This document shows, piece after piece, positions 1 through 64,000 of a stretch of DNA of 64,000 bases (positions are counted from its first letter, which is position 1; each line of letters opens with the position of its first letter). The DNA lies in the NCBI GenBank assembly GCA_005223185.1, contig NJBN01000005.1, positions 217,091-281,090 of the forward strand, written 5' to 3'. This DNA comes from a candidate division LCP-89 bacterium B3_LCP. Its GTDB lineage: Bacteria > Electryoneota > B3-LCP. A model generated the notes under the pieces. The model searched no databases and was not told where the DNA came from. It saw only the letters and a program-made list of their open reading frames with translations. The position numbers were made by a program, and so were the translations under genes.

Positions 1-196
1 TCTTTATCTTTCCTCTATACTGCATAGTGCGCACTTTAGTTACTTTCACCTCAAAACGCTCTTCTACAGCCTTGCGAATTGCCAGTTTGTTGGCGTCGCG
101 GTCAACTTCGAAAGCAACCTGATTTAACGTATCCTGAAGCTTGGTAGATTTTTCAGTTAACAATGGTCGCTTTAAAATGGGTCTATCTTTAAGCAT
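1..196 (-). CDS. rplW: 50S ribosomal protein L23 (partial, C-terminus cut by window edge)
   Basis: L23 lies at the exit of the peptide tunnel of the large ribosomal subunit and docks trigger factor and SRP. The translation from the ATG at 196 begins MLKDRPILKRPLLTEKST and continues with the family's FEVDRDANK and a C-terminal VRTMQYRGK-type segment. About 65 residues are visible, and the rest lies beyond base 1. The start codon overlaps the 3' end of rplD by 8 bases, which suggests translational coupling. It is the last visible member of the S10-type block (rpsJ-rplC-rplD-rplW). Confidence 0.93.
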   Translation of the reverse strand, partial: MLKDRPILKRPLLTEKSTKLQDTLNQVAFEVDRDANKLAIRKAVEERFEVKVTKVRTMQYRGKIK

Positions 197-821
197 TTTT
201 CAAGACCTCTACTAACGGTTCAACGGCACTCTTCTGCAGTAAAACAATTTTATGACGGATCAATTCGTATGTTGAAACCGCCGATGATTTCTGCACTGTG
301 CAATGCGGGATATTTCGTGCCGAAAGATGCATTGGTGTATTATAGTCAGCAAGTAACAGGATCACGGGAGTTTTATCATTCCTGAACCCTTTCAGGATTC
401 CAAAGAGGTTCTTGGCTTCCGGCTTATCGAAATTAAAATCTTCTACAATCCGCAAACCTCCATCCTGAGCGCGGGCTGCTAAAGCCGATCGTCTGGCTAA
501 TTTCTTCACTTTAGCCGGTAGTCTCACATCGTATGGATGCGGTTTAGGACCGAAAGCGCGTCCACCGCCACGCCAGATTGGTGAACGGATAGTACCCGCA
601 CGAGCCGCGCCAGAACCTTTTTGACGCCAGGGTTTTCTGCCGCCGCCTCGGACCTCGGAACGAGTCTTAGTACTGCTGGTACCCTGCCGGGTACGAACAA
701 GCTGTCTCTTCACCGCCAGATATATGGCGTGTTTATGAGGCTCTATTTTTACGATATCGTCGGGAAGTTCGACTTCTTGTCCAGACTTCTCGCCTTGGAG
801 GTTAAATACCGGGAATTTCAT
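189..821 (-). CDS. rplD: 50S ribosomal protein L4
   Basis: L4 binds 23S rRNA and sends a loop into the exit tunnel. The 210-residue product is normal in length. The basic loop around residues 45-95 carries the family signature (TRSEVRGGGRKPWRQKGSG followed by AGTIRSPIWRGGG), and the C-terminal globular part follows. The ATG overlaps the stop of rplC by 4 bases (ATGA), and the gene overlaps rplW by 8 bases downstream. In E. coli L4 also represses the S10 operon. No leader for such control can be assigned here, because rpsJ follows tuf directly. Confidence 0.97.
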   Translation of the reverse strand: MKFPVFNLQGEKSGQEVELPDDIVKIEPHKHAIYLAVKRQLVRTRQGTSSTKTRSEVRGGGRKPWRQKGSGAARAGTIRSPIWRGGGRAFGPKPHPYDVRLPAKVKKLARRSALAARAQDGGLRIVEDFNFDKPEAKNLFGILKGFRNDKTPVILLLADYNTPMHLSARNIPHCTVQKSSAVSTYELIRHKIVLLQKSAVEPLVEVLKNA

Positions 822-1450
822 GATTGTTTATTAGAGATAACAATTTCCAAAATCGAATTTGTCGCACCGGGCACAGAGCCTTTAATTAACAATAAATTAT
901 GTTCAGGTTCAACCCGCAGAACGGAAAGGTTTTTCACCGTAGTCCGATCATTTCCCATCCTGCCGGGCATACGTTGTCCCTTCCAGACTTTTCCGGGGTC
1001 GGTGTGAGCGCCGATTGAGCCCCCATGACGTTTAACCTCGTGTGCTCCATGTGAAGCATTCGAACCGGCAAATCCATGTCTTTTCATGACGCCTGTAAAA
1101 CCGCGCCCTTTGGAATAGCCGCTAATATTGACGAGCTGCCCGGCTTGAAAGCGGTCAGCGCCAAGCTGATCACCCGCTTTTAATTCGGGGGCTTCATCCA
1201 TGCGGAATTCTTTTAGAAAGCGGACTGGTCCCACATTGGCTTTCTTAAGATGGCTGGATTTAGGCTTATTTATGTTCTTTTCCTTCATCTTTTCAAAACC
1301 GATTTGTACGGCATTATAACCGTCTGTTGATTCGATCTTGACTTGCGTAATCCAGCAGGGTCCTGCCTGGATCAGCGTGGCAGAAACGTGGTCTCCCGAA
1401 TCATCGAAGATTCGAGTCATACCTAGTTTTTTTCCGAGTATGAAACTCAT
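818..1450 (-). CDS. rplC: 50S ribosomal protein L3
   Basis: L3 is an early assembly protein of the large subunit that reaches towards the peptidyl transferase centre. The product has 210 residues. It starts MSFILGKKLGMTRIF and contains the conserved GRGFTGVMKRHGF segment and the HGAHEVKRHGGSIGAHTDPGKV loop near residues 125-155, which approaches the catalytic centre. It lies 46 bases after rpsJ and overlaps rplD by 4 bases. Nothing unusual is seen. Confidence 0.97.
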   Translation of the reverse strand: MSFILGKKLGMTRIFDDSGDHVSATLIQAGPCWITQVKIESTDGYNAVQIGFEKMKEKNINKPKSSHLKKANVGPVRFLKEFRMDEAPELKAGDQLGADRFQAGQLVNISGYSKGRGFTGVMKRHGFAGSNASHGAHEVKRHGGSIGAHTDPGKVWKGQRMPGRMGNDRTTVKNLSVLRVEPEHNLLLIKGSVPGATNSILEIVISNKQS

Positions 1451-1496
1451 GATTCTTCAGATCTAAAAAGCTCTGTGTTACCTATAGAGCGTTATA

Positions 1497-1805
1497 TCAG
1501 GTTTTAATCTCAATATCTACACCAGCAGGCAGTTCTAACTTCATAAGAGCATCGATTGTCTTGGTATTGGAATTAAGGATCTCAATCAAGCGCTTATGAA
1601 TACGCGTTTCGAACTGTTCCCGTGACTTCTTGTCCACATTCGGTGAACGAAGAACGGTGTAGATCGTCTTTTTCGTTGGCAGAGGAATAGGACCGGAAAT
1701 GGCAGCTCCAGTGGACCTGGCAGTCCGGATAATCTTCTCTGCTGATTTATCTATCAAGTTGTGGTCGTACGCCTTCAGGCGAATACGGATGTTCTGACCG
1801 GGCAT
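1497..1805 (-). CDS. rpsJ: 30S ribosomal protein S10
   Basis: S10 is part of the 30S head and, in other bacteria, pairs with NusB/NusG in transcription-translation coupling. The 102-residue product shows the family pattern: [14 protein letters not shown] at the N-terminus, [29 protein letters not shown] in the middle and [11 protein letters not shown] at the end. It begins only 7 bases after the tuf stop codon. The S10 block is therefore fused directly to the str operon, with no separate promoter region. Confidence 0.97.
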
Positions 1806-1812
1806 TGCTTAC

Positions 1813-3003
1813 CTACTCCAGAATTTTAGTGACCACGCCAGCGCCGATGGTGCGGCCGCCTTCACGAATCGCGAAGCGAAGACCATCTTCCATGGCTATA
1901 GGGCTGATCAGTTCGATCTCCATCTGTACGTTGTCGCCGGGCATGATCATTTCCACGCCCTTTTCAAGTTCTACCATACCGGTTACGTCGGTCGTGCGGA
2001 AGTAAAACTGCGGACGATAGCCGTTGAAAAACGGCTTGTGACGACCGCCCTCTTCCTTGGTTAAAACGTAAACCTCACAGTTGAACTTGGTGTGCGGTTC
2101 AATTGAGCCGGGTTTCGCGATAACCATGCCGCGCTCGATCTCCGTCTTCTCCACGCCGCGCAGCAGAAGACCTACATTATCGCCAGCTTGACCGTCGTCC
2201 AAAAGCTTGCGAAACATCTCCACGCCGGTGCAGACGGTCTTACGCTTGACGCCCAAACCAACCAACTCGACCTGATCACTGACATGGATGCGGCCCCGTT
2301 CCACGCGGCCGGTGGCAACCGTACCGCGGCCGGTGATCGAAAATACATCCTCAACAGGCATCAGGAAGGGTTTATCGACTTCGCGTTCGGGTGTGGGGAT
2401 GTAGCTGTCAACCGCGTCCATCAGCTCCATAACGCACTTGGTCTTATCGGCGTCTTCAATGTTGGAAAGAGCTTCTAAGGCGCTGCCCATAATGACCGGA
2501 ACGTCGTCGCCGGGAAACTTATATTGTGAGAGCAGTTCACGTACTTCAAGTTCAACTAACTCAAGAAGCTCAGGATCGTCAACCTGATCAACCTTGTTCA
2601 TAAAGACCACCAGATAGGGGACGTTTACCTGACGAGCCAGAAGCACATGCTCACGCGTCTGAGGCATGGGACCATCAGCAGCGGATACCACCAAAATGGC
2701 TCCATCCATCTGAGCAGCACCGGTGACCATGTTCTTCACGAAGTCAGCGTGACCGGGACAATCCACATGAGCGTAATGACGGGCTTCCGTCTCGTATTCC
2801 GCATGGTGCACGTTGATGGTCAGTCCGCGCGCCTTCTCTTCGGGCGCGTTATCAATTTCATCGTAGCTCTTGGCTTCCGCCAAGCCCTTGGCCGAAAGAA
2901 TCTGCGTGATCGCCGCCGTGAGCGTCGTCTTGCCGTGATCCACGTGGCCTATCGTGCCGATGTTTACGTGAGGCTTGGTGCGTTCAAATTTCGCCTTAGC
3001 CAT
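1813..3003 (-). CDS. tuf: Elongation factor Tu, copy 1 (str-operon copy)
   Basis: EF-Tu is the GTPase that delivers aminoacyl-tRNA to the ribosome. The product has 396 residues with the GTPase motifs in order: GHVDHGKTT (P-loop), the RGLTIN switch I region, DCPGHADFV (switch II) and NKVD. Domain 2/3 sequences follow, ending in [10 protein letters not shown]. As far as the bases can be compared, the coding region is identical to the copy at 17778-18968, including synonymous positions. Identity stops abruptly just outside the start and stop codons. It lies 61 bases after fusA and 7 bases before rpsJ. Confidence 0.98.
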
Positions 3004-3064
3004 GGTTTTACTTCTCCGTTTTTAGAGCCAAAATTATTCACGAAAAGAATTATTTATTAAGAAC

Positions 3065-5143
3065 CTATACTGCTGTTCCTAAAGATTGCTTATGAAAACG
3101 ATTATCAGGAATTTCTTCATAATGATCAAATTCCATATTAAAAATAGCACGACCCTGGGAAATTGACCGTAAGGCTGTTGCATACCCAAACATTTCGTAC
3201 AGGGGAACATAAGCTCTTACCGCCTGAGCTTTAAGCTTGGGATTAATCCCCTGGATCTTCCCATGACGTGAACTAAGATTACCTATCACGTCTCCTAAAT
3301 AGTTATCAGGGACGATCACTTCAAGCGACATGACGGGTTCTAAAACAACCGGATCAGCTTTACGAGCTGCTTCCTGAAAAGCCATACTTCCGGCGATCTT
3401 AAATGCCAATTCAGAGGAATCAACATCGTGGCAAGAGCCATCGATAAGAGCTGCTTTTATGTCAACTACAGGATAACCGGCGACTACTCCATTTTTCATC
3501 GCTTCCTTAATGCCTTGCGAAACGGGCCTTGAGTATTCTTTCGGAACCGAACCACCAACGACGCGATTCTCAAAGGTATAACCTGATCCAGGAAGACCTG
3601 GTTCTATCTCTATCTTGACATGTCCATAATGCCCGCGACCGCCACTTTGCCGCACGAACCTGCCTTCTGCGGTCGATGATATTCGAATGGTCTCCTTGTA
3701 GGCGACCTGCGGCTTTCCGATTTTGGCTGTAACCTTGAATTCACGTAAAAGACGATCCACCAAAATATCCAGATGTAATTCTCCCATACCGGAAATAATC
3801 ATCTGACCGGTCTCTTCGTTGGTGCTTACTCTAAAAGTCGGATCTTCATCCGAAAGCCTGTTTAGCGCTTCAAAGATTTTGTCCTGATCCGCTTTAGTGC
3901 GTGGTTCAATTGCTACGGAGACCACCGGGTCTGGGAAATCCATCTGTTCCAGGATGATGGGATAACCTTCGTTGCACAGCGTATCGCCGGTTCGGGATTT
4001 CTTGAGACCAACAGCAGCGACAATATCTCCTGCGTAGGCTTCGTCGATCTCTACTCGCTTATTAGCGAACATCTGTAGAATTTTGACGATACGTTCACGC
4101 TTTTTTAGCGCTGGATTATAGATAGTTTGACCAACCTTCACCGTTCCCGAATAGACTCTAAAATATGACAGCTTGCCAACGTGCGGATCACTCACAAGTT
4201 TAAAGCAGATAGCGGATAAGGGTTCATCATCAGAAGCTTTGCGCGTTTCTTCCCTATCCTTCTTAGGATTAATACCCTTCACATCTCCGACTTCAGTAGG
4301 ATCAGGTAGATAATTCACAACTCCGTCCAACAACCGCTGAACTCCCTTGTTTTTAAAGGCGCTGCCGCATAATACAGGGACTATTTTGCAATCAAGCGTA
4401 GCTTTGCGAATGGCGTTGTTGATGAGTTTGTCAGGGACTGGTTTCTCTTCTAAGACCAAAGTCATCAACTCATCATCATAATCAGAGACCGCTTCCAGCA
4501 TTTTGTCGCGATATTCCTTAGCCTGTGGCATAAGGTCATCAGGGATTTCACTCTCCTCCCAGAGAGCTCCCAACGAGCTATCATTATATAAAACCGACTT
4601 CATTCTCACCAGATCGATCAATCCGGTAAACAATTCGCCTTCACCTAAAGGAATTTGAAGTGGAACCGGATTGGTATCCAATTTTTCCCTGATATTCTTA
4701 ATTGCGCCGAAATAATCAGCGCCAACGCGATCCATCTTATTTATAAATGCCAAACGTGGAGTCGAATATTTATCCGCCTGACGCCAAACCGTCTCAGACT
4801 GCGGTTCCACGCCACCAACAGCGCAAAACAGAGCAATGCAACCATCTAAAACCCGCAGAGATCGTTCTACTTCTGCGGTAAAATCCACATGTCCGGGAGT
4901 ATCGATAATATTTATCCGATGATTGTTCCAATAAACAGTTGTTGCCGCAGACGTAATGGTAATACCTCGTTCGCGTTCCTGCGCCATCCAGTCCATGGCG
5001 GTAGATCCGTTATGAACCTCACCCATGCGATGGATCTTTCCGGCGAAGTATAATATTCGTTCGGTAGTGGTAGTTTTACCGGCGTCAATATGTGCCATGA
5101 TGCCGATATTACGAACAGTATTTATTTTATCTTTACGAGGCAT
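3065..5143 (-). CDS. fusA: Elongation factor G
   Basis: EF-G is the translocase GTPase of the ribosome and also acts in ribosome recycling. The 692-residue product has AHIDAGKTTTTERIL (P-loop), RGITITSAATT (switch I), DTPGHVDFT and NKMD. The domain III-V sequences include the family's GMGELHLDILVDRL and the GGRGHYGHV region. Length and motif order are standard for canonical EF-G. It sits between rpsG and tuf, the classic str operon order rpsL-rpsG-fusA-tuf. Confidence 0.98.
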   Translation of the reverse strand: MPRKDKINTVRNIGIMAHIDAGKTTTTERILYFAGKIHRMGEVHNGSTAMDWMAQERERGITITSAATTVYWNNHRINIIDTPGHVDFTAEVERSLRVLDGCIALFCAVGGVEPQSETVWRQADKYSTPRLAFINKMDRVGADYFGAIKNIREKLDTNPVPLQIPLGEGELFTGLIDLVRMKSVLYNDSSLGALWEESEIPDDLMPQAKEYRDKMLEAVSDYDDELMTLVLEEKPVPDKLINNAIRKATLDCKIVPVLCGSAFKNKGVQRLLDGVVNYLPDPTEVGDVKGINPKKDREETRKASDDEPLSAICFKLVSDPHVGKLSYFRVYSGTVKVGQTIYNPALKKRERIVKILQMFANKRVEIDEAYAGDIVAAVGLKKSRTGDTLCNEGYPIILEQMDFPDPVVSVAIEPRTKADQDKIFEALNRLSDEDPTFRVSTNEETGQMIISGMGELHLDILVDRLLREFKVTAKIGKPQVAYKETIRISSTAEGRFVRQSGGRGHYGHVKIEIEPGLPGSGYTFENRVVGGSVPKEYSRPVSQGIKEAMKNGVVAGYPVVDIKAALIDGSCHDVDSSELAFKIAGSMAFQEAARKADPVVLEPVMSLEVIVPDNYLGDVIGNLSSRHGKIQGINPKLKAQAVRAYVPLYEMFGYATALRSISQGRAIFNMEFDHYEEIPDNRFHKQSLGTAV

Positions 5144-5208
5144 TACAGTTTTTCGCTGCGTGAACTAACACACCAGCTATTAAATATTAAAGGGTTTCCC
5201 TTATTGAT

Positions 5209-5679
5209 TTACCAACGGAAGTGTGCGAAGGCTTTGTTGGCTTCTGCCATGCGGTGGGTGTCGTCTTTCTTCTTCACAGAAGAGCCTTCACCGTTTGCGG
5301 CAGCGATTAATTCACTGGCGAGTTTCTCCGCCATGGTTTTTTCGTTTCGCCCTTTAGCGAAACTGATGATCCAGCGAATAGCTAAAGCCTGGCGGCGTTC
5401 AGGTCTCACTTCAATGGGCACCTGATAAGTTGATCCCCCGACACGCCGCGATTTCACTTCAACGGCAGGCTGGACGTTTTCAAGCGCTTTGCGGAATACG
5501 CCAATGGGATCATCACCGGTTTTATCTTGAATCTGATCGAAGGCGGTGTAGATAGTCTTCTCCGCCACAGATTTTTTTCCGCGCAACATCAGATTATTGA
5601 CGAACTTCGCAACATGGACGTCGTGATATTTAGGATCTGGCAGGATCTTGCGCTTGACAGCTCGTTTTCTTCGCGACAT
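5209..5679 (-). CDS. rpsG: 30S ribosomal protein S7
   Basis: S7 nucleates assembly of the 30S head and contacts E-site tRNA. The 156-residue product starts [18 protein letters not shown] and contains [14 protein letters not shown] and the [23 protein letters not shown] signature. It ends KAFAHFRW, as is usual for S7. Only 6 bases separate its start from the rpsL stop, so the two are co-transcribed. Confidence 0.97.
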
Positions 5680-5685
5680 AATAAA

Positions 5686-6054
5686 TTACTTCTTCTTCGT
5701 ACCGTATTTTGATCTTCCCTGTTTGCGATCATCGACACCTGCTGCATCCAGGGTTCCTCTTATAATGTGGTAGCGGACTCCCGGTAGATCTTTTACCCTA
5801 CCGCCTCTTATCAATACTATAGAGTGTTCCTGGAGGTTATGCCCTTCACCCGGGATATAGGTGGTGACTTCCATACCGGTCGTCAGCCTGATTCTGGCAA
5901 CTTTGCGCAAAGCGGAATTGGGCTTTTTCGGCGTAGTGGTGTACACTCTGGTGCAGACGCCACGTCTTTGCGGACATCTCATCAGCGCCGGTGTGTTACT
6001 TTTTTGGATTATCCGCTTCCTTCCTTTGCGGATCAATTGATTGACAGTGGGCAT
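5686..6054 (-). CDS. rpsL: 30S ribosomal protein S12
   Basis: S12 is part of the decoding centre and the classic target site for streptomycin-resistance substitutions. The 122-residue product has [12 protein letters not shown] at the start, then the [19 protein letters not shown] and [19 protein letters not shown] loops. The lysines usually mutated in resistance (the KPNS and GRVKDLPG motifs) are present, so a streptomycin-sensitive form is expected. It follows rpoC by 32 bases. Confidence 0.97.
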
Positions 6055-6086
6055 CTGATCTCCAGAATTATTATAGACCAGTTAAT

Positions 6087-9000
6087 TTACTTTTTTTCAT
6101 CTATATTGTCAATGATTTTCTCATCATTTTGCGTTTTGGAATTTTCCTTATCGGAGCTCTTGTCAGTTTCTGCAGGTGTCTGATCATCATCAGATAATTC
6201 CTCTTCATCACCGCCACCTTCTTCACTATCCGTCTGCTGTTCCGTTGTTAATGCTTCGATACTTGCATCACCGAAATCTCCAAACAGCAGAGATGGAGCT
6301 GATATCGAGCGGTATGGTTGTGTTTTTATTTTCACCTCGTCCAGGTCAGGTAGTTCTTCCTCTTCGGGAGCTTCGACTTCAATATTATCATAAGTGCTAA
6401 GGCCAGTGCCCGCGGGGATCAGGTGTCCCATGATAACGTTTTCTTTAAGCCCTTTGAGAAAGTCCACCTTCCGTTCCACCGCAGCTTCAGTGAGTACTCG
6501 TGTAGTTTCCTGGAAACTCGCTGCAGAAATGAAACTTTCCGTAGATAGAGCTGCCTGGGTTATTCCCAACAGCAACGGTTGGTAGATTGCTGGTTTAGCT
6601 GGTTTAGCAGCAGCGGGCTGTAATTCAGCAGCTTGCAGTTTTCTGTTCCCTCTTTTGAATTCTGTCTTATTAACCATCTGCCCAATTTGGTATTGCGAAT
6701 CACCTACCTTTTCGACGATGACCATGGAAAGGATGTTCTTGTTTTCAGGGATGAAGCGTGATGCATCTACCTGATCACCCTCTAAATAACTTGTGTCTCC
6801 CGGCTCTTCGACACGCACTTTCTGCAGCATTTGCCTGACGATTACTTCGATATGTTTATCATTGATCTTCACACCCTGCAGACGGTAAACGGCTTGTATT
6901 TCGTTTACCAGGTGTTCCTGAACCTTGCTGGGACCCAGGATATTGAGAATATCCTGTGGAGCAATGGAACCCTCACTGATGCGATCACCAGCATCGATGT
7001 GTTCTCCATCATTGACAATTATATGCTTACCGAAGGGGATTAAGTATTTTTTCTCCATCTTGCCGTCATGAGATTTTATCACAATCTCGCGGACGCCGCG
7101 CTTTAAGCTCCCGAACTTTACCAACCCGTCAATTTCCGAAACGATTGCCGGTTCTTTGGGACGGCGTACCTCGAAGAGTTCAGCTACTCTCGGGAGACCA
7201 CCGGTAATGTCTTTGGTCTTGGCAATCTCACGGGGTATCTTAGCTAAAGCATCACCCGCCTCTACTTTGTCCCCGTCATTAATCAGCAGATTCGCTCCTA
7301 CAGGGATATTGATATTCTCTAATTTATTTCCGTCTTCATCGTCAAGGTGAATGTGCGGATTTAGTTTTTTGTTGCGGACTTCTATGATGACTTTTTGCTT
7401 TTTGCCGGTTGCTTCATCGACCTCTTCCCGGTAAGATTGATCTGCTTTGATGTCAACGAAATGAACTACGCCATCAGCACTGGTAAAAATTGAAGCAGCA
7501 TAAGGGTCCCAGCGCATTATCTCCTGTCCGGATTTAACTTCAGTACCATTGTTCACCAGGATTTCCGCACCATGCGGGACGTCATATTTAGCGATGGTGC
7601 GGTTATCAACATCCAGGACTTTTACAATTCCGTTGCGCCGCAAAGCGATTAAGTTATCAGTATCCTTATGACGAATTGCATATACATTTTCGTATTCGAT
7701 TTTGCCATCATGCTTGGAGATTACCTGAGATTTTTCGGCGATACGACTGGCAGTTCCACCGATGTGGAACGTTCGCAGAGTTAACTGTGTACCCGGTTCT
7801 CCGATTGATTGTGCAGCCATTACACCAACAGCTTCCCCACTATCCACCATTCTTACGTTGGTCAGATTCATCCCATAACAGTGAGAACACACACCGTTTT
7901 GAGTTTCACAAGTCAAGACAGAACGGATGCGGACTTTGTCGACTGCCCGGCTGACTAATAGATCTGCGTCTTCTTCGTCTATCATCTTGCCTATGTCCAG
8001 GAGTTTCTCGCCAGAAAATGGATCGAAGACGTCTTCTGCCAGTACTCGACCCAGAATCCTTTCAGCTAATTGAGAGGCAATTTCCTCGCCTTCTTTTACT
8101 GCTTCAATGATGATGCCACGCAATGTCCCACAGTCTTTCTCCCTGACGATAACGTCTTGGCTGACGTCCACCAATCTCCTGGTGAGGTAGCCAGCATCCG
8201 CAGTTTTTAAGGCGGTGTCGGCAAGACCTTTGCGAGCGCCATGAGTCGAGATGAAATATTCTAAAACGGAAAGACCTTCTTTGAAGTTCGCAGTAATGGG
8301 AGATTCAATAATTTCGCCCTTCTGCCCGGTCATGGTTTTTTGTGGTTTAGCCATCAGGCCGCGCATACCAGCCAACTGACGAATCTGCTCCTTGGAACCG
8401 CGAGCGCCACTGTCAATCATCATATAGACGGGATTGAAGCCCTGATTGGACTCCTTTAATTGCTGGACCATCACATCTGCCACATCAGAAGTGGTGTGCG
8501 TCCATATATCGATGATCTTATTATAACGTTCACCATCAGTGATCACGCCGGTTTCATACTGGCTCTGAACCTTTTCAACTTCAACGAAGGCTTTATCTAC
8601 CATCTCGTTTTTCTCTTGAGGTATCTCCACGTCTTCGAGACTGACAGACAGACCGCCTTTAGTAGCATAGGAAAAACCAAGATTCTTCAAATTATCGAGG
8701 AACTTAGCTGTTTGGTTCATTCCCACGCGTTTGTTACAGAGCGCGGCAATTTGTTCCAAACGCTTTTTGGTCAGTAATTCGTTGAAGAAAGTATCGACTT
8801 TCACTTCATTCGGTAGAATTCTGTTGAATATTATCCGTCCCGCTGAAGTCTCAAGCATCTCACCCAGAATTCTGACTTTTATCTGTGCATGCAAGCTGAT
8901 AAGTTTGTTGTCCAGGGCGACAATAACCTCTTCAGGACCGAAGAATTGCCTGCCGCTCCCCAAATCTTCTTTTCGGGTCTTGGTGAGGTAATAACACCCC

Positions 9001-10559
9001 AAAACCATATCCTGTGTGGGGATGGCAATGGGTCTCCCGGACGCTGGATGAAGCAGATTCTGGGTAGAACTCATCAAAAGCTTGGCTTCTATCTGCGCTT
9101 CGTAGGATAGCGGTATATGCACCGCCATCTGGTCTCCATCGAAGTCAGCATTGAACGCTGCACATACCAGAGGATGAAGCCTGATAGCCTTGCCCTCGAT
9201 CATTATGGGCTGAAACGCCTGGATGCCAAGGCGGTGGAGTGTAGGCGCTCGATTAAGCAGCACCGGATGATCGTGAATAATATCTTCCAGAATGCCCCAG
9301 ACGGCATCGTCCTTACGTTCTACCAGTCTTTTTGCCGATTTTACCGTCTTGGCAAATTCCTGTTCAATCAGCTTACGGATAATGAAAGGCTTGAACAGCT
9401 CAACCGCCATATCTTTAGGTAAACCGCACGTGTTCAATTTCAATTCCGGACCGACCACAATGACGGAACGACCGGAATAATCTACACGCTTACCAAGAAG
9501 ATTCTGACGGAAACGCCCCTGCTTGCCTTTCAGGTTGTCCGACAGCGACTTTAAAGGTCTATTGGAATCTGATCTGACCGCAACTGATTTGCGACCGTTG
9601 TCAAACAGCGAATCGACGGCTTCCTGAAGCATCCTCTTCTCATTGCGAAGAATTACTTCAGGTGCCTGAATCTCCATGAGACGTTTCAGACGGTTGTTGC
9701 GTATGATAACACGGCGATAGAGGTCATTCAAATCTGAGGTGGCGAAACGCCCGCCTTCTAAAGGCACTAATGGTCTCAAATCCGGAGGCACGACGGGTAC
9801 AACTGACATAACCATCCATTCCGGACGGTTGAAACTGCCATCATCGTGGACTTTAAAGGCTTCAATGATACGGAGTTTTTTGATCGCATCATTCTTTCTT
9901 TGAATCGACGTTTCCGTCCGTACCTGAGCGCGAAGCTCAGCAGACAGAACTTCGATATCTACTCCTACAAGCAGATCATTAACTGCTTCCCCACCCATTT
10001 TAGCGATGAACTTACGCTTGTCATCATTGGGAAGTTTCTCACTATCCTGACCGGATTCGGTGATAAGCCGCTGATATTCTGTTTCATTAATCAGATCCTT
10101 ATACTTTAATCCAGAATTCCCGGGTGATATCACCACGTATTTTTCATAGTAGATGATGCTTTCTAAATCGCGCACAGTCATCCCTAAGATGTATCCGATC
10201 TTGGAGGGGAGTGAGCGGAAATACCAGATGTGGACTATAGGAACCGCCAGGGTAATATGACCCATCCGTTTACGGCGAACGTCCTTGCGAGTGATCTCAA
10301 CACCGCATCTGTCGCAGGTGATATCGCGATAACGGATACCGCGGTATTTTCCGCAATGACATTCCCAGTCCTTTACCGGTCCGAAGATTTTCTCGCAGAA
10401 AAGACCTTCTTTTTCAGGCTTGTAAGACCGATAATTGATGGTTTCTGGTTTAGTAACTTCACCGCGCGATTTCTCCAGTATAGTGTTGGAACCGGCGAGA
10501 TTTATAGAAATTCGGGTGAAGTTCTGATGTTCCTGCTCGTTTGGTCGTAAATTCAACAT
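6087..10559 (-). CDS. rpoC: DNA-directed RNA polymerase subunit beta'
   Basis: This is the largest subunit of RNA polymerase, and it holds the catalytic magnesium. The 1490-residue product has the N-terminal zinc ribbon (cysteines within [20 protein letters not shown] and CDRCG). It also has the invariant [12 protein letters not shown] catalytic loop, a second cysteine cluster ([13 protein letters not shown]), the [17 protein letters not shown] bridge/trigger region and hybrid-motif repeats. The C-terminus is a long acidic, low-complexity tail (about the last 60 residues, rich in E, D and S) beyond the conserved core, as in several FCB lineages. It lies 49 bases after rpoB. Confidence 0.98.
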
Positions 10560-10608
10560 AATTGTTACCTTAAGAGGTTTCAGGCAGAATTGAAGTGATT
10601 ACTCATTA

Positions 10609-13600
10609 CTATTCGAGTTTCACATCCAACCCGAGCCCCTGAAGTTCGTTGAGTAAGACATTAAACGATTCCGGTACACCGGGTACGGGGAGATTTTCTC
10701 CCTTGACTATTGCTTCATATGTGCGGGATCGACCTTCCACGTCATCCGACTTAACAGTCAGGATTTCCTGCAAGATATAAGCTGCACCGTAGGCTTCCAG
10801 CGCCCAGACCTCCATTTCTCCAAAACGCTGACCGCCAAATTGCGCTTTACCACCCAGAGGTTGCTGGGTGATCAGAGAATATGGACCTATTGAGCGAGCG
10901 TGTATTTTATCATCGACCAGATGTGACAGCTTCATCATATATATGTAACCGACGGTAACCTTCTGGTCGAATGGTTCACCTGTTCGTCCGTCAAATATTT
11001 GCACTTTACCACTGGTATCCAAACCTGCTTCTTCCAGCTTCTCCTTGACGTCTTCAAGCTGGGCGCCATCGAATACCGGTGTGGCATAGTATTCGTTCAA
11101 TTTCTTACCTGCCCACCCTAAAGAAGTTTCAAATATCTGTCCGATATTCATACGGGAAGGCACACCTAACGGATTTAAGATAATGTCAATTGGAGTTCCA
11201 TCTGGTAAGAAAGGCATATCAGCTTCAGGCACAACTTTTCCGACAACTCCTTTATTACCGTGCCGTCCTGCCATCTTATCGCCAACACTCAATTTTCTCT
11301 TCTTGGCGATGTAAACTTTTGCCAACTGCACTATCCCGCTGGGAAGCTCATCACCGCCCTGAATCTTGTGTTTTTCATTGCGGTAATCAACGGTCAAGCC
11401 ATCTAAGTGCTCTTCACACTTCTCGAAGCAGAGTTCGACAAGTTCATTGGTCGCTTTCTCTTCCGTCCAATCATAAGAGGCTTCCAATTGATCAACATCT
11501 ATCCTCTTAAAAGTATTGGCGTTAAATACTTCACCTTCAGGAATGATGATATCTTCTAAGTTACGGTCACGGATCGCTCGTGATTTTTTTCCGTCGAGAA
11601 TGCCATTCAGATCTGCCAGACGCGCTTTCTTTAGATGATCAACTTCTTTCTGGAATCTCTCTTCCAATTCGGCAAGTTTATGCTTATCCTGCTTGCGTGA
11701 TTTGGAATCCTTCCTCTTCCGGCTGAAAAGCTTGGTGGCAATGACGATACCGTTCATACCCGCATGAGCTTTTAAAGAAGCATCTTTAACGTCACCTGCT
11801 TTATCACCGAAGATTGCTTTTAGAAGTTTATCCTCAGGGGTCAGATCCATCTCACCCTTGGGGGTAACTTTCCCAATTATGATGTCCCCGTAATTAACTT
11901 CTGCGCCCACTCTGATGATGCCATTCTCGTCCAAATCCTTGGTGGCTTCTTCGGAGACATTGGGAATCTCGCGGGTGAGTTCCTCTTCCCCACGCTTGGT
12001 CTCTCTGACCTGTAATTCCAACTCTTCTATATGTGTGGAGGAGAAAATATCTTCAGCGACCAAACGCTCACTGACGATGATCGAATCTTCGAAGTTATAT
12101 CCGTGCCAGGGCATGAAAGCACAGAGGATGTTCCTGCCTAAAGCCAGATCCCCGTTTTCGGTCGAGCAACCATCAGCAATGACGTCTCCCTGACGCAGGC
12201 TGTCACCTTTCTTGACAATGGGCTTCTGGTTAATGCAGGTGTCTTGGTTAGTGCGGACAAATTTCTTCAAGCGATACGTTTTTAGATCCCCATCTTTCGA
12301 TGATTTGCCCTTCTTCTTCAGTTTTACGGTAATTTCATTAGCAGTGACACGCTGAACAACACAGTCCTCTTCGGCAACTACCAGAGCACGGCTATCTTCA
12401 GCCCCTTTCCTCTCCATACCGGTGCCTACGATGGGAGCTTCCGGTTTAAGCAGAGGCACCGCCTGGCGCTGCATGTTAGAGCCCATGAGCGCACGGTTGG
12501 CGTCATCATGTTCTAAGAAGGGAATCAAGGCGGCAGCAATGGAGACGATCTGGTTCGAAGAAATATCCATATAGTCCAGATCATCTGGTGGTACTACCGG
12601 AAATTCACCTTTATAACGGGATTTCACGCGATCCCTGATAAATTCGCCCTTTTCGGTAATCGGAGCATTCGCCTGAGCAATGACATATTTGTCCTCGTCA
12701 TCAGCAGACAGATATCCAATTTGTTTGGTAACTTTACCGTTCTTCACCTTGCGATAAGGCGCTTCTATGAATCCCAGGTCGTTAATGCGCCCGTACGTAC
12801 ACAGAGATGAGATTAGACCGATGTTGGGACCTTCAGGCGTTTCGATAGGACACAAACGCCCATAATGGGTATAATGCACGTCGCGGACTTCAAAACCGGC
12901 TCTTTCGCGAGTCAAGCCACCGGGTCCGAGGGCGCTTAGACGGCGCTTATGCGTTAATTCAGTAAGCGGGTTGACTTGATCTAAAAATTGCGATAACTGG
13001 TTAGTTCCGAAGAAGGTATTGATCACTGAACTAATGGTGCGCACGTTAACCAAATCCTGCGGCGTAAGCTGTTCAGAGTCGCGAAGATTCATCCTTTCCT
13101 TGATAGTACGTGCCATCCGCGACAATGCCACAGAGAACTGGTTGGCTAACTGTTCCCCCACCGTGCGAATACGTCTGTTACCTAAGTGGTCTATATCATC
13201 CGTATTTTCCTGACCAACTTTCAGCTTGAGTACGAAATAGATGATAGCCACGATGTCTTCCACCGTTAGGATGGTTGTTTCCATCGGGATATCCATATCA
13301 AGCTTGGTGTTGATCCGAAAACGACCAACGCGTCCCAGATCGTACCGTTTTTCGTCAAAGAACAGACGATGCAGAAGACGCCTGGCGGTTTCCAAATCGG
13401 GTGGGTCACCCGAACGAAGCTCAAGATAGACCAGATGCAAAGCCTGCTCTTCATTCTCAGTCTTATCTTTTGTCAGGGTATTCTGAAGGATGTCGAAGAT
13501 AGGATCTTTCTTTTTGGTTTTCAGGAAATTAATCCGCCGAATCTTGTTACGCCTTAAAAGCTTCAAGATGTTCTCATCGAATGCTGACCCTCTCGGTACG

Positions 13601-14370
13601 ATGATTTCACCCGTTTCAGAATCTACCTGATCTTCGATGATAACACGGTCAAAATATTTTTGTATGTCTTTCCTTGAAAGGGGTACTTCTTCCACATAAT
13701 TGAACAGCCTGAGGATATCGACGTCAAGCGAATACCCAATAGCACGAAGCAATGTGGTCACGGGAAATCGCTTCCTGCGGTCTATGTACACGTATAGGAT
13801 ATCATTGATGTCAGTGGTAAATTCCACCCAACTACCGCGGAACGGGATGATCCTCGCAGAATAGATCTTGGTTCCGTTGGGATGAGTAGAATCACCGAAG
13901 AACACACCTGGTGAACGATGAAGCTGACTGACAATAACGCGTTCCGCGCCATTGATGATGAAAGTACCGCCTTCGGTCATCAGAGGTAGATTACCCAGAT
14001 ATACGTCGGTTTCTAAGGTGTTATCAAAGCTGCCAGCGTCGTCAGAATCCTGGCGACTGGAAAGACGCAGACGCGCTTTTAACGAAGCTGAGTAGGTTAC
14101 ACCCCGTTCACTACATTCATCCATCGAGTATTTCGGCGGTTCTATGTAGTATTCGACGAACTCTAAGATATGTTCTTCCCTGTTGTCAATTATGGGAAAG
14201 ATATTGAGAAAAACAGCTTGCAAGCCTTTCTTCTCACGTTCGGCTGGCATGGCGTCAGCCTGTAGAAAATCCTCATACGATTGCACCTGTACGTCTAACA
14301 GATCAGGCATATCGAGGATTGCCTTTATCTTTCCAAAAGACAGCCGTTCAATTCGCTTTTTTGGGCTCAA
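10609..14370 (-). CDS. rpoB: DNA-directed RNA polymerase subunit beta
   Basis: The beta subunit forms one side of the RNA polymerase active cleft. The 1253-residue product has the family blocks in order. The rifampicin-pocket region ([20 protein letters not shown] followed by [10 protein letters not shown]) keeps the aspartate, histidine and serine residues associated with sensitivity. [12 protein letters not shown] and the C-terminal [27 protein letters not shown] are intact. A lysine- and glutamate-rich coiled-coil insertion lies around residues 890-930. The start is [11 protein letters not shown] 157-base leader containing a hairpin separates it from rplL. Confidence 0.98.
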
Positions 14371-14417
14371 GAAGCTCCTCCATCAGGAAGAATTATTACT
14401 GACAGATTTAGAGAAAA

Positions 14418-14461
14418 GAAGTTGCCTTCCGTCTTCTGTGCGCAGAAGAAACTGCAACTTC
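14418..14461 (-). promoter_or_regulatory. Nested hairpin with short U tract in the rplL-rpoB gap
   Basis: Read on the minus strand, an 8-bp outer stem (GAAGTTGC with GCAACTTC) encloses a 5-bp inner hairpin (TTCTG-CGCA-CAGAA), and TTTT follows directly. It lies in the 157-base gap before rpoB. In E. coli the same gap holds a partial terminator and an RNase III processing site that set the ratio of ribosomal protein to RNA polymerase. A similar attenuating or processing role is inferred here by position and shape only. Confidence 0.55.
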
Positions 14462-14527
14462 AACCTTTTTAGGAATTCTTAAAAATCATCCGAGTTATTT
14501 GTGTTTTTAAGAAAAGGGTCCAGAGGG

Positions 14528-14890
14528 TCATTTAAATTCGACCGTAGCGCCCTCGGCTTCCAGTTTTTCCTTGATGCTGTCAGCTTCTTCTTTGGTTGCG
14601 GATTCTTTCACGGTGCTCGGTGCAGTATCGACCACTTCTTTGGCTTCTTTCAGACCTAAGCCAGTCAACTGGCGAACGACCTTGATGACCTGGATTTTCT
14701 TATCGCCAATTGCAGACAATACAACTTCAAATTCGGTCTTTTCTTCAACTGGAGCAGCAGCGCCAGCTACGGGTGCAGCCATAGCCACAGGTGCAGCAGC
14801 CGTAACCCCGAAGCGTTCTTCTAAAGCTTCCTTCAGCTTAACCAGATCTAAGACCGTCATTTTCTCAATGGCCTGGATAATCTCTTCCAC
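14528..14890 (-). CDS. rplL: 50S ribosomal protein L7/L12
   Basis: L7/L12 forms the flexible stalk that recruits translational GTPases. The 120-residue product has the N-terminal dimerisation helix ([22 protein letters not shown]) and an alanine/proline/valine-rich hinge at about residues 32-52. The C-terminal domain contains [23 protein letters not shown] and [12 protein letters not shown]. It lies 59 bases after rplJ, as in most bacteria. Confidence 0.97.
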
Positions 14891-14949
14891 GGCTATTTTC
14901 TCCTATTTGTAATTATTTGAATTCAGATTTTCTTCTATTAAAGTATTCG

Positions 14950-15516
14950 TCAACTTGCCTCTGCTTCGCCCCCGCCATCAGCATTCTTCTTATCGACAAC
15001 AGCCTGAATCACACCAAGGAACGAACGAACAATTTCATTTAATACCATCACAAAGTTGGTTACTGGCGCTTCCATGCTGGAAAAAATCTGCGCTAACAGT
15101 ATTTCCCGTGGTGGTATATTTTTCAAAGGTTTAATCCGGTCAGCATCAAGGTAGTTCTTCTCCAGTATCCCAGCTTTTATTACCGGCGTTTCCTTATCTT
15201 TGCCCTTCACAAAATCAGCGATTATTCTGACCGGAGCTACAGGATCTTCCATCGATAGTGCCAACGCGGTAGGGCCTTCCAGGTGCTGTATTAGTTCGTC
15301 GAAGCCAACTTTTCGACAGGCGTGTTCTAAGAGCGTATTTTTATACACCCGATAGATGGCGTTGTTACCTCGGAAGTCTCTTCTGAGTTGATTGGCTTCT
15401 TTAACGTTCAGTCCGGTGAAATCTGCCAGGTATAACCCTTGAGCTTTTTCCAACAGTTCTGTCAACTCTTCGACAGTTTCAACTTTCTTCTGGGTGGGGT
15501 GTGCTTCTGTATTCAT
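14950..15516 (-). CDS. rplJ: 50S ribosomal protein L10
   Basis: L10 anchors the L7/L12 dimers to 23S rRNA. The 188-residue product contains the family's YLADFTGLNVKEANQLRRDFR near residues 30-55 and VYKNTLLEHAC. The C-terminal helix that binds L12 follows, with a short polar tail (GGGEAEAS). The gene starts 21 bases after the rplA stop codon. There is therefore no room for the long L10 autoregulatory leader known from E. coli. Confidence 0.96.
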   Translation of the reverse strand: MNTEAHPTQKKVETVEELTELLEKAQGLYLADFTGLNVKEANQLRRDFRGNNAIYRVYKNTLLEHACRKVGFDELIQHLEGPTALALSMEDPVAPVRIIADFVKGKDKETPVIKAGILEKNYLDADRIKPLKNIPPREILLAQIFSSMEAPVTNFVMVLNEIVRSFLGVIQAVVDKKNADGGGEAEAS

Positions 15517-15537
15517 TTTATGTTTTCCACAGCGATA

Positions 15538-16239
15538 TCATTTAAGCGAATTCAACAGTGACTGCTTATCGACCTTAATACCGGGACCTAAAGTCGATGA
15601 CAGAGTTACCGCTTTGATGTATTGTCCCTTGGCTGCAGCGGGCCTTAGACGCATGATCGTCCGCACAAATTCCTGGAGGTTCTCCTTCAGCTTATCCAGT
15701 TCGAACGACTTCTTGCCAATAATGACATGGAGAATACCAAATTTGTCAGTGCGGAAATCAATTCGGCCGCCTTTTATCGCCTTTACAGCATCACCGACGT
15801 CCATAGTCACTGTACCGGATTTTGGATTCGGCATAAGGCCGCGAGGTCCCAGAACGCGCCCCAATTTTCCGACTTGAGCCATCACGTCCGGTGTAGCGAT
15901 AATCGCATCTATATCCGTCCAGCCTTTTTGAATCTTCTCCACGTAATCTTCCAGACCGACATGATCAGCGCCAGCGTCTTTCGCTTCATCCTGTTTAGCT
16001 TCTTTGGCAAACACTAAAACACGAACCACTTTTCCAGTACCATGGGGCAATGCAACGGCTCCGCGAACCATCTGGTCAGCATGACGGGGATCAACACCTA
16101 AATTGACGGAAATTTCGATACTTTCATCGAATTTGGCGGTGGCTGAATCCTTGACCTTTTGCAACGCTTCATCAAATTCATATTCCGTGAAGCGGTCTAT
16201 CTTCTGTTTTTGTTCGTTATAACGACGACTATGTTTCAT
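15538..16239 (-). CDS. rplA: 50S ribosomal protein L1
   Basis: L1 forms the mobile stalk at the E site. The 233-residue product carries the diagnostic [19 protein letters not shown] segment and the [17 protein letters not shown] strand. It follows rplK by 24 bases in the usual rplK-rplA-rplJ-rplL order. Length and motifs are normal. Confidence 0.97.
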
Positions 16240-16263
16240 TTGAAACGATCTCCAGCGAAGAAA

Positions 16264-16689
16264 TCAATCCTTAACCACAACACCCATACTTCTACAGGTC
16301 CCAGCGATGATCTTCACCGCTTGTTCAGTATCATGGGCGTTTAAGTCGGCTTTCTTCATTTCGGCGATTTCTTCTAACTGCTTTTTGGTTATTGTAGCAA
16401 CTTTTTCCCGGTTTGGTTCACCTGATCCTTTGTCCAACTTCAACACCTTTTTTACAAGAGTTGAAGCGGGAGGAGTTTTGGTAATAAATGAGAAAGTGCG
16501 ATCATGATAAACGGTTATTACTACCGGAATTATATAGCCTGCTTTTTCCTGCGTGCGGCTGTTGAACGCTTTGCAGAATTCCATAATGTTGACGCCTTTC
16601 TGCGAAAGCGCCGGTCCCACCGGTGGTGAAGGATTCGCTTGACCAGCAGGAATATGCAGTTTTATTTCACCTATGCTTCTTTTTGCCAT
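16264..16689 (-). CDS. rplK: 50S ribosomal protein L11
   Basis: L11 helps form the GTPase-associated centre and is needed for RelA activation in many bacteria. The 141-residue product has the proline-rich N-terminal element ([22 protein letters not shown], around residues 14-35), [11 protein letters not shown] and the C-terminal [10 protein letters not shown] rRNA-binding segment. It lies 28 bases after nusG, giving the standard nusG-rplK junction. Confidence 0.97.
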
Positions 16690-16717
16690 GATCTTTCCAG
16701 ATCTTAAGGGATTTTTA

Positions 16718-17254
16718 TTATGTAGTGCTAAGATCAGTAGTTACCTGCAGAAAATCAAGTTCCACAGGTGTGCTGCGTCCGAAGATTGAAACCATAACCT
16801 TCAGCTTGCGTTTTTCACTATTTACTTCTTTGATAAAACCGGTAAAATCCTTAAAAGGACCATCGATGACCTTTATAGCCTCATCGACATGGAAGGGGAC
16901 TTCAACGGTTTCTTTATCTCTAACCTGATCAACTCGGCCTAATATCCTGTTCACCTCAGTCTCACTCAGAGGTGTCGGTTCATTGTTGGGTCCAACGAAG
17001 TTGATAACGCTTGGCGTATTTAAAATCAGGTGTTTGACTTCCTTAGAAAGGTCAGCTTCTAACAGCATATATCCGGGGAAGAAAACGCGTCTTTTAGACT
17101 TCTTCTTACCGTTTTTCATCTCGATAACCTCTTCGGCGGGTATCAACACATTGGCAATTTGTTCACGAATGCCCAGCCTGTCTATTTCGGTATCGAGATA
17201 GTTCTTAATCTTCTGTTCCTGTCCGGTGAATACCTGGACAGCGTACCAAAGCAT
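16718..17254 (-). CDS. nusG: Transcription termination/antitermination factor NusG
   Basis: NusG binds RNA polymerase and links it to Rho or to the ribosome through S10. The product has an N-terminal NGN domain ([30 protein letters not shown]) and a C-terminal KOW domain ([29 protein letters not shown]). The ATG at 17254 gives 178 residues. An in-frame GTG two codons upstream (17260) is possible, and neither start has a clear ribosome binding site. It follows secE in the conserved secE-nusG pair. Confidence 0.95.
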
Positions 17255-17320
17255 TGCCACGGATTATTTTACTCTTTCTTAATTGTTTATGGTTAATTAT
17301 CCGGATAACCCAATTTATTC

Positions 17321-17503
17321 TTAAAATACCATCTTCATGAGATTCGTCAAACCGGTGTCAATTCCGAAGATGTAGATTGCCAGAATGATCGCCAGGAAAA
17401 TGACAATCATCGTTGATTCGCGTAGCTCGTCCTTAGTGGGCCAGCTGACCTTGGTCATTTCCACCTGAACATCCTTCAGGTAGTTACTGAACTTCTTAAC
17501 CAT
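17321..17503 (-). CDS. secE: Preprotein translocase subunit SecE
   Basis: SecE clamps the SecY channel of the Sec translocon. The 60-residue product has the conserved amphipathic segment VEMTKVSWPTKDELRE and one transmembrane helix (about residues 31-49). I chose the ATG at 17503 (MVKKFSNYLK). The longer open frame upstream runs into the tRNA-Trp gene and cannot be the true start. This is the short, single-helix form found in most bacteria outside the gammaproteobacteria. Confidence 0.95.
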   Translation of the reverse strand: MVKKFSNYLKDVQVEMTKVSWPTKDELRESTMIVIFLAIILAIYIFGIDTGLTNLMKMVF

Positions 17504-17524
17504 TTTCCAACCTATATTAGTCTG

Positions 17525-17598
17525 CAGGCCAGGAGGGATTCGAACCCCCAACACCCGGTTTTGGAGACCGGTGCTCTAACCGTTCGAGCTACTGGCCT
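17525..17598 (-). tRNA. trnW: tRNA-Trp (anticodon CCA)
   Basis: The cloverleaf is complete: a 7-bp acceptor stem (AGGCCAG with CTGGCCT), an anticodon stem CCGGT/ACCGG around loop CTCCAAA with anticodon CCA, and a T arm with TTCGAAT. CCA is not encoded at the 3' end. It lies between rpmG and secE, a common bacterial arrangement. Confidence 0.97.
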
Positions 17599-17606
17599 GT
17601 CCGGTT

Positions 17607-17759
17607 TTAGCGGGTTTCCTTATGCATCGTGTGCGAATTGCAGAAAGGGCAATACTTCTTATATTCCACCCGGCCTGTCTGGTTTCGCTTATTTTTCGTC
17701 GTTGTGTAGTTGCGGCGTTTGCATCCGCCGCAAGCAAGTATAATTATATCGCGTGGCAT
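17607..17759 (-). CDS. rpmG: 50S ribosomal protein L33
   Basis: This is a short frame of 50 residues. It begins [18 protein letters not shown] and ends [15 protein letters not shown]. The two CxxC pairs (C10/C13 and C37/C40) mark the zinc-binding form of L33, which is made under zinc-replete conditions in organisms that keep both forms. It lies between tuf and tRNA-Trp, the usual tuf-rpmG-trnW-secE order. Confidence 0.95.
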
Positions 17760-17777
17760 AGCTTTACCTGATGAATC

Positions 17778-18968
17778 CTACTCCAGAATTTTAGTGACCA
17801 CGCCAGCGCCGATGGTGCGGCCGCCTTCACGAATCGCGAAGCGAAGACCATCTTCCATGGCTATAGGGCTGATCAGTTCGATCTCCATCTGTACGTTGTC
17901 GCCGGGCATGATCATTTCCACGCCCTTTTCAAGTTCTACCATACCGGTTACGTCGGTCGTGCGGAAGTAAAACTGCGGACGATAGCCGTTGAAAAACGGC
18001 TTGTGACGACCGCCCTCTTCCTTGGTTAAAACGTAAACCTCACAGTTGAACTTGGTGTGCGGTTCAATTGAGCCGGGTTTCGCGATAACCATGCCGCGCT
18101 CGATCTCCGTCTTCTCCACGCCGCGCAGCAGAAGACCTACATTATCGCCAGCTTGACCGTCGTCCAAAAGCTTGCGAAACATCTCCACGCCGGTGCAGAC
18201 GGTCTTACGCTTGACGCCCAAACCAACCAACTCGACCTGATCACTGACATGGATGCGGCCCCGTTCCACGCGGCCGGTGGCAACCGTACCGCGGCCGGTG
18301 ATCGAAAATACATCCTCAACAGGCATCAGGAAGGGTTTATCGACTTCGCGTTCGGGTGTGGGGATGTAGCTGTCAACCGCGTCCATCAGCTCCATAACGC
18401 ACTTGGTCTTATCGGCGTCTTCAATGTTGGAAAGAGCTTCTAAGGCGCTGCCCATAATGACCGGAACGTCGTCGCCGGGAAACTTATATTGTGAGAGCAG
18501 TTCACGTACTTCAAGTTCAACTAACTCAAGAAGCTCAGGATCGTCAACCTGATCAACCTTGTTCATAAAGACCACCAGATAGGGGACGTTTACCTGACGA
18601 GCCAGAAGCACATGCTCACGCGTCTGAGGCATGGGACCATCAGCAGCGGATACCACCAAAATGGCTCCATCCATCTGAGCAGCACCGGTGACCATGTTCT
18701 TCACGAAGTCAGCGTGACCGGGACAATCCACATGAGCGTAATGACGGGCTTCCGTCTCGTATTCCGCATGGTGCACGTTGATGGTCAGTCCGCGCGCCTT
18801 CTCTTCGGGCGCGTTATCAATTTCATCGTAGCTCTTGGCTTCCGCCAAGCCCTTGGCCGAAAGAATCTGCGTGATCGCCGCCGTGAGCGTCGTCTTGCCG
18901 TGATCCACGTGGCCTATCGTGCCGATGTTTACGTGAGGCTTGGTGCGTTCAAATTTCGCCTTAGCCAT
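17778..18968 (-). CDS. tuf: Elongation factor Tu, copy 2 (tufB-type position)
   Basis: The 396-residue EF-Tu is the same protein as copy 1, and the bases also match throughout the coding region as far as can be read. The upstream flank differs (a GAGGAG ribosome binding site here, an unrelated leader at copy 1), and so does the downstream flank. The gene stands between a four-tRNA cluster and rpmG, as E. coli tufB does. The exact match of two genes 16 kb apart suggests gene conversion. Confidence 0.98.
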
Positions 18969-19144
18969 GGAAACTCCTCTTTATTTAACTGATTTTTTCA
19001 GCACCTGATGGGCTGATTTCTGTTAAATAATACTATTAAATGTACACCTTAATTACTGATCGTGAGGTTAATCGTGTTTCAGCATAAAGAAGGTGAGATC
19101 ATCGTAGGGTAAATATCACGGTTTGGTATTGTCACCCCTTTTAG

Positions 19145-19217
<73 letters not shown>

Positions 19218-19245
19218 CTGTTTAAACTACTCAGTCTGTAAAATG

Positions 19246-19319
19246 AGCGGGAAACGGGACTCGAACCCGCGACCCTCAGCTTGGAAGGCTGATGCTCTAG
19301 CCATCTGAGCTACTCCCGC
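19246..19319 (-). tRNA. trnG: tRNA-Gly (anticodon TCC)
   Basis: Acceptor stem GCGGGAG/TTCCCGC with one G-U pair. The anticodon stem TCAGC/GCTGA surrounds loop CTTCCAA (anticodon TCC). The T loop is TTCGAGT. CCA is not encoded. It is the third gene of the tRNA cluster. Confidence 0.97.
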
Positions 19320-19324
19320 AACTG

Positions 19325-19407
19325 TGGGGAGAAGAGGGTTTGAACCTCTGTAGGCATCAGCCGGCAGATTTACAGTCTGCTCCCTTTGACCACTCGGGCA
19401 TCTCCCC
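19325..19407 (-). tRNA. trnY: tRNA-Tyr (anticodon GTA)
   Basis: This is a class II tRNA with a long variable arm. The acceptor stem is GGGGAGA/TCTCCCC, the anticodon stem GCAGA/TCTGC surrounds loop CTGTAAA (anticodon GTA), and the T loop is TTCAAAC. It lies only 5 bases from the tRNA-Gly gene. Confidence 0.97.
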
Positions 19408-19511
19408 GTGAAAAATGCGTATAACAACCCATCTATTGATCCGTAACTTCTTTAAAAACAGATCAAAGTCAGGTTATTTAACATTTTTTCTTAGAAGCCA
19501 GCGGTCGCCTG

Positions 19512-19584
19512 AGCTGGCGAAGGGATTTGAACCCCCGACCGGCTGATTACAAATCAGCTGCTCTTCCAACTGAGCTACGCCAGC
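19512..19584 (-). tRNA. trnT: tRNA-Thr (anticodon TGT)
   Basis: Acceptor stem GCTGGCG/CGCCAGC, anticodon stem GCTGA/TCAGC around loop TTTGTAA (anticodon TGT), and T loop TTCAAAT. It is the first gene of the cluster and lies about 20 bases downstream of a clear promoter. Confidence 0.97.
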
Positions 19585-19604
19585 CTCATAATATAGAATC
19601 TTAT

Positions 19605-19632
19605 AATATAACTAAAATGAAAGCAAAGTCAA
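19605..19632 (-). promoter_or_regulatory. Promoter of the tRNA-tuf-rpo-ribosomal protein cluster
   Basis: On the minus strand, TTGACT and TATATT are separated by 16 bases, followed by the first tRNA of the cluster. An overlapping TATTAT at 18-base spacing is an alternative -10. It is the only clear promoter found upstream of the long minus-strand cluster. Internal promoters within it cannot be excluded. Confidence 0.75.
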
Positions 19633-19801
19633 GTGATTTTTTGTTATTTTATTTTAAATATTTTTAAATTATTAGTTTTTTACTGGATTGCACCATAGGA
19701 ATAATCCGGTGGAAAAAAAGCGCCAAGTTTCCACTGCGTTAAGGACCTGACGCAATGGTGAATAACAGGACGATCACTTCAGTGATCTTGATCAGTTTCA
19801 G

Positions 19802-19870
19802 CCGCAGAATTTATTCTGCGGTGCGGCTGCTGGATGTTATATGTACCGCCGAGTCCCTGTACTCGGCGGT
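19802..19870. repeat. Two perfect hairpins in the valS-tRNA gap
   Basis: A 9-bp palindrome (CCGCAGAAT/ATTCTGCGG, 19802-19821) is followed by a 10-bp palindrome (ACCGCCGAGT/ACTCGGCGGT, 19845-19870). The second begins 9 bases after the valS stop and may protect or terminate that transcript, though no U tract follows. Its loop text (CCCTGT between GAGT and ACTC) recurs in the repeats after typA near 34678-34850. Apart from these and the tRNA promoter, I see nothing in the gap 19585-19879. Confidence 0.7.
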
Positions 19871-19879
19871 GATATTAGC

Positions 19880-22537
19880 CTAAGAAAGACTAAGCCTATT
19901 CTTTTTAAACTTCGACAGCTTCTCTTCTAAACTATTCTCTTTTTCCCGTTCTCGTAAAACAATGTTCTCCGGTGCTTTCTTTATAAACGATTCGTTGGAT
20001 AATTTCTTCTTAATTCCCTCTAACATACCTTCATGACGAGTTATTTCCTTTTCCAACCTGGAGCGTTCGATGTCTAAATCAATCAAACCTTCCAGCGGCA
20101 CGAAAATCTCCAATTCTCCTACTATTGCGCTGGCTGAATGTTCCGGTCTGTCTGTGGTATTGGTTAAGTTATCTATTCCAGCGAGGGTTTCCAGCATGTG
20201 ACTGTGTTCCTGTAGAATCTGAATAGCGCTATCAGGACCAGTGACCAGGACCTGTGCCTTTGCTTTAGGTGGAACGCCCATATCTGCACGAATATTTCTG
20301 ACAGCTTGTATGACATTCTGAAGAGTGTCCATATCACTTTCGGCGCTTTTATCGATGAACCGCTTGGCACTTTCAGGATACTGCTGCCGCATTATCGTCC
20401 GAGGTTCAGATATTTGGATATCCAGTCCATCGATTGCCGCTATTTGCTGCCACAGTTCTTCAGTTACAAATGGCATGAATGGGTGCAAAGCTCGTAGTGC
20501 AGTTTCAAATATTTTCAGAGCCAGCGCTAATGTGCCTTCACGCTTTACCGGATCGTCTGATTGATAGAGACGCGGTTTAATCAACTCGACGTACCAGTCA
20601 CAGTAGTCATGCCAGGTGAAGTCGTAAATCGCCAACAGAGCTTCGTTCAGCCGGTATCTCTTGACATTTTTCTCAACCGTACGCAGCATGTTCTGCAGTC
20701 TGGAAAGAATCCAGCGGTCTTCCAATTCCAGCTTTTCTGGTGCAGTCACCGTGAAACGTTCTGGCTTATCCTGCATGAAGAGAAAACGGGCTGCATTCCA
20801 GAGCTTGTTGGCGAAGTTCCTACCCATTTCGAACCGGGAAGGAGCCAGACGGATGTCCTGCCCTTCGGTGGTCAGCACCACTAAACTGTAGCGCACGGCA
20901 TCGGTACCGTACTTCTCGATCATCTCCAGAGGATCGATGCCGTTACCCAATGATTTCGACATCCAGCGACCCAGCTCATCCTTAATCATACCAGTAATGT
21001 AAACCGTATGGTAAGGTTCCTTTCCCGTGAACTTCAACCCTGCCATAATCATGCGGGCGATCCAGAAGAAAATGATATCATACCCGGATACCAGCACGTC
21101 GGTGGGGTAATAGTAATTCAGATCTTTATTATCTTCTGGCCAGCCCAGCGTAGAAAAGGGCCACAACCAGGACGAAAACCAGGTATCCAGGACGTCTGGA
21201 TCCTGTTCGATGCTGTTACTATCCAACTGCGGACATTTATCCGGAGGATCTACCGACGCCCATTCATAACCACAATCTGAACAGCGATAAACCGGGATAC
21301 GATGTCCCCACCAGAGTTGGCGGGAGATACACCAGTCGCGTATGTTTTCCAGCCAGGCTAAATAGACCTTCTCCCATCTCTTGGGTACGAACTTGATTTT
21401 GCCTGATTTCACCGCTTCTATAGCCGGTTCTGCCAGAGGTTTCATATTGACGAACCACTGCCGGGACAGGTACGGTTCTATCATGGTCTTACAGCGCTGG
21501 CAATGTCCGACGGAATGGGAATGTTTCTCGACTTTCTCGATAAATCCATGATCTTCAAGTCGCTTCACCAGCGCATCACGGCATTCAAAGCGATCCATGC
21601 CCTGAAAATCTTCACCGGCTTCAGCAGTCAAGATTCCGCCTTCATCCATGACCTTTATGCTGGGAAGGTCATGCCGCTTTCCCATTTCAAAGTCGTTGGG
21701 ATCGTGGGCAGGGGTAACTTTCACCAAACCGGTGCCGAATTCCTTATCTACATAATCATCAAATATTATGGGTAGTTCTCTACCGAGAACGGGCAGTATA
21801 GCAATCTTTCCCTTAAGATGTCGATAGCGTTCGTCTTTCGGATTGGCGGCAACTCCTGTATCACCTAACATGGTTTCAGGACGGGTGGTGGCGACAGTCA
21901 GGTGATCATCCGAATCTTTGATGGGGTATTTTACGTACCACAGGTTTCCTTCAATATCGCGATGATCGACCTCCTCATCGGATATGGCGGTGCGGCAGCG
22001 CGGGCACCAGTTGACGATGTAGTCACCGCGGTATATCAATCCTTCATTATAGAGGCGGACGAACGCTTCTGTCACCGTCCGGGACATGCCCTCATCCATG
22101 GTGAAGCGTTGGCGGTTCCAATCGGGTGAATCTCCCAAACAGCGCTTCTGTTGGGATATAATGCCGCCGTGCTTCTCCTTCCACTTCCAGACTTCATCTA
22201 TGAACGCTTCCCGACCCAAATCTTCCTTTTTAACACCCTCGTCAGCCAGCTTCTTCTCAACTACATTCTGAGTGGCAATACCCGCATGATCCATACCGGG
22301 CATCCACAAGGCTTCTCTTCCCTTCATGCGGTGGTAGCGGATCAGAGCATCCTGGACGCTGTCCTGCAGAGCATGCCCCATGTGTAGGATACCGGTCACA
22401 TTGGGCGGCGGCATCATGATGACGTAGGGCTCTTTATCAGGATTGGGCTCAGTATGGAAAAAATCGTTCTCTTCCCAGAACTTATACCACTTGTCCTCAA
22501 CGATTTTGGGGTCGTATGTCTTAGCTAATTCGGGCAT
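19880..22537 (-). CDS. valS: Valyl-tRNA synthetase
   Basis: This class I synthetase charges tRNA-Val and edits misactivated threonine. The 885-residue product has the signature PPPNVTGILHMGHALQ (HIGH-type motif near residue 50), the editing-domain TTRPETMLGD, zinc-type cysteines (CSDCGYEWASVDPPDKC) and WMSKSLGN (KMSKS-type). A C-terminal coiled coil of about 65 residues is typical of ValRS (EGLIDLDIERSRLEKEITRHEG). A strong promoter lies 45-70 bases upstream. It is transcribed separately from the tRNA-tuf cluster. Confidence 0.97.
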   Translation of the reverse strand: MPELAKTYDPKIVEDKWYKFWEENDFFHTEPNPDKEPYVIMMPPPNVTGILHMGHALQDSVQDALIRYHRMKGREALWMPGMDHAGIATQNVVEKKLADEGVKKEDLGREAFIDEVWKWKEKHGGIISQQKRCLGDSPDWNRQRFTMDEGMSRTVTEAFVRLYNEGLIYRGDYIVNWCPRCRTAISDEEVDHRDIEGNLWYVKYPIKDSDDHLTVATTRPETMLGDTGVAANPKDERYRHLKGKIAILPVLGRELPIIFDDYVDKEFGTGLVKVTPAHDPNDFEMGKRHDLPSIKVMDEGGILTAEAGEDFQGMDRFECRDALVKRLEDHGFIEKVEKHSHSVGHCQRCKTMIEPYLSRQWFVNMKPLAEPAIEAVKSGKIKFVPKRWEKVYLAWLENIRDWCISRQLWWGHRIPVYRCSDCGYEWASVDPPDKCPQLDSNSIEQDPDVLDTWFSSWLWPFSTLGWPEDNKDLNYYYPTDVLVSGYDIIFFWIARMIMAGLKFTGKEPYHTVYITGMIKDELGRWMSKSLGNGIDPLEMIEKYGTDAVRYSLVVLTTEGQDIRLAPSRFEMGRNFANKLWNAARFLFMQDKPERFTVTAPEKLELEDRWILSRLQNMLRTVEKNVKRYRLNEALLAIYDFTWHDYCDWYVELIKPRLYQSDDPVKREGTLALALKIFETALRALHPFMPFVTEELWQQIAAIDGLDIQISEPRTIMRQQYPESAKRFIDKSAESDMDTLQNVIQAVRNIRADMGVPPKAKAQVLVTGPDSAIQILQEHSHMLETLAGIDNLTNTTDRPEHSASAIVGELEIFVPLEGLIDLDIERSRLEKEITRHEGMLEGIKKKLSNESFIKKAPENIVLREREKENSLEEKLSKFKKNRLSLS

Positions 22538-22581
22538 GAAGGAAAGTACTTGTTTCTGGTTGATCTTATGGGAAACTTACA

Positions 22582-22610
22582 AATATAGTGTAATTATGGT
22601 CGAAAGTCAA
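22582..22610 (-). promoter_or_regulatory. valS promoter
   Basis: On the minus strand TTGACT is followed after exactly 17 bases by TATATT, about 45 bases before the valS start. It matches the form seen at several other genes in the window. Confidence 0.8.
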
Positions 22611-23049
22611 AGGGTTTTTTAGGGATTAGGTGTTTGGGATTAGGGATTAGGGGTTCAGGGTTTAGGGTTCAGGAGTCAGAATTATACACTCGTAGTCGGG
22701 ATCGCCTGCGCCTATGGTGCCCCTGACCCCGACAGAGAGCGCGTAGGGGTCGATCTTGTGCCGACCCGCCAACAGGTGGCATGGGCGCAAGCCCCCTCAG
22801 TGGCTTCCCCGCAGGGGCTGACGAAGTCAGGATGTCCCGGGTCGATACTTCATTAAAATACAAACCAGTCGCTTTAGCGACTTTACCCAGAATTCGGGCG
22901 TATGAATTTATTCATGCGCCCTTGGATTCAGAATCTCCCTACCTCCCCACCACCATCTCGGTCACACGGCTTCTGGTGGGGTATATAGATTTCCTGAAGC
23001 AATGCAGAAAATCTTCTCTTCCAAGCACCAAAACCCAAGCGACCAAGTA
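22611..23049. repeat. Repeat-filled intergenic region
   Basis: There is no gene here. From 22617 to about 22672 there is a degenerate array of GGGATTA/GGGTTCA heptamers, the reverse complement type of the telomere-like array at 38311. From 22694 to 22733 comes a nested palindrome (AGTCGGGATC...GACCCCGAC) that recurs inverted at 58201-58241. At 22807-22840 is an element that recurs at 25712-25745. At 22863-22921 is a composite two-hairpin element that recurs inverted at 49205-49264. A short open frame across this stretch is not credible as a gene. Confidence 0.7.
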
Positions 23050-25536
23050 CTAAGGAGTTCTGGAGCAACGAAAGCCTATGTAGTCGTGCGGGTACCACGG
23101 ACCGAGCCAGCCGCGGCGTGCACATCGCGCGTAGGAGCTACCATCGTCCCAGCTACCACCCCGAAGAACACGGCCGGGGCCGCTGGTCGGTCCCGGTGGG
23201 TTGTTATACGGACTTGAGCTATAGTAGTTATAATCGTACCAGTCGTTGCACCATTCCCAGACATTGCCCGCCATGTCGTAACAACCCGCTGGGCTAACGC
23301 CCGTCGGATATGTTCCGACTGGCGCTGTGTACTGCCAGCCATCCGCTGTTCCAGAAACGTTTGCGTGGTAGGTGGTTCCGCCGATCAGAGCGTTGAAATC
23401 ATCCCCCCAGGGCCAGAGACGGTTGTCCTGGTCGCCCTTGGCTGCACGCTCCCATTCTGCTTCAGTGGGAAGACGTTTACCAGCCCAAGCAGCGTAATCA
23501 GAAGCATCAAACCAGTCCACATTTACAACAGGATAGTTCGGATAATCTAAGAAATAGTTCGGCATAGTGCTGAATCCAGGATCCGGAGGATATAACGAAG
23601 CGCCACCAGTGGCGTCGCAGAAAAGCTTGTATTCGTAGTTATTAACTTCGTACTTATCAATCCAGTAGGCATCAAGATAAACAGGATGCTCGGGAGTGGC
23701 AGACCCTCCAACCGTCTCACTTCCCATAATAAACTCTCCTGCCGGGATTAAAACCATTTCACCACCGCTGCCCTGTTCTTCTGTTGTAAATGACCAAACA
23801 TCCGACCAGTCGCTGTAACCTGCTGAATTGTGTGCTCGCACTCGCCAGAAGTACTCGGTCTCATAGTCTAAACCAGTTACTGACTGTGATGTGGATGTCA
23901 GGTTCTCTTCATCGTAGATGGTACTACTGAACTGTGAACTGGTCGAAACCTGTAGGTGGTAGTCCTCAGCACCGCTCGAAGAATTCCATGATAACGTTGG
24001 AGAGGTTGATTGATTCTGGGCATTGTCGGGAGGAGTTGAGAGAATAGGTGGAGGTGGAGGAGTTGGTGGTTCATCCCCGGTTGTAAATGACCAGACGTCC
24101 GACCAACCACTGTAACCGCTTGTACCGTGAGATCTCGCCCGCCAGTAGTACTGAGTATTGTAAGCCATTCCGGTTGCCGCATATGAGGTTGAATCGATTC
24201 CTCCTACGTCTGCAAACGTAGAGCCGAAGTTTTGATCGGTAGAAACCTGTAGATGATAATCATCTGCTGAGACTATCTCCTGCCAGGAGAACGTCATGCT
24301 TGTCGGCTGATTTTGTGCATTGTCGAGTGGGTAAGATAACACAGGTATATCTAAAGTATATTCGCCGCTATCTGCCAGGATGACCATTTCCCACTCCAGT
24401 AGTTCGGTATAGAAGTCGGCTATCTGGTAACTTAGAACCTGAACCTGAAATCCCAATCTTGCATCCAGACCACCGGACAAAGCGTAATTCCACTGAATTA
24501 GATCCGCTGCGCCTAAGAATTTCAAGTAAGGTTCACCTTCTAAGTATGGACCGGCAACGGCATAGAAATCAATGCTGATCCTAGGTTTGACGTATCCCCG
24601 CAACATGACCTCCGCGGAAGCCGCCCATTCAACCGGGTGACCATTCAGTTCAGTATTCGTCTCCCAAATCGATTCCCAGGTTTCGTTTTGGTATTGCGCA
24701 CCGACGCTCACCGATGCCAAGGCATCACATCCTGCACCTACCTCGCCCTCAAGTTGCAGATAGGTCTCATATCCAGCGTCGAAACTCAACGTAATTATTT
24801 CAACAACAGGGATGGGTCCTATCATCTGGACTAAAATTGTGCTAAATTCGGCGATTGTTATCTCATAATCGTGAGATATCTCACCATCGCAGGTTAATAG
24901 AACATCACAGTCGAAGATTAATTCACCTGTGGCAATGGCGTGAAATTCCACCAGTTGAAACCAGCTTATCTCAACGCCAATGTCTAATGAGGGATTAAAC
25001 GCTATCAGTCCATCGGTGATTTCAGCTAAGATTTCAACGCCACTTACCTGACCGGAAAACAGCTCCACTCCGCTGAGATCTAGTGTATCGCCTATTAGCG
25101 TTACGCCGTCTGCGAGATAGCGTGTTTCCAATCCCATTAGTCCTTTGCTGTTCAGGTTACTGCCTATTTGCAGGTCTATCGTCTCTTGAAAAGAACCTAC
25201 TTCAACAATGTCTGTTAAAGCTGCCTGTTCTGTGGTCAAAGTAACTGTGTTGCTGTCTATTTGTACTCCCGTAACCTTCCGTAAGAAACCCCCGTCGGTA
25301 ACGCCAACGATGACATCGTCCACATTAATATCGGGTGGTGCACCAGTGAAGGTAAATGAGTAATTATCTCCGACGATGGTGGGGCTGCCAAACTCGGTCG
25401 AATCCATGACTACTGCGTTGTCGGCTATAATCACCTCAGGTTCCGGTTCAGGTTCTGTTGGAGTATCTTGACTGCAGGAATTGAACAGTAGAAATATCAA
25501 TAATAAAGCAGTAACAGAAAAGATTAGTCTCTTCAT
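23050..25536 (-). CDS. Lipoprotein with fibronectin-like repeats and a formylglycine-generating-enzyme (SUMF1) domain
   Basis: I chose the ATG at 25536 (MKRLIFSVTALLLIFLLFNSC). The seven extra codons upstream lack a signal-like start. The product has 828 residues with a lipobox-like FNSC (C21). An N-terminal region of about 370 residues is of unknown fold. Two fibronectin type III-like repeats (near 400-490 and 500-585) each contain YHLQVST and YSGWSDVW/YSDWSDVW, and a C-terminal SUMF1/FGE domain follows (about 590-828: LIPAGEFIMGS, LPTEAEWERAA, GNVWEWCNDW, RVLRGGSW, GFRC). Of the paired active-site cysteines of true FGE, only one is present (YARCARR). A non-catalytic or different role on the cell surface is likely. 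Confidence 0.85.
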   Translation of the reverse strand: MKRLIFSVTALLLIFLLFNSCSQDTPTEPEPEPEVIIADNAVVMDSTEFGSPTIVGDNYSFTFTGAPPDINVDDVIVGVTDGGFLRKVTGVQIDSNTVTLTTEQAALTDIVEVGSFQETIDLQIGSNLNSKGLMGLETRYLADGVTLIGDTLDLSGVELFSGQVSGVEILAEITDGLIAFNPSLDIGVEISWFQLVEFHAIATGELIFDCDVLLTCDGEISHDYEITIAEFSTILVQMIGPIPVVEIITLSFDAGYETYLQLEGEVGAGCDALASVSVGAQYQNETWESIWETNTELNGHPVEWAASAEVMLRGYVKPRISIDFYAVAGPYLEGEPYLKFLGAADLIQWNYALSGGLDARLGFQVQVLSYQIADFYTELLEWEMVILADSGEYTLDIPVLSYPLDNAQNQPTSMTFSWQEIVSADDYHLQVSTDQNFGSTFADVGGIDSTSYAATGMAYNTQYYWRARSHGTSGYSGWSDVWSFTTGDEPPTPPPPPILSTPPDNAQNQSTSPTLSWNSSSGAEDYHLQVSTSSQFSSTIYDEENLTSTSQSVTGLDYETEYFWRVRAHNSAGYSDWSDVWSFTTEEQGSGGEMVLIPAGEFIMGSETVGGSATPEHPVYLDAYWIDKYEVNNYEYKLFCDATGGASLYPPDPGFSTMPNYFLDYPNYPVVNVDWFDASDYAAWAGKRLPTEAEWERAAKGDQDNRLWPWGDDFNALIGGTTYHANVSGTADGWQYTAPVGTYPTGVSPAGCYDMAGNVWEWCNDWYDYNYYSSSPYNNPPGPTSGPGRVLRGGSWDDGSSYARCARRGWLGPWYPHDYIGFRCSRTP

Positions 25537-25608
25537 TCTTATTTCCTCCAGATGCACTTGGGTGGCACTCTATGTATGACACTACTTCGATATTTAGAGG
25601 TTTAATCC

Positions 25609-25637
25609 AATTTAGCATCTATCCGGTTCAAAGTCAA
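25609..25637 (-). promoter_or_regulatory. Promoter of the SUMF1-domain lipoprotein gene
   Basis: On the minus strand TTGACT and TAAATT are separated by 17 bases, about 72 bases before the chosen start codon. Confidence 0.7.
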
Positions 25638-25699
25638 GTGAAAATATTCCCTTAGCAGATCAAGATACTACGTAAATAATTTGCTTTAGAAGCGCGTGG

Positions 25700-25803
25700 C
25701 CGGGACAGCTCCCCCGCAGGGGCTGACGAAGTCAGGATGTCCCGGCTGAATGCAAAATAGAAAACGGTGGACTGCGTCCCGACAAGTCGGAACTTAGTCC
25801 ACC
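25700..25803. repeat. Two nested palindromic repeats
   Basis: The first (25700-25745) has an outer 8-bp stem CCGGGACA/TGTCCCGG around two small hairpins (CCCC-GCA-GGGG and CTGAC-GAA-GTCAG). Its inner part recurs at 22807-22840. The second (25766-25803) has an outer stem GGTGGACT/AGTCCACC around an inner CCGAC-AA-GTCGG hairpin. Its outer arms recur inverted at 58003-58040 with a different inner hairpin. Confidence 0.75.
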
Positions 25804-25858
25804 CTACCGCTGACGGAACTTTATTAGCACATTAACGAAAGTCCCCCCCAAAAACCTC

Positions 25859-25887
25859 TTGACTCTTACCATTTCAATTGCTATATT
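25859..25887 (+). promoter_or_regulatory. Promoter of the cobalamin-riboswitch transcript
   Basis: TTGACT and TATATT are separated by 17 bases, and the -10 ends about 33 bases before the riboswitch P1 stem. Confidence 0.8.
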
Positions 25888-25919
25888 TGGGTATCATAAA
25901 TTGTTCTTTGCAATTTACG

Positions 25920-26126
25920 TTCTGCGGTGCCGGATTTAGGCTTAATAGGGAATCCCGTGTAAATCGGGAATGGCCCCCGCCACTGTAATCGATGACGAAG
26001 GTGACACCACGCCACTGATCGGTTGGATTTCTTCTTCAGGCATGCCCACGCCTGTTTTAATGAAGTTGCCCGGTTGGGAAGGCGTCGCTTTAGATGGAAT
26101 CGTAAGTCAGGAGACCTGCCGCAGAA
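25920..26126 (+). ncRNA. Cobalamin (adenosylcobalamin-type) riboswitch aptamer
   Basis: The element is closed by an 8-bp P1 stem (TTCTGCGG at 25920-25927 with CCGCAGAA at 26119-26126). Inside are the conserved GGTGCC, AATAGGGAA and GCCACTG blocks. The B12 box AGTCAGGAGACCTGCC lies near 26105-26120. An additional hairpin (GTGCACC-AAT-CGGTGCAA) follows the P1 stem and an intrinsic terminator follows that. Cobalamin binding is therefore expected to reduce expression of the downstream beta-propeller lipoprotein. Confidence 0.93.
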
Positions 26127-26193
26127 GTGCACCAATCGGTGCAACGGACCGCATCCTTCGGGGTACAAGGATGGCGCCTTTTTTACGCGCAAT

Positions 26194-26222
26194 CCCGGAT
26201 GGAACGGTTCCTCCGGGTTTTT
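26194..26222 (+). terminator. Expression-platform terminator of the cobalamin riboswitch
   Basis: A CCCGGA/TCCGGG stem is followed directly by TTTTT, about 54 bases before the start codon of the next gene. A further hairpin (CATCCTT/AAGGATG, about 26152-26174) lies upstream, with a T6 tract a few bases after it. Control at the level of transcription termination is inferred. Confidence 0.75.
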
Positions 26223-26275
26223 AACTCCAGGGCGGTCCAAAACGCATACATCAAACCAATTAAAGGAGAAAAATC

Positions 26276-27295
26276 ATGCGTAAATGTATCGTTCTTGGGG
26301 TCATCATGCTAATCTTTTTTGGCTGTACAAATCCCACGGATCCCCCCGATCCGGAGAATCAATCCGGGCTCATAGCCTGGGTGGTAAACAGTTTAGGCGG
26401 AACGCTTTCGAAAGTTGACCTGACCAGCGGCGCGGTAACCGTCAATGCCATTACCGTAGGTGATGCTCCCAATGACATCGTGATCGATGATAGCGAAGCT
26501 TTCGTGGTTAATTCCCTGTCTGATAACGTTCAGGTGATTGATCTGGATTCGGAGCAGAGTACCGGCACGATTGAGATTTATCAAGGAATCAACCCTTATT
26601 CGATCGCTCTGGATGATGAGAGTCGAGCTTTCGTCACTAATCTGATGACGGGAAACATTTCGGTGCTGGATCTGGCAACAGGCGTTGAAATAGACACGCT
26701 GCAGACAGGCACTGCCTTACAGGGAATTTGCATATCAGGTGATTTTCTGTACTTCACGGATATCAACTTAGACATGGTCAATTTCACCTATGACGTGGGA
26801 GAATTATTCATCTTCTCACTGCAGACGCTCACCTTTGTGGGGGTTGTGGAAGTGGGGATAAATCCGCAAGCGGTTAAGATGGGACCGGATGGGAATCTAC
26901 ACGTAATCTGCACGGGTGATTACGCAGGTATTCCGGGGCAGATTGACGTCGTCGATCCTGCAGCTCAAGCGGTAATCCAGACTATACCCGTCGGAGGCAC
27001 ACCCGGATCGGTGGCGTTTACTTCGAATGGAACTGCCTATGTAGGTGCAGCAGGATGGGGAACCGATGGTAAGGTGTATTCGTATGATGCCAACAGCTAT
27101 CAGGTCTTCCATGATGACACCAATCCGATTGCTGTTCCTTCTGCTGCCATGGGCGTAGCAGTTATAGATGATGATCACATACTGGTCTGCTGTTTTTCCA
27201 CAGATCAGTTGGTGGAATTGGATTCTTCGGGAAATATCATCAACACCTTCGATGTGGGAGATGGCCCGGTGGCAGTGGCTGCATCCGGTATGTAG
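26276..27295 (+). CDS. Beta-propeller surface lipoprotein under B12 control, BtuG-like
   Basis: The 339-residue product begins MRKCIVLGVIMLIFFGC with a lipobox ending at C17, then a short proline-rich linker. It continues as repeated YVTN/YncE-type blades (VVNSLSDNVQVIDL, FVTNLMTGNISVLDL, TIPVGGTPGSVAFT, FDVGDGPVAVAASG). This is a propeller of probably seven blades. A good ribosome binding site (AGGAG) precedes the ATG. In Bacteroides the surface lipoprotein BtuG is a seven-bladed propeller that binds cobamides with extreme affinity beside the BtuB transporter. The riboswitch upstream plus the fold supports a corrinoid-capture role here. No btuB is next to it. A generic YncE-like protein is the alternative. 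Confidence 0.75.
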   Translation: MRKCIVLGVIMLIFFGCTNPTDPPDPENQSGLIAWVVNSLGGTLSKVDLTSGAVTVNAITVGDAPNDIVIDDSEAFVVNSLSDNVQVIDLDSEQSTGTIEIYQGINPYSIALDDESRAFVTNLMTGNISVLDLATGVEIDTLQTGTALQGICISGDFLYFTDINLDMVNFTYDVGELFIFSLQTLTFVGVVEVGINPQAVKMGPDGNLHVICTGDYAGIPGQIDVVDPAAQAVIQTIPVGGTPGSVAFTSNGTAYVGAAGWGTDGKVYSYDANSYQVFHDDTNPIAVPSAAMGVAVIDDDHILVCCFSTDQLVELDSSGNIINTFDVGDGPVAVAASGM

Positions 27296-27335
27296 CAAGC
27301 AGTGATCTCCAGATGTGCGAGATGGAAGAATTTGC

Positions 27336-27364
27336 TTGACTTGAGAGATGAAATGGATTAAATT
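27336..27364 (+). promoter_or_regulatory. tRNA-Met promoter
   Basis: TTGACT and TAAATT are separated by 17 bases. Transcription would begin within a few bases of the tRNA 5' end. Confidence 0.75.
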
Positions 27365-27374
27365 AGTGGGCGCT

Positions 27375-27448
27375 GGCGGCGTAGCTCAGCTGGTTAGAGC
27401 AGCGGAATCATAATCCGCGTGTCGGGGGTTCGAGTCCCTCCGCCGCTA
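27375..27448 (+). tRNA. trnM: tRNA-Met (anticodon CAT)
   Basis: Acceptor stem GGCGGCG/CGCCGCT with a first G-U pair, anticodon stem GCGGA/TCCGC around loop ATCATAA (anticodon CAT), and T arm GGGGG-TTCGAGT-CCCTC. The first pair and anticodon stem lack the initiator hallmarks (mismatch at 1-72, three G-C pairs next to the anticodon loop). It is therefore an elongator type. A lysidine-modified tRNA-Ile(CAT) is less likely but not excluded. Confidence 0.93.
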
Positions 27449-27465
27449 CGAAGGAGAAAACAACG

Positions 27466-27499
27466 ATATAGCGGCACCGAATGGTGCCGCTATATTTTT
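27466..27499 (+). terminator. Intrinsic terminator of tRNA-Met
   Basis: A perfect 13-bp stem (ATATAGCGGCACC with GGTGCCGCTATAT) with a GAAT loop is followed by TTTT, 17 bases after the tRNA. Confidence 0.9.
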
Positions 27500-27553
27500 A
27501 AGGAGAGGCTGAAATAACTACATCAACCCCTTTTATTCATAGAACCTTGATCG

Positions 27554-28861
27554 TTACTTCATCAATACCATCTTATGCAAAGCATTAAATTCTCCTGCGC
27601 TTATGCGGTAGATGTAGACACCCGATGAGAGACCTGTTCCGTCGAAGACAGCCTCATGCGTTCCCTCTTCCCGCCAGCCCTCTGCAAGCTCAGCAACCAT
27701 GCGACCGCTGATGTCGTAGACGGTTAGCTTGACTTCTGAAGCTTCGGGTAGCGAGAAGCCAATCGTAGTTACTGGATTAAACGGGTTAGGGAAGGCACTA
27801 CTTAGAGAAAATTCCTTGGGCATCGCTTCCTCGGTAGTGGTGATCTCATCCAGGAAAGGCTCACCCGCACAGAACCAACCGCTACTCCATTCATCGCCTT
27901 CAACGAAAACACTGTCCTCTAATTTAGTGAACTCGAAGAAGTCGTAATCCCATACAGTGTAGGGGTATACCCCTACATAGCCGTTATAAGAGTATATCCC
28001 TGCAGGTGCACCTGCAGGAACTGCCTGAGTCCGATCTCTATTGGCAGACCATCCAGGTGGTACTGTCAGTGTAATTGGACCTATTATCGGCCCAAAGATT
28101 GCGCTGTTGGGCAACGTTATATCGGTCCAGACTTCAAATGTATCTACGAGCGTTCCCAAATGCTCTACAGAAATATTGAAGTCAAAGCTGCCACCTGAGG
28201 CAGGAATTACGACTGGAGTATAGGCGGGTGTCAATACAACATCAGCAGAGGTTGGATAAGCATCAGGATATACAATTACAGAATCAGCGTAAATGTAGTC
28301 CCCAAACTCCGTATCATCATTGTTAGCTGCATTTCCGGTGAAACAGATATACGCTCCGTTAAGGTTCATGGGAGCCGTCCATTCGAAAATCCAGTAAGCA
28401 GAATCGATCATTCCTACATATGTGCCAGCAAATGTCTGTTTGACATAATCCCGAATTGGCTGGGGATTGTCGGAAAGCTGAGTATTCGTCGGATCTAAAA
28501 TGGAGAAGCTTCCTTGGGCAGTCCACGGACCCCAAGGATACCACCCCTCCTCAGCAGTAACCTCAAAACCCCACCGGCTGGCCAGAGCATCTCTTACTAT
28601 TATGGTACACTGGTAGGTTGCACCCATGGAATATTCTAATGGATGTCCCTCTATGCGTATATCACCAAGCCCGGTGTTTAGATCATACGAATTGTGACAT
28701 TCAGTACAATTCATTTCGAATTGAGGGATAGCAGGGGGAGGGGGCCAAACCCAGAAGAAAGCAACGTGGTCCGGTGGTCCAGTAGAATACGCTTGCGAGG
28801 TCTGCGCTGTAAAAATTAGCGCTGATAAGCAGCAGATAGTTATGGTTAGATGCTTTTTCAT
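27554..28861 (-). CDS. Secreted protein with N-terminal CxxCH motif (choice-of-anchor V-like) and T9SS sorting domain
   Basis: The 435-residue product begins with a Sec signal (MKKHLTITICCLSALIFTAQTSQA). A single CTECH motif (C52, C55, H56) could bind one c-type haem or a metal. The domain around it matches the general pattern of 'choice-of-anchor V' proteins (N-terminal CxxCH followed by a beta-rich domain). The last ~80 residues form a type A T9SS sorting domain (FPNPFNPVTTI, VYDISGRMV, GVYIYRISAGEF, KMVLMK). T9SS would move the protein through the outer membrane and remove or anchor this tail. The substrate is unknown. Its last residues are nearly the same as those of the next gene. Confidence 0.85.
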   Translation of the reverse strand: MKKHLTITICCLSALIFTAQTSQAYSTGPPDHVAFFWVWPPPPAIPQFEMNCTECHNSYDLNTGLGDIRIEGHPLEYSMGATYQCTIIVRDALASRWGFEVTAEEGWYPWGPWTAQGSFSILDPTNTQLSDNPQPIRDYVKQTFAGTYVGMIDSAYWIFEWTAPMNLNGAYICFTGNAANNDDTEFGDYIYADSVIVYPDAYPTSADVVLTPAYTPVVIPASGGSFDFNISVEHLGTLVDTFEVWTDITLPNSAIFGPIIGPITLTVPPGWSANRDRTQAVPAGAPAGIYSYNGYVGVYPYTVWDYDFFEFTKLEDSVFVEGDEWSSGWFCAGEPFLDEITTTEEAMPKEFSLSSAFPNPFNPVTTIGFSLPEASEVKLTVYDISGRMVAELAEGWREEGTHEAVFDGTGLSSGVYIYRISAGEFNALHKMVLMK

Positions 28862-28947
28862 AATCTTCTCCGTTTTGTTATTTTTAGTTTAAACCAGAGT
28901 AAATTTATCGGGGTGGTTGATATGCCACCCTAATTGTTAATTTGTTT

Positions 28948-29913
28948 CTACTTCACCAACACCATCTTGTGCAAAGCGTTAAACTCTCCTGCGCTGATGC
29001 GGTAGAAGTACATCCCGGAAGCGAGGTTCGACGCATCCCAGGTAACTTCGTGGTAACCTGCATTCCGGTAACCATCGACCAGGTCAGTTACGCGCTGCCC
29101 TTTTATGTTGTAGATGCTTAAGCGTACCAGTCCGTCCACCGGCAATCCAAAGCAGATAGTGGTAACCGGATTGAAGGGATTGGGATACGCTCCCATAGCT
29201 TCATAATCATCAGGAATGGCGTATTCCACCTCTGTCAGGCCAATTTGATCGAAGGGATCGGGAAAGCTGCAGGTGGGCAGGTTGGCATCGAAATCATAGT
29301 CGAAGTCAACAGGGCCATCCTTAACCCAGGAGAAAGCATCCGTATGCCAGATGTCGTATTCTGGATGCCAGCCTGAGTAGATGCGGAAATCATAGTTACC
29401 GCCGGGCCAGCCGCCGGGACCACCGGGAACCGGATACCAGACATCCGGCCGGTTGATCTGCCAGCCTGGCTGGTAATTGGTGATCTCACGTAGAATGAGA
29501 GTGGTTGTGTCTGCGCTCGGTCCTGGTTCATAAATCTTGTCAATCCAGATGTCATAGTCCAGAGGTACCGTACCCTGGTTTTCGCCCCAGATGGAGTAGT
29601 ACAGGATTCCTCCGCCAGCCTGGATGGGAGAACCGGATACGTACTCCACATCTACAATCATTTCTGGCACAGGCTCTGAAAATGTAAAGTACATGAAACC
29701 GGCATAGTTCGTGAGGTTCCCACCGTCAATTTTACCGATGACTACCTGCCCCAGGCACTGTTCTGAACTGTACTGACCTCCCTGGCTTTTGCCACCGAGG
29801 TTATCATCCACCAGGATGCGGCTGCTGAACTGCGCCGATGCCAGCCCGGTGAAAATGAGCAGGCAGAAGATCAGACAGCAGACTCTAACCAGCCGTTTGT
29901 ATTGTATTTGCAT
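28948..29913 (-). CDS. Secreted protein of unknown function with T9SS sorting domain
   Basis: The 321-residue product has a signal peptide (about residues 1-28, ending GLASAQ) and a middle region of about 200 residues. The middle is rich in tryptophan, tyrosine and glycine, including GGPGGWPGG, and is not assigned to a family. A C-terminal T9SS type A sorting domain (YPNPFNPVTTI, IYNIKGQRV, GMYFYRISAGEFNALHKMV) follows. GGAG stands 8 bases before the ATG. It lies between two other exported-protein genes on the same strand with gaps of 86 and 64 bases, so all three could share the promoter at 32589-32617. Confidence 0.85.
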   Translation of the reverse strand: MQIQYKRLVRVCCLIFCLLIFTGLASAQFSSRILVDDNLGGKSQGGQYSSEQCLGQVVIGKIDGGNLTNYAGFMYFTFSEPVPEMIVDVEYVSGSPIQAGGGILYYSIWGENQGTVPLDYDIWIDKIYEPGPSADTTTLILREITNYQPGWQINRPDVWYPVPGGPGGWPGGNYDFRIYSGWHPEYDIWHTDAFSWVKDGPVDFDYDFDANLPTCSFPDPFDQIGLTEVEYAIPDDYEAMGAYPNPFNPVTTICFGLPVDGLVRLSIYNIKGQRVTDLVDGYRNAGYHEVTWDASNLASGMYFYRISAGEFNALHKMVLVK

Positions 29914-29977
29914 GATATATCTCCATTACAAGATTAGTTCAAGGTATTACTAGAAGATTATTTTCTCTATCTGAATC

Positions 29978-32326
29978 CTACCTGTTTTTCATCCGTTCAA
30001 GTTTGGCCAATTCTTCTGGACTCATGATATCAGCTTTAGTGATTTTGTTCTCTCCCAGTTGAGCTATGGCCAGCCAGTCGAAGCTGATGTTGGCATCTCC
30101 CGCACCGGATCGAACTGCAAAGCCTGAGGTGGAACTTGATTCTACGTACAGACCACTCCAGCCATTCCTGGGAGTCAGGAATACTTTAGGTGATTCCCCG
30201 TTGGCAAGCATACCGCTGGTGGATCTATCGAAGGAGACAGTTGCGCGGCCCTGAGAAAGAGTTGCCGAGCCGGTCAGATGGACCTGTTGAGTTTCACTGT
30301 ATACTGCCGGGAGCTCTCTTCTGGAGCCATCTCCGCCAACTACATCCAAACCCCATCCAGCAGTAGCAACGGCTCGTCCGTATACGTAAAGACCATCACC
30401 TGAGGAAGTGGAGGAGGTACTCCACACTTCCGTACACCAATCACCATCATCATCGTCTTTAGCGAAATAACCTGCATTTCCTGCTACAGTAAAACTTCCA
30501 AGAACATAAGTTCCAACTGATGTCCCCGCGTTTGATGTGAGGTGTAACACATCGCCGAAACCAGTGGAGTTATTCCGTATATCCATAGTAGGCCAAGTTC
30601 CACTCCCATAAATCTGCCATATTCCCGAATCCAAATTAAGCGGATTTTGTAAGTCCGATATAGATATATTTCCATCCATAATTTTATCGGATGTTATGGC
30701 ATCAGCAGCTATGTTATCTGTTGACACAGTTTCATACGCAATCTTGTCCGAAGTCACCGCACCTGTATCGATGTTATCTGTCATCACACCTTCATACGCA
30801 ATCTTATCCGAACTCACCACACCTGAAGCGATGTTATCTTCCGTCACGGCATCATTTTCGAGTTCGCTATTCCCGATGGACGTCCCCAGGACTGACACTA
30901 AAGTAACATCACCCGATGTACCACCACCAGTCAGTCCATCTCCAGCAATGACGGCGGTAATGTCGCCCGTGCCTACGGTAAATCCCAGGTCATCCATCGT
31001 GATGGTTCCGTCCAAAATCTTATCGGATGTCACTGCACTCCCTCCGAGATCAACATTGTGAACCGCTCCATTCTGAATCTTGCCAGATCCCACCGAATTA
31101 CCTTCCAGTTCATTGGTCCCGATGGACGTCCCCAGGACAGCATAGAGTGTTACATCACCCGATACACCACCTCCCGTCAATCCATCTCCAGCAATGACGG
31201 CGGTAATGTCACCGAATTCGATATCTGGATCCAGGTCCTCCTCCAGGATTGTCCCGTTCAGAATTTCATCAGTTGTCACCGCATCAGCCTCGAGTTCGCT
31301 ATTTGAGATCGCACCTTCAGCAATATCTAATCCCGTGATAGTCTCGTCCACAATTTCATCAGTATCGATGGACGTCCCCAGGGCTGACTCTAAAGTTACA
31401 TCACCCGATGTGCCGCCACCCGTCAATCCATCTCCGGCAGTGACGGCGGTAATGTCGCCGCCCATGCTGACGTCTGGACCCAGGTCTATCATCGCGATGG
31501 TTCCGTCTAAGATTTCTGTTGTTGTCACCGCACCTAGCGCAATATCAAAGGCCGTGATGGTTCCGTCCACAATTTCATCAGTATCGATGGACGTCCCCAG
31601 GGCTGACTCTAAAGTTACATCACCCGATGTGCCGCCACCCGTCAATCCATCTCCGGCAGTGACGGCGGTAATGTCGCCGATACCTGCGGTAAATCCCAGG
31701 TCCACCTCCATGATGGTTCCGTCTTCGATCTTGTCAGAATTAACCGCATTATTCGCGAGTTCGCTATTTGAGACTGCACCTGCAGCAATATCTAATCCCG
31801 TGATAGTCCCGTCCAGAATTTCATCAGATTCCACCGCATCTGTAGCAATATCAAATGCCGTGATGGTTCCATCCGCGATTTTCGCAGAAGTCACCGCATC
31901 ATCAGCGATTTCCAGAGTTCCTATGGCTCCCGGCGGGACGCTCTCAGCTTCCGCAGCCCACATGGAGGCCATGCTGTAGGTGATCCTCTGCCGGGGAGTT
32001 AAGGTTACAGCAGCGACAGTTATCTCCATCCAGTAGTCGTTCTGGCTGAAATCCAGCGTTTCCAGAGTTGTCGTCTCTCCTAAAATCACATTGTAGATGC
32101 CATCATCAACCTGAACTGAATCGGTTTCACTCCATACGGAGGCACCTCCCGTTTCCTGTGAGAAGATGGCAAAGACGAACGCGTACGTACCATGAGCCGG
32201 TTGACCGTTCTCCTCCAATATCCCCTGGAAGTTGACCGGCGGATTGGCCTGAGTGATCGAAGGATGCAGCGCCAGGATAGCCACTAGCAGCCCGGTCATT
32301 ACTAAAGATTTGATTAAGGAATTCAT
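29978..32326 (-). CDS. Large repeat-containing secreted protein (tail-fibre/adhesin-like)
   Basis: I chose the ATG at 32326 (MNSLIKSLVMTGLLVAILALHPSITQA). It has an AGAGAGG ribosome binding site and gives a clear signal peptide. A longer frame upstream lacks these. The product has 782 residues. An N-terminal domain (about 30-150: PVNFQGILEENGQPAHGTYAFVF) is of the kind seen in FCB surface proteins. Four or more repeats follow, each with GDITAV-AGDGLTGGG-SGDVTL and alternating 'I-DGTI--DI' units, about 73 residues apart. A C-terminal beta-rich part follows. There is no T9SS tail. The repeats resemble phage-tail or collagen-like scaffold repeats. Function is unknown, and surface adhesion or a structural role is only a guess. 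Confidence 0.85.
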   Translation of the reverse strand: MNSLIKSLVMTGLLVAILALHPSITQANPPVNFQGILEENGQPAHGTYAFVFAIFSQETGGASVWSETDSVQVDDGIYNVILGETTTLETLDFSQNDYWMEITVAAVTLTPRQRITYSMASMWAAEAESVPPGAIGTLEIADDAVTSAKIADGTITAFDIATDAVESDEILDGTITGLDIAAGAVSNSELANNAVNSDKIEDGTIMEVDLGFTAGIGDITAVTAGDGLTGGGTSGDVTLESALGTSIDTDEIVDGTITAFDIALGAVTTTEILDGTIAMIDLGPDVSMGGDITAVTAGDGLTGGGTSGDVTLESALGTSIDTDEIVDETITGLDIAEGAISNSELEADAVTTDEILNGTILEEDLDPDIEFGDITAVIAGDGLTGGGVSGDVTLYAVLGTSIGTNELEGNSVGSGKIQNGAVHNVDLGGSAVTSDKILDGTITMDDLGFTVGTGDITAVIAGDGLTGGGTSGDVTLVSVLGTSIGNSELENDAVTEDNIASGVVSSDKIAYEGVMTDNIDTGAVTSDKIAYETVSTDNIAADAITSDKIMDGNISISDLQNPLNLDSGIWQIYGSGTWPTMDIRNNSTGFGDVLHLTSNAGTSVGTYVLGSFTVAGNAGYFAKDDDDGDWCTEVWSTSSTSSGDGLYVYGRAVATAGWGLDVVGGDGSRRELPAVYSETQQVHLTGSATLSQGRATVSFDRSTSGMLANGESPKVFLTPRNGWSGLYVESSSTSGFAVRSGAGDANISFDWLAIAQLGENKITKADIMSPEELAKLERMKNR
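31345..31679. repeat. Pair of exact 116-bp direct repeats inside the repeat-protein gene
   Basis: Bases 31345-31460 match 31564-31679 exactly, with an offset of 219 bases (73 codons). Further copies in the gene (around 30885-30970 and 31110-31205) are diverged. The exact pair points to recent duplication or conversion within the gene, which could change the repeat number. Confidence 0.9.
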
Positions 32327-32405
32327 GATAACCTCTCTGATTTTTCGCTTATGAATCTGTAGATTATTATTATCGTTATATAACTTCATCTCTTCGTTAG
32401 AATAC

Positions 32406-32456
32406 AAAAAAGCACAATCGGATTCACTACCCCTCAGAGTATGAATCCAACTGTGC
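32406..32456 (-). terminator. Intrinsic terminator ending the structured leader
   Basis: On the minus strand a 15-bp stem (arms at 32442-32456 and 32412-32426, with two G-U pairs) is followed by six T. It lies about 80 bases before the start codon of the repeat-protein gene. Transcription must pass it for that gene to be expressed from the upstream promoter. Confidence 0.9.
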
Positions 32457-32577
32457 CTTCGTTTAGCAGGCTTTTAAACTGTCTCGGCAAGAGTACTCAC
32501 ACCCCGAATGCAGGTTTCTCCTTACCACGCTAACCGCAGATTATGGTCAAGTCCGTTGCGGTTTTGCTAGTGAGTTC
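32406..32577 (-). ncRNA. Structured 5' leader RNA of unrecognised class (riboswitch-like)
   Basis: The transcript predicted from the promoter at 32589-32617 runs through about 120 bases of compact structure before a strong terminator. A perfect 7-bp stem AACCGCA/TGCGGTT (32557-32563 with 32532-32538) has an 18-base loop containing ACCA, which can pair with TGGT just 3' of the stem. Next comes a purine-rich GGTAAGGAGAAACC stretch, a TTCGG/CCGAG stem around GGTGTGAGTACTC, and a GTTTA/TAAAC hairpin. I tested it by eye against c-di-GMP-I/II, cobalamin, TPP, SAM, lysine, glycine, fluoride, THF, ZTP and T-box consensus cores, and none fits. It precedes the repeat-protein gene. A free-standing small RNA is the alternative. 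Confidence 0.6.
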
Positions 32578-32588
32578 ACTAATTTATA

Positions 32589-32617
32589 AATATAGTAATT
32601 TATCATGAATAAGTCAA
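32589..32617 (-). promoter_or_regulatory. Promoter of the structured leader and repeat-protein gene
   Basis: On the minus strand TTGACT and TATATT are separated by 17 bases. Transcription would begin near 32581, just before the structured region. Confidence 0.82.
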
Positions 32618-32726
32618 GAGATTATTTGATATTTGTCAAATATTTTATAATTGATAGTCAGGTGAACAGAAAATACGGACCCGAAAGCCCACCCTTCTCG
32701 ATTACAAAACTATCCCTCGATTCCTC

Positions 32727-32755
32727 TTGCAAACAGGCATTATAACCCCTATTTT
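32727..32755 (+). promoter_or_regulatory. typA promoter
   Basis: TTGCAA and TATTTT are separated by 17 bases, with a predicted start near 32762, immediately before a hairpin. It is weaker than the other promoters in the window. Confidence 0.5.
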
Positions 32756-32765
32756 ATGGTCTTAG

Positions 32766-32788
32766 AAACGCTCTTCTGAGCGTTTTTT
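32766..32788 (+). promoter_or_regulatory. Terminator-like hairpin in the typA 5' leader
   Basis: A 7-bp stem AACGCTC/GAGCGTT with a 4-base loop is followed by T tracts, about 30 bases before the typA start. No upstream gene on this strand needs a terminator here. It may therefore attenuate typA or cap its mRNA. Confidence 0.5.
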
Positions 32789-32818
32789 ATATTCTGATCC
32801 AGATATGAGGAAGATAAA

Positions 32819-34651
32819 TTGGTAAAAACAAGAGACAATCTGCGCAACGTTGCCATCATCGCGCATGTCGATCATGGCAAGACCACTCTGGTGGATGGGA
32901 TGCTGCACCAGTCTGGTTTGTTCAGTGCGCGGGATAAAATCGCTGAACGGGCTCTGGATTCCATGGACCTGGAACGCGAAAAGGGCATCACCATCATGGC
33001 CAAGAATACCGCCATTCCTTACCTTGATACCACTATAAACATAGTCGATACGCCCGGGCACGCCGATTTTGGGGGCGAAGTCCAGCGCATCCTTAAGATG
33101 GTCGATGGCTGCCTGCTGCTGGTGGACGCTTCAGAAGGCCCACTGCCACAGACCCGCTATGTGCTTTCCAACGCTTTAGCTAACGGACTGTCGCCCATAG
33201 TGGTGATCAACAAGATAGACAGACCCGATGCGCGCATCGAAGAGGTTCTGTATGAAGTACTGGAACTCTTTATTGACCTGGAAGCTACGGAGGAGCAGTG
33301 CAATTTCCCCACGGTTTACACCGTGGCTAAAACGGGCACTGCCACGCTGGATATGGACAAACCGGGTGAGGATCTACGGCCGCTGTTTGAGCTTCTGTTA
33401 GAAAACGTCCCTCCTCCGGCTTATGAAGAGGGGCATCCGCTGCAGCTTCAGATCACCTCTTTGGATTACAGCGATTACCTGGGACGGATCGGTATTGGCA
33501 GGGTGACCAATGGCACATTAAATACCGGACAGACCATTTTAATGACAGATAGCAGCGAGGAAAGCGAAGGAACGAAAGCGAAGATCACCAAGCTGTTCGG
33601 ATTCAGTGGTCTTGAGCGGATTCCCATCGATGAAGCGCTGCCGGGCGATATCGTTGCTATTGCCGGTATCGAAGGGATCAAACTGGGCGGCACACTAACC
33701 GACCCTGAAGATCCTCGACCACTGCCTGCCCTGAAGATCGATGAGCCGTCGCTGGAGATGGTGTTTTCCATCAATACTTCGCCCTTCGCAGGGCGGGAAG
33801 GGACCTATCTGACCAGCCGTCAGTTGAAGGACCGCCTTTTCAAGGAGGTCATGGGCAATCCATCGCTGCAGGTGGAAGATACCGACACTGCTAACGCTTT
33901 CAAGGTGGTGGGGCGCGGCGAACTGCAGATGGCTATCCTGATCGAAACCATGCGCCGGGAAGGGTTCGAAATGTCCATCGGCAAGCCGACTGTGCGCACG
34001 CGCACCGAAGACGGTCAACTGCTGGAACCGTTCGAACACCTGGTGATCGACTGCCCGGAAACATACCTGGGAACCGTTACGCAAATGCTGGCACCCCGCA
34101 AAGCGAAGATGCTGAAGATGATGAACCATTCGTCGGGATGGGTGAGACTGGAATATGAAATCTCATTACGGGGATTGATCGGGTTGCGGGCGAATCTGAT
34201 CGTCGATTCGCGCGGTACGGCGATTGTCAACAACGTCTTTTCGGGATGGAAGCCGCATATGGGCCAATACAGCCGCACGGTTAACGGCGTGCTGGTGGCA
34301 GACCGCACCGGTAAAACGAACGCTTATGCGCTGCAAAACCTGCAGGAACGCGGCGTGATGTTCGTAGCGCCGGGAGACGAGGTTTATTCCGGCCGCATCG
34401 TCGGTGAAAATTCGAGGACTGACGACATCTGGGTCAACGCGACCAAGGAGAAGAAGTTAACCAACATCCGCGCCGCGGCTTCGGATGAATCGTACCACAT
34501 CCACCCGCCGCGTTTGATGTCGCTGGAAATGGCACTGGAATTCATTGAAGAGGATGAACTAATCGAAGTCACTCCCAAATCGATCCGTCTGAGGAAGAAA
34601 GTCCTCACCGAAGAAGAATTCAAGAAGCTGAAGAGGAGGGGAGACAAATAG
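32819..34651 (+). CDS. typA: Ribosome-associated GTPase TypA/BipA
   Basis: BipA is an EF-G-like GTPase that helps assemble the 50S subunit, mainly under stress or cold. The 610-residue product starts with TTG at 32819 ([23 protein letters not shown]), preceded by GAGGA. The GTPase motifs [34 protein letters not shown] and NKIDR are present. The C-terminal BipA-specific part contains [21 protein letters not shown] and [19 protein letters not shown]. No nearby gene appears linked to it. Confidence 0.96.
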
Positions 34652-34941
34652 GTACGGTCTGCCCCGGCATTTTTGTGCTGTCGAGTCTCCGCACTCGACA
34701 GTTGTTTAACCGCACCGTCGTATACCCCCGTGCGACGCCTGTTTTATCACGAACTGTAATCGAGGGCGTCTGACATCACAATCACGCGTAGGGGTCGGTC
34801 TTGCGCCGACCCGCAATTTTTGTGCTGTCGAGTCTCTGTACTCGAAAGATCCCATAGTCGGGATCGACCTTGTGTCAATCCGACCGAGGTCAGGTATATC
34901 TCACCACAAAGGCGAACGAGAAGGAGGGAAGGGGAGGGAAA
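34652..34941. repeat. Intergenic stretch with small palindromic repeats
   Basis: There is no gene in these 290 bases. A CTGTCGAGT/ACTCGACAG hairpin (about 34679-34702) with a T-rich flank may terminate typA. A second, imperfect copy (GTCGAGTCTCTGTACTCGA) lies near 34828-34846. GGGTCGG-TCTTG-CCGACCC-type palindromes lie between. All belong to the repeat text also found near 19845 and 22740. Confidence 0.6.
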
Positions 34942-35358
34942 CTAAGAAGATAGAAACGACTCAAGAGAAGATCGTAATGAACCAGTATCGATAATTTGAC
35001 ATTGCCAGACAATTAGAACGCTCCAACCCATAAGTTCTAAATCACTCTTGACTTTCTTATCTCTCTTTCGATTCCTCACTATTTTATCTTTCCAAAATTC
35101 AGAATTTGTTTTTGGAATACTTGAGAGTCTGCAGTTTTTATGACCGTGCCAAAAACAACCATGCACAAAGATGATTTTCTTATGTTTTTTCAGTACTATA
35201 TCTGGTGTACCAGGAAGGTTTTTATCGTGTAGACGGAATCTGTAGCCTAATCGATGTAAAACGCTCCTTACTACTATTTCTTGCTTTGTGTCCCGCTTCT
35301 TCACACGAGACATTTTATATGAGGTAATTTCCGCTTTACTTCTTTTGGGACTGGTCAT
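34942..35358 (-). CDS. vsr: Vsr-family DNA endonuclease
   Basis: Vsr nicks DNA at T:G mismatches left by deamination of 5-methylcytosine. Vsr-like enzymes also serve as the nuclease of some restriction systems. The 138-residue product has the family motifs: TKQEIVVRSVLHRLGYRFRLH (catalytic-site start), LPGTPDIVL (catalytic aspartate D53), VHGCFWHGHKNC (metal/histidine motif, residues 65-76), and GWSVLIVWQCQI. Its start lies 8 bases after the GHKL ATPase stop, with no clear ribosome binding site, which suggests coupling. It is the last gene of a cytosine methyltransferase operon. Confidence 0.93.
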   Translation of the reverse strand: MTSPKRSKAEITSYKMSRVKKRDTKQEIVVRSVLHRLGYRFRLHDKNLPGTPDIVLKKHKKIIFVHGCFWHGHKNCRLSSIPKTNSEFWKDKIVRNRKRDKKVKSDLELMGWSVLIVWQCQIIDTGSLRSSLESFLSS

Positions 35359-35366
35359 TATCTAGT

Positions 35367-37022
35367 CTACTTGGATAATAGCCTTCTTATCCTCTCCTTA
35401 ATGTTGAAATAGACAGTAGTTAATTTGACTTTTGCCTCATCGGTAAGCAAAGCAGTGTGCGCAAGTGCATCTCTTACTGGTTTATATTCCCTTGCATCCC
35501 GTGAAAGACTAGCTTCTGTTGTAAGATCTTCCTTATCGAACAAGTTTGCTAGATCATCCATAGTCAAATAACTTAACTTGGAGGGATCCTTTCTTATTTC
35601 TATACTAATATTTCCTTTATTTTTGTTTTCGGTCTCTTTTTTCTGCCAATGTAAGAATTTCCTGTTAGCCTCTGGAGACAAGGAAATCTTTTTTTCTTGT
35701 ATGAATCTTCTTAATAAGTTTTCCGAGATAAAACATTCCGCATAAGATGAAAAATTGAATATAGCATCACTACCAAGTTCAGCAACCCAACTATCTATCC
35801 TCTTTTTATTTTTAGTATCTATGGGAAGCTCGTATTCTTTAGAGACTTCATTGTAAAGCTCCTCTGCTTTTCTTTCTTTTTTAGTTATGCTTTTATTCTC
35901 TGGATCACCATCTTGCTTCAGTTCGCGCCTCCATTTATCCCAATCCTCGAGAACTTTATTTATTACCTTTTCTTTCAGTGAATCCAGAAGTGACTCATAT
36001 TTGGGATCATTGGCAACGATGTTCTCACGGCTACTTGTAAACCTTTCTACCTCGTCATCTAAATCGTCAAAGTGAATTTGTCCATATAGATAGCTCTCCA
36101 CTATTCTTGCAGTTGGAATATGCTTTAGTATGTCTTTTTCTCGTAGCCTACCGTTAACAAACAAATCAACTCCCATCCTTTCTTCAATGGAGAATATCTT
36201 AAGATCTCTAGGCTTTTCAACAGAAGCTATGAAACCCTTATATCCGCCATTTTCAACAGTGAGTTCCTTTTGCCGTTTAAGATTACTTAAAGTATTTAAA
36301 TATGGATCATTAAGATCATTTATATTCCATAACAGTTGTGTTTTTTGTGCTAAATCCTTAAGATCATCAAGAGTCACTTCTACATCATTAACATGAATTT
36401 TAAATGAGGGATCAATTAGCGAGAATCTGAAATAGCGAGCTATTATCTTTCTTAAAAAGTCAATAGTATTTTTTATGCCATCCTTTATATTTTCAAAGAA
36501 AATAATCGTCCCCTGTTCATGTCCCTCAATATACATTTCAAATGTGCTTAGCTCCCAATCCTCAAGAGGATATTCACTAGGTTTCAAATCATGTTCTATC
36601 GCCTCGTCCAAACCAGAATTATCTATTACTCCTCCGACATATTCGGTTGCATTGGTTTTAGTAATAATTTCTATCTTCTCTGCACACGATAATAATGCTA
36701 ATTTTCCTATTCCTTTTCTTCCGATAAATGGTCTTCCGACTGGTTGAAAAGCTTTTACATCCTTTCTTTTAGAATATCCAATCTTCAGGAATCTTTCCTG
36801 AAATTCTTCAGATGTCATACCAATCCCGTCATCTTTAATGAAAAAATAGCTACTGTCTCTATCAATATATATATACACGTTATTAGCACCTGCATCCCAG
36901 GAATTGGAAATTGCCTCCCCGAGAACTGTTGCGAAGCTTCTGTATAAATTTCTTCCCAAGTGATTTAGAACACTTAAAGAAATCTCAAACGAAAAGCTTT
37001 CACTAGCTGATATGTCGCTCAT
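35367..37022 (-). CDS. GHKL-family ATPase (MutL/MORC/Hsp90-like) of a methylation-linked operon
   Basis: The 551-residue product has an N-terminal GHKL ATP-binding domain. The N-box is EAISNSWDAGA (E36, N40, D43), followed by IKDDGIGMT (residues 62-70) and the lid motif GRKGIGKLA (101-109). The rest is charged, partly helical and not assigned. It overlaps the methyltransferase by 4 bases (ATGA). Iyer, Abhiman and Aravind described MutL-like/MORC-type ATPases in prokaryotic restriction-modification operons with cytosine methylases and Vsr-type nucleases. This gene fits that class. A part in DNA recognition or looping for restriction is inferred. Confidence 0.85.
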   Translation of the reverse strand: MSDISASESFSFEISLSVLNHLGRNLYRSFATVLGEAISNSWDAGANNVYIYIDRDSSYFFIKDDGIGMTSEEFQERFLKIGYSKRKDVKAFQPVGRPFIGRKGIGKLALLSCAEKIEIITKTNATEYVGGVIDNSGLDEAIEHDLKPSEYPLEDWELSTFEMYIEGHEQGTIIFFENIKDGIKNTIDFLRKIIARYFRFSLIDPSFKIHVNDVEVTLDDLKDLAQKTQLLWNINDLNDPYLNTLSNLKRQKELTVENGGYKGFIASVEKPRDLKIFSIEERMGVDLFVNGRLREKDILKHIPTARIVESYLYGQIHFDDLDDEVERFTSSRENIVANDPKYESLLDSLKEKVINKVLEDWDKWRRELKQDGDPENKSITKKERKAEELYNEVSKEYELPIDTKNKKRIDSWVAELGSDAIFNFSSYAECFISENLLRRFIQEKKISLSPEANRKFLHWQKKETENKNKGNISIEIRKDPSKLSYLTMDDLANLFDKEDLTTEASLSRDAREYKPVRDALAHTALLTDEAKVKLTTVYFNIKERIRRLLSK

Positions 37023-38056
37023 GAATACGTCTCCAAATGTTTAATGATACTTTGTGCAATTACCTTTCCTAGATTGACTGGTACGGCATTTCCTATCAAT
37101 CTGCCAAGTTTCATGAAAGTTATTGCTGAGTCTTTTTCAACGAATTCATAATCCTCGGGAAATGATTGAATGAGCGCTGCCTCTCTTATGGATATAGCCC
37201 GATCTTGTTCTGGATGACCGAAACGTCCATTCCCAAAACCGTGGAATAGTGTAGTCATGGTCGGTGAGGGTTTATCCCACTCCATTCGGCCATACACACT
37301 AGTAAATGTCCTACATGTTTCTTTTTTGTGGCAGTCAGCTATCAGATCCTTATCCCATTCTCTCCATGATCCTCCTGGTCTTGAAGCTCGAATGCGATTA
37401 AGATTTAGCGTGGATAGATTTCTCGCACGGTGGAGTGAATCTTTTGTCGATACCTCACCTGCCTGTAAGGGTTCAAGGTGACCAATTGCCTGTCTGACTG
37501 TAGAGTATTGATTCGGATCACAAAACGATGGTAAGATGTCAAGCTCGCCTAGCTTTGAGGCGAATAAAACCAACCGTTTTCGAGTTTGAGGAATGCCGTA
37601 CTTCGGACAGTAGACATTGAAAGGCTTGACTTTATACTCATTACGTTCTAAAAGTTGAACAAAATCCTTGTAGACGTTATGGTTCGATAAACGCGGAACA
37701 TTTTCCATACTTACTATGGTGGGTTGTATTTCTTCGATCAGTTGACCGAATGTGTAAAGCAAACCCCATTTGGAGTCGTTCTTATGATCCTTTCCTTGAT
37801 TGTAGGTTGAAAATGGCTGACAAGGTGCACAACCAACCAGTATCTTCATATCTCCCCTAGGAAAGAGAGATTTGATATCATCGGAACTCAATTCTCCTAC
37901 ATCTCTTTCGATAAATCGCGCATCATTGTTCTTTTCGTACGGATACCTGCATGCAGGATCGAGGTCAATTCCGGCATTGACCTTAACACCTTCTAAAGTA
38001 AGTCCGTGGGTCAGACCACCTACTCCGCAGAACAAATCAACTACTGAAAAGGACAC
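37019..38056 (-). CDS. DNA (cytosine-5) methyltransferase
   Basis: This is a C5 methylase. Motif I is DLFCGVGGLTHGL, motif IV is CAPCQPFS with the catalytic cysteine, and motif VI is SMENVPRL. Motif VIII (QTRKRLVLFASK) and the C-terminal motifs IX-X (AALIQSFPEDYEF, RLIGNAVPVNLGKV) are also present. The GTG at 38056 has an AGGAG 11 bases upstream. A GTG four codons earlier (38068) would overlap that site and is less likely. The target recognition region (about residues 190-260) cannot be read for specificity. It is the first gene of the operon, followed by the ATPase with a 4-base overlap, and it is more AT-rich than its neighbours. Confidence 0.93.
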   Translation of the reverse strand: MSFSVVDLFCGVGGLTHGLTLEGVKVNAGIDLDPACRYPYEKNNDARFIERDVGELSSDDIKSLFPRGDMKILVGCAPCQPFSTYNQGKDHKNDSKWGLLYTFGQLIEEIQPTIVSMENVPRLSNHNVYKDFVQLLERNEYKVKPFNVYCPKYGIPQTRKRLVLFASKLGELDILPSFCDPNQYSTVRQAIGHLEPLQAGEVSTKDSLHRARNLSTLNLNRIRASRPGGSWREWDKDLIADCHKKETCRTFTSVYGRMEWDKPSPTMTTLFHGFGNGRFGHPEQDRAISIREAALIQSFPEDYEFVEKDSAITFMKLGRLIGNAVPVNLGKVIAQSIIKHLETYS

Positions 38057-38089
38057 CTTGCAATTCACTCCTATTCATACATATAAATG

Positions 38090-38118
38090 AATATAATTGA
38101 AAATGAGTAGTAATGCAA
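38090..38118 (-). promoter_or_regulatory. Promoter of the methyltransferase-ATPase-Vsr operon
   Basis: On the minus strand TTGCAT and TATATT are separated by 17 bases, about 34 bases before the likely start codon. There is very little leader. Confidence 0.65.
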
Positions 38119-38236
38119 CTGTATTTTGAAAAAAATGCCTATTGAAGGTAATCCAACCCCCTCCCCCCAATCCCCATTTTTTTACTAACGGCAAACCGCT
38201 AACAACTAACTGCTATGTATAATCCCAACATATCCC

Positions 38237-38265
38237 TTGACTTTCCGCATTTATTGTTGTATATT
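38237..38265 (+). promoter_or_regulatory. Orphan promoter pointing towards the 3' end of mobA
   Basis: TTGACT and TATATT are separated by exactly 17 bases. No plus-strand gene follows before the convergent mobA. The rest of the gap 38119-38613 holds the heptamer array below and a small ACCGTCA/TGACGGT palindrome near 38569-38586. A non-coding or antisense transcript is possible. Confidence 0.55.
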
Positions 38266-38310
38266 ATATATATACTCTAATTATAAAATTTCCATCCTTT
38301 CACTACCACT

Positions 38311-38380
38311 TAATCCCTAATCCCTAATCCCTAATCCCTAATCCCTAATCCCTAATCCCTAACCCCTAACCCCTAACCCC
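38311..38380. repeat. Telomere-like heptamer array
   Basis: Seven perfect tandem copies of TAATCCC are followed directly by three of TAACCCC (70 bases). The other strand reads (GGGATTA)n then (GGGGTTA)n, with runs of three to four G suited to G-quadruplex formation. A degenerate array of the same type lies at about 22617-22672. Confidence 0.93.
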
Positions 38381-38613
38381 TAAAACCATCTTCTTGACAT
38401 CCGACACATCTGTCACCCCGACAAATCTGCCCGACAACCTAAACCACTGAAATCCAAGCAATTAACCAGTAAAAACGACAAATATGACGGAATTTGAAAA
38501 TCTCAGCACAGCCAGCGACACAAAATGCCGCTTCCCCGCACGTAACACGAAAATTCACGCCGCCCCCACCGTCAAATCTGACGGTACCCAAAAGTGTAAA
38601 ATAATGCGGATTT

Positions 38614-39180
38614 TTACAGATCTTCCGGTGCGTTCAGGTTAGATAGTGAGGTTTCGTTGGTGGGGATGACAGTCTTTAAGGATAGTTGGGATATGCCGCC
38701 TTTCAGTGAAAGTTCACCTGCCTGAAGTCTCATCTGCCAGTAATCCAAATTTTGCGCACTGTACAACGCGGCTAACGGTTCGATACCACGCTTTGATTTG
38801 AAAGCGATGACGTCGTAATCTTCCTCAACTGCCTGAATCAGCATGTTGAGGTCCGATACTGAAAGATCGGGCATATCGACGGGGAGAATCAGCACCCAGG
38901 TAGTTTCACAGTGTTTTAGACTGGCGACTAGACCGCCTAAGGGTCCCTTATTGGGAGCAGCATCCGGAATCACTTCGCAGTCGTAATAATTGTCATTATC
39001 GAAGTTATCCCCCACGATAATCGGCTTATTCCCCAGAGCAGATTCGACCAAATTACAGGAGCGTTCCAGCAGCGTCATTCCGTCTTTCTGCAACCAGCGT
39101 TTATCTTTTCCCATGCGGCTGCTCTTGCCGCCTGCTAAGATGTATCCGGTGATGGATTTGGTGTGAGATTGCTTCGTCAT
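38614..39180 (-). CDS. mobA: Molybdenum cofactor guanylyltransferase-like nucleotidyltransferase
   Basis: MobA attaches GMP to molybdopterin for bis-MGD enzymes. The product carries GYILAGGKSSRMGKDK (nucleotide-binding loop), a KGPLGGL motif and LPVDMPDL (metal-binding aspartate). The start is uncertain. The open frame reaches ATG 39225, but those first 15 codons are read from a dispersed palindromic repeat (39175-39210). I therefore prefer the ATG at 39180, giving 188 residues with the loop near residue 12, as in other MobA proteins. It lies just downstream of prepilin peptidase and may be co-transcribed. Confidence 0.82.
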   Translation of the reverse strand: MTKQSHTKSITGYILAGGKSSRMGKDKRWLQKDGMTLLERSCNLVESALGNKPIIVGDNFDNDNYYDCEVIPDAAPNKGPLGGLVASLKHCETTWVLILPVDMPDLSVSDLNMLIQAVEEDYDVIAFKSKRGIEPLAALYSAQNLDYWQMRLQAGELSLKGGISQLSLKTVIPTNETSLSNLNAPEDL

Positions 39181-39210
39181 CCCGCTACTGCGGGATTCCT
39201 CGCAATGACG
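39175..39210. repeat. Dispersed palindromic repeat overlapping the mobA start
   Basis: Read on the minus strand, CGTCATTGCGAGGAATCCCG is followed by CAGTAGCGGGATGACG. It is a nested palindrome (CGTCAT...ATGACG outer, CCCGC/GCGGG inner). Related text (TTCCCGC-TTTC-GCGGGAA-TGACA) occurs near 49334-49351. Confidence 0.8.
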
Positions 39211-39232
39211 GTTGAAGGGCTTCATAATAGTA

Positions 39233-40063
39233 TTAATAGATAAATCCTAAATACCACTGAACGATCTCTCGCCCTGCTAAAATTGTCATCCAGGCACCGA
39301 TGGCGAAGAAGGGTCCCATGGGCACGCGCAGGTCTTTTACTCTTCTGTAAAACAGGAGCGAAAAAAATACGGCGAAAAGTACAGCGCAGAGATATAAAAT
39401 GATAAATCGTCCGGGACCGAAGGTGAATCCCAGCACGGCGGCCAGCTTTAAATCACCCATGCCGCTGAACCGCCCCTTCATCACCTTTCCGATAAGCATG
39501 GTCAAGCCTGCGATAACAATTCCTACCATCAGCCCCAATAGCGCCTGAAGCCAGGACTGCTGCGGTGAAATAATCATCCAGGCGAAGCTAACAAGGAGAC
39601 CGAAACCAACCAATGCATTCGGCAGGCGATAGTGTTCGATATCGATAGCTGCAAGGATGATCAGCAGCATCATCCATATTCCCAGAAACCCAAAAGAAGC
39701 GCTCCATCCTTCCAGGATATAGAGACTCCCCAGGATCAATGCGCAGAGCAGTTCGACTATGGGATAGCGGGGCGATAAAGGCGTTCCGCAACAGGAAGCC
39801 TTGCCTTTCAGGAAGAAGTAGCTGAAGAAAGGGACGTTGAGGTAGAATGGTATCGATTGTCCGCAGGATGGACAGTGGGAGGCTGGTTTAATGAGGGATT
39901 TTCCTGAGGGTAGCCTGTGGATCACCACATTGGCGAAAGACCCCAATATTGAGCCCACAATGATAGACAAAGCAAGCCCAAGTGAGGAATCCCAACTTAA
40001 AAGATTCCAGGCGTCAGCCCAGATCGTTAAACTAGCGATCTGAGGGGAGATCTGTAGTTGCAT
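39233..40063 (-). CDS. pilD: Prepilin peptidase / leader peptidase (type IV pilin family A24)
   Basis: This membrane aspartyl protease cleaves and methylates type IV prepilins and pseudopilins. The 276-residue product has several transmembrane helices. It has the N-terminal cysteine cluster (CPSCGQ, then CCGTPLSPRYP), a first catalytic aspartate in AAIDIEHYRLPN and a second in GMGDLKLAAVLGF. The ATG at 40063 shares a base with the RND pump stop codon (TGATG), so translation is probably coupled. No pilin genes lie in the window. Confidence 0.93.
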   Translation of the reverse strand: MQLQISPQIASLTIWADAWNLLSWDSSLGLALSIIVGSILGSFANVVIHRLPSGKSLIKPASHCPSCGQSIPFYLNVPFFSYFFLKGKASCCGTPLSPRYPIVELLCALILGSLYILEGWSASFGFLGIWMMLLIILAAIDIEHYRLPNALVGFGLLVSFAWMIISPQQSWLQALLGLMVGIVIAGLTMLIGKVMKGRFSGMGDLKLAAVLGFTFGPGRFIILYLCAVLFAVFFSLLFYRRVKDLRVPMGPFFAIGAWMTILAGREIVQWYLGFIY

Positions 40064-43000
40064 CAAGCCCTTTGTTCTTTCTTACGGAAAAACTTAGCTA
40101 AAAAATCGCCGCTGAAAACCCGTAGTTCATCAAAATAGGCATAAGCGATGGGCACCATGAAGAGCGTCATGAAAGTTGCGGAAATCAAGCCGCCGATGAT
40201 GGTCCTGCCCAGAGGAGCGTAAGGGATGCCTATCAAGGCAGCATTACCCATAGCCATAGGCAGCAGTCCACAGATAGTGGTTAGTGCCGTCATCAATATG
40301 GGTCGGAAGCGGCGTTGTCCGGCTTCTAAAATAGCGTCAATTCGTGAAAAGCCATCCTTGCGCAGGTGGTTTATCAGATCGACTAATACTATGGCGTTAT
40401 TCACAACAATTCCAATTAATATTATTAGCCCTATACCCGCCATAAGATCCATAGGCGTCCCGGTCAAGAACAGTATCCAGTACACACCGGTAAATGAGAA
40501 TGGAATGGATATGATGACTGATAACGGCATTACAAATGATTCAAAGAGAACTCCCATCAATAGAAATACGAAGACAATAGCCATGATGATCCCGAACTGC
40601 TGAGCCTGGTTGGATTCATCCATGTCCTGAAAACGGCGCCCTTTTTCGATGCTGTATCCTCGAGGAAGCTGCACATTTGCCATAATCGCATCCAACCTCT
40701 CAGAAAGCGTCTCCAGGTGATCTTCTGAGGTAAAAATCTTAATTTCCAAATTTGTCTGACCGTTATGCCTGCTGATTTCACCTAAACCTTTTGTTATTTT
40801 GAAATCGGCTGCAGAGGCAAGAGGTAAGGGAACACCTGATTGCGAATAGAAGGGAAGATTTTTCAGTTGTTCCAGCGTTTCCCGGTCTGATTTCGCCAGT
40901 TGGGTGCGCATGGGTATTTCACGATCAGGTGCCTGAAAATCTGCCAGATCATACCCGCGCAATGCGTAGGATATGGTACCGGCAATATAAGACGGATTCA
41001 GATTATAGCGCTGCGCCAATTCACGGTTTAAGGTAACCTGTACCTCGTCAGAACCGTCATCCGTTTCAAGTTCCACACCGGTGACGTTGGGTAGAGACTT
41101 GAAGTGCCGTTTGAAACCTTCAGCCAATTCGATTAAAGTTCTGGTATCGTCACCATAAACAGTCAATTCCACCACCGATTCCGAAGAGGATTCCCGCCGC
41201 CAACTGGTGCGCATTTCGACGCCCGGAATCTTGGGCATTCTCTCCTTCATTTCGTCAATGACAGCCTGCCGGTCCATAGGTCCCTGGGGCCATATACCCA
41301 ATATTTCGCCGATGGACTTGGCAGCCACACGCCACCAGATCAGGTCTCTCGACGGATTCAGGTAAGCATGAACCGAAGCCCAGGTTCTCGAGTAGTGTGA
41401 ATCTACCGCCCGCAAATCGTATTCTTTAGCTTTCTGAAATAGAAGTTCTTCAGCGGTTCGCACAATTTTTTCGGTTTTCTCCAAAGTATAATTTTCAGGG
41501 ATGTCGAACCTCAGACGAAAATCGTTGATGTTCCCTTCGGCCATATCCGTTTTGGGCACCATTCCCGCTATTATGGTCTGGCTGAAGATGAATATCAGAA
41601 AACCTATCAACGCAGAATCAAACTTGTGATTCATCACCCACTGCAAAGCCCGTCGGTATTTGATGGACAGCTTCTCAATAAGCTTTGAGCTTTCCATGGG
41701 GTGCGATGATTTGATCAGCACTTTTGTGGCTAAGGGTATTATTAGCAGAGCAATAACCAGAGAAGATAATATAGCCACCACAACGGGCATGCCGATGCGT
41801 TGAATATAGAAAGTAAAACCGATGTCATCGTTCATGAACATGAGGGGGAGAAAGACGACCACTGTGGTCAAGGTAGCAGTCGTTACTGCCAGAGCCACTT
41901 CTCCGGCGCCTCTGATGGCGGCACGATCAGGGAGTTCTCCTTTCGTTCTGGCTAAGAAAATACTTTCGGTGATGACGATAGCGTTGTCAACAACCAGACC
42001 GACACAAATCATCAGCCCCATCAATGTCATCAGATTAAGAGACCAGCCGTAGAAATAGAGGAAGATGATGGTGCCCAGAAGCGACAGTGGAATAGCCAGA
42101 ATGACGATCATGGTCATGCGCCAGTGCCGCAGAAAGAAGAATAACACCCAGAAAGCGAAGAAGGCGCCCCATAATCCTGCAGTTCTCAGATTGCCGACAG
42201 CTTCTAAGATGTGATCACCCTGGTTGAAGAGGATCTCAAAAGCAGCGCCTTTGAGCCGGGGGTCGTTCTTTATCTTATCATCAATGGTTTGAACAATTTC
42301 ATTACATATTCCCACAGTGTTGGCGGTTGATTCTTTGAAGACGCCTATACTCACGGCGGGTTCGCGGTTTAAACGCCGGAACCAGCGGCGTTCTGGCACA
42401 CTGTAAGAGACGTCTGCGACGTGGCCTAAAAGAATATTCGATCCCTTTACAGGAATTTTTGATATCTCTTCTATGGTCTTATAGCGTCCGATTGAACGAA
42501 CGTAAAGCTTCTTTCCAGCATCCATCACCCAGCCGGAACTTAAGGCAAAATTATCTTCCTGCAGGTTATTGACAAGTTCATAGAGGTTGACATCGTGCGC
42601 CTGAGCGCGAGCGGCATCCAGTTCAATTTGAATTACCTTCTGGTAGGCGCCCCAGATCTCTACCTTAGCGATACCTTCCAACCGTTCCAACGGTTTTTGA
42701 ACGCACTCCTCCATCAGATAATAGACGTCGTCCTGACTACTCTTTAGATTCACGGCAAAATAAACCACCGACTCATCATCATCCGAAAACCGGTTGATGT
42801 AGTAGTAGCGTTGATCTTCAGGCATTTCCGCTCGAGCGCGCTCTAGACGGTCGTAAATCTGGTTATAGGCGACATCCATGTCGGTATTTTTCTCGAACTC
42901 GAGCCAGAATCCGGCTCCGTTCGATCTTGAAAAGGAATAGATCTCTTCAAGGTGCCGTACAGTGCGAAACTGCTGTTCCATGGGTCTGGTGATCTGCTCT

Positions 43001-43209
43001 TCGACTTCCGAAGGGTTGGAAGTTCGGTAACTTACCCAAACCCACAAGAAGGGCGGGTCAAAACCAGCAGGAAAGAGCGAGATGGGGAGTTTGTGATAGG
43101 ATATCGCTCCAACCATCAGCACTGCACAGAAGATCATCAGGATGCTGACCGGTCTGCGCACCGATAACCGCGGCAGGAAGGACTCACGATTTTGGGAGGG
43201 TTCTTTCAC
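40063..43209 (-). CDS. RND-family efflux transporter (HAE1/AcrB-like), pump 2
   Basis: The 1048-residue product has the RND layout: an N-terminal helix (RRPVSILMIFCAVLMVGAI), a large periplasmic loop, a helix group near 340-500 (GLMICVGLVVDNAIVITESIF with the proton-relay aspartates), a second loop and a C-terminal helix group (GIGLIILIGIVVNNAIVLVDLI). The start is GTG at 43209, overlapping the stop of the partner pump by one base. It is closest in pattern to AcrB-type multidrug or lipophile pumps. The substrate is unknown. The operon carries a fusion protein but no TolC-like gene. Confidence 0.9.
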   Translation of the reverse strand: MKEPSQNRESFLPRLSVRRPVSILMIFCAVLMVGAISYHKLPISLFPAGFDPPFLWVWVSYRTSNPSEVEEQITRPMEQQFRTVRHLEEIYSFSRSNGAGFWLEFEKNTDMDVAYNQIYDRLERARAEMPEDQRYYYINRFSDDDESVVYFAVNLKSSQDDVYYLMEECVQKPLERLEGIAKVEIWGAYQKVIQIELDAARAQAHDVNLYELVNNLQEDNFALSSGWVMDAGKKLYVRSIGRYKTIEEISKIPVKGSNILLGHVADVSYSVPERRWFRRLNREPAVSIGVFKESTANTVGICNEIVQTIDDKIKNDPRLKGAAFEILFNQGDHILEAVGNLRTAGLWGAFFAFWVLFFFLRHWRMTMIVILAIPLSLLGTIIFLYFYGWSLNLMTLMGLMICVGLVVDNAIVITESIFLARTKGELPDRAAIRGAGEVALAVTTATLTTVVVFLPLMFMNDDIGFTFYIQRIGMPVVVAILSSLVIALLIIPLATKVLIKSSHPMESSKLIEKLSIKYRRALQWVMNHKFDSALIGFLIFIFSQTIIAGMVPKTDMAEGNINDFRLRFDIPENYTLEKTEKIVRTAEELLFQKAKEYDLRAVDSHYSRTWASVHAYLNPSRDLIWWRVAAKSIGEILGIWPQGPMDRQAVIDEMKERMPKIPGVEMRTSWRRESSSESVVELTVYGDDTRTLIELAEGFKRHFKSLPNVTGVELETDDGSDEVQVTLNRELAQRYNLNPSYIAGTISYALRGYDLADFQAPDREIPMRTQLAKSDRETLEQLKNLPFYSQSGVPLPLASAADFKITKGLGEISRHNGQTNLEIKIFTSEDHLETLSERLDAIMANVQLPRGYSIEKGRRFQDMDESNQAQQFGIIMAIVFVFLLMGVLFESFVMPLSVIISIPFSFTGVYWILFLTGTPMDLMAGIGLIILIGIVVNNAIVLVDLINHLRKDGFSRIDAILEAGQRRFRPILMTALTTICGLLPMAMGNAALIGIPYAPLGRTIIGGLISATFMTLFMVPIAYAYFDELRVFSGDFLAKFFRKKEQRA

Positions 43210-46200
43210 TAAACCGAAACCTCCTGGGATTCATCCACTGGTTTTTCTCTGCTTACCAGAGCATACACTGTAGGGATTACTATCAGCGTGAGAACTGTGG
43301 AACTGATCAGTCCGGCGATAACGGTCAGCGCCATGGGAGTGCGGATTTCGGCTCCTTCCCCCAATCCCAGAGACATGGGGATTAATGCCAATACTGTGGT
43401 GGTGGTGGTCATCAGAATGGGACGCATGCGCACTTTTCCGGCGGTGATTATCGCTTCCTTCATCTTAAGCCCTCGACGCCGCAGTCGATTGATATAGTCA
43501 ACTAAAACGATAGCATTATTCACCACGATACCGGTCAACATGATCATCCCTAAGTAAACGACTATAGAAAGCGATATTCCCATAATCCAGAGTAACAGGA
43601 TAACTCCTATCCCCGCTAAGGGAACGGTGAAGAGGATTATAAAGGGATGTAGCAGTGATTCAAATTGCGAAGCCATCACGATGTAAACCAAGAATATAGC
43701 TAAGATCAGAGCGAAGGTAAGGCTGCCTAATGATTCTTCCATCTCTCGGTTTTGACCGGTAACAGCCAGATCGATATTAGAGGGCAGAACTAACTTGGAG
43801 AGTTCCACTTTCAGATCGTCAACCACGCTGCCTAAATCTCTACCGGATACATTCGCCGATACTTTGGCTGCGCGTTGCTGGTCAACGCGCCATATTCGGG
43901 CGGGACCGCGATCTCTGATCACGTCAGCTACAGAGGCTAACTTGATGGGTTGCGATCCACCGGGATTGACCACCAACCGCTGCAAATCTTCCACGTCAGA
44001 GCGATCCTGATCTTTAACCCGAACCCGTATGTCGATGCGCCGGTCTTTTTCCCTGAATTCAGTGGCAACTTCTCCCAATACTTTATGACGCACCAGCCTG
44101 GCGATCTGCTGAACGTTCAATCCCAATGAAGCCACTCTTTCCCGGTTGTACACAACTTGAATTTCCGGGTTACCCATAGCGAAGGTGGAATTAACGTCAA
44201 CGACTCCGGGGATCTGGTGCATGATCCCTTCGATACTTTCGGACAGTTCTCCCAATTCTCTCAAATTGTAACCACGTATTTCGACTTCGACTGGCGTACG
44301 GTAGCTGAACAGAGTGGGATGAGATATTTTGGTTTCCACTTCAGGAATCTGGCTCATATCCCTGCGAAGCCTGTTGATGACTACCTCTTCTTTAGCTTGT
44401 AAATCACCACCGGGTCTTAATCTCACGGTTACCTTAGAAGTGTGTTCACCTTCTTCAGCGGTGCTGAAAGAGGTTCTTTCCACTCCGGCAGCCAGCGAAA
44501 CACGGTCAACATCGGAGAGTTCCAGAGCGCTTCTTTCCAAAGGAAAGGATCTCTGTGCGGTAGTTTCAACTGAAGTGCCGACAGGGTAGGTCATATCAAT
44601 GTTGAATTCACCCTGGCTCACTTCGGGAATGAGTTCCTTGCCCAATCTCGGTAAAAGTAAACCGAAGCAGAGCAGAAACAGCAGGAGAGCTCCCCCCAAT
44701 ACTCTCCCGGGATTCTGCACGGACGTCTCCAGGATGCGCGGATAAACGTCTGCCAATTTCTGGTAGACGAAATCAAACCCATTCAGCAGCGGCTTCATGA
44801 TATGCTTTAAAGTCCACGCAAACAGCTTGCTTAAGATACGTCCTGCGAATACTGCTATTACGATTGTAATCATCAACAACTTCTGGAAAATATTCAGCAA
44901 TAGTTCGATTGTGCCTCTGAGCAGGATATAGATGAGCCCTGGTACTACCGCCAGTGGAACCTTCAGCAGCCGGATGATCCACTTACCTCGTTTCCACCAG
45001 CGCCACAGACCGGAAAATCCTGCAATGAGGCGGGGCCAGAAGCTGAAGGATAGTAATTTCTTGCCTTTACCGGATTTCGCTTCAAGTTCAGAAACGCGCT
45101 GTTTTATAGCACTAATGTCCCTTGACGCCAGCATAGGGATAAAATAGAGGGCAACAACCAGGGAAGCCAGAAGCGAGAAGACCACCGTCAGAGCCATATC
45201 ACCGAAGACCTGTCCGGCTACGCCTTCAACAAAGACAATGGGGAAGAATACCGCAATTGTGGTCAGGGTAGAAGCGACCACCGCGCTGCCGACTTCACCG
45301 GTGCCCCGCACCGCAGCCTGTAAAATGGAATCACCTTCCTGCTTACATCGGAAGATTGATTCCAAAACGACGATAGAGTTATCCACCAGCATGCCGATGC
45401 CCAGCGCCAACCCACCTAATGACATAATATTCAGAGTTACGTTGGAGAGATGCATGGGGGCAAAAGTGGCAACCACCGAAATGGGAATGGCGGTGCCGAT
45501 AATCAGAGTGGTAACTAAGTTGCGGAGAAAGAAATACAGCACCAGTATCGCCAGAATACCGCCAATCATGGCGGTATTTCTCACTTCTCTGATGGAAGCT
45601 TCCACGAAGGTTGATTGATCGGACAGCAGTTCTATCTCCATTCCTGGCGGCAAAGCGGCAGCCATGAATTCGGGGGTATAGCGAACCGGCGGGGCGCCAC
45701 TATCTCGACGACCTTTCTTCTTTTTTTCACCTTTGTCAGTCTTCTTATCATCGGGCTTCTTTTCCGCTTTCTTCTCCTTAGCTTTTTTATGGGCTTCCCA
45801 GCGTTCTTGCTCCTGGAGAGTACCGAAAATCTCTTGGCGAACAGCCTGGGAAACCGCCACTAAATTAGCATCAGCTTCTTTAAATATGGCGATCTCAACG
45901 GATTCCTGTCCGTTTACACGGGTGATAACTTCGCGATCCTTGTAGGTTGGTTCCACAACGGCGAAGTCTTTCAGACGTATCGGCACGCTGCCCTGGTAGG
46001 TAACTACTAAGTCTGAAATCTCTTGAATGTTAGTGAATTCGTTTAAGGTGCGGACAACGTATTCGGTATCACCGTCTTTTAAGTTGCCACCGGCGATGTT
46101 GATATTTTCCTGGTATAACCGGGCATTGATCTGTTCTAAGGACAATCCCAGACTGACGAGTTGTTTTTCGGATACGTTAACGCGTATTTCCTCTTCATAC

Positions 46201-46757
46201 CCGCCTTTTACCTTAACTGCCGCAACACCGGGAATTTTCTCCAGGGCGCGTTTGAGGTCTTCGTCTGCTAAATAACGCAGGTCAAATAAATCGGCTCCAC
46301 CGTGTAAACCCAATCGCAGAATTGGGTCTAAAGTGGGGTCATATCTTAAAATCAAGGGACGATTGGCATCTTCAGGCAAGAAAACCTGATCTATCTTTTC
46401 ACGCACTTCCTGTACCGCTTGATCCATATTGGTATCCCAGCGGTATTCGATGATGATATCGGAGAGATCGGATTGGGAGACCGAACTGATAGTGACCAGA
46501 CCGTTTACCACGCCAAGCGCTTGTTCTAAGGGTCGCGAAATAGCTGTTTCAACTTCTTCGGGAGCGCTGCCGGGGTATTCAGTGCGAACGGTGAGAGTGG
46601 GATAGGAGATTTCCGGCATCAAGTTCAAGGCTAACTGTTTGTATGATAAACTGCCAAAAACTACAATAGCCAGAAAGATCATCAGCACGGCAACGGGTCG
46701 GCGTGTGGCTATTTCGAAGGCGTTTGAAAAGGTGCGTTTTTCGGGGGATGATTCCAT
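43209..46757 (-). CDS. RND-family efflux transporter (HAE1-like), pump 1, with expanded central linker
   Basis: The 1182-residue product is about 130 residues longer than usual. It has the standard N-terminal helix (RRPVAVLMIFLAIVVFGSL), GGLALGIGMLVDNSIVVLESIF and LGMIMLTGIVVNNAIVLVDYI. Two additions stand out. A lysine/glutamate-rich segment lies at about 315-352. A central linker at about 555-680 holds a coiled-coil start, tryptophan-rich text and several extra hydrophobic stretches, where RND pumps normally have a short amphipathic link. It lies 113 bases after the fusion protein gene and overlaps pump 2. Confidence 0.9.
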   Translation of the reverse strand: MESSPEKRTFSNAFEIATRRPVAVLMIFLAIVVFGSLSYKQLALNLMPEISYPTLTVRTEYPGSAPEEVETAISRPLEQALGVVNGLVTISSVSQSDLSDIIIEYRWDTNMDQAVQEVREKIDQVFLPEDANRPLILRYDPTLDPILRLGLHGGADLFDLRYLADEDLKRALEKIPGVAAVKVKGGYEEEIRVNVSEKQLVSLGLSLEQINARLYQENINIAGGNLKDGDTEYVVRTLNEFTNIQEISDLVVTYQGSVPIRLKDFAVVEPTYKDREVITRVNGQESVEIAIFKEADANLVAVSQAVRQEIFGTLQEQERWEAHKKAKEKKAEKKPDDKKTDKGEKKKKGRRDSGAPPVRYTPEFMAAALPPGMEIELLSDQSTFVEASIREVRNTAMIGGILAILVLYFFLRNLVTTLIIGTAIPISVVATFAPMHLSNVTLNIMSLGGLALGIGMLVDNSIVVLESIFRCKQEGDSILQAAVRGTGEVGSAVVASTLTTIAVFFPIVFVEGVAGQVFGDMALTVVFSLLASLVVALYFIPMLASRDISAIKQRVSELEAKSGKGKKLLSFSFWPRLIAGFSGLWRWWKRGKWIIRLLKVPLAVVPGLIYILLRGTIELLLNIFQKLLMITIVIAVFAGRILSKLFAWTLKHIMKPLLNGFDFVYQKLADVYPRILETSVQNPGRVLGGALLLFLLCFGLLLPRLGKELIPEVSQGEFNIDMTYPVGTSVETTAQRSFPLERSALELSDVDRVSLAAGVERTSFSTAEEGEHTSKVTVRLRPGGDLQAKEEVVINRLRRDMSQIPEVETKISHPTLFSYRTPVEVEIRGYNLRELGELSESIEGIMHQIPGVVDVNSTFAMGNPEIQVVYNRERVASLGLNVQQIARLVRHKVLGEVATEFREKDRRIDIRVRVKDQDRSDVEDLQRLVVNPGGSQPIKLASVADVIRDRGPARIWRVDQQRAAKVSANVSGRDLGSVVDDLKVELSKLVLPSNIDLAVTGQNREMEESLGSLTFALILAIFLVYIVMASQFESLLHPFIILFTVPLAGIGVILLLWIMGISLSIVVYLGMIMLTGIVVNNAIVLVDYINRLRRRGLKMKEAIITAGKVRMRPILMTTTTTVLALIPMSLGLGEGAEIRTPMALTVIAGLISSTVLTLIVIPTVYALVSREKPVDESQEVSV

Positions 46758-46869
46758 GGGGATTTTATTTAAAAGGTTAAGGTCATCCCGCCTAGGCGGG
46801 GTTTAATGGATGTATCTTGTCGGGGTCAGGGGCGACCCCGACTACGGGATAGAATATATTTTTATTATC
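46758..46869. repeat. Nested palindrome in the RND-operon gap
   Basis: A 9-bp stem GTCGGGGTC/GACCCCGAC (46819-46842) has a 6-base loop. It is the same outer stem as at 58201-58241 and 22694-22733, but here without the long inner hairpin. It sits between the fusion protein and pump genes and could alter their ratio. Confidence 0.7.
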
Positions 46870-48054
46870 TCATTCCTTTTCTTCTTCAGTACCTTCTTCT
46901 TCAGGTGGTGGATTCAGTGCTAAGGTGAGCAACGAATCGAGATTTACAATGTTAACGGCAGATGAGTCTTTTAGAGTTGTCTGTCCCACCACGACAACCT
47001 GGTCACCTTGATTCAGACCCTGCAACGCTTCGAATCTATTACCGTTGGAAAAGCCAATCTCAATCCTCTTCTTCAAAGCCAGGCTATCTACCACCACATA
47101 TACCCATTTGAAATCATTCTCATAAATCAGAGCGTTCTTGGGTACTAACAGTGCTTCATCGTGGGTAGCGATGACCACTTCAGCGCTAACGAACATGCCG
47201 GGACGCAACTTGTTGTGTGGGTCTTTTATGCCAATGGTTACTTTACAGGTTCCGGTAGCCGGATCAACTACAGGACTGATGCGTTTTATCCAGCCGGGAA
47301 ATCGTTCGTTTAAGGCAATTTCCGAAGTTACGAAGGCTTTCTGTTGGGTTTTTAACTGCGATAAATCCCTTTCAGGAACCCAGACGCGGCAGATCTTTTC
47401 CGCCGGGTCAGTAATAATGAATAGTTTGTTAGTAGTGTTCACAAGGTTACCGGTTTGAACCAGACGTTCAGAGACTATCCCGGATATTGGCGACCTTATG
47501 GTGGTACGCTGCCGTGTGAGTTTAGCCTTATCACGCACAATTTCCGCCTGTTGTAAAGTGAACCGCGCATTTTCGAACTCCTCATCCGATATCAGGCTTT
47601 GCGCGTGCATGTGCTCTAAACGCTTGAAGGTTACCTTCTGTTGTTCGTAATCGACTTCAGCCTGTTTTTCATTTAAGATAATCTCATCATCTTCCAACTG
47701 TAATAACGGCTGTCCATCGTCAACCCACATGGCCTCTTCCACGAAAATCTTTTCTATGACACCACCCACCAGGGGATAGACGTCCACCACGTTCTCCGTT
47801 TCGATTGTGGAAGAGAGCAGCATGTAATCGGCTATTGCGCCTTCTTCCACTTGCGCTACCTCAACGGGGATGAGGTCTAAGTAAACTTCGGAAGTATCTT
47901 CAACTGCCTGGCTGGTATCTTCAATAGCGGTGGAATCAGCTTCACTGTCTGCAGATGTCTGTTCTGCGTCGCCGCGTTTACCGCAGCCCCAGAACAACAT
48001 CGTAGTTAAACAACACACAACAATGAATGCTAAAAAAGGTCTAAATGAAGTCAT
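46870..48054 (-). CDS. RND efflux periplasmic adaptor (membrane fusion protein, HlyD/AcrA type), lipoprotein
   Basis: I chose the ATG at 48054, which has GGAG 7 bases upstream and gives a signal with lipobox LFWGC (C24). The product has 394 residues. An acidic linker (EDTSQAVEDTSEV-type) comes first. A biotinyl-lipoyl half-motif (DGQPLLQLEDDEI), a helical hairpin of about 45 residues (NEKQAEVDYEQQKVTFKRLE) and a second half (IRSPISGIVSERLVQTGNLV) follow. A beta-barrel and membrane-proximal domains complete it. It would join the two downstream RND pumps to an outer-membrane channel encoded elsewhere. Confidence 0.93.
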   Translation of the reverse strand: MTSFRPFLAFIVVCCLTTMLFWGCGKRGDAEQTSADSEADSTAIEDTSQAVEDTSEVYLDLIPVEVAQVEEGAIADYMLLSSTIETENVVDVYPLVGGVIEKIFVEEAMWVDDGQPLLQLEDDEIILNEKQAEVDYEQQKVTFKRLEHMHAQSLISDEEFENARFTLQQAEIVRDKAKLTRQRTTIRSPISGIVSERLVQTGNLVNTTNKLFIITDPAEKICRVWVPERDLSQLKTQQKAFVTSEIALNERFPGWIKRISPVVDPATGTCKVTIGIKDPHNKLRPGMFVSAEVVIATHDEALLVPKNALIYENDFKWVYVVVDSLALKKRIEIGFSNGNRFEALQGLNQGDQVVVVGQTTLKDSSAVNIVNLDSLLTLALNPPPEEEGTEEEKE

Positions 48055-48115
48055 TATGTAACTCCGGTTAGAGAGGGGCGTCATTTTATATTGCAGGTTT
48101 ACAAAGGCTTCAGGT

Positions 48116-49027
48116 TTATATCATTAAATCAGAGATGTATTGTTTCAAAACGCTACTCAATTGCTGCCTTCTGGGAAGGGGCTGATTCTTTATCCATAAT
48201 TCAAGTTTGGTAAGATCCGGGCCGGGCAGATCAGCAATGTCTGTTTCTTCATTTAGTGATAAATTCAGAGCTTTCCATATCTGGATAATTTCAGGCGGCG
48301 CTAAACCATATTCTGCGCTTATATCGTGGTTTATCAGCAATTCATCGGTAGGACCATCATACCCGAATTTACCGTTAATCAGTATCAAGGTGCGGGGACA
48401 TACTTCCAGGGTAAGATTCAAATCGTGGGTGATCAGAATAACGCCTTTAGCTGCTGCCTTCCTATCAAGGATCAGATTCTTCACACGCAACCAATGGGCA
48501 AAATCCAGACCAAGAGTCGGTTCGTCCAGAATTATCCAGTCGGGGTCGATCACTAAAAGAGAAGCAATGGAAATCAGACGCGCTTCTCCACCGGAAAGTC
48601 TCAGCGGGTTACGGTTTTTGATCTCACCTACATCAAGACCCAGATCAGTCAGGGTTCGCTCGACAGTCTCACGTATCTCTTCAGGGTCAACTCCCCACTG
48701 TTTCGACGCGAAGGCAACTTCATCGAAGACGGTGGCTTCGAATATCTGCGCTTCCGGGAATTGAAAGACCAAGCCGACCCGCTTACGCAAGAGTCGCAAT
48801 TCAGGAGGCGTCCAGCGCAGTCTCTGTCCATCTATCCATATATAACCCCGATCAGGTTTCAATAAACCATTCAGGTGTTGAGCAAGAGTGGACTTCCCCG
48901 AACCGGAGGCGCCAACTAAGGCTACACATTCACCGGATTTCAGGGAAAAACCGATATCATGCAGAACTTCACGGCTTTCGGTGAGATCGTCATAGCTGAA
49001 ATGAACTTTTTCGAGGCGAATATCCAT
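48116..49027 (-). CDS. ecfA: ECF-type ABC transporter ATP-binding protein
   Basis: The 303-residue ATPase has Walker A GASGSGKST, Q-loop LVFQFPEAQIFEATVFDEV (the Q-x-P-E-x-Q-x-F form typical of cobalt/ECF vitamin importers), signature LSGGEARLISIASLL and Walker B DWIILDEPTLGLD. The last ~70 residues are not part of the standard core. No EcfT or substrate-binding S subunit is beside it, and it lies 62 bases upstream of the efflux adaptor on the same strand. The substrate is unknown. Confidence 0.88.
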   Translation of the reverse strand: MDIRLEKVHFSYDDLTESREVLHDIGFSLKSGECVALVGASGSGKSTLAQHLNGLLKPDRGYIWIDGQRLRWTPPELRLLRKRVGLVFQFPEAQIFEATVFDEVAFASKQWGVDPEEIRETVERTLTDLGLDVGEIKNRNPLRLSGGEARLISIASLLVIDPDWIILDEPTLGLDFAHWLRVKNLILDRKAAAKGVILITHDLNLTLEVCPRTLILINGKFGYDGPTDELLINHDISAEYGLAPPEIIQIWKALNLSLNEETDIADLPGPDLTKLELWIKNQPLPRRQQLSSVLKQYISDLMI

Positions 49028-49612
49028 AGCGTTTGCAATAAGATCTCTCTGTACCCCTTTTAAGCTTTTGGACTACTGATATGTTCCTGTCAGATTGCCA
49101 TATAACACTATACCTACTAATATTAATGACGCTTTTTTTCAGCAGAGGGTTACATAAGATCGAAGGAATGTGTGAAAGAAGGCTCTATATTTTAATTCAA
49201 ACGGGGGACGCATGAATGAATTCATACGCCCAAATTCTGGGTAAAGTCGCTGAAGCGACTGGTTTTGTGGTCAGAAATTAGTGACACCATATGCACGGGT
49301 GAATCCCGCTTTGAAGTTTTCTACTGGATTCCCGCTTTCGCGGGAATGACAATCGTTAGGATTATTTTTAGATTTATGCACTATAGAGGTAGGCGGCCCC
49401 GATTATAGACTAAACTAACAATGTCATTCCGGGAGGGCTTCAGCCCTACTCCGGAATCCAGTGGTGGAAGGTTGAATACAGGACGAGCTTTGCACTACCT
49501 ATACAAGCGTCAGGTCACATCAGTCAGCTGACGGACAGGCTCCCCGCCTGAGCGGGAAACCAAGACCTGGGCAATACCACAAGAAGGTTCACCGCAGGGG
49601 CGTCAATATCCC
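49028..49612. repeat. Repeat-rich intergenic region
   Basis: I see no gene in these 585 bases. The composite two-hairpin element at 49205-49264 is an inverted copy (4 differences in about 60 bases) of 22863-22921. Near 49334-49351 a CCCGC/GCGGG palindrome stands in the widespread 'GGATTCCCGC...GCGGGAATGACA' setting. Near 49423-49461 a nested palindrome (ATTCCGG...AGGGCTTCAGCCCT...CCGGAAT) is present. Small palindromes continue to 49600. Confidence 0.65.
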
Positions 49613-49641
49613 TTGACTTTAATGCGGAAATTGGCTATATT
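49613..49641 (+). promoter_or_regulatory. Promoter of the exported AmmeMemoRadiSam operon
   Basis: TTGACT and TATATT are separated by 17 bases, about 80 bases before the first gene. No second clear promoter is seen before 53913, so the four genes are likely one transcript. Confidence 0.8.
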
Positions 49642-49720
49642 GTTGTTTCAGGTCATGATCAATCTAACATGGCATCTTTGGTTGAACGAGCAAACCCAAA
49701 GAAAATCACCGGAGTAAATT

Positions 49721-50185
49721 TTGAACACACAAAACCTTGAAGATATCGTCGGCCAGCTTGGGGATGTCCCCCTGTTTCAGGTTTTTTCCGCAGAGGAATT
49801 GAACCTGATACTTCCCTACTTCGAGATACGCACGTTCGAGGTGAGCACCACTCTTTTCGAAGAAGGAGACCGGGGTGATTATGTCTGCATAGTCCTGGAA
49901 GGGACCATAGACATAAGAAAGGAAAGTCTTTCGGGCAACCAGAAGATTTCCGCCAAGTTTGGTCACGGGTCGATTATGGGGGAAATGGCAATTATAGACC
50001 ATTATCCCAGATCAACCACGGCAAAGGTAACGGCAAATTCACGGCTTCTGATCTTGAAGCGAGAGAATTTCGAGACGTTGATAGAAGAAGCGCCGCAACT
50101 GGCGGTGCGCTTTCTGCGTGAAATAGCGCGCATGCTATCACTGCGATTACGGCGCACCAGCGGAAGATTTTCGGATATTTTCTAA
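49721..50185 (+). CDS. Single-domain cyclic-nucleotide-binding (Crp/cNMP-fold) protein
   Basis: The 154-residue product starts at TTG 49721, with GGAG 6 bases upstream. It is almost entirely one cyclic-nucleotide-binding domain: FEVSTTLFEEGDRGDYVCIVLEGTIDI, then FGHGSIMGEMAIIDHYPRSTTAKV (phosphate-binding cassette, with the glutamate and the RSTTA arginine) and a helix. There is no DNA-binding helix-turn-helix and no membrane segment. It could sense a cyclic nucleotide and act on a partner. It is separated by 9 bases from the next gene, so a link to the AmmeMemoRadiSam system is inferred. Confidence 0.88.
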   Translation: MNTQNLEDIVGQLGDVPLFQVFSAEELNLILPYFEIRTFEVSTTLFEEGDRGDYVCIVLEGTIDIRKESLSGNQKISAKFGHGSIMGEMAIIDHYPRSTTAKVTANSRLLILKRENFETLIEEAPQLAVRFLREIARMLSLRLRRTSGRFSDIF

Positions 50186-50194
50186 ATTTATAAG

Positions 50195-51157
50195 ATGCAG
50201 CGTCGCCAATTCATGAAATATTCCGTCAGCCTTGCGGGAGCATTCGCTTCTCTCAATGTTCAGGGGACGCCCACAAGTAAGACACCCAGGGTTAGCCTTG
50301 TAAGGGATCCCGGTTGTTTCAATGGTGACCGGATTGACAGGAGAAGGGTTGGTGAGTTATTAGATAAACTGCTACGGGTACAATTCGATGTAGCCGATCC
50401 TGTTGATGTTTTCAGACGCTATTTCACACCCGGTGAGAGGATTGGCATAAAGGTGAATTGTCTGTCCGGCAGGAGGATGTCCACGCACGTCGAACTGGTT
50501 GACAAAATCGTTGAGAGGCTTATCAGCGCCGATATCCCCGCAGAGGACATAATCATCTGGGACCGGATGAATGAGGATTTGCGTAGGGGCGGGTTCGAAC
50601 TTCGGTCACCCGGGGAAGCCGTTGCGTGTGCCGGATGTGACGTATTAGGATATGAATCCAAGATTACCGTTCACAGATCCATAGGTTCTCTGTTCACCAA
50701 GGCTGTTACCAGGTTGTGTACTGCTCAGATAAACGTGCCTGTATTAAAAGATCACGGTATTGTGGGCGTTACTATAGGAATGAAGAACTTCTTCGGTGCT
50801 ATCCATAACCCCAATAAATACCATCCGAATCGCGGCGATCCTTATGTTGCGGATTTATACTCGCATCCTGACATTGGGGGAAAGGTGCGCATGACCATCG
50901 TGGATGCACTGGAGGTTCAACCCGAAGGTGGGCCTCCTTATCAGCCGGAATGGGTGGAAAAATATGGAGGACTCCTAACAGGCAATGATCCTGTTGCACT
51001 AGATCGCGTGGGCTGGGATATCATCGAGAAGCGCCGCAACCAGAGAGGCTTGCCTTCTCTGAAAGAGGCGAATCGCGAACCGACATATATTCATACTGCG
51101 GCTGACCTGAATCTGGGCGTCGATGACCTAAGCGCCATTAATATAAGACGATCCTGA
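50195..51157 (+). CDS. DUF362-family protein with twin-arginine signal
   Basis: The 320-residue product begins MQRRQFMKYSVSLAGAF, with a twin-arginine (R3-R4) motif followed by a hydrophobic stretch, so Tat export is likely. The body matches the DUF362 family (GERIGIKVNCLSG, INVPVLKDHGIVGVTIGMKNFFGAIHNPNKYH, IVDALEVQPEGGP). Family members are often near iron-sulfur proteins, and their reaction is unknown. There is no ferredoxin domain. Its stop overlaps the next start (TGATG), so the two are translated together. Confidence 0.88.
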   Translation: MQRRQFMKYSVSLAGAFASLNVQGTPTSKTPRVSLVRDPGCFNGDRIDRRRVGELLDKLLRVQFDVADPVDVFRRYFTPGERIGIKVNCLSGRRMSTHVELVDKIVERLISADIPAEDIIIWDRMNEDLRRGGFELRSPGEAVACAGCDVLGYESKITVHRSIGSLFTKAVTRLCTAQINVPVLKDHGIVGVTIGMKNFFGAIHNPNKYHPNRGDPYVADLYSHPDIGGKVRMTIVDALEVQPEGGPPYQPEWVEKYGGLLTGNDPVALDRVGWDIIEKRRNQRGLPSLKEANREPTYIHTAADLNLGVDDLSAINIRRS

Positions 51158-52308
51158 TGAAACCGGCGCGAACCGATAATTTTAACCGCAGATCTTTTCT
51201 GCAGACCGCTTGTGCCGCAAGTGCATGCTCTTTGATACCGATGCAGGGTGCGATTAGCGCTGCCGGTCTTTACGAAGTGCTTCCGGAAGCCAAAGTATAT
51301 CTGCATCCGGCTCAATATTACGAAAAGCTTGAGAAGCGCCGGGTAAGATGCACGCTGTGCCCGCGAAAATGTGAAGTTGACGATCAGGAGCGCGGTTACT
51401 GCGGTGTTCGGGAGAACCGCGATGGGGACTATTTCACCTTAGTTTACGGTCGTCCCTGCACACTGCATGTGGATCCCGTTGAGAAGAAGCCTCTGTTTCA
51501 CTTTCTGCCCGGCACGGAGATATTCAGCTTAGCGACTGTGGGTTGTAATGTCAACTGCAAATTCTGTCAGAATTGGCAGATTTCTCAGGTAAGACCGGAA
51601 CAGGAGAGAAGTTACGATGCTCCTCCGGATAAGCTGGTGGAAACGGCTCTGAATTCGCAGACGCCCGCGATTGCGCACACCTACACAGAGCCGGTTATCT
51701 TTTACGAATACGCTAAGGAGATCGGTAAGATAGCGCATGAAAAGGGTTTGAAGAATACATTTATTTCCAACGGGTACATCGAAGAGAAACCGCTTAAGGA
51801 ACTGCTGCCATTTTTGGATGCAGTTAAAATTGATCTGAAAGCCTTCACGGAAAGGTTTTACCAGGAGCTGGTTGTCGGAGAGTTACAGCCGGTATTACGC
51901 TGTTTGGAGATATTGGTCGAAGAGGGAATGTGGACGGAGATAGTCTATTTAGTCATTCCCACGCAGAACGACGACCCGGATGAAATAGGTCAGATGTGCC
52001 GCTGGATAAGATCCAACTTGGGCAGCGACGTCCCCTTGCATTTCACCAGGTTTCATCCACAATACATGTTAAAAACGCTGCCGCCGACGCCGATAAAAAC
52101 TTTAGAGAGATGCCACAGCATCGCCCGGGAAGAAGGGTTGAATTACGTGTATATAGGCAACGTTGCGAGCAACAAAGCTGAACATACTTACTGCGCATCC
52201 TGCGGCGAGATATTGATCCGGAGATCGGGCTACAGAGTGAATATTGAAAAGTTGGACAAGGGCAACTGTCTAAACTGCGGCATTTCCATTCCCGGGATAT
52301 GGGAGTGA
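51157..52308 (+). CDS. amrS: AmmeMemoRadiSam-system radical SAM enzyme with twin-arginine signal
   Basis: The 383-residue product begins with NRRSFLQTACAAS (R11-R12), a good Tat signal. It continues with the family's four-cysteine motif (C65, C68, C72, C82), the radical SAM CX3CX2C cluster site (C130, C134, C137, in VGCNVNCKFCQNW) and YTEPVIFYEYAKEIG. A C-terminal zinc-ribbon-like pair (CASCG, CLNCG) ends it. This enzyme normally occurs with AMMECR1 and MEMO proteins. The reaction is not established. Tat carries folded cofactor proteins, which is consistent with an iron-sulfur enzyme working outside the cytoplasm. It is followed after 24 bases by the MEMO-AMMECR1 gene. Confidence 0.92.
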   Translation: MKPARTDNFNRRSFLQTACAASACSLIPMQGAISAAGLYEVLPEAKVYLHPAQYYEKLEKRRVRCTLCPRKCEVDDQERGYCGVRENRDGDYFTLVYGRPCTLHVDPVEKKPLFHFLPGTEIFSLATVGCNVNCKFCQNWQISQVRPEQERSYDAPPDKLVETALNSQTPAIAHTYTEPVIFYEYAKEIGKIAHEKGLKNTFISNGYIEEKPLKELLPFLDAVKIDLKAFTERFYQELVVGELQPVLRCLEILVEEGMWTEIVYLVIPTQNDDPDEIGQMCRWIRSNLGSDVPLHFTRFHPQYMLKTLPPTPIKTLERCHSIAREEGLNYVYIGNVASNKAEHTYCASCGEILIRRSGYRVNIEKLDKGNCLNCGISIPGIWE

Positions 52309-52332
52309 GAATTTTTTAAGGGGGATTTGGAC

Positions 52333-53913
52333 ATGACACATTCGCTAACCAGGTATTTGTTAATGATTCCGCTTTTAACCGTTCTGCTGTGTATCAGTAC
52401 CTGCGGCGGGCGTTCAGAGGGAGACAAATCCTCATCTTCAAACCAGGAGAGTAAAATGAGTGCGACCATTCCTGCGGAAGATATCCGCAAACCTGCGGTT
52501 GCCGGGAGCTGGTACAGCGATGATCCAGATGAGTTACGCCAACAGCTTGAAGGCTACATGGATTCGGTTGAAGATGCTAAACTGGACAATATAATTGGAC
52601 TGGTCAGTCCTCATGCAGGGTATGTATATTCGGGACCTGTGGCGGCATACGCTTATCGGCAGCTTAAAGGGCGGGAATACGATACGGTGGTTATAGTAGC
52701 TCCCAGCCATGTCGCGAGTTTCCCCTTTGCGGCAGTTTACGGCAGAGGCGGGTATGATACACCTTTGGGACTGGTTCCGGTGAACGTGGAGCTTGCGCAG
52801 AGTATCGCATCAGGAAGTGAACTCATTCAGATCAGCGATAGGGGTCACAGGCAAGAGCATTTAGGCAGACAGGAACATTCATTGGAAATCCAGATCCCCT
52901 TCATGCAACTGGCTTTAGGGGAATTTGAGATAGTGCCGATTGTTATGGGAACTCAGTCGGATGAGGTCGTACATGAATTAGCGAGATCACTGGCAAACAA
53001 CTTAGAAGGTAAAAACGTCCTTTTGGTAGCGTCCAGTGATCTATCGCATTTTCATCCTTATGACGAAGCACGACAGATCGATCAAGGTGTAGTGGAATCG
53101 GTGGATGATTTCGATTTCAACGGTCTGTTGAAGGATCTGAACCGCCGCTCGGTTGAGGCGTGTGGCGGGGGACCGATATGCGCAGTTATGGAAGCGTCCA
53201 AACTGCTGGGCGCTAGTGAAGCGAAAATCCTTAACTACGCCACTTCTGGTGACGTTCCTTCCGGTGATAAAAGAGAGGTGGTGGGCTATCTTTCCGCAGC
53301 GTTCTACAGTGAAAATGGAAGCGCCAAACCAAAAGAAATTACTAAATCCGATAAACAGAAAACGCTGACTCTGGAAGAGAAGCGCACCCTGATGAACATA
53401 GCCAGAACTACCATCGAATGTGTTGTCGAGGGCGAACCGGTTCCTGAATTCGATGTTTCTTCAGCGAAATTATTAGAAGACCGAGGTGCTTTCGTGACAA
53501 TCCACAAGCATGGAAGATTACGAGGTTGCATCGGTTACATAATCGGTGTTAAACCACTCTACCAGACTGTGCGAGAGGTAGCTGAATCAGCGGCATTACG
53601 CGATCCCCGGTTTAATCCGGTTCAACCTTCTGAACTGGATGATCTGGATCTGGAGATTTCCGCTCTTTCCGTTCCCCGGACGATAACCAGCGTTGAAGAA
53701 ATCCAGGTGGGAACTCATGGCATTATCATGCGTAGAGGGTACAACCAGGGGCTGTTGCTTCCGCAAGTTGCCACCGAACAGGGATGGGATCGTCAGACGT
53801 TTCTGGAACATACCTGTCTGAAAGCGGGTCTGCCTGACGATGCCTGGAAGGATAAGGATACGGAAATACAGATCTTCTCTGCTGAGGTTTTCGGTGAGGA
53901 AGAGGTCAAATAA
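52333..53913 (+). CDS. Fused MEMO-AMMECR1 protein of the AmmeMemoRadiSam system, probable lipoprotein
   Basis: I chose the ATG at 52333, with GGGGGA upstream. A TTG two codons earlier is less likely. The product has about 526 residues. It starts with a signal-like segment (LTRYLLMIPLLTVLLCISTC) ending in a lipobox-like cysteine, then a serine-rich linker. The MEMO domain (about 45-335) has the family's HAGYVYSG, APSH, QEHSLEIQIPF and GGGPICAV, including the likely metal histidines and cysteine. The AMMECR1 domain (about 345-525) has RGAFVTIHKHGRLRGCIGY and FNPVQPSELDDLDLEISALS. In most genomes the two are separate and cytoplasmic. Fusion plus an export signal is unusual. Confidence 0.9.
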   Translation: MTHSLTRYLLMIPLLTVLLCISTCGGRSEGDKSSSSNQESKMSATIPAEDIRKPAVAGSWYSDDPDELRQQLEGYMDSVEDAKLDNIIGLVSPHAGYVYSGPVAAYAYRQLKGREYDTVVIVAPSHVASFPFAAVYGRGGYDTPLGLVPVNVELAQSIASGSELIQISDRGHRQEHLGRQEHSLEIQIPFMQLALGEFEIVPIVMGTQSDEVVHELARSLANNLEGKNVLLVASSDLSHFHPYDEARQIDQGVVESVDDFDFNGLLKDLNRRSVEACGGGPICAVMEASKLLGASEAKILNYATSGDVPSGDKREVVGYLSAAFYSENGSAKPKEITKSDKQKTLTLEEKRTLMNIARTTIECVVEGEPVPEFDVSSAKLLEDRGAFVTIHKHGRLRGCIGYIIGVKPLYQTVREVAESAALRDPRFNPVQPSELDDLDLEISALSVPRTITSVEEIQVGTHGIIMRRGYNQGLLLPQVATEQGWDRQTFLEHTCLKAGLPDDAWKDKDTEIQIFSAEVFGEEEVK

Positions 53914-54061
53914 ATGCACTAAAGTGCGCCAGATCAATTTACTTAAATCATCTGTTTAAGTAACTTTATAGGACAGAGCAAATCACACTAGATAAAACAC
54001 AACATAGACATCAGTCTATATCATTATACTGACCACCATGCACAGAAACTTGTGAGGTTAC

Positions 54062-57000
54062 ATGATGTTTCGCACCTTTGCAGTTCTAACAGCTTTAGTG
54101 ATGATTCTTTCGCTTGCCGTAGTGGCTAGCGAAATCACGATTCATCGCGACCTGAACATCCCTGAAATAGAATACAGGGATGGTTACCATCATTTCACCA
54201 CTTTCCCGGGTCCTTTGTACGGCGAACCGGGCAATCCGGAGTTACCCTACGTGGGACAGACAGTCTTGCTGCCACCCGGTGAAGAGGTAGTATCAATTCA
54301 ATTGAACAATGAAATATGGGCACTCGCCGCAGAAGGCGTCAAACCCTTTCCAGCGCAGCCGCCTGTACCCTACTCCCATACTGGTGAACAGGTATTCACT
54401 CCCCCGAACCAGTCAGTCTATAACGCCGATGAGCTCCATCCGGCATCTCCGGTATCATCTTTCAGGACTGATTTCCTCAGCGGCCATGGAATCGGATCGT
54501 TCTCCATATGTTCAGCACGTCTTGTGCCAGCATCAGGGGTACTTGAAGCATTGACGTCTTTCGATATGGTTATCCAGACGGCGCCAACTGCCAGAGCGCA
54601 GAATGCATACGCGACTATGCTGAAGAAAACTCAGGCAGTCAACCAGAGGTTAGCCAAATCCGTTGATAATATTGATCTTCTATCGGCATACGGCGCAACT
54701 GATAATACTGACGTAGTGTCAGTTAATTACCTGATCATATCATCTCAGGAAATAGCGGAATACTTCCAGCCGTTGGCTGAATACAGATGCAGCAGAGGAC
54801 AGCAGACTGAGATAGTGCTGGTGGAAGATATCGACATTCAATATGCCGGTTTGGATTTAGCTGACAAGATGCGCAACTGTGTGATAGACTATTACCAGAT
54901 GAACGACCTGGAATATGTACTGATGGCTGGCGATGCCGAGTACGTACCTAAAAGAGGTCTCTTCGCGCAGATAGGAGGAACGGTCGATGAGGATATACCG
55001 GCGGATCTCTACTTTTCCAACTTAGATGGTAATTGGAATGACGATGGCGACAGCCGCTGGGGTGAACCCGGTGAAGCTGATCTCTATTCCGAAGTAGCCG
55101 TAGGGCGCATGGCAATAGACAGCGAAGCCGAAGCTGAGAATTTGATCAACAAGATCATCATGTATGAGAACACTCCGGTTGTCGGCGATTTAGAACACGC
55201 ACTGATGTTAGGTGAAGACTTAGGTTGGATAGTTTGGGGAGGTGAGAATAAGGAGGAGATCCGTTTAGGCAGTTCGATGTGGGGGTACACAACGGTTGGG
55301 TTTCCACCAAACTTCAACGTTGACGTATTGTACGATATGTATTCCGTTTGGTCTCCAATGGACGATCTAATACCGGCTCTGAATGACGGTCTGCACATGG
55401 TAAACCACCTGGGACACTGCAATGTAACCTATTCCATGAAACTGACTAACGGGGTTGTTACGGATGAATATCTGACCAATAACGGCATTAACCACAACTT
55501 CTACATCCCTTATTCGCAGGGGTGTTACAACGGCTCCTTTGATAATAGGACGACCAATTACACTTACTCAATTGACTGCATAGCTGAGGAGTTTACCACA
55601 ATACAAAATGGCGCAGTCGCCTATCTATGCAATTCCAGATATGGGTGGGGTAGCTATAGTAGCACCGGCGGACCGTCACAGTATTACGACCGTCAGTACT
55701 ACGATGCCATTTTCAGCGAAGAAATTTATAGTATAGGCTGGGTTAATGCCGATTCCAAAGAAGATAATGTGCCGTTCCTCAGTCAAGGAGCAACTTACTG
55801 GGTTTACTACGAAATGAACCTGCTGGGTGATCCGGCTATGGATATCTGGACTGCTTCGCCGCAGAGTATAACAGCAACACATCCCGGACAAATAGAAATA
55901 GGTACAACCCAGCTAAGCGTGAGCACCGGCGTTCCCTATGCCACGGTAGCCGTCAGTCGCGAGGATGAAGTTTTAGGATCAGGAACCGCCAACGCTTCAG
56001 GTACAATTCTACTGATTCTAGAAGAGCCGATTTCCGAAGCAGGGGAACTGAGTTTGACTGCCTACAAACATAATTATCTGCCCTACCAAGGCGTGATATA
56101 TGCAGTGCCGGAAAGCGGTCCCTATATGTACCTGACCAGTGTCAGTTACAGTGATGCTTCCGGCGGAAACGACGATGGCAATGCTGACTTAGGTGAGACG
56201 CTCGATATCAGCGCTGATTTCATGAATATCGGTTATGATCCGGCAGTTGGGATAGATGCTTTTCTGACGTGCAATACTTGCGCAGTCAGCATCATAGATG
56301 GCGTGTTAGAGGTCGGTGATCTGGGTTCTATGGAAGCGGTTGAATTTGAAGAAGCCTTTACGGTACAACTGCTGCCATCGGTGCAAGATGGTCAGGTTTT
56401 ACCTTTTATCATCACTCTGGAAGATAATCAGGGATCAAGCTGGGAATATTATTTTGAGGTCACCGCTTATGCGCCGCAACTGCAAATGGTTTCCCACACT
56501 ATAACGGATACCAACGACAACTGGATGACACCGGGGGAAACGGGCAATATCGAAATAGAAATTATCAATAATGGTACTGGAGGGACTACTGACCTGGAAT
56601 TCTGGCTGAGCACTGACAATGCTCTGGCTACTGCGAACCCACAGGGAATTTCTGCGGATGCACTGGCATCCGGGGAATCCTCAGCGGTCGTTGGTTTTGA
56701 ATTCAGCATAGATCCTTCTATGCCGGATCCTTCTTCGCTGGTGGTTTATATCACCGCCCGAGATAGCCGGGACTATGAGAAAGGATTCTTGATTGAGCTA
56801 CCGGTAGGTGGATACTATGATAGCATGGAATCCGGTGTGGGTGAATGGACTCACAGTAGCATAACACCGGGATTTGACGACCAGTGGGGGATGACGGAGC
56901 TGCTGAACCACACTCAAAACGGTAACTCCAGCTGGCATTGCGGTAATGAGGGTTTATATACCTCGAATCTGGATGCTGCCTTGGTTACGCCGGAATACAC

Positions 57001-57958
57001 CATTGACGGCTGTCATCAGCTTCAGTTTCATCAATGGATGAACGCAGAGGTTGCATCTCAAACGATGTATGATGGATACGCTCATGATGGTGGTATAGTA
57101 GAGATGTCTTATAATGGCGGTGATTTTGAACAGATCATTCCGCGTGGCGGTTATCCTTTCCTAATCCGTGATAACGGTTCACCCATGCCGTTTGCTCCTG
57201 AAACTCCGGTATTTTCCGGACAGATACTCTGGGAGGAAGCGATTTTCGACATCGAAGGTCAGGGAACCGTGCAGTTTCGATTCAGGTTTGGGACGAATGG
57301 TGACATTACTCTGAACGGCTGGTTCTTAGATGATCTGTTCTTAGTCAAAACATCTGATCCCAACCCACCGACAAATGTAACCATAGTCAATGCCTCTGCG
57401 GGTGTGCCTGAAGTTGTGCTGACCTGGAACACGCCGGATGTCGAGTTCCTGGATAATAAAGGGATCCCCGGAAGCCGTCCATCGCAGACTTTAGAAGAGT
57501 ACCGCGTTTACCGCAACGGAGTATTTATCGATTCAGTCCAGGCTTTGACCTACAACGATAACCTAAGCTACTTAGAACCGGGGACGTATTTCTACCAGGT
57601 TTCCGGAGTTTTTGACGGCGTTGAGGGATCGTTGTCAGCGCCAGCATCGTACCAATACACCAGCGTCGAACCGGAAACCCAATCCGCGGTTCCTACAGAT
57701 ACCGAACTATCGGCTGCTTACCCCAACCCCTTCAATCCGGTTGTAAACCTGCGGTTAGACATTGCCACGCCGCAGTTGGTGAGATTGACCGTCTATGACC
57801 TGCTGGGAAGGAAAGTTGGCACTCTTCATGATGGTCAAATGATGACCGGTCGTTACACCATAAGTTGGGATGCCAGCGGGCAATCCAGCGGGATGTACTT
57901 CATTCGCATGGAAACAGAATCTTACGAAGGTTTCCAAAAAGTGCTGCTTTTGAAGTAA
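54062..57958 (+). CDS. C25 (gingipain-family) cysteine protease with T9SS sorting domain
   Basis: The 1298-residue product starts with a signal peptide (MMFRTFAVLTALVMILSLAVVAS). A propeptide region of about 200 residues follows, then a C25 catalytic domain (about 220-600) with NHLGHCN (H449/H452) and YSQGCYNG (C488) as the likely catalytic His-Cys pair. Two or more immunoglobulin-like repeats and a jelly-roll-like segment (about 930-1100) come next. A fibronectin-like domain and a T9SS type A tail (AAYPNPFNPVV, VYDLLGRKV, GMYFIRMETESYEGFQKVLLLK) end it. Relatives are secreted surface proteases that process proteins or degrade peptides. A 148-base gap separates it from the AmmeMemoRadiSam operon. 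Confidence 0.92.
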   Translation: MMFRTFAVLTALVMILSLAVVASEITIHRDLNIPEIEYRDGYHHFTTFPGPLYGEPGNPELPYVGQTVLLPPGEEVVSIQLNNEIWALAAEGVKPFPAQPPVPYSHTGEQVFTPPNQSVYNADELHPASPVSSFRTDFLSGHGIGSFSICSARLVPASGVLEALTSFDMVIQTAPTARAQNAYATMLKKTQAVNQRLAKSVDNIDLLSAYGATDNTDVVSVNYLIISSQEIAEYFQPLAEYRCSRGQQTEIVLVEDIDIQYAGLDLADKMRNCVIDYYQMNDLEYVLMAGDAEYVPKRGLFAQIGGTVDEDIPADLYFSNLDGNWNDDGDSRWGEPGEADLYSEVAVGRMAIDSEAEAENLINKIIMYENTPVVGDLEHALMLGEDLGWIVWGGENKEEIRLGSSMWGYTTVGFPPNFNVDVLYDMYSVWSPMDDLIPALNDGLHMVNHLGHCNVTYSMKLTNGVVTDEYLTNNGINHNFYIPYSQGCYNGSFDNRTTNYTYSIDCIAEEFTTIQNGAVAYLCNSRYGWGSYSSTGGPSQYYDRQYYDAIFSEEIYSIGWVNADSKEDNVPFLSQGATYWVYYEMNLLGDPAMDIWTASPQSITATHPGQIEIGTTQLSVSTGVPYATVAVSREDEVLGSGTANASGTILLILEEPISEAGELSLTAYKHNYLPYQGVIYAVPESGPYMYLTSVSYSDASGGNDDGNADLGETLDISADFMNIGYDPAVGIDAFLTCNTCAVSIIDGVLEVGDLGSMEAVEFEEAFTVQLLPSVQDGQVLPFIITLEDNQGSSWEYYFEVTAYAPQLQMVSHTITDTNDNWMTPGETGNIEIEIINNGTGGTTDLEFWLSTDNALATANPQGISADALASGESSAVVGFEFSIDPSMPDPSSLVVYITARDSRDYEKGFLIELPVGGYYDSMESGVGEWTHSSITPGFDDQWGMTELLNHTQNGNSSWHCGNEGLYTSNLDAALVTPEYTIDGCHQLQFHQWMNAEVASQTMYDGYAHDGGIVEMSYNGGDFEQIIPRGGYPFLIRDNGSPMPFAPETPVFSGQILWEEAIFDIEGQGTVQFRFRFGTNGDITLNGWFLDDLFLVKTSDPNPPTNVTIVNASAGVPEVVLTWNTPDVEFLDNKGIPGSRPSQTLEEYRVYRNGVFIDSVQALTYNDNLSYLEPGTYFYQVSGVFDGVEGSLSAPASYQYTSVEPETQSAVPTDTELSAAYPNPFNPVVNLRLDIATPQLVRLTVYDLLGRKVGTLHDGQMMTGRYTISWDASGQSSGMYFIRMETESYEGFQKVLLLK

Positions 57959-58405
57959 TAACAGCAAGTTGATTTACAGAGGCTGTCTTAAAGTAATTAT
58001 AGGGTGGACTAAGTCCGTCGGCTGACGGATGCAGTCCACCATTTCTATTATGGTAGCCTGCATCCCGACAAGTCGGGATTTAGCCTACCCTACATAAATC
58101 TAGCGGCAGACGAACTGCAGCGTAATGGAACATGCTTCGTCTCGCCTGCGGCGATCCAGAAGCATGCCACCCATACGAAGGCAAGCCTGACGCAACATTG
58201 AGTCGGGGTCAGGGACACCATAGGCGCAGGCGACCCCGACTATGGGACCTAAAGAATAACAAAAGATTCTTCGCTACGCCTTCGGTGGGCTCTCCGTAGG
58301 AGTCCTTCGGACAGAATGACGATACGGCTTTTGAGATAGCCCTGTTTTGTTTAAAAATCACAGAAAAGTCAGAAATAACGAATTTCACAAATCCTGTTTT
58401 TTTGT
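57959..58405. repeat. Repeat-filled intergenic region with three nested palindromes
   Basis: There is no gene. At 58003-58040 an outer GGTGGACT/AGTCCACC stem encloses an inner TCCGTC-GGCT-GACGGA hairpin. At 58052-58089 the inner CCCGAC-AA-GTCGGG hairpin stands inside different outer arms (GGTAGCCT...AGCCTACC). At 58201-58241 a 10-bp AGTCGGGGTC/GACCCCGACT stem has a long inner hairpin. Further small palindromes run to about 58335. Confidence 0.8.
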
Positions 58406-58434
58406 TTGATTTTGGTCTAAAAAAGTAGTATATT
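58406..58434 (+). promoter_or_regulatory. Promoter of the yggS-ileS cluster
   Basis: TTGATT and TATATT are separated by 17 bases, 40 bases before the yggS start codon. Confidence 0.75.
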
Positions 58435-58474
58435 TAAGGTTTGGAAATCTTAAGGATGTGTTTAATCAGCCTAT

Positions 58475-59164
58475 ATGAGGCTTGCAGATAACGTAAAATC
58501 GGTGTTGGAGAGGGTGCAAGCAGCTGCTATCTGCTGCAGCCGGAACCATGAATCCATCAAACTGGTAGCCGTCAGCAAGAGGAAGGACGTCGGTTTGATG
58601 CGGGAAGCGCTGGAAAGCGGGATCACTGCATTAGGTGAAAACAGGGTGCAGGAAGCGCGGGAAAAATGGCCTCAGATAGCGGAATACCTTAGGCTCTCCG
58701 ACTATGAATTCCACATGGTAGGGCATCTGCAGCGCAACAAAGCCAAAGAAGCCGTACAGATGTTCGATTTAATTCATTCAGTGGATTCCGAACGCTTAGC
58801 CCTCGAGATTGATAGACGTGCCGAAGAGATAGACAAGAAGCAGCGCGTTTTGGTAGAAGTCAATACTTCGGGAGAAGAATCGAAATTTGGCGTTGCACCT
58901 GGAGGCGTTCAGGAACTGATCAGTTCAGTAAAAGGTCTGCCTAATTTGAGACTTGAAGGTCTGATGACTATCGGGCCCTTAATCGGCGGACAGGATGCTG
59001 CTCGCAGGTCATTCCAGTTGTTGCGGCATCTACGGGATGAATCAGGTAGCGTTGGTGATTTACCTGAACTGTCCATGGGAATGTCCCAGGATTTCGAGAT
59101 AGCCATAGAAGAGGGCGCCACCATGATAAGGGTGGGCACCGCCATCTTCGGAACGAGAGATTAA
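58475..59164 (+). CDS. yggS: YggS-family pyridoxal phosphate homeostasis protein
   Basis: YggS/YlmE binds PLP in a TIM-barrel fold and buffers PLP and amino-acid balance without a known catalytic reaction. The 229-residue product has KLVAVSKRKDVG (the PLP lysine), LGENRVQEAREKW, FHMVGHLQRNKAK, VNTSGEESKFGV and LSMGMSQDFEIAIEEGATMIRVGTAIFG. It is the first gene of a cluster like the ylmE-ylmG-divIVA-ileS set of Gram-positive bacteria. Confidence 0.95.
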   Translation: MRLADNVKSVLERVQAAAICCSRNHESIKLVAVSKRKDVGLMREALESGITALGENRVQEAREKWPQIAEYLRLSDYEFHMVGHLQRNKAKEAVQMFDLIHSVDSERLALEIDRRAEEIDKKQRVLVEVNTSGEESKFGVAPGGVQELISSVKGLPNLRLEGLMTIGPLIGGQDAARRSFQLLRHLRDESGSVGDLPELSMGMSQDFEIAIEEGATMIRVGTAIFGTRD

Positions 59165-59177
59165 ACAGGGAAGGGGT

Positions 59178-59474
59178 ATGTTCATATTCGGTCATCTTTT
59201 CAAAACGGTTGCGAGTATCCTGCACATCATCTTGCAGTTGGGTATCCTGCTTTTTATAGTCAGGGCGGTAATGTCCTGGTTTCAACCGGATAGGCGTCAG
59301 CCTGTCATTTCGTTCATCTATCAGATAACCGATCCAGTGCTGAAGCTTATTCGGCGGTATATACCTCCCTTCGGTACTGTTGACATAAGCCCACTAATCG
59401 TCATTGTCGTATGTTGGTTCCTGGATAGTTTCTTAGTCAGCACTTTGGCAGAACTGGGAAACAGAATGTTATGA
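59178..59474 (+). CDS. yggT: YggT-family membrane protein
   Basis: The 98-residue product has two hydrophobic segments (about 12-32 and 72-90) around the family signature FIYQITDPVLKLIRRYIPPFGTVDISPLIV. Family members (YlmG) are linked to cell shape, nucleoid or division and to osmotic tolerance. The exact role is unknown. It lies 13 bases after yggS and 28 bases before divIVA. Confidence 0.93.
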   Translation: MFIFGHLFKTVASILHIILQLGILLFIVRAVMSWFQPDRRQPVISFIYQITDPVLKLIRRYIPPFGTVDISPLIVIVVCWFLDSFLVSTLAELGNRML

Positions 59475-59502
59475 TTTTAGACACTAATCTTAGGAGATTT
59501 CC

Positions 59503-60015
59503 ATGAAGTTGACCCCGTTGGAAATACGCAAGCAGGAATTTAACAAGACCATGCGCGGCTATAACATAGAGGAGGTTCGCGCGTTTCTGGAAACTGTAGC
59601 TGACCAATGTGACGGACTTCAAAAGGAAGTGAACAAGTTCTCTGAAAAAGTGGTCAAATTGGAAACGCGTCTGACCGATTTCCAGATGATGGAGAAGACC
59701 CTTCAGGAAACTCTGATGAAGGCTGAAGAGTCCTCCAGGCGAGCTCGCACCGATTCCCGCCGGGAAGCGGAAATCACGATTCGTGAAGCTGAGGTTAAAG
59801 CTCAGCAGATTCTATCGGAAGCTCACAGGGATTTAGACCGGTTGAAAACGGAAATCCTGATGCTGAGGACGCGGCGGGACAGTTTTATTAAGAAGCTCAA
59901 GTATCTGCTTCAAAGCCAGACCGAGCTTATAGAGATTTTAGAAGCGAACGACTTTGAATCTGAAGAAGATAACCATGAGAGAATCCATGAAGAACATCCA
60001 CCAGCAGTTAGCTGA
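59503..60015 (+). CDS. divIVA: DivIVA-domain protein
   Basis: The 170-residue product begins [33 protein letters not shown], the DivIVA N-terminal membrane-binding domain (about residues 1-50). A long charged coiled coil (about 35-145) and a short acidic tail follow. DivIVA proteins mark curved membrane at poles and septa in Gram-positive bacteria. Homologues with uncertain roles occur in other phyla. A good ribosome binding site (AGGAG) precedes the ATG. Its end overlaps the start of the phosphorylase gene. Confidence 0.93.
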
Positions 60016-60808
60016 AACGTTACCTTTAATTCGCAGTCACACAAATGCTAAACCTGATATTGGTATCATTTTGGGTACTGGATTAGGAGCATTAGCTAAA
60101 GAAATACAGGTGGAAACCACCCTTGAATATGGGGATATACCGCATTTTCCCTTGTCCACGGTGGAAGCTCATGCGGGCAAACTTATTTTCGGAACTTTGG
60201 GTGGAAAATCAGTGGTTGCCATGCAGGGAAGGTTCCACTATTATGAAGGCTATTCCATGAAGCAGATCACCTACCCGGTACGCGTCATGAAGGAATTGGG
60301 CATCCATACGATCCTGATTTCCAACGCCTGCGGGGGAATGAATCCTGTTTACAGCCCCGGTGATCTGATGATCATGGAAGATCATATCAATTTAATCGGC
60401 GACAATCCATTGATCGGTCAAAACGACGATGATTTGGGATCGCGATTCCCGGACATGTCGGAACCATATTCCCGTGAATTAATCAATCTGGCGGAAGGGA
60501 TAGCCTTAGAAAAGGGGATTAAAGTCCAGCGAGGCGTTTACGTCGCTGTAGCTGGCCCCAACCTGGAAACCAGGGCTGAATACCGTTTCTTGCGCATTAT
60601 CGGCGCTGACGTTGTGGGCATGTCCACTATCCCGGAATGTATCGTTGCCAATCATGGCGGGATTCGGGTATTCGGAATGTCCGTAGTGACCGATGAATGT
60701 TTCCCTGAAGCTTTAAAACCGGCTAACATCGAAGATATAATTGAGACGGCTGGCAAGGCGGAACCGAACCTCACCTACATAATGAAAACACTGATAAAAA
60801 GACTGTGA
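59987..60808 (+). CDS. punA: Purine nucleoside phosphorylase (PNP, class II/trimeric type)
   Basis: This enzyme splits inosine and guanosine with phosphate in purine salvage. The product has [82 protein letters not shown] and [27 protein letters not shown]. These are the phosphate- and base-binding signatures of the trimeric family. I chose the ATG at 59987 ([10 protein letters not shown]), which overlaps divIVA by 29 bases. Starts at 59975 (ATG) or 59954 (TTG) are possible. Confidence 0.94.
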
Positions 60809-61539
60809 TTAAGAGTCTGTTAAAATATTTCGTCATGAGCTTTCTGGGATTGCTGCTAGCAGGAATTAGCCTGGTTGTAGCAGGGAATCTGGAAGGTTAT
60901 TACACCGAAGAGCAGGTGCGCAGTTACGACCCTAAATTAGGGCGAGATAAGGTTACAATCCGCAAGACCTTTTATGCTGGCGATCGCTGGCGAAAAGATG
61001 AAGGATGGTATGGAGTTACTATCGCCAGGTTCGATCTGGACCGCATCTATGTACTCGACGTCACCGCTGAAACATACGTGGAAATCACGCCGGAATTCCT
61101 GCAGAATTTCGCTTCAGAAGGGCTTTCTGCTTTTGGACGTCCAACCGGTGTCGAAGGAGAATATGATTTTCCTGAAGATCTGTTCGTACGTACTGACGCC
61201 ACTAAAGATATAGGTCTCTGGGAATGCTACCAGGTAACAACCAATCCGAAGTACAGGACGGAAAGGAGTCCTTACGTTGTTTTCTGGTACACAACGGATA
61301 TTGACTTTCCGGTTCAGATTTATGGTGAACAGTTAAAGCAGATCTTCGGTGATTCACCGGAAGTCAACAAGCTGTTTAGCAGGTTGAATGAATTCCCGGG
61401 TTATCCGGTGCGCACCGAGGCGAATATCCCCAATGGCAACGTGGTTACCATCCTGACCAAGATTGAGCGGGTGACCAATATGGATCCGGAACTGTTTGAA
61501 GTTCCTAAAAAATACACGAAAGTGGATTTCCCGGATTAA
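60805..61539 (+). CDS. Exported protein of unknown function (DUF4412-like)
   Basis: The start is GTG at 60805, overlapping the phosphorylase stop by 4 bases (GTGA). The 244-residue product has a signal-like first 27 residues ([23 protein letters not shown]) and then a soluble, beta-rich domain ([41 protein letters not shown]). This resembles the general pattern of DUF4412, seen in outer-membrane-associated or lipoprotein-carrier-like proteins. I do not recognise it more exactly. It stands between phosphorylase and ileS, and overlap suggests co-translation. Confidence 0.75.
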
Positions 61540-61580
61540 ATGCCCGGGATTTAAATAGAACCGTAAGATAAGAATAATCC

Positions 61581-64000
61581 ATGTTCAAAACTGTTGAAAA
61601 GAGCGTGAAATTCCCGGAATTGGAAAAGCGCATTCTGAAGTTCTGGGAAGATAACGATATTCAACGAAAGACCGATTTACAGCGGGAAAATTGTCCGGAA
61701 TTCGTTTTTTATGACGGTCCTCCGGGCACCAACGGTAAACCGCACATCGGCCACATGCTGCAGTCCGCATTGAAGGACTTATGGCCCCGTTACAAGATCA
61801 TGAACGGGTACCACGTAGTGCGCAAAGCGGGCTGGGATACGCACGGCTTACCTATTGAACTTACGGCGGAAAAAGAGCTTAAACTCTTTTCGAAGAAGGA
61901 CATCCAGAAATACGGCGAAGAAAAATACATTGAACATTGCCGTTCCACCGTGTTCAGGTTCAAAACGCTGTGGGAAGATGCGATCAAGCGGATAGGACGT
62001 TTCCTGGACATGGATGACCCCTACATGACCCTGACCAATGATTACATCCAGTCGGACTGGTATTTATTGAAATTAGCCTGGGAACGGAAGCTGGATTCTG
62101 ATCGTCTGGAGTTGCAGGGTAAGGAGGTCAGTCCCCGGTTTCTGTATCGTGATTACCGCATTTTGCCCTACTGCGCCCGGTGTGGAACTTCGCTATCGAA
62201 TTTTGAGGTGGCGGAGGCTTACAAAGACGTACAGGACATCACGTTAACGGTAAAATTTCCCGTCAAAGGTGAAGCAAATACCTATTTCGCCGCCTGGACT
62301 ACGACTGCCTGGACGTTGCTATCCAATGTAGCCCTGGCTGTGGGACCATCGGTAGATTACGTCGCTGTTCGACTATCCGAAGATACCAAAGGTGGAAAAG
62401 CCGGTGAAACTATAATTCTGGCAAAGGAGCGCTTAGAATTCTATAAAGACCATCTTCAGCCTAATGAGATATTGTGGACAAAGAAAGGCAAAGAACTGGC
62501 AGGGATGGAATATCATCCTCTATGGGATTTTCAAAAAGACGCCAAGGCTCACAGAGTTATCGCCGACGACTATGTCACTACCGAGGAAGGTGCTGGTGTA
62601 GTTCATTTAGCTCTCTACGGTGAAGATGACTTCCGCATCATCAGGCGCGAAGGATTGCCACTGGTGCAGAATGTGGACGATCATGGGTACTGCACCGAAG
62701 CTACAGGACCTTATGCGGGGCGATATTTCAAAGATGACTCTTTAGATATAGACATATTGAAGGATCTGCATCAAAGAAGCCTTCTGTTAGCGAAAGAGAA
62801 ACACGAACACGCCTATCCGTTCTGTTACCGCTGTGATGCAGCGCTGATGTATTTCGCGCGCCCGGGATGGTTCCTGCGAACGGCCTCTTACAGCCAGGAA
62901 ATGCAAACAGCCAACCAACATATAAACTGGCAGCCGGGACACATCAAGCAGGGACGTTTCGGCAATTGGTTGGAAAACACTATAGATTGGAACGTAACTC
63001 GCGAACGGTATTGGGGCAGTCCCTTCCCCGTGTGGACGTGCGATGGACCGGGTTGCAAGGGAGAAGTGTGCATCGGTAGCCTAACCGAGTTATTGGAGGC
63101 TGCTGGCCATGATGCGGAGAAGATTCTTTACAATGAGAAGATCGGTTCGATTGATCTGCACAAGCCTCTAATTGACCGGATCAAGATCCCCTGCCCGGAA
63201 TGTTCCTCGCAGATGACGCGTGAGGACTTTGTGCTGGATTCATGGTTTAACGCGGGCTTGATGTTCATAGGTCAGTGGGGGTATCCCGCAACGGATGGTT
63301 CTAAAGAGATCTTAGAAAAGTTATATCCCGCTGATTTCATCTGCGAAGCGATCGACCAGACCAGAGGTTGGTTTTATACGTTACTGGCAACTTCGACGCT
63401 TTTCGCAACCAGCAACCGGATGCCAGAGGACAAATGGTCGTGCTATAAGAACGTCATCTGTACTGAGTTGGTGTTGGATGACCAAGGCTTTAAAATGTCG
63501 AAGTCCAAGGGTAATGTGATAGACCCTTCAACTCTGTTCGAGGAGTTGGGGGCTGATGCCACCCGGTGGTCATTTTACACGTCCAATCCCTGGAATGTCA
63601 AGCGATATTCCAAAGAAGCCGTCAAGGAATGCGTGCGCGATATGCTTCTTCCCATGTGGAACGCCTATTCCTTCTTCGTAACTTACGCTCAGGTGGATGG
63701 ATGGAAACCGGATGATAAAGAATCTGTGTCAGATCACCCCCTGGATCGATGGTTGTTGGGGGAACTCACCAGGTTAAATCAGGACGTTACTGCTGCTCTG
63801 GAGAAATATGACGTAGCTCCAGCAGCAGGAGCCTGCACGAAATTCTTAGACCAGCTGACGAATTGGTACATTCGCCGTTCCAGGAGGCGTTTCTGGAAAT
63901 CGGACGACGATAAAGATAAGCGAAATGCCTACGCTACTCTGTACCACGCTCTGACTGATTTCACGCTTATCATCGCACCTTTTCTGCCGTTTATCAGCGA
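61581..64000 (+). CDS. ileS: Isoleucyl-tRNA synthetase (partial, 3' end beyond window)
   Basis: The frame is open from the ATG at 61581 to the window edge, about 806 residues. It has PPGTNGKPHIGHML (HIGH motif), GWDTHGLPIEL, TTTAWTLLSNVALAVG and TTEEGAGVVHLA (editing domain), WFLRTASYSQEM, RERYWGSPFPVW, zinc-type cysteines (CPECSSQM) and GFKMSKSKGN. The pattern around HIGH and the editing domain suggests the eukaryote-like (type 2) IleRS rather than the E. coli type. This is a tentative call. A segment of about 17 residues (near 174-190, DRLELQGKEVSPRF) stands where relatives go straight from the tryptophan-rich helix to LYRDYRILPYC. The rest of the gene is outside the window. Confidence 0.93.
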   Translation, partial: MFKTVEKSVKFPELEKRILKFWEDNDIQRKTDLQRENCPEFVFYDGPPGTNGKPHIGHMLQSALKDLWPRYKIMNGYHVVRKAGWDTHGLPIELTAEKELKLFSKKDIQKYGEEKYIEHCRSTVFRFKTLWEDAIKRIGRFLDMDDPYMTLTNDYIQSDWYLLKLAWERKLDSDRLELQGKEVSPRFLYRDYRILPYCARCGTSLSNFEVAEAYKDVQDITLTVKFPVKGEANTYFAAWTTTAWTLLSNVALAVGPSVDYVAVRLSEDTKGGKAGETIILAKERLEFYKDHLQPNEILWTKKGKELAGMEYHPLWDFQKDAKAHRVIADDYVTTEEGAGVVHLALYGEDDFRIIRREGLPLVQNVDDHGYCTEATGPYAGRYFKDDSLDIDILKDLHQRSLLLAKEKHEHAYPFCYRCDAALMYFARPGWFLRTASYSQEMQTANQHINWQPGHIKQGRFGNWLENTIDWNVTRERYWGSPFPVWTCDGPGCKGEVCIGSLTELLEAAGHDAEKILYNEKIGSIDLHKPLIDRIKIPCPECSSQMTREDFVLDSWFNAGLMFIGQWGYPATDGSKEILEKLYPADFICEAIDQTRGWFYTLLATSTLFATSNRMPEDKWSCYKNVICTELVLDDQGFKMSKSKGNVIDPSTLFEELGADATRWSFYTSNPWNVKRYSKEAVKECVRDMLLPMWNAYSFFVTYAQVDGWKPDDKESVSDHPLDRWLLGELTRLNQDVTAALEKYDVAPAAGACTKFLDQLTNWYIRRSRRRFWKSDDDKDKRNAYATLYHALTDFTLIIAPFLPFIS

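Follow-up and report, generated by a model that had tools for sequence, protein, structure and literature searches.

The window, a 64,000-nucleotide stretch of DNA from a candidate division LCP-89 bacterium (B3_LCP), contains an operon of four genes, all on the forward strand, in the order cyclic-nucleotide-binding protein (cNMP), DUF362, AmrS, and a MEMO–AMMECR1 fusion, with intergenic gaps of 9 bp (cNMP/DUF362), -1 bp (DUF362/AmrS), and 24 bp (AmrS/fusion; Table 1). AmmeMemoRadiSam (TIGR04335, TIGR04336, TIGR04337) is a named, widespread system of unknown function that is thought to act inside cells, and RNA modification has been proposed for it. The window's AmrS scored 392.8 bits against TIGR04337 (cut-off: 220), the MEMO part of the fusion 274 bits against TIGR04336 (cut-off: 26), and the AMMECR1 part 184 bits against TIGR04335 (cut-off: 99). 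MEMO and AMMECR1 form one fused gene adjoining AmrS, so that the members of the system are encoded together, and residues equivalent to H49, H81, H131, D189, H192, and C244 of MEMO1 were all present in the alignment of the window's MEMO. The AmmeMemoRadiSam operon claimed in the earlier note is thus borne out by profile matches for all families and by intact active-site residues. A genome search returned one MEMO and one AMMECR1, both within the fusion gene, and a second, leaderless AmrS on a different contig (L038).

Table 1. Coordinates of the operon, its sub-features, and the downstream neighbour in the window.
Feature	Position	Strand	Remarks
Single-domain cyclic-nucleotide-binding protein (PF00027)	49721..50185	+	TTG start; export signal absent
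DUF362 protein (PF04015; lactate-racemase clan CL0471)	50195..51157	+	Predicted Tat signal MQRRQFMKYSVSLAGAFASL at N-terminus
AmrS, AmmeMemoRadiSam radical SAM enzyme (TIGR04337)	51157..52308	+	Predicted N-terminal Tat signal NRRSFLQTACAASACSLIPMQG; CxxxCxxC intact
MEMO–AMMECR1 fusion, long form	52333..53913	+	ATG 52333; alternative TTG 52327 possible
Lipoprotein-type leader of the fusion	52333..52404	+	To lipobox-like Cys (ISTC, codon 24)
Shine-Dalgarno AGGAGAG	52445..52451	+	Ahead of conserved internal start
MEMO–AMMECR1, short form, predicted cytosolic	52456..53913	+	Internal ATG 52456, kept in 8/8 of lineage A
MEMO domain (PF01875/TIGR04336)	52489..53298	+	
AMMECR1 domain (PF01871/TIGR04335)	53395..53892	+	
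C25 peptidase with Por secretion tail	54062..57958	+	Neighbouring gene, outside the claimed operon

Export signals, which had been ascribed to all proteins of the operon, are present on three of the four: DUF362 (MQRRQFMK...) and AmrS (...NRRSFLQT...) have Tat-like N-termini, the fusion begins with MTHSLTRYLLMIPLLTVLLCISTC, a hydrophobic segment ending in the lipobox-like ISTC, and the cNMP protein has no signal. By sequence, AmrS and DUF362 qualify as Tat substrates, since each combines a twin-arginine motif with a hydrophobic region, both features are conserved in homologues, and TatC is encoded in the window's genome. The hydrophobic segment and the Cys of the fusion are present as noted earlier; the canonical lipobox has G, A, or S before the Cys, and because of its Thr at -1 the window's fusion is called lipoprotein-like here. 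Most homologues are canonical at this position (A, S, or G in L041, L044-L047, and L051). The cNMP gene does lead the operon, but a close homologue in the same place was found in only one of the relatives examined (L041), and the gene was therefore rejected as a core member. The single promoter proposed for the operon was based on one consensus hit (position 49613); hits of this kind occur at chance level in this region (six found, 6.6 expected), and the proposal was given up.

The Tat signal of DUF362 recurs in L041, L044, L046, L047, L157, and L158. Its stretch GVTIGMKNFFG may resemble the LarA core. The protein matches PF04015 and none of the NCBIfam models, and structure prediction from the one sequence gave no usable fold (pLDDT 32). 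PF04015 is placed in Pfam clan CL0471 together with the LarA family DUF2088 (PMC11770544); the window's protein shares the PF04015 match and differs from this clan by its predicted Tat export and its lack of an NCBIfam match.

The three AmmeMemoRadiSam family models were used to search 39 genomes of the window's phylum. A single-protein scan of genome contigs yielded one Ignavibacteria genome as the sole distant relative, and a sample of 396 genomes from its phylum (hereafter the second phylum) was searched as well. N-termini of the fetched loci were scored using simple home-made Tat, lipobox, and Sec detectors, of which the Tat detector gives false positives (four matches among 41 window ORFs, two of them RND pumps with the first transmembrane segment after RRP). 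With this detector Tat signals were found on 23 AmrS from the two phyla and on none of the 33 leaderless-type AmrS; among AmrS with complete N-termini, every long-type and no short-type protein had the Tat motif. All family homologues have the same leaders as the window's proteins, which, together with the absence of Tat scores among the leaderless type, argues that the leaders are not due to chance. The radical SAM motif CxxxCxxC is kept in 23 of 23 Tat-AmrS. In many genomes that have the predicted exported versions, leaderless AmrS/MEMO paralogues co-reside with them.

Where a MEMO–AMMECR1 adjoins a Tat-AmrS in the relatives, it is the leadered fusion. The leaders of neighbouring AmrS and MEMO pair (19 loci with both, eight with neither, three mixed; Fisher p 6e-5, kinship ignored), and two of the three mixed cases reflect failed detection (LTQGC is present in L061, and L069 is without a MEMO N-terminus). 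The p-values given here overstate independence because the sequences are related. Leaders were present on 27 of 39 fused MEMO–AMMECR1 and on 2 of 46 single MEMO proteins, and all six MEMO1 active-site residues are kept in 28/28 leadered proteins. In the second phylum, the loci L146 and L149 have Sec-like MEMO leaders but no Tat-AmrS.

In the AmrS tree the short AmrS of the window's phylum form one clade (support 100), with the leaderless L159 of G004 placed elsewhere. The Tat-AmrS fall into lineage A (the window and families f1, f7, and f8; support 99), lineage B (14 rows; support 100), and lineage C (L141), the kin of the last (L142, L143, and L152) having been left out of the tree as incomplete sequences. 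One origin of the Tat-type AmrS was neither established nor rejected by the test (p-AU 0.157). In the MEMO tree lineage A groups with cytosolic MEMO (99/99), apart from lineages B and C; a single clade of all leadered MEMO was weakly rejected (p-AU 0.029). As to recurrence, which the earlier note had asked about, signal peptides were found across genera, families, and two phyla; the order DUF362-AmrS-MEMO/AMMECR1 recurs in the window's own family and not across FCB genomes generally.

The fusion genes of lineage A contain a second putative start. In 8/8 of these fusions an in-frame internal ATG is found exactly nine codons upstream of the MEMO domain, within a linker that shows no other conservation. 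The Shine-Dalgarno energy ahead of it averages -7.7 kcal/mol, compared with -2.7 kcal/mol for the remaining codons of these genes, and a mean this low was reached in 0 of 100,000 resamples. The site is encoded by different amino acids in different genomes; L044 has the weakest. Among the leaderless f2 relatives four of six start at -8 to -10, matching the position of the internal ATG, and the starts of the closest leaderless relatives have Shine-Dalgarno values of -6.5 to -10.8, equal in strength to the internal site. Conserved as it is, with its Shine-Dalgarno and at the start of the leaderless relatives, the internal start suggests that a cytosolic form is probably also made. The genomes of lineage A have one AMMECR1 and one good MEMO and yet retain a cytosolic AmrS, so that the fusion gene probably serves both compartments, one gene giving rise to a lipoprotein and a cytosolic MEMO–AMMECR1. 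The simplest history for this lineage would be that a leader was added to a cytosolic MEMO–AMMECR1 whose old start was retained. True starts downstream of the hydrophobic segments, which the earlier note had named as grounds against its proposal, therefore apply by half to the fusion and not to AmrS or DUF362.

In lineages B and C the predicted exported genes are often adjoined by a gene for a membrane protein of about 720 amino acids with a central PF01564 (SpeE-like) domain. Within the window's phylum the full-length protein was found in 19 of 20 genomes with a Tat-AmrS and in none of 19 without (p 3e-10, kinship ignored), the single exception being 77% complete. In the window's genome its gene lies about 245 kb from the operon on the same contig (G000:C1:22806-24968), and it is unlinked to the operon throughout the window's family, so that linkage does not account for the co-occurrence in that family. 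In the second phylum the protein occurs in 7 of 396 genomes, the same seven where a leadered MEMO–AMMECR1 was found, the MEMO proteins of this sample having been inspected in part. The gene is adjacent in six of the seven; six also show a Tat-AmrS, and in the seventh AmrS lies past the contig end.

Alignment-averaged hydrophobicity gave 14 transmembrane segments, seven on either side of the soluble domain. In 19/19 sequences this domain is located on the side with fewer K/R (17.5 vs. 4.3 K/R), and it is therefore predicted, by the positive-inside rule, to be periplasmic. Gly, acidic, and Asp positions typical of a SAM-binding core are kept, the catalytic Asp of spermidine synthase is not, and the window's copy has NLPGP at the DSSDP position. 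This copy scored 66 bits against TIGR00417 (cut-off: 249.6), well short of a spermidine synthase, and reached no curated NCBIfam model at cut-off. With these cut-offs missed and the catalytic Asp absent, any ligand would be a guess, and we regard the protein as having a SAM-binding-like domain with SAM as a candidate ligand only. It shares a PF01564 core between transmembrane blocks with the membrane-fused spermidine-synthase-like proteins (PF01564; NF037959, fused MFS/spermidine synthase; PRK03612). Unlike these, it has a 7+7 arrangement with the domain predicted outside and the catalytic Asp not conserved, it does not reach the curated cut-offs (L145 being the exception, for NF037959), and it co-occurs with the predicted exported AmrS.

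The AmrS of lineage B have an insert between the Tat signal and the core, in which C-x2-C-H is followed by an invariant His ahead of the usual cysteine motif (14/14). The insert may bind a c-type haem, which would be in keeping with export and with electron supply; the CxxCH…H pattern is also compatible with a zinc site. Cytochrome c assembly genes, present in 38 of 39 genomes, do not discriminate for haem.

AmmeMemoRadiSam, human MEMO1, and AMMECR1 are conserved and functionally obscure. The window's system agrees with AmmeMemoRadiSam in that all three families score over the NCBI cut-offs, are encoded together, and have intact active-site residues; it differs by its Tat and lipoprotein-type leaders, the fusion of MEMO with AMMECR1, the 14-TM SpeE-like partner identified by co-occurrence, and the internal second start, to which the window's lineage adds the Tat-DUF362. 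With human MEMO1 (PDB 7KQ8, 3BCZ), which binds Fe and Cu and whose metal ligands are H49, H81, and C244 (PMC11081632), the window's MEMO shares the fold and this site; unlike the cytosolic MEMO1 it is predicted to be exported, fused to AMMECR1, and linked to a radical SAM enzyme. Memo-Ammecr1 radical SAM systems are credited to Burroughs et al. (2019) in PMC7159879. A literature search returned no report of an exported AmmeMemoRadiSam or an exported radical SAM enzyme, which is weak evidence as subscription journals lay mostly outside the search.

There is strong support for the predicted export of AmrS, DUF362, and the fusion: the leaders recur across genera, families, and two phyla, those of AmrS and MEMO pair, and the co-occurring partner has a predicted periplasmic domain. 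On balance we favour, with reasonable though far from full confidence, an extracytoplasmic AmmeMemoRadiSam system with a 14-TM partner and a dual-start fusion, existing beside a cytosolic system, the localisation being predicted from sequence. The exported version suggested by the earlier note stands in this respect, except that the fusion is probably not simply exported, a cytosolic form being likely as well. Tat would carry AmrS (with its Fe-S cluster) and DUF362 across the membrane in folded form, and MEMO–AMMECR1 would leave through Sec to be anchored as a lipoprotein. The 14-TM protein with its putative periplasmic spermidine-synthase-fold domain would be the fourth component, most likely supplying the radical enzyme with SAM or a SAM-derived nucleoside, or handling such a compound for it. 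An envelope substrate (a protein, cofactor, or quinone-like molecule, not RNA) would be modified jointly by AmrS and the Fe/Cu site of MEMO, and in the window's lineage one MEMO–AMMECR1 gene would feed the AmrS of the periplasm as well as its cytosolic paralogue. We know of no radical SAM enzyme that has been shown to act outside the cytoplasm, and of no source of SAM or of low-potential electrons there. Doubtful is the fullest version, periplasmic radical chemistry by a Tat-AmrS that is fed SAM by the 14-TM SpeE-fold protein and that in one lineage receives electrons through a c-type haem of its own, with a dual-start MEMO–AMMECR1 serving parallel periplasmic and cytosolic systems.

Three other explanations were weighed. 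The hydrophobic segments might be N-terminal anchors that merely tether ordinary enzymes, AmrS and the fusion being attached to the membrane with their catalytic domains inside, where SAM and reductant are located. The MEMO leader of family f5 (L042, L064), a transmembrane segment without a Cys followed by ARRK or STRNK, would fit a C-terminus inside, and the non-canonical Thr of the window's lipobox points the same way. We nevertheless think tethering unlikely, since RRxFL before a moderately hydrophobic segment, as found on the 23 AmrS, is a Tat export code and not an anchor, the lipobox-type Cys of most fusions would, if lipidated, place the domains outside, and the soluble domain of the partner is predicted to be periplasmic. 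The lineage A start site bears on a different possibility, that only AmrS and DUF362 are exported and the fusion is made in the cytosol from the internal start, its upstream leader being seldom or never translated. This would accord with the invariant internal ATG and Shine-Dalgarno, with the cytosolic type of the MEMO domain, and with the weak upstream Shine-Dalgarno of several relatives, but the window's upstream ATG has a stronger one than the internal site (-11.2 vs. -7.4), and in lineages B and C the leader is present although the internal ATG is missing. Moreover, 8/8 lineage A leaders keep the start, hydrophobic core, and Cys though their sequences differ, which is unexpected for untranslated DNA; we judge a wholly cytosolic fusion to be distinctly unlikely.

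Least probable in our estimate is that the exported proteins perform no radical SAM chemistry and were co-opted as metal-binding or redox proteins of the envelope, with Fe/Cu for MEMO and AmrS as an Fe-S electron carrier. The metals bound by MEMO1, the lack of known periplasmic SAM, and the possible haem of the lineage B insert would suit such a role; against it stand the retained CxxxCxxC, TIGR04337 scores of exported AmrS that equal or exceed those of cytosolic ones, and the SAM-fold domain of the partner.

Under the favoured extracytoplasmic reading, an exported version whose active site is intact would argue against RNA as the only substrate and direct attention to envelope molecules. It also prompts one to ask how SAM and electrons would reach a radical SAM enzyme outside the cytoplasm. 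The co-occurrence names a candidate partner, and the dual-start gene would be a direct link between the exported and cytosolic systems.

Elsewhere in the window, ORFs at 27.5-29.9 kb were considered as one broken C25 peptidase and dropped, their common part being mainly the secretion tail. The C25 peptidase downstream of the operon adjoins the fusion in 4/6 family genomes, and a close homologue of it adjoins the 14-TM gene in G006; this neighbourhood hints weakly that the substrate is a secreted protein.

A C25 peptidase with a Por secretion tail was a recurrent neighbor of the MEMO-AMMECR1 fusion, with its gene located downstream in four of the six genomes of the window's own family. In the distant genome G006, a close homolog of this peptidase adjoined the gene of the 14-TM SpeE-like protein.

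Positions of the C25 peptidase with Por secretion tail in the window and in loci fetched from relatives' genomes
Locus	Positions
Window	54062-57958
L041	8898-12788
L044	1670-5683
L046	7719-9464
L196	1116-5123

The DUF362 and AmrS genes were separated in one relative by two inserted genes (L041:3953-5956), one phasin-like and the other encoding a UbiB/ABC1 kinase. In family f8, the genes of Tat-DUF362 and Tat-AmrS flanked a gene for asparaginase II (L158:2033-3049). The MEMO-AMMECR1 leader in family f5 (L042, L064) was a plain transmembrane segment without a lipobox cysteine, followed by positive residues. Genomes of family f3 encoded distant MEMO-like proteins (L070, L071, L072, L073) that scored approximately 100 bits and had in common an N-terminal region of approximately 110 residues (LRDPQGFSE...).

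The cytosolic AmrS of the window's own genome (L038, G000:C18:19933-20889) was solitary, with MEMO and AMMECR1 absent nearby. A cytosolic-type AmrS was also present in genomes G002 and G009, in neither of which the family-model search returned a MEMO match.

Short inverted repeats, of which CCCGCTTTCGCGGG is an example, were present in a long non-coding stretch (49100-49700) upstream of the operon. A 21-mer at 49331 within this stretch, CCCGCTTTCGCGGGAATGACA, occurred only once in the window.
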